A DNA stretch of 5,117 bases, from contig JACQWU010000216.1 of NCBI GenBank assembly GCA_016209155.1, forward strand, positions 1 to 5,117, given 5' to 3'. Every line of letters starts with the position of its first letter. Position 1 is the first letter of the stretch. Below, piece by piece: positions 1 to 5,117 of the stretch. This DNA is from Candidatus Desantisiibacteriota bacterium (GTDB lineage: Bacteria; JACRDZ01). Made by a program: the position numbers and the translations under genes. The notes below the pieces were generated by a model, which worked only from the letters and a program-made list of their open reading frames with translations, was not told where the DNA came from and searched no databases.

Positions 1-1
1 C

Positions 2-424
2 CTTTCATCCATCCCCGCAGGTATTGCCGCAGACAGGTTTGGAAAAAAGAGGGTTATTCTTCTTGGATTTGTATTATTTGCAATACTTTATTATGGATTT
101 GCAACTACGAAAACCACAGCTATTATATGGATACTATTCGCTTTATATGGATTTTTTATGGGACTTACAGAAGGTATACAGAAAGCATTTCTTTCAAGCC
201 TCATCCCTGCTGATTTTAAAGCAACAGCGTTTGGAATATATAATACTTTTGTCGGCCTCGCAATGCTTCCGGCAAGCCTCACCGGCGGGTGGTTATGGGA
301 ACATGTCTCACCTTCAGCAACATTTTATTTCGGGGCAATAACAGCATGTATATCAGCAGTATTGTTCATGGTGTTCATTACGATATTCACTCTCCGGGAT
401 TGGACAGCAAAAAGACACATCTGA
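2..424 (+). CDS. Major facilitator superfamily transporter, C-terminal fragment (5' end outside window)
   Basis: This is the last 140 residues of an MFS permease, open at the left edge and ending in TGA at 422-424. The fragment starts within the cytoplasmic loop between helices 8 and 9: residues 7-17 read GIAADRFGKKR, the second-half copy of MFS motif A (G-x-x-A-D-R-x-G-K/R-K/R). Four hydrophobic segments follow, at about residues 18-36, 41-57, 76-95 and 105-131. The stretch GIQKAFLSSLIP followed by TAFGIYNTFVGLAMLPAS and GGWLWE is typical of helices 10-11 in this family. The tail is short and basic (DWTAKRHI). An internal ATG at 158 is Met53 of the fragment, inside a helix, and is not the start. 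The substrate cannot be told from this half; related proteins are mostly annotated simply as MFS drug or metabolite exporters. It converges on korB with 32 bases between stop codons and is more GC-rich than the rest of the window. Confidence 0.88.
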   Translation, partial: LSSIPAGIAADRFGKKRVILLGFVLFAILYYGFATTKTTAIIWILFALYGFFMGLTEGIQKAFLSSLIPADFKATAFGIYNTFVGLAMLPASLTGGWLWEHVSPSATFYFGAITACISAVLFMVFITIFTLRDWTAKRHI

Positions 425-456
425 TAAAAAAATCAGTTATAAAAATCAGGATTTAG

Positions 457-1311
457 TTATACAAAATCTTTCAGTATGTTTTTTATTTTAATATCTTTTT
501 CATCTTCCTTTTGCGGTATGGTTTTGGGAAAATTATCGTCAAAGCTGGAAGCATTTTTTTTATAAAATATTCCAAGTCCGATTGGTGAATTAGCGCTGTA
601 ATCCCATTCCCTGATTTTATCTAAAGCCCGATTATAATCATTTGTATCATGTTCTTTTAATTCATAAACAGTTTTATTGTAATATTCATACATATTAAAA
701 AATGTTACGCATACCTGTAATACATCAACTAATGCAAAACCTTTATGCATAATAGCTTCTTTAAATAATTTTTTCAGAAGTTCCAAATGAGATGAATAAC
801 CCCGGGCAATAAATGTCGCACCGCTTGAAAGCATAAGTTCAAGCGGATTTATTGGAAGCTCTTTTGTTCCAAACGGAGTGGATTTTCCTTTAAATCCTAA
901 TGGCGAGGTAGGTGTATATTGACCTGTTGTTAGTCCATAAACCCGGTTATTGTGAATAATCATTGTAATATCAATATTTCTTTTTGCCGCAAAAATCAAG
1001 TGTTCTAATCCTTCGCCATAAGCATCTCCATCACCTTCGAAACAAATTACTTTTAAATTTCGATTGGCAATTTTTACACCCTGTGCGACTGGAACTACTC
1101 TACCGTGAATAGAGTAAAAACTATTAACATTAATATAATCAACTATTTTTGCATGGCATCCGATACCGGAGATAATAGCAATGTTTTCAAAAGGCAATCC
1201 TTCGTCAATTAATGATTTCATTACTGCCTTTATTGCGGTAAGAATTGCAAAATTTCCGCATCCCGGGCACCATGTGTTTTTTGCATAAGTTGTTAAATCT
1301 TTTTGAATCAT
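457..1311 (-). CDS. korB: 2-oxoacid:ferredoxin oxidoreductase, beta subunit (TPP and 4Fe-4S binding)
   Basis: This is the catalytic beta subunit (284 residues, normal length for the family). With KorA it converts a 2-oxoacid plus CoA to acyl-CoA and CO2 and reduces ferredoxin, or runs in reverse. All four expected cluster cysteines are visible: Cys15 and Cys18 in WCPGCGN, Cys52 in GIGCHAK, and Cys201 in QVCVTFF. The TPP/Mg motif starts at GDGD (93-96) and ends at HNN (120-122), followed by the family signature VYGLTTGQ (124-131) and TPTSP (133-137). The start is ATG at 1311-1309, which overlaps the korA stop (ATGA). An AAGGA ribosome binding site at 1323-1319, inside the 3' end of korA, sits 7 bases upstream, so translational coupling is likely. 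The residues seen do not settle the substrate (2-oxoglutarate, pyruvate or branched-chain), so the symbol means family rather than proven specificity. No ferredoxin-like delta subunit is encoded nearby. Confidence 0.93.
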   Translation of the reverse strand: MIQKDLTTYAKNTWCPGCGNFAILTAIKAVMKSLIDEGLPFENIAIISGIGCHAKIVDYINVNSFYSIHGRVVPVAQGVKIANRNLKVICFEGDGDAYGEGLEHLIFAAKRNIDITMIIHNNRVYGLTTGQYTPTSPLGFKGKSTPFGTKELPINPLELMLSSGATFIARGYSSHLELLKKLFKEAIMHKGFALVDVLQVCVTFFNMYEYYNKTVYELKEHDTNDYNRALDKIREWDYSANSPIGLGIFYKKNASSFDDNFPKTIPQKEDEKDIKIKNILKDFV

Positions 1312-2978
1312 AAAATTTTCCTTAATTCATTTTCTAATTCATCCAATGAAAACGGTCTGCCGTCATATTTTAATATTTTTTCATCAACATCAAATCCATA
1401 ATATTTAATAAGTTTAATTAACTGTCCTGTAGCGTTATTTTCAACGCAAATAATTTTTTTTAAACCCGAAATTGCTGATTTAAATTCCTCTTTTGGAAAA
1501 GGAGATAGCACCACCGGTTGTATGATTTTAAAACCCAAATTTTGTCCCGCCTCTATACAAACTCCCTTATTTGAACCCCAGCATATAATTCCAACTGTTG
1601 AATTAGCATTCTCATAAACTCTCACAGGTTTATATTCGATAAGTTCTTCCAGTAAATATTTTTCTTTACGGAGCCGCTTATCACACATATCTTTCGTTGT
1701 TACAGAATCTTCTATCGTAATTCCAGCTTCATCATGTTCATAACTGTTTATTTTAATAATAGCATCCTTATCTGATGGAAAAGCTAAAGGCGAAATGCCG
1801 GTTTCTGTATTTAAATATCTTTTATACTGTTCTTTTCTATCCCATAAAACCGGTTCACATTTTTTTATATTTTCAATGGCATCAATATTAAAACTGTATG
1901 TGCCTTCGCATAGAGTTTTGTCAACGAGTATTATTCCTGGTAATTGATATTTCCAAACCAGATTGAGGCAAAGTGCTGACCAGAAATATGCTTCCTCCGC
2001 GTCACCCGGCGCTATAACTAATCGTGTAAACTCTCCCTGTCCCGCGTTTAAGGCAAAATGAAGTTCAGTCTGTCCCGTGTAAGTAGGAAGTCCGGTGCTT
2101 GGGCCTGTCCTTTGGCCAAGAATAATAACAACCGGAAGTTCCGCCATACCTGCAAAAGTCAAACCTTCGGTCATCAAACAAAATCCACCGCCGGCAGTTC
2201 CCACCGCGACTCTTTCTCCTGCATACGCAAAACCTTCTGCCATCAGCATTACACTGATTTCATTTTCAGGATGAATAACTTTTAAGGAAAATTTTTCCGC
2301 TAAACTTGCAAGGAAGTGCAGAATATTTGAAGTCGGTGTCATAGGATAGGCAATATATGAATTGAGCCCGCCCTTAATCAATCCAAAGCTTATAGCTTCG
2401 TTACCGGTAAATATGGGGAAACACCGCTCCGATATCTTTTCAAGTTTAAAAAGTTCTTTGGTATTTTCATTACCTTTTAAAGCAACTTTTAAATTCATAT
2501 CTAGTTCCCTGGAAATGTTTCGTTTGAAAACATCTTCCAGAATTTCCATCTTTATACCTGAAGCTTTGCAAAAACTGCCGATTATGCAGGAATTACGGGT
2601 TACTGCAAGTGCTTTTTCCTCTTTTATTATTTTATCAAGAGGGATACCCTGTAACTGTTTAATTAAAGGCAGCCCTTCCGGTTTTACTGCATCAGAATCA
2701 TAAATGATAAAAGAATCATTTTTTAACCTGTCTTTATGTAAAGAAAGACAATCCTGATTTAAAGCAAGAATGCAATCAACTTTATTTGTGTGAGTTGTAA
2801 TTTTATTTTGAGATGCTCTGATAATAGAATAAGTATGTCCTCCTCTTATAATAGAGGGATATTCACGGTAGATATATATGCAGTAACCTAACCGGTTTAA
2901 AATCCTGGCAAGAATTAAACTCGCTTTATCTATTCCATCCCCTGCCATCCCGCCTAAAAGAAGAGAAAATTCTTTCAT
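1308..2978 (-). CDS. korA: 2-oxoacid:acceptor oxidoreductase, fused gamma-alpha subunit
   Basis: This 556-residue protein joins the gamma domain (about residues 1-180) to the alpha domain, the arrangement seen in KorA/VorA-type enzymes. The gamma part opens with a glycine-rich loop GGMAGDGI (9-16) and contains SIIRGGHTYS (42-51), typical of this domain. The alpha part begins near residue 190 with the YPMTPTS motif (211-217), the counterpart of YPITP that helps form the TPP/2-oxoacid site. HPENE (236-240), AGGGFCLMTEG (262-272) and GQRTGPSTGLPT (288-299) follow. A weakly conserved linker (about 385-455) leads to a C-terminal domain (about 460-556) with VGIICWGSNKG. The start is ATG at 2978, supported by a GAAGGAA ribosome binding site at 2990-2984 with a 5-base gap and by the glycine loop lying 8 residues in, as expected. 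It is the first gene of an operon with korB, which overlaps it by 4 bases, and both probably depend on the promoter at 3018-3046. It acts in the cytoplasm. Substrate specificity is unresolved. Confidence 0.92.
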   Translation of the reverse strand: MKEFSLLLGGMAGDGIDKASLILARILNRLGYCIYIYREYPSIIRGGHTYSIIRASQNKITTHTNKVDCILALNQDCLSLHKDRLKNDSFIIYDSDAVKPEGLPLIKQLQGIPLDKIIKEEKALAVTRNSCIIGSFCKASGIKMEILEDVFKRNISRELDMNLKVALKGNENTKELFKLEKISERCFPIFTGNEAISFGLIKGGLNSYIAYPMTPTSNILHFLASLAEKFSLKVIHPENEISVMLMAEGFAYAGERVAVGTAGGGFCLMTEGLTFAGMAELPVVIILGQRTGPSTGLPTYTGQTELHFALNAGQGEFTRLVIAPGDAEEAYFWSALCLNLVWKYQLPGIILVDKTLCEGTYSFNIDAIENIKKCEPVLWDRKEQYKRYLNTETGISPLAFPSDKDAIIKINSYEHDEAGITIEDSVTTKDMCDKRLRKEKYLLEELIEYKPVRVYENANSTVGIICWGSNKGVCIEAGQNLGFKIIQPVVLSPFPKEEFKSAISGLKKIICVENNATGQLIKLIKYYGFDVDEKILKYDGRPFSLDELENELRKIL

Positions 2979-3017
2979 GATTATTCCTTCGGTATAAATT
3001 ATACGGACAATACAATA

Positions 3018-3046
3018 AGTATAACATTAATATATAATTTTTACAA
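3018..3046 (-). promoter_or_regulatory. Predicted sigma70-type promoter for korAB
   Basis: Read on the minus strand, a -35 box TTGTAA (3046-3041, 4 of 6 consensus bases) is followed after exactly 17 bases by a -10 box TATACT (3023-3018, 5 of 6). TG lies one base before the -10 box, giving an extended -10. Transcription would start near 3011, leaving a leader of about 32 bases with the korA ribosome binding site at 2990-2984. Spacing and position fit well, but chance matches are frequent in AT-rich DNA. Confidence 0.6.
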
Positions 3047-3070
3047 TTTTTATTTTCTACAGCAGTGTTA

Positions 3071-3079
3071 TGATATAAT
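3071..3079 (+). promoter_or_regulatory. Predicted extended -10 promoter for the GH26/UDP-sugar operon
   Basis: The sequence TGATATAAT holds a perfect TATAAT -10 box (3074-3079) preceded by TG at 3071-3072, an ideal extended -10. No good -35 box is seen at the usual distance; the region around 3050-3056 is only T-rich, and extended -10 promoters can do without one. Transcription would start near 3086, giving a leader of about 28 bases before the ATG at 3114. It diverges from the korAB promoter, with 24 bases between the korAB -35 box and this element. Confidence 0.6.
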
Positions 3080-3113
3080 CAAAAAATAAATTCAATTTAA
3101 TTAAAGACAAAAT

Positions 3114-4115
3114 ATGGATAAAAAAAAAGTAGTCATTATTCTAATTTTAATAATTGCTGTTGTTACAATCCTTATTTACAACTATAAAATTGATCCATAT
3201 TATTTTAGAAGTAAAACAGAAATAGAAAAAATACATTTGTCCTGTATTCCCGGAATATCAATCATAGACTCGACTGCGATAATAAAAATAGGGATAATAA
3301 ATATTTTTTTGGCATGGCATGATAAGCTGCCTTTTAATATTACTGAAAAAATAAAAAACAACAACTCTATTCTTATGATAACATGGGAACCATACTTAAA
3401 AAATAATAAGAAAAAATCCATTCTAACTGATATAACAAATGGAATTCATGATGATTTAATTAATGATTTTGCTGTTTCAATAAAAAATTATAGACATCCT
3501 GTTCTCCTTCGATGGGGGCATGAAATGAATGGTAACTGGTATTCATGGAGCGGGACGCACAATAGTAGAAATCCAAATCTTTATATTAAAGCTTATCAAT
3601 ATATACATAATGTTTTTAAAAAACAAAATGTCAATAATGTAAAATTTATTTTCAGTGTTAACCATAAAGATGTTCCATCCAATAACTGGAATAAATTTGA
3701 AAATTATTATCCCGGGGATAATTATGTTGATATTTTAGGTATTGATATGTATAACTGGGGAGAAACAAAAATCCGGGGAAATAATAAAAAATTTAAATGG
3801 AAAAATCCCAAAAGCATTCTTATAGAATCTTATGAAAGAATTATAAATGCTTATCCGGATAAACCAATTATTATTTCTGAAATAGCTTCATCCTCAAAAG
3901 GTGGAGATAAAATTCTCTGGATTCAGGATTTTTTATATTTGCTTACAGATAGGTTTTCTGCTGTTAAAGCATTTGTATGGTTTGATATAAATAAAGAGTC
4001 AGACTGGTCTGTTTCACAAGATAATAATATATGGCAGGTTTTCAATAAAGAAATTAAAAAACCTTACTATAGTAATAACATCAATAATTTTGTTGTATGG
4101 ATTTATAAGGATTGA
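3114..4115 (+). CDS. Membrane-anchored GH26-like glycoside hydrolase (beta-mannanase/beta-glucanase family)
   Basis: A 333-residue protein with a short basic N-terminus (MDKKK), a hydrophobic helix at about residues 6-23 with no lipobox cysteine, then one (beta/alpha)8-type catalytic domain. The helix reads as an uncleaved signal anchor holding the enzyme outside the cytoplasmic membrane. GH26 hallmarks are clear: ITWEPY (89-94), then LLRWGHEMNGNWYSWSG (131-147) with the likely acid/base Glu137. YYPGDNYVDILGIDMYNW (198-215) follows, then PIIISEIASSSKGGDK (251-266) with the likely nucleophile Glu256. Both catalytic residues are present, so activity is plausible. The family includes endo-beta-1,4-mannanases and beta-1,3-1,4-glucanases, and the substrate cannot be named. 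No carbohydrate-binding module is visible. The leader has no clear Shine-Dalgarno sequence, but the signal anchor supports this ATG. It leads an operon: the next gene starts 3 bases after its stop, and a UDP-sugar pyrophosphorylase follows. This context suggests a role in trimming or processing a self-made glycan, as opposed to feeding. Confidence 0.86.
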   Translation: MDKKKVVIILILIIAVVTILIYNYKIDPYYFRSKTEIEKIHLSCIPGISIIDSTAIIKIGIINIFLAWHDKLPFNITEKIKNNNSILMITWEPYLKNNKKKSILTDITNGIHDDLINDFAVSIKNYRHPVLLRWGHEMNGNWYSWSGTHNSRNPNLYIKAYQYIHNVFKKQNVNNVKFIFSVNHKDVPSNNWNKFENYYPGDNYVDILGIDMYNWGETKIRGNNKKFKWKNPKSILIESYERIINAYPDKPIIISEIASSSKGGDKILWIQDFLYLLTDRFSAVKAFVWFDINKESDWSVSQDNNIWQVFNKEIKKPYYSNNINNFVVWIYKD

Positions 4116-4118
4116 ATT

Positions 4119-4358
4119 ATGGATATAAAAGAATTTACAAAAAAGGTTGATGACGCAATTGCAAAGGAAGAAATAGGGGTTGCGATTTATGCTAAACATC
4201 TAAAAGTCATTCTGATATGGAGCGGACTATCAGATGATACAAAAAAGGAAATAATCGAGCGTATTGATAAAATTGTCAGTGACAGTAATAATCATATAAA
4301 ATTATTAGAAAAATTCAAGGAATTATATATTATAGAGAGTAAAAAAAATGTTTACTAA
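4119..4358 (+). CDS. Small two-helix protein resembling a ferritin/rubrerythrin half-domain
   Basis: A 79-residue, charged, helical protein with no signal peptide, hence probably cytoplasmic. Helix 1 spans about residues 3-33 and contains AIAKEEIGVAIYAKH (13-27). A short turn (SGLSDD, 35-40) leads to helix 2 (about 40-72) with DSNNHIKLLEKF (55-66). The pattern Glu18...Tyr24 in helix 1 and a His three residues after a polar position in helix 2 resembles one half of a rubrerythrin/ferritin-like bundle, where helix 2 normally carries E-x-x-H. Here the expected Glu is Ser56 (SNNH), so a complete iron site is unlikely in this chain alone. The start at 4119 has an AAGGA site at 4107-4111 with a 7-base gap. 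It follows the GH26 gene by 3 bases and overlaps the next gene by 11, so it is a firm operon member. The next protein begins with a similar hairpin, with Glu18 and Tyr24 at the same numbers. That it is a real gene is well supported; the fold is inferred, and the function is unknown. Confidence 0.75.
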   Translation: MDIKEFTKKVDDAIAKEEIGVAIYAKHLKVILIWSGLSDDTKKEIIERIDKIVSDSNNHIKLLEKFKELYIIESKKNVY

Positions 4359-5117
4359 AAATGATTACTTTAATTATTTTGAGCAAATAAAAAATCTTGA
4401 ATTCGTAATGCTTAAATATATTAAAGAATTCAATGATTTAATTAAAAATGAAAATATTAATAATAATGAACTATATTTAATATTGGATCAAATAAGAAAA
4501 GAAGAAGGTAATCATATTAAGCAATTGGATTATATATTGGAGGCAGTATTAAACGATAAATATATTCCGACTGCAAACATGTCCAAAGAAAAATTTTATA
4601 GTATTATGAATAGTTTCAATCAACAGCATATAATCGATCATTTCAGTCCTTTATCCTCAGAAAAACAGAATGAATTTCTCTCCAATATAAGTAATCTTGA
4701 TTTTAACCTGGTTTTTCTGCTTTATAAAAACTATATTTCAAATATACAGAAAGAAAATGTTAAATCAAATATTAAACCTGTAAATATAAATATAATTCCT
4801 CACTCAAAAAAAGAATCTAATAAAGGCGGTTTCCTGCGTTATATCGGTGATGAATGGATTAAAAATAGCAAAACTGCTGTTTTAATTGCTGCGGGCGGAC
4901 AGGGAACAAGATTGGGACATCCAGGCCCAAAAGGAACATTTAAAATTTCACCGATAAGAAATAAAACACTTTTTCAAATATATTCTGAAATTATAATAGC
5001 TCTTGAGAAGAAATATAATATAAAAATACCTTTGATTTTTTTAACAAATGAAGAAAATAGGATTGATACTGAGAGTTTTTTTAAGTTTAATAATTATTTT
5101 GGATTAGATAAAAATAA
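4348..5117 (+). CDS. UDP-N-acetylglucosamine pyrophosphorylase-like enzyme with N-terminal ferritin-like hairpin (3' end outside window)
   Basis: This frame is open from ATG 4348 to the right edge (256 residues seen). Residues about 90-256 match the start of the eukaryote-type UDPGP family, which makes UDP-GlcNAc or a related UDP-sugar from UTP and the sugar-1-phosphate. They include the helical lead-in (FSPLSSEKQNEF, 99-110), the nucleotide-binding loop LIAAGGQGTRLG (179-190), PKGTF (194-198) with the expected lysine, KTLFQIYSEII (206-216), and FFKFNNYFGL (244-253). The AGGQGTRLG form favours UAP over UGP-type enzymes. About 75 extra residues precede this. They form two helices with Glu18 and Tyr24 in helix 1 and E53-G-N-H56 in helix 2, a ferritin-like half-domain pattern. 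No stop separates the two parts. The in-frame Met78 (4579) lacks a ribosome binding site, so a true fusion is favoured. The gene starts inside the previous gene (11-base overlap) after a weak GAGAG at 4335-4339. The first part is extremely AT-rich. It probably supplies UDP-sugars for a glycan linked to the GH26 gene. Confidence 0.87.
   Translation, partial: MFTKNDYFNYFEQIKNLEFVMLKYIKEFNDLIKNENINNNELYLILDQIRKEEGNHIKQLDYILEAVLNDKYIPTANMSKEKFYSIMNSFNQQHIIDHFSPLSSEKQNEFLSNISNLDFNLVFLLYKNYISNIQKENVKSNIKPVNINIIPHSKKESNKGGFLRYIGDEWIKNSKTAVLIAAGGQGTRLGHPGPKGTFKISPIRNKTLFQIYSEIIIALEKKYNIKIPLIFLTNEENRIDTESFFKFNNYFGLDKN

Follow-up and report, generated by a model that had tools for sequence, protein, structure and literature searches.

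A predicted helical hairpin fused ahead of a predicted UAP-type pyrophosphorylase is one half of an overlapping gene pair found in two bacterial phyla

The closest described relatives of the protein encoded at the end of the contig analysed here are the UDP-N-acetylhexosamine pyrophosphorylases of the UAP/AGX type (PF01704; PDB 8yp3, 1jv1). The likeness covers the catalytic part from residue 77-88 onwards, including AAGGQGTRLG, whereas our protein adds a 77-residue helical extension (hereafter B) ahead of the usual start. The extension itself may be compared with EncFtn, which has a two-helix subunit and in which a di-iron site is built from Glu32, Tyr39, Glu62 and His65 contributed by two chains (PMC5012862). 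B has residues of the same ligand kind, but the Glu-to-Glu spacing is 30 in EncFtn and 35 in B, and the B residues are not conserved in its relative from a second genome (G349). The rubrerythrin/ferritin superfamily (PF02915, PF00210; PDB 2qqy) shares the helix pattern and a weak profile similarity with B, but B has no Pfam match and its ligand set is incomplete and not conserved. A search of the literature for a fusion such as the one described here found nothing.

The window, by which we mean the whole stretch of 5,117 bases that was analysed, is an entire contig (C72) of a draft genome of 3.08 Mb that is 79% complete. It carries the following features, in which the GH26 gene lies directly 5' of a small gene, A, that in turn precedes the fusion.

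2-424: MFS transporter, C-terminal part, truncated at the contig start
457-2978, minus strand: 2-oxoacid:ferredoxin oxidoreductase, two subunits (alpha with a fused gamma domain, and beta), whose genes overlap each other by 4 nt
3114-4115, plus strand: GH26 glycoside hydrolase, 333 aa, with an N-terminal hydrophobic segment (PF02156, E 1.4e-17)
4107-4111, plus strand: AAGGA, Shine-Dalgarno-like, 7 nt 5' of the start of A (read from the sequence)
4119-4358, plus strand: gene A, 79 aa, predicted helical hairpin and candidate partner of B (open reading frame, G349 homologue, codon usage)
4335-4339, plus strand: GAGAG, weak Shine-Dalgarno-like site 5' of the start of B (read from the sequence)
4341-4348, plus strand: run of eight A at the A/B junction
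4348-4358, plus strand: overlap of 11 nt between the end of A (stop) and B (start), the same as in G349
4348-4578, plus strand: module B, the N-terminal extension, with predicted helices at residues 4-33 and 39-68 and a linker (AF2, G349 homologue, ferritin-like profile scores)
4399-4401, plus strand: Glu18, putative ligand of helix 1 (Ser in the G349 homologue)
4504-4515, plus strand: Glu53-x-x-His56, putative ligands of helix 2 (Phe and Leu in the G349 homologue)
4579-5115, plus strand: predicted UAP-type UDP-N-acetylhexosamine pyrophosphorylase, N-terminal part, truncated by the contig end (PF01704, PDB 8yp3)

The fusion frame (4348-5115) meets no stop codon up to the contig end, which truncates the protein at residue 256. 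A Pfam search matched PF01704 at residues 125-250 (E 3.6e-11) with 42.8 bits, above the cut-off of 22 despite the truncation, PDB 8yp3 matched from residue 77 (E 3.5e-19), and the invariant nucleotide-binding motif AGGQ-x2-RLG is present. Because UAP proteins of solved structure align from residue 77 on, the catalytic part is assigned by its sequence to the UAP type of UDP-N-acetylhexosamine pyrophosphorylases, the exact sugar not being readable from the fragment. A PF01704 search of the same genome did not find the remaining fragment of the gene. A sequence-only reading of this DNA had held that the first ~75 residues are foreign to the UDPGP family, and this is borne out: both the Pfam and the PDB UAP matches begin after the extension, and residues 1-77 have no significant sequence match in Pfam, NCBIfam or PDB. 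The residues that it had named (Glu18, Tyr24, Glu53 and His56; codons at 4399, 4417, 4504 and 4513) are where it placed them, and the frame is continuous into the catalytic part, as it had said. A phmmer survey of 80 bacterial UDPGP loci, taken from contigs of sampled bacterial genomes, revealed a comparable N-terminal extension in none of them; the relatives that seemed longer have apparently unrelated frame extensions, mostly in GC-rich genomes. The extension is real, in frame, and a predicted helical hairpin fused ahead of the UDPGP/UAP enzyme.

The earlier reading overlooked the upstream partner, gene A, so that what needs explaining is a two-gene module of a putative exopolysaccharide locus and not a lone fused hairpin. 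Gene A has a codon usage that agrees with its frame, and its notable residues are Glu17, Tyr24, Lys26-His27-Leu28 and His59. A and B are weakly alike, with 1.2% of plain shuffles and 2% of pattern-preserving shuffles scoring as high. An artificial test protein (P0001, here A+B), in which A is read through into B via an artificial four-letter word, was made to allow more sensitive searches and carries no claim about the organism. Searching 386 genomes with A+B gave one clear match (six-frame E 2.6e-6), on contig C68 of G349, which belongs to another phylum than the window genome. There, a 79-aa protein (A') overlaps by 11 nt the gene of a free-standing 63-aa protein (B') that has its own stop codon. 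A and A' are equal in length and arrangement and 28% identical, and both have Glu17, Lys26-His27-Leu28 and His59, among other residues, while B' opens with MFTNEDYKNYF and B with MFTKNDYFNYF (common pattern MFTxxDYxNYF). A strong AAGGAGG precedes B' at the place equivalent to the weak GAGAG of the window. Shuffles that preserve the hydrophobic pattern reached the observed score in 0 of 1000 cases for A against A' and in 5 of 1000 for B against B'; the MFT of B is encoded by nucleotides that also encode the terminal VY-stop of A, and likeness at that point is counted once and not twice. The G349 stretch differs from the window in that B' stands alone and lacks the putative ligands, and in that no UAP is present.

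A profile of both known pairs found no third pair in the 386 genomes, and the A-B pair is known from two loci only, the window contig and G349. With A or B alone as query, 290 genomes yielded chance matches only, as judged by the encoded proteins; the whole fusion protein retrieved no relatives from genome contigs, the A/A' alignment had no match in viral contigs, and A had none in a phage collection. Ribosome recycling factor was a recurrent weak helical look-alike in searches with A and B, and was dismissed as chance, being a different and well-known protein.

The G349 operon encodes, in this order, a 193-aa protein, a TPR protein, a glycosyltransferase of family 2 that resembles cellulose synthase, A', B', a response regulator, a hybrid kinase (CHASE/PAS/HisKA/receiver/Hpt), a hemerythrin and GH26. 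GH26 is therefore present in both A-B loci, and in the window it adjoins the pair; the two GH26 proteins share 38% identity over 261 aa (E 3e-59). In a third genome (G026), a TPR protein, a glycosyltransferase, GH26 and a PilZ protein are encoded in a row, and the glycosyltransferase, which sits between the TPR and GH26 genes, is strongly similar to that of G349 (phmmer 9e-141); no recognisable A or B is present at this locus. The A-B pair belongs to a polysaccharide locus with a TPR/GT2/GH26 core that is recognisable elsewhere. The window contig has no glycosyltransferase up to its end within the UAP gene, and by analogy its genes may form part of an exopolysaccharide operon, given the GH26, the UAP and the G349 parallel; the product, judging from the protein families, would be an exopolysaccharide under c-di-GMP control. 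Because B' stands alone in the G349 cluster and GH26 is common to both loci, B would normally be a separate small protein of the exopolysaccharide locus that has become fused here.

Several further features of these loci may be recorded. In G349 the GH26 gene is adjoined by a serine/threonine-kinase-PilZ fusion (L202:1984-3138) and a PTS EIIA-PilZ fusion (L202:941-1774), which suggests c-di-GMP control of phosphorylation there. The hemerythrin-family gene of the A'-B'/hybrid kinase cluster (L202:4193-4603) may be what senses oxygen or iron at that cluster, instead of A/B. The G026 PilZ protein (contig C6, L233:9857-10651), encoded directly after TPR, GT2 and GH26, has GILIYLKHL in its helical C-terminal part, compared with GVAIYAKHL in A, a likeness that is near shuffle level (0.02-0.11); this protein is a possible, though statistically weak, PilZ-linked relative of A, and as a query it had no match in viral contigs or plasmids.

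Our preferred explanation, which we would put at even chances, is that B is half of an A/B helical-hairpin pair from a GH26/GT2 exopolysaccharide locus that has been fused to UAP, and that the bundle would dock or regulate the enzyme. Overlap of the two genes would allow translationally coupled production of both proteins, which may assemble, as a heterodimer or a higher oligomer, into a bundle of four helices; this bundle could serve polysaccharide synthesis as an adaptor for docking or regulation. In G349, where the synthase and the response regulator flank the pair, it would link the synthase to signalling, and in the window lineage, where B is fused in frame at the normal UAP start, the UDP-sugar enzyme would be brought to, or controlled by, the polysaccharide machinery. 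An adaptor of this kind could work with no catalytic or sensing iron site. The model draws on gene order, overlap and fusion, and a docking or regulatory role appears likelier than iron sensing because the suspected iron site is not common to the sole relative found.

A simpler alternative, already raised in the sequence-only reading and in our view possible but doubtful, is that the extension is a plain helical hairpin that dimerises or oligomerises the pyrophosphorylase, with A merely a neighbour. The AF2 model, built on a 46-sequence alignment, gives the two helices listed above, amphipathic and with strong hydrophobic faces, followed by a flexible linker to about residue 79 and then the enzyme core, as a plain hairpin would predict. 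The core is well modelled (many residues with pLDDT >90) and the extension has a pLDDT of about 50-74, so that the helices are likely while their packing is not fixed by the model. A plain hairpin leaves the conserved A-B gene overlap and the stand-alone B of G349 unexplained.

We consider it unlikely that a ferritin-like di-metal domain is split between A and B, with helices 1-2 (Glu17, His59) supplied by A and helices 3-4 (Glu18, Glu53, His56) by B, and that it binds iron or senses oxygen and so controls UDP-sugar supply. The similarity that prompts it is measurable: on three profiles built from rubrerythrins and ferritins of sampled genomes B scores 10.9-12.9 bits, above every one of 5,159 unrelated 77-aa control fragments (best 8.8), its score is reached by no more than 0.1% of shuffles in which the hydrophobic pattern is retained, and on the two of these profiles that are full-length it aligns to the C-terminal half. 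Furthermore, A+B aligns end to end with 2qqy, a four-helix protein of the sigma-B operon, with the ligand residues in register (E = 0.038), on a helical wheel Glu18, Tyr24, Glu53 and His56 lie no more than about 45 degrees from the hydrophobic face, as expected of buried ligands, and the hemerythrin gene of the G349 cluster would fit. However, B was chosen for its ExxH in the first place and its score is therefore partly selected, and the bare E...ExxH spacing is not rare, as it occurs in 3.7% of B shuffles (0.8% with the Tyr added). A has SxxH, with Ser where the Glu of ExxH would be, and scores weakly on the ferritin-like profiles (0.06-0.28 of shuffles as high), A' is marginal (0.003-0.06) and B' poor (0.03-0.55). 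The single-sequence model of A+B predicts helices in A but has low confidence (pLDDT 67, pTM 0.56), which weakens the four-helix bundle of our preferred explanation too, and a fold search with it matched helical bundles of many kinds, with no ferritin among the matches listed, a result that counts neither for nor against a ferritin fold. No ferritin-like match was obtained at E up to 10 for A or B in Pfam and NCBIfam, or for A+B in Pfam, and neither A nor B matched an encapsulated ferritin in NCBIfam.

Glu18, Glu53 and His56 are replaced by Ser, Phe and Leu in B', the only homologue of B found, an outcome that the sequence-only reading had itself specified as refuting its metal site. A metal site in B is thus unlikely, although the three residues are turned towards the hydrophobic face, and ferritin-like descent of B is possible and weakly supported by its profile scores and the 2qqy alignment, against which the poor scores of B' must be set. 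We would give only a slim chance to the fuller version, in which a split ferritin-like metal domain is spread over two overlapping genes, iron or oxygen sets the output of the UDP-sugar pyrophosphorylase for exopolysaccharide, and the G349 pair is a metal-free relative.

It is very unlikely that a single A-B-UAP gene lies here, either broken in two by a one-base error at the run of eight A or translated by slippage there. Deleting one A from 4341-4348 does join the two frames, and a frameshift at this run was attractive at first, but the G349 pair shows the identical overlap where no homopolymer exists, and B' is preceded by a good ribosome-binding site, which largely refutes it. B' ends at a stop of its own after 63 codons and has the strong AAGGAGG, so the two genes genuinely overlap and no frame has been broken; nor did a sequencing error create the fusion, since the start of B and the 11-nt overlap with A are found again in another phylum. 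Least credible of all is read-through of non-coding DNA 5' of a true start at Met78, where the start codon of the 80 UDPGP loci would typically fall (99-110 aa 5' of the AGGQ motif), since Met78 has no ribosome-binding site ahead of it in the sequence, 78 open codons have a chance of ~0.003 given that 7.2% of off-frame codons are stops, the codon usage of the extension agrees with the reading frame, and the homologous protein in G349 refutes it unless that match is due to chance.

Gene fusions of this kind often reveal proteins that work together, and it is for this reason that we offer a link between sugar-nucleotide supply and polysaccharide assembly. In at least two bacterial phyla, polysaccharide loci of the GH26/glycosyltransferase kind are accompanied by two uncharacterised small proteins, and the joining of one half of the pair to a precursor enzyme makes such a link testable.
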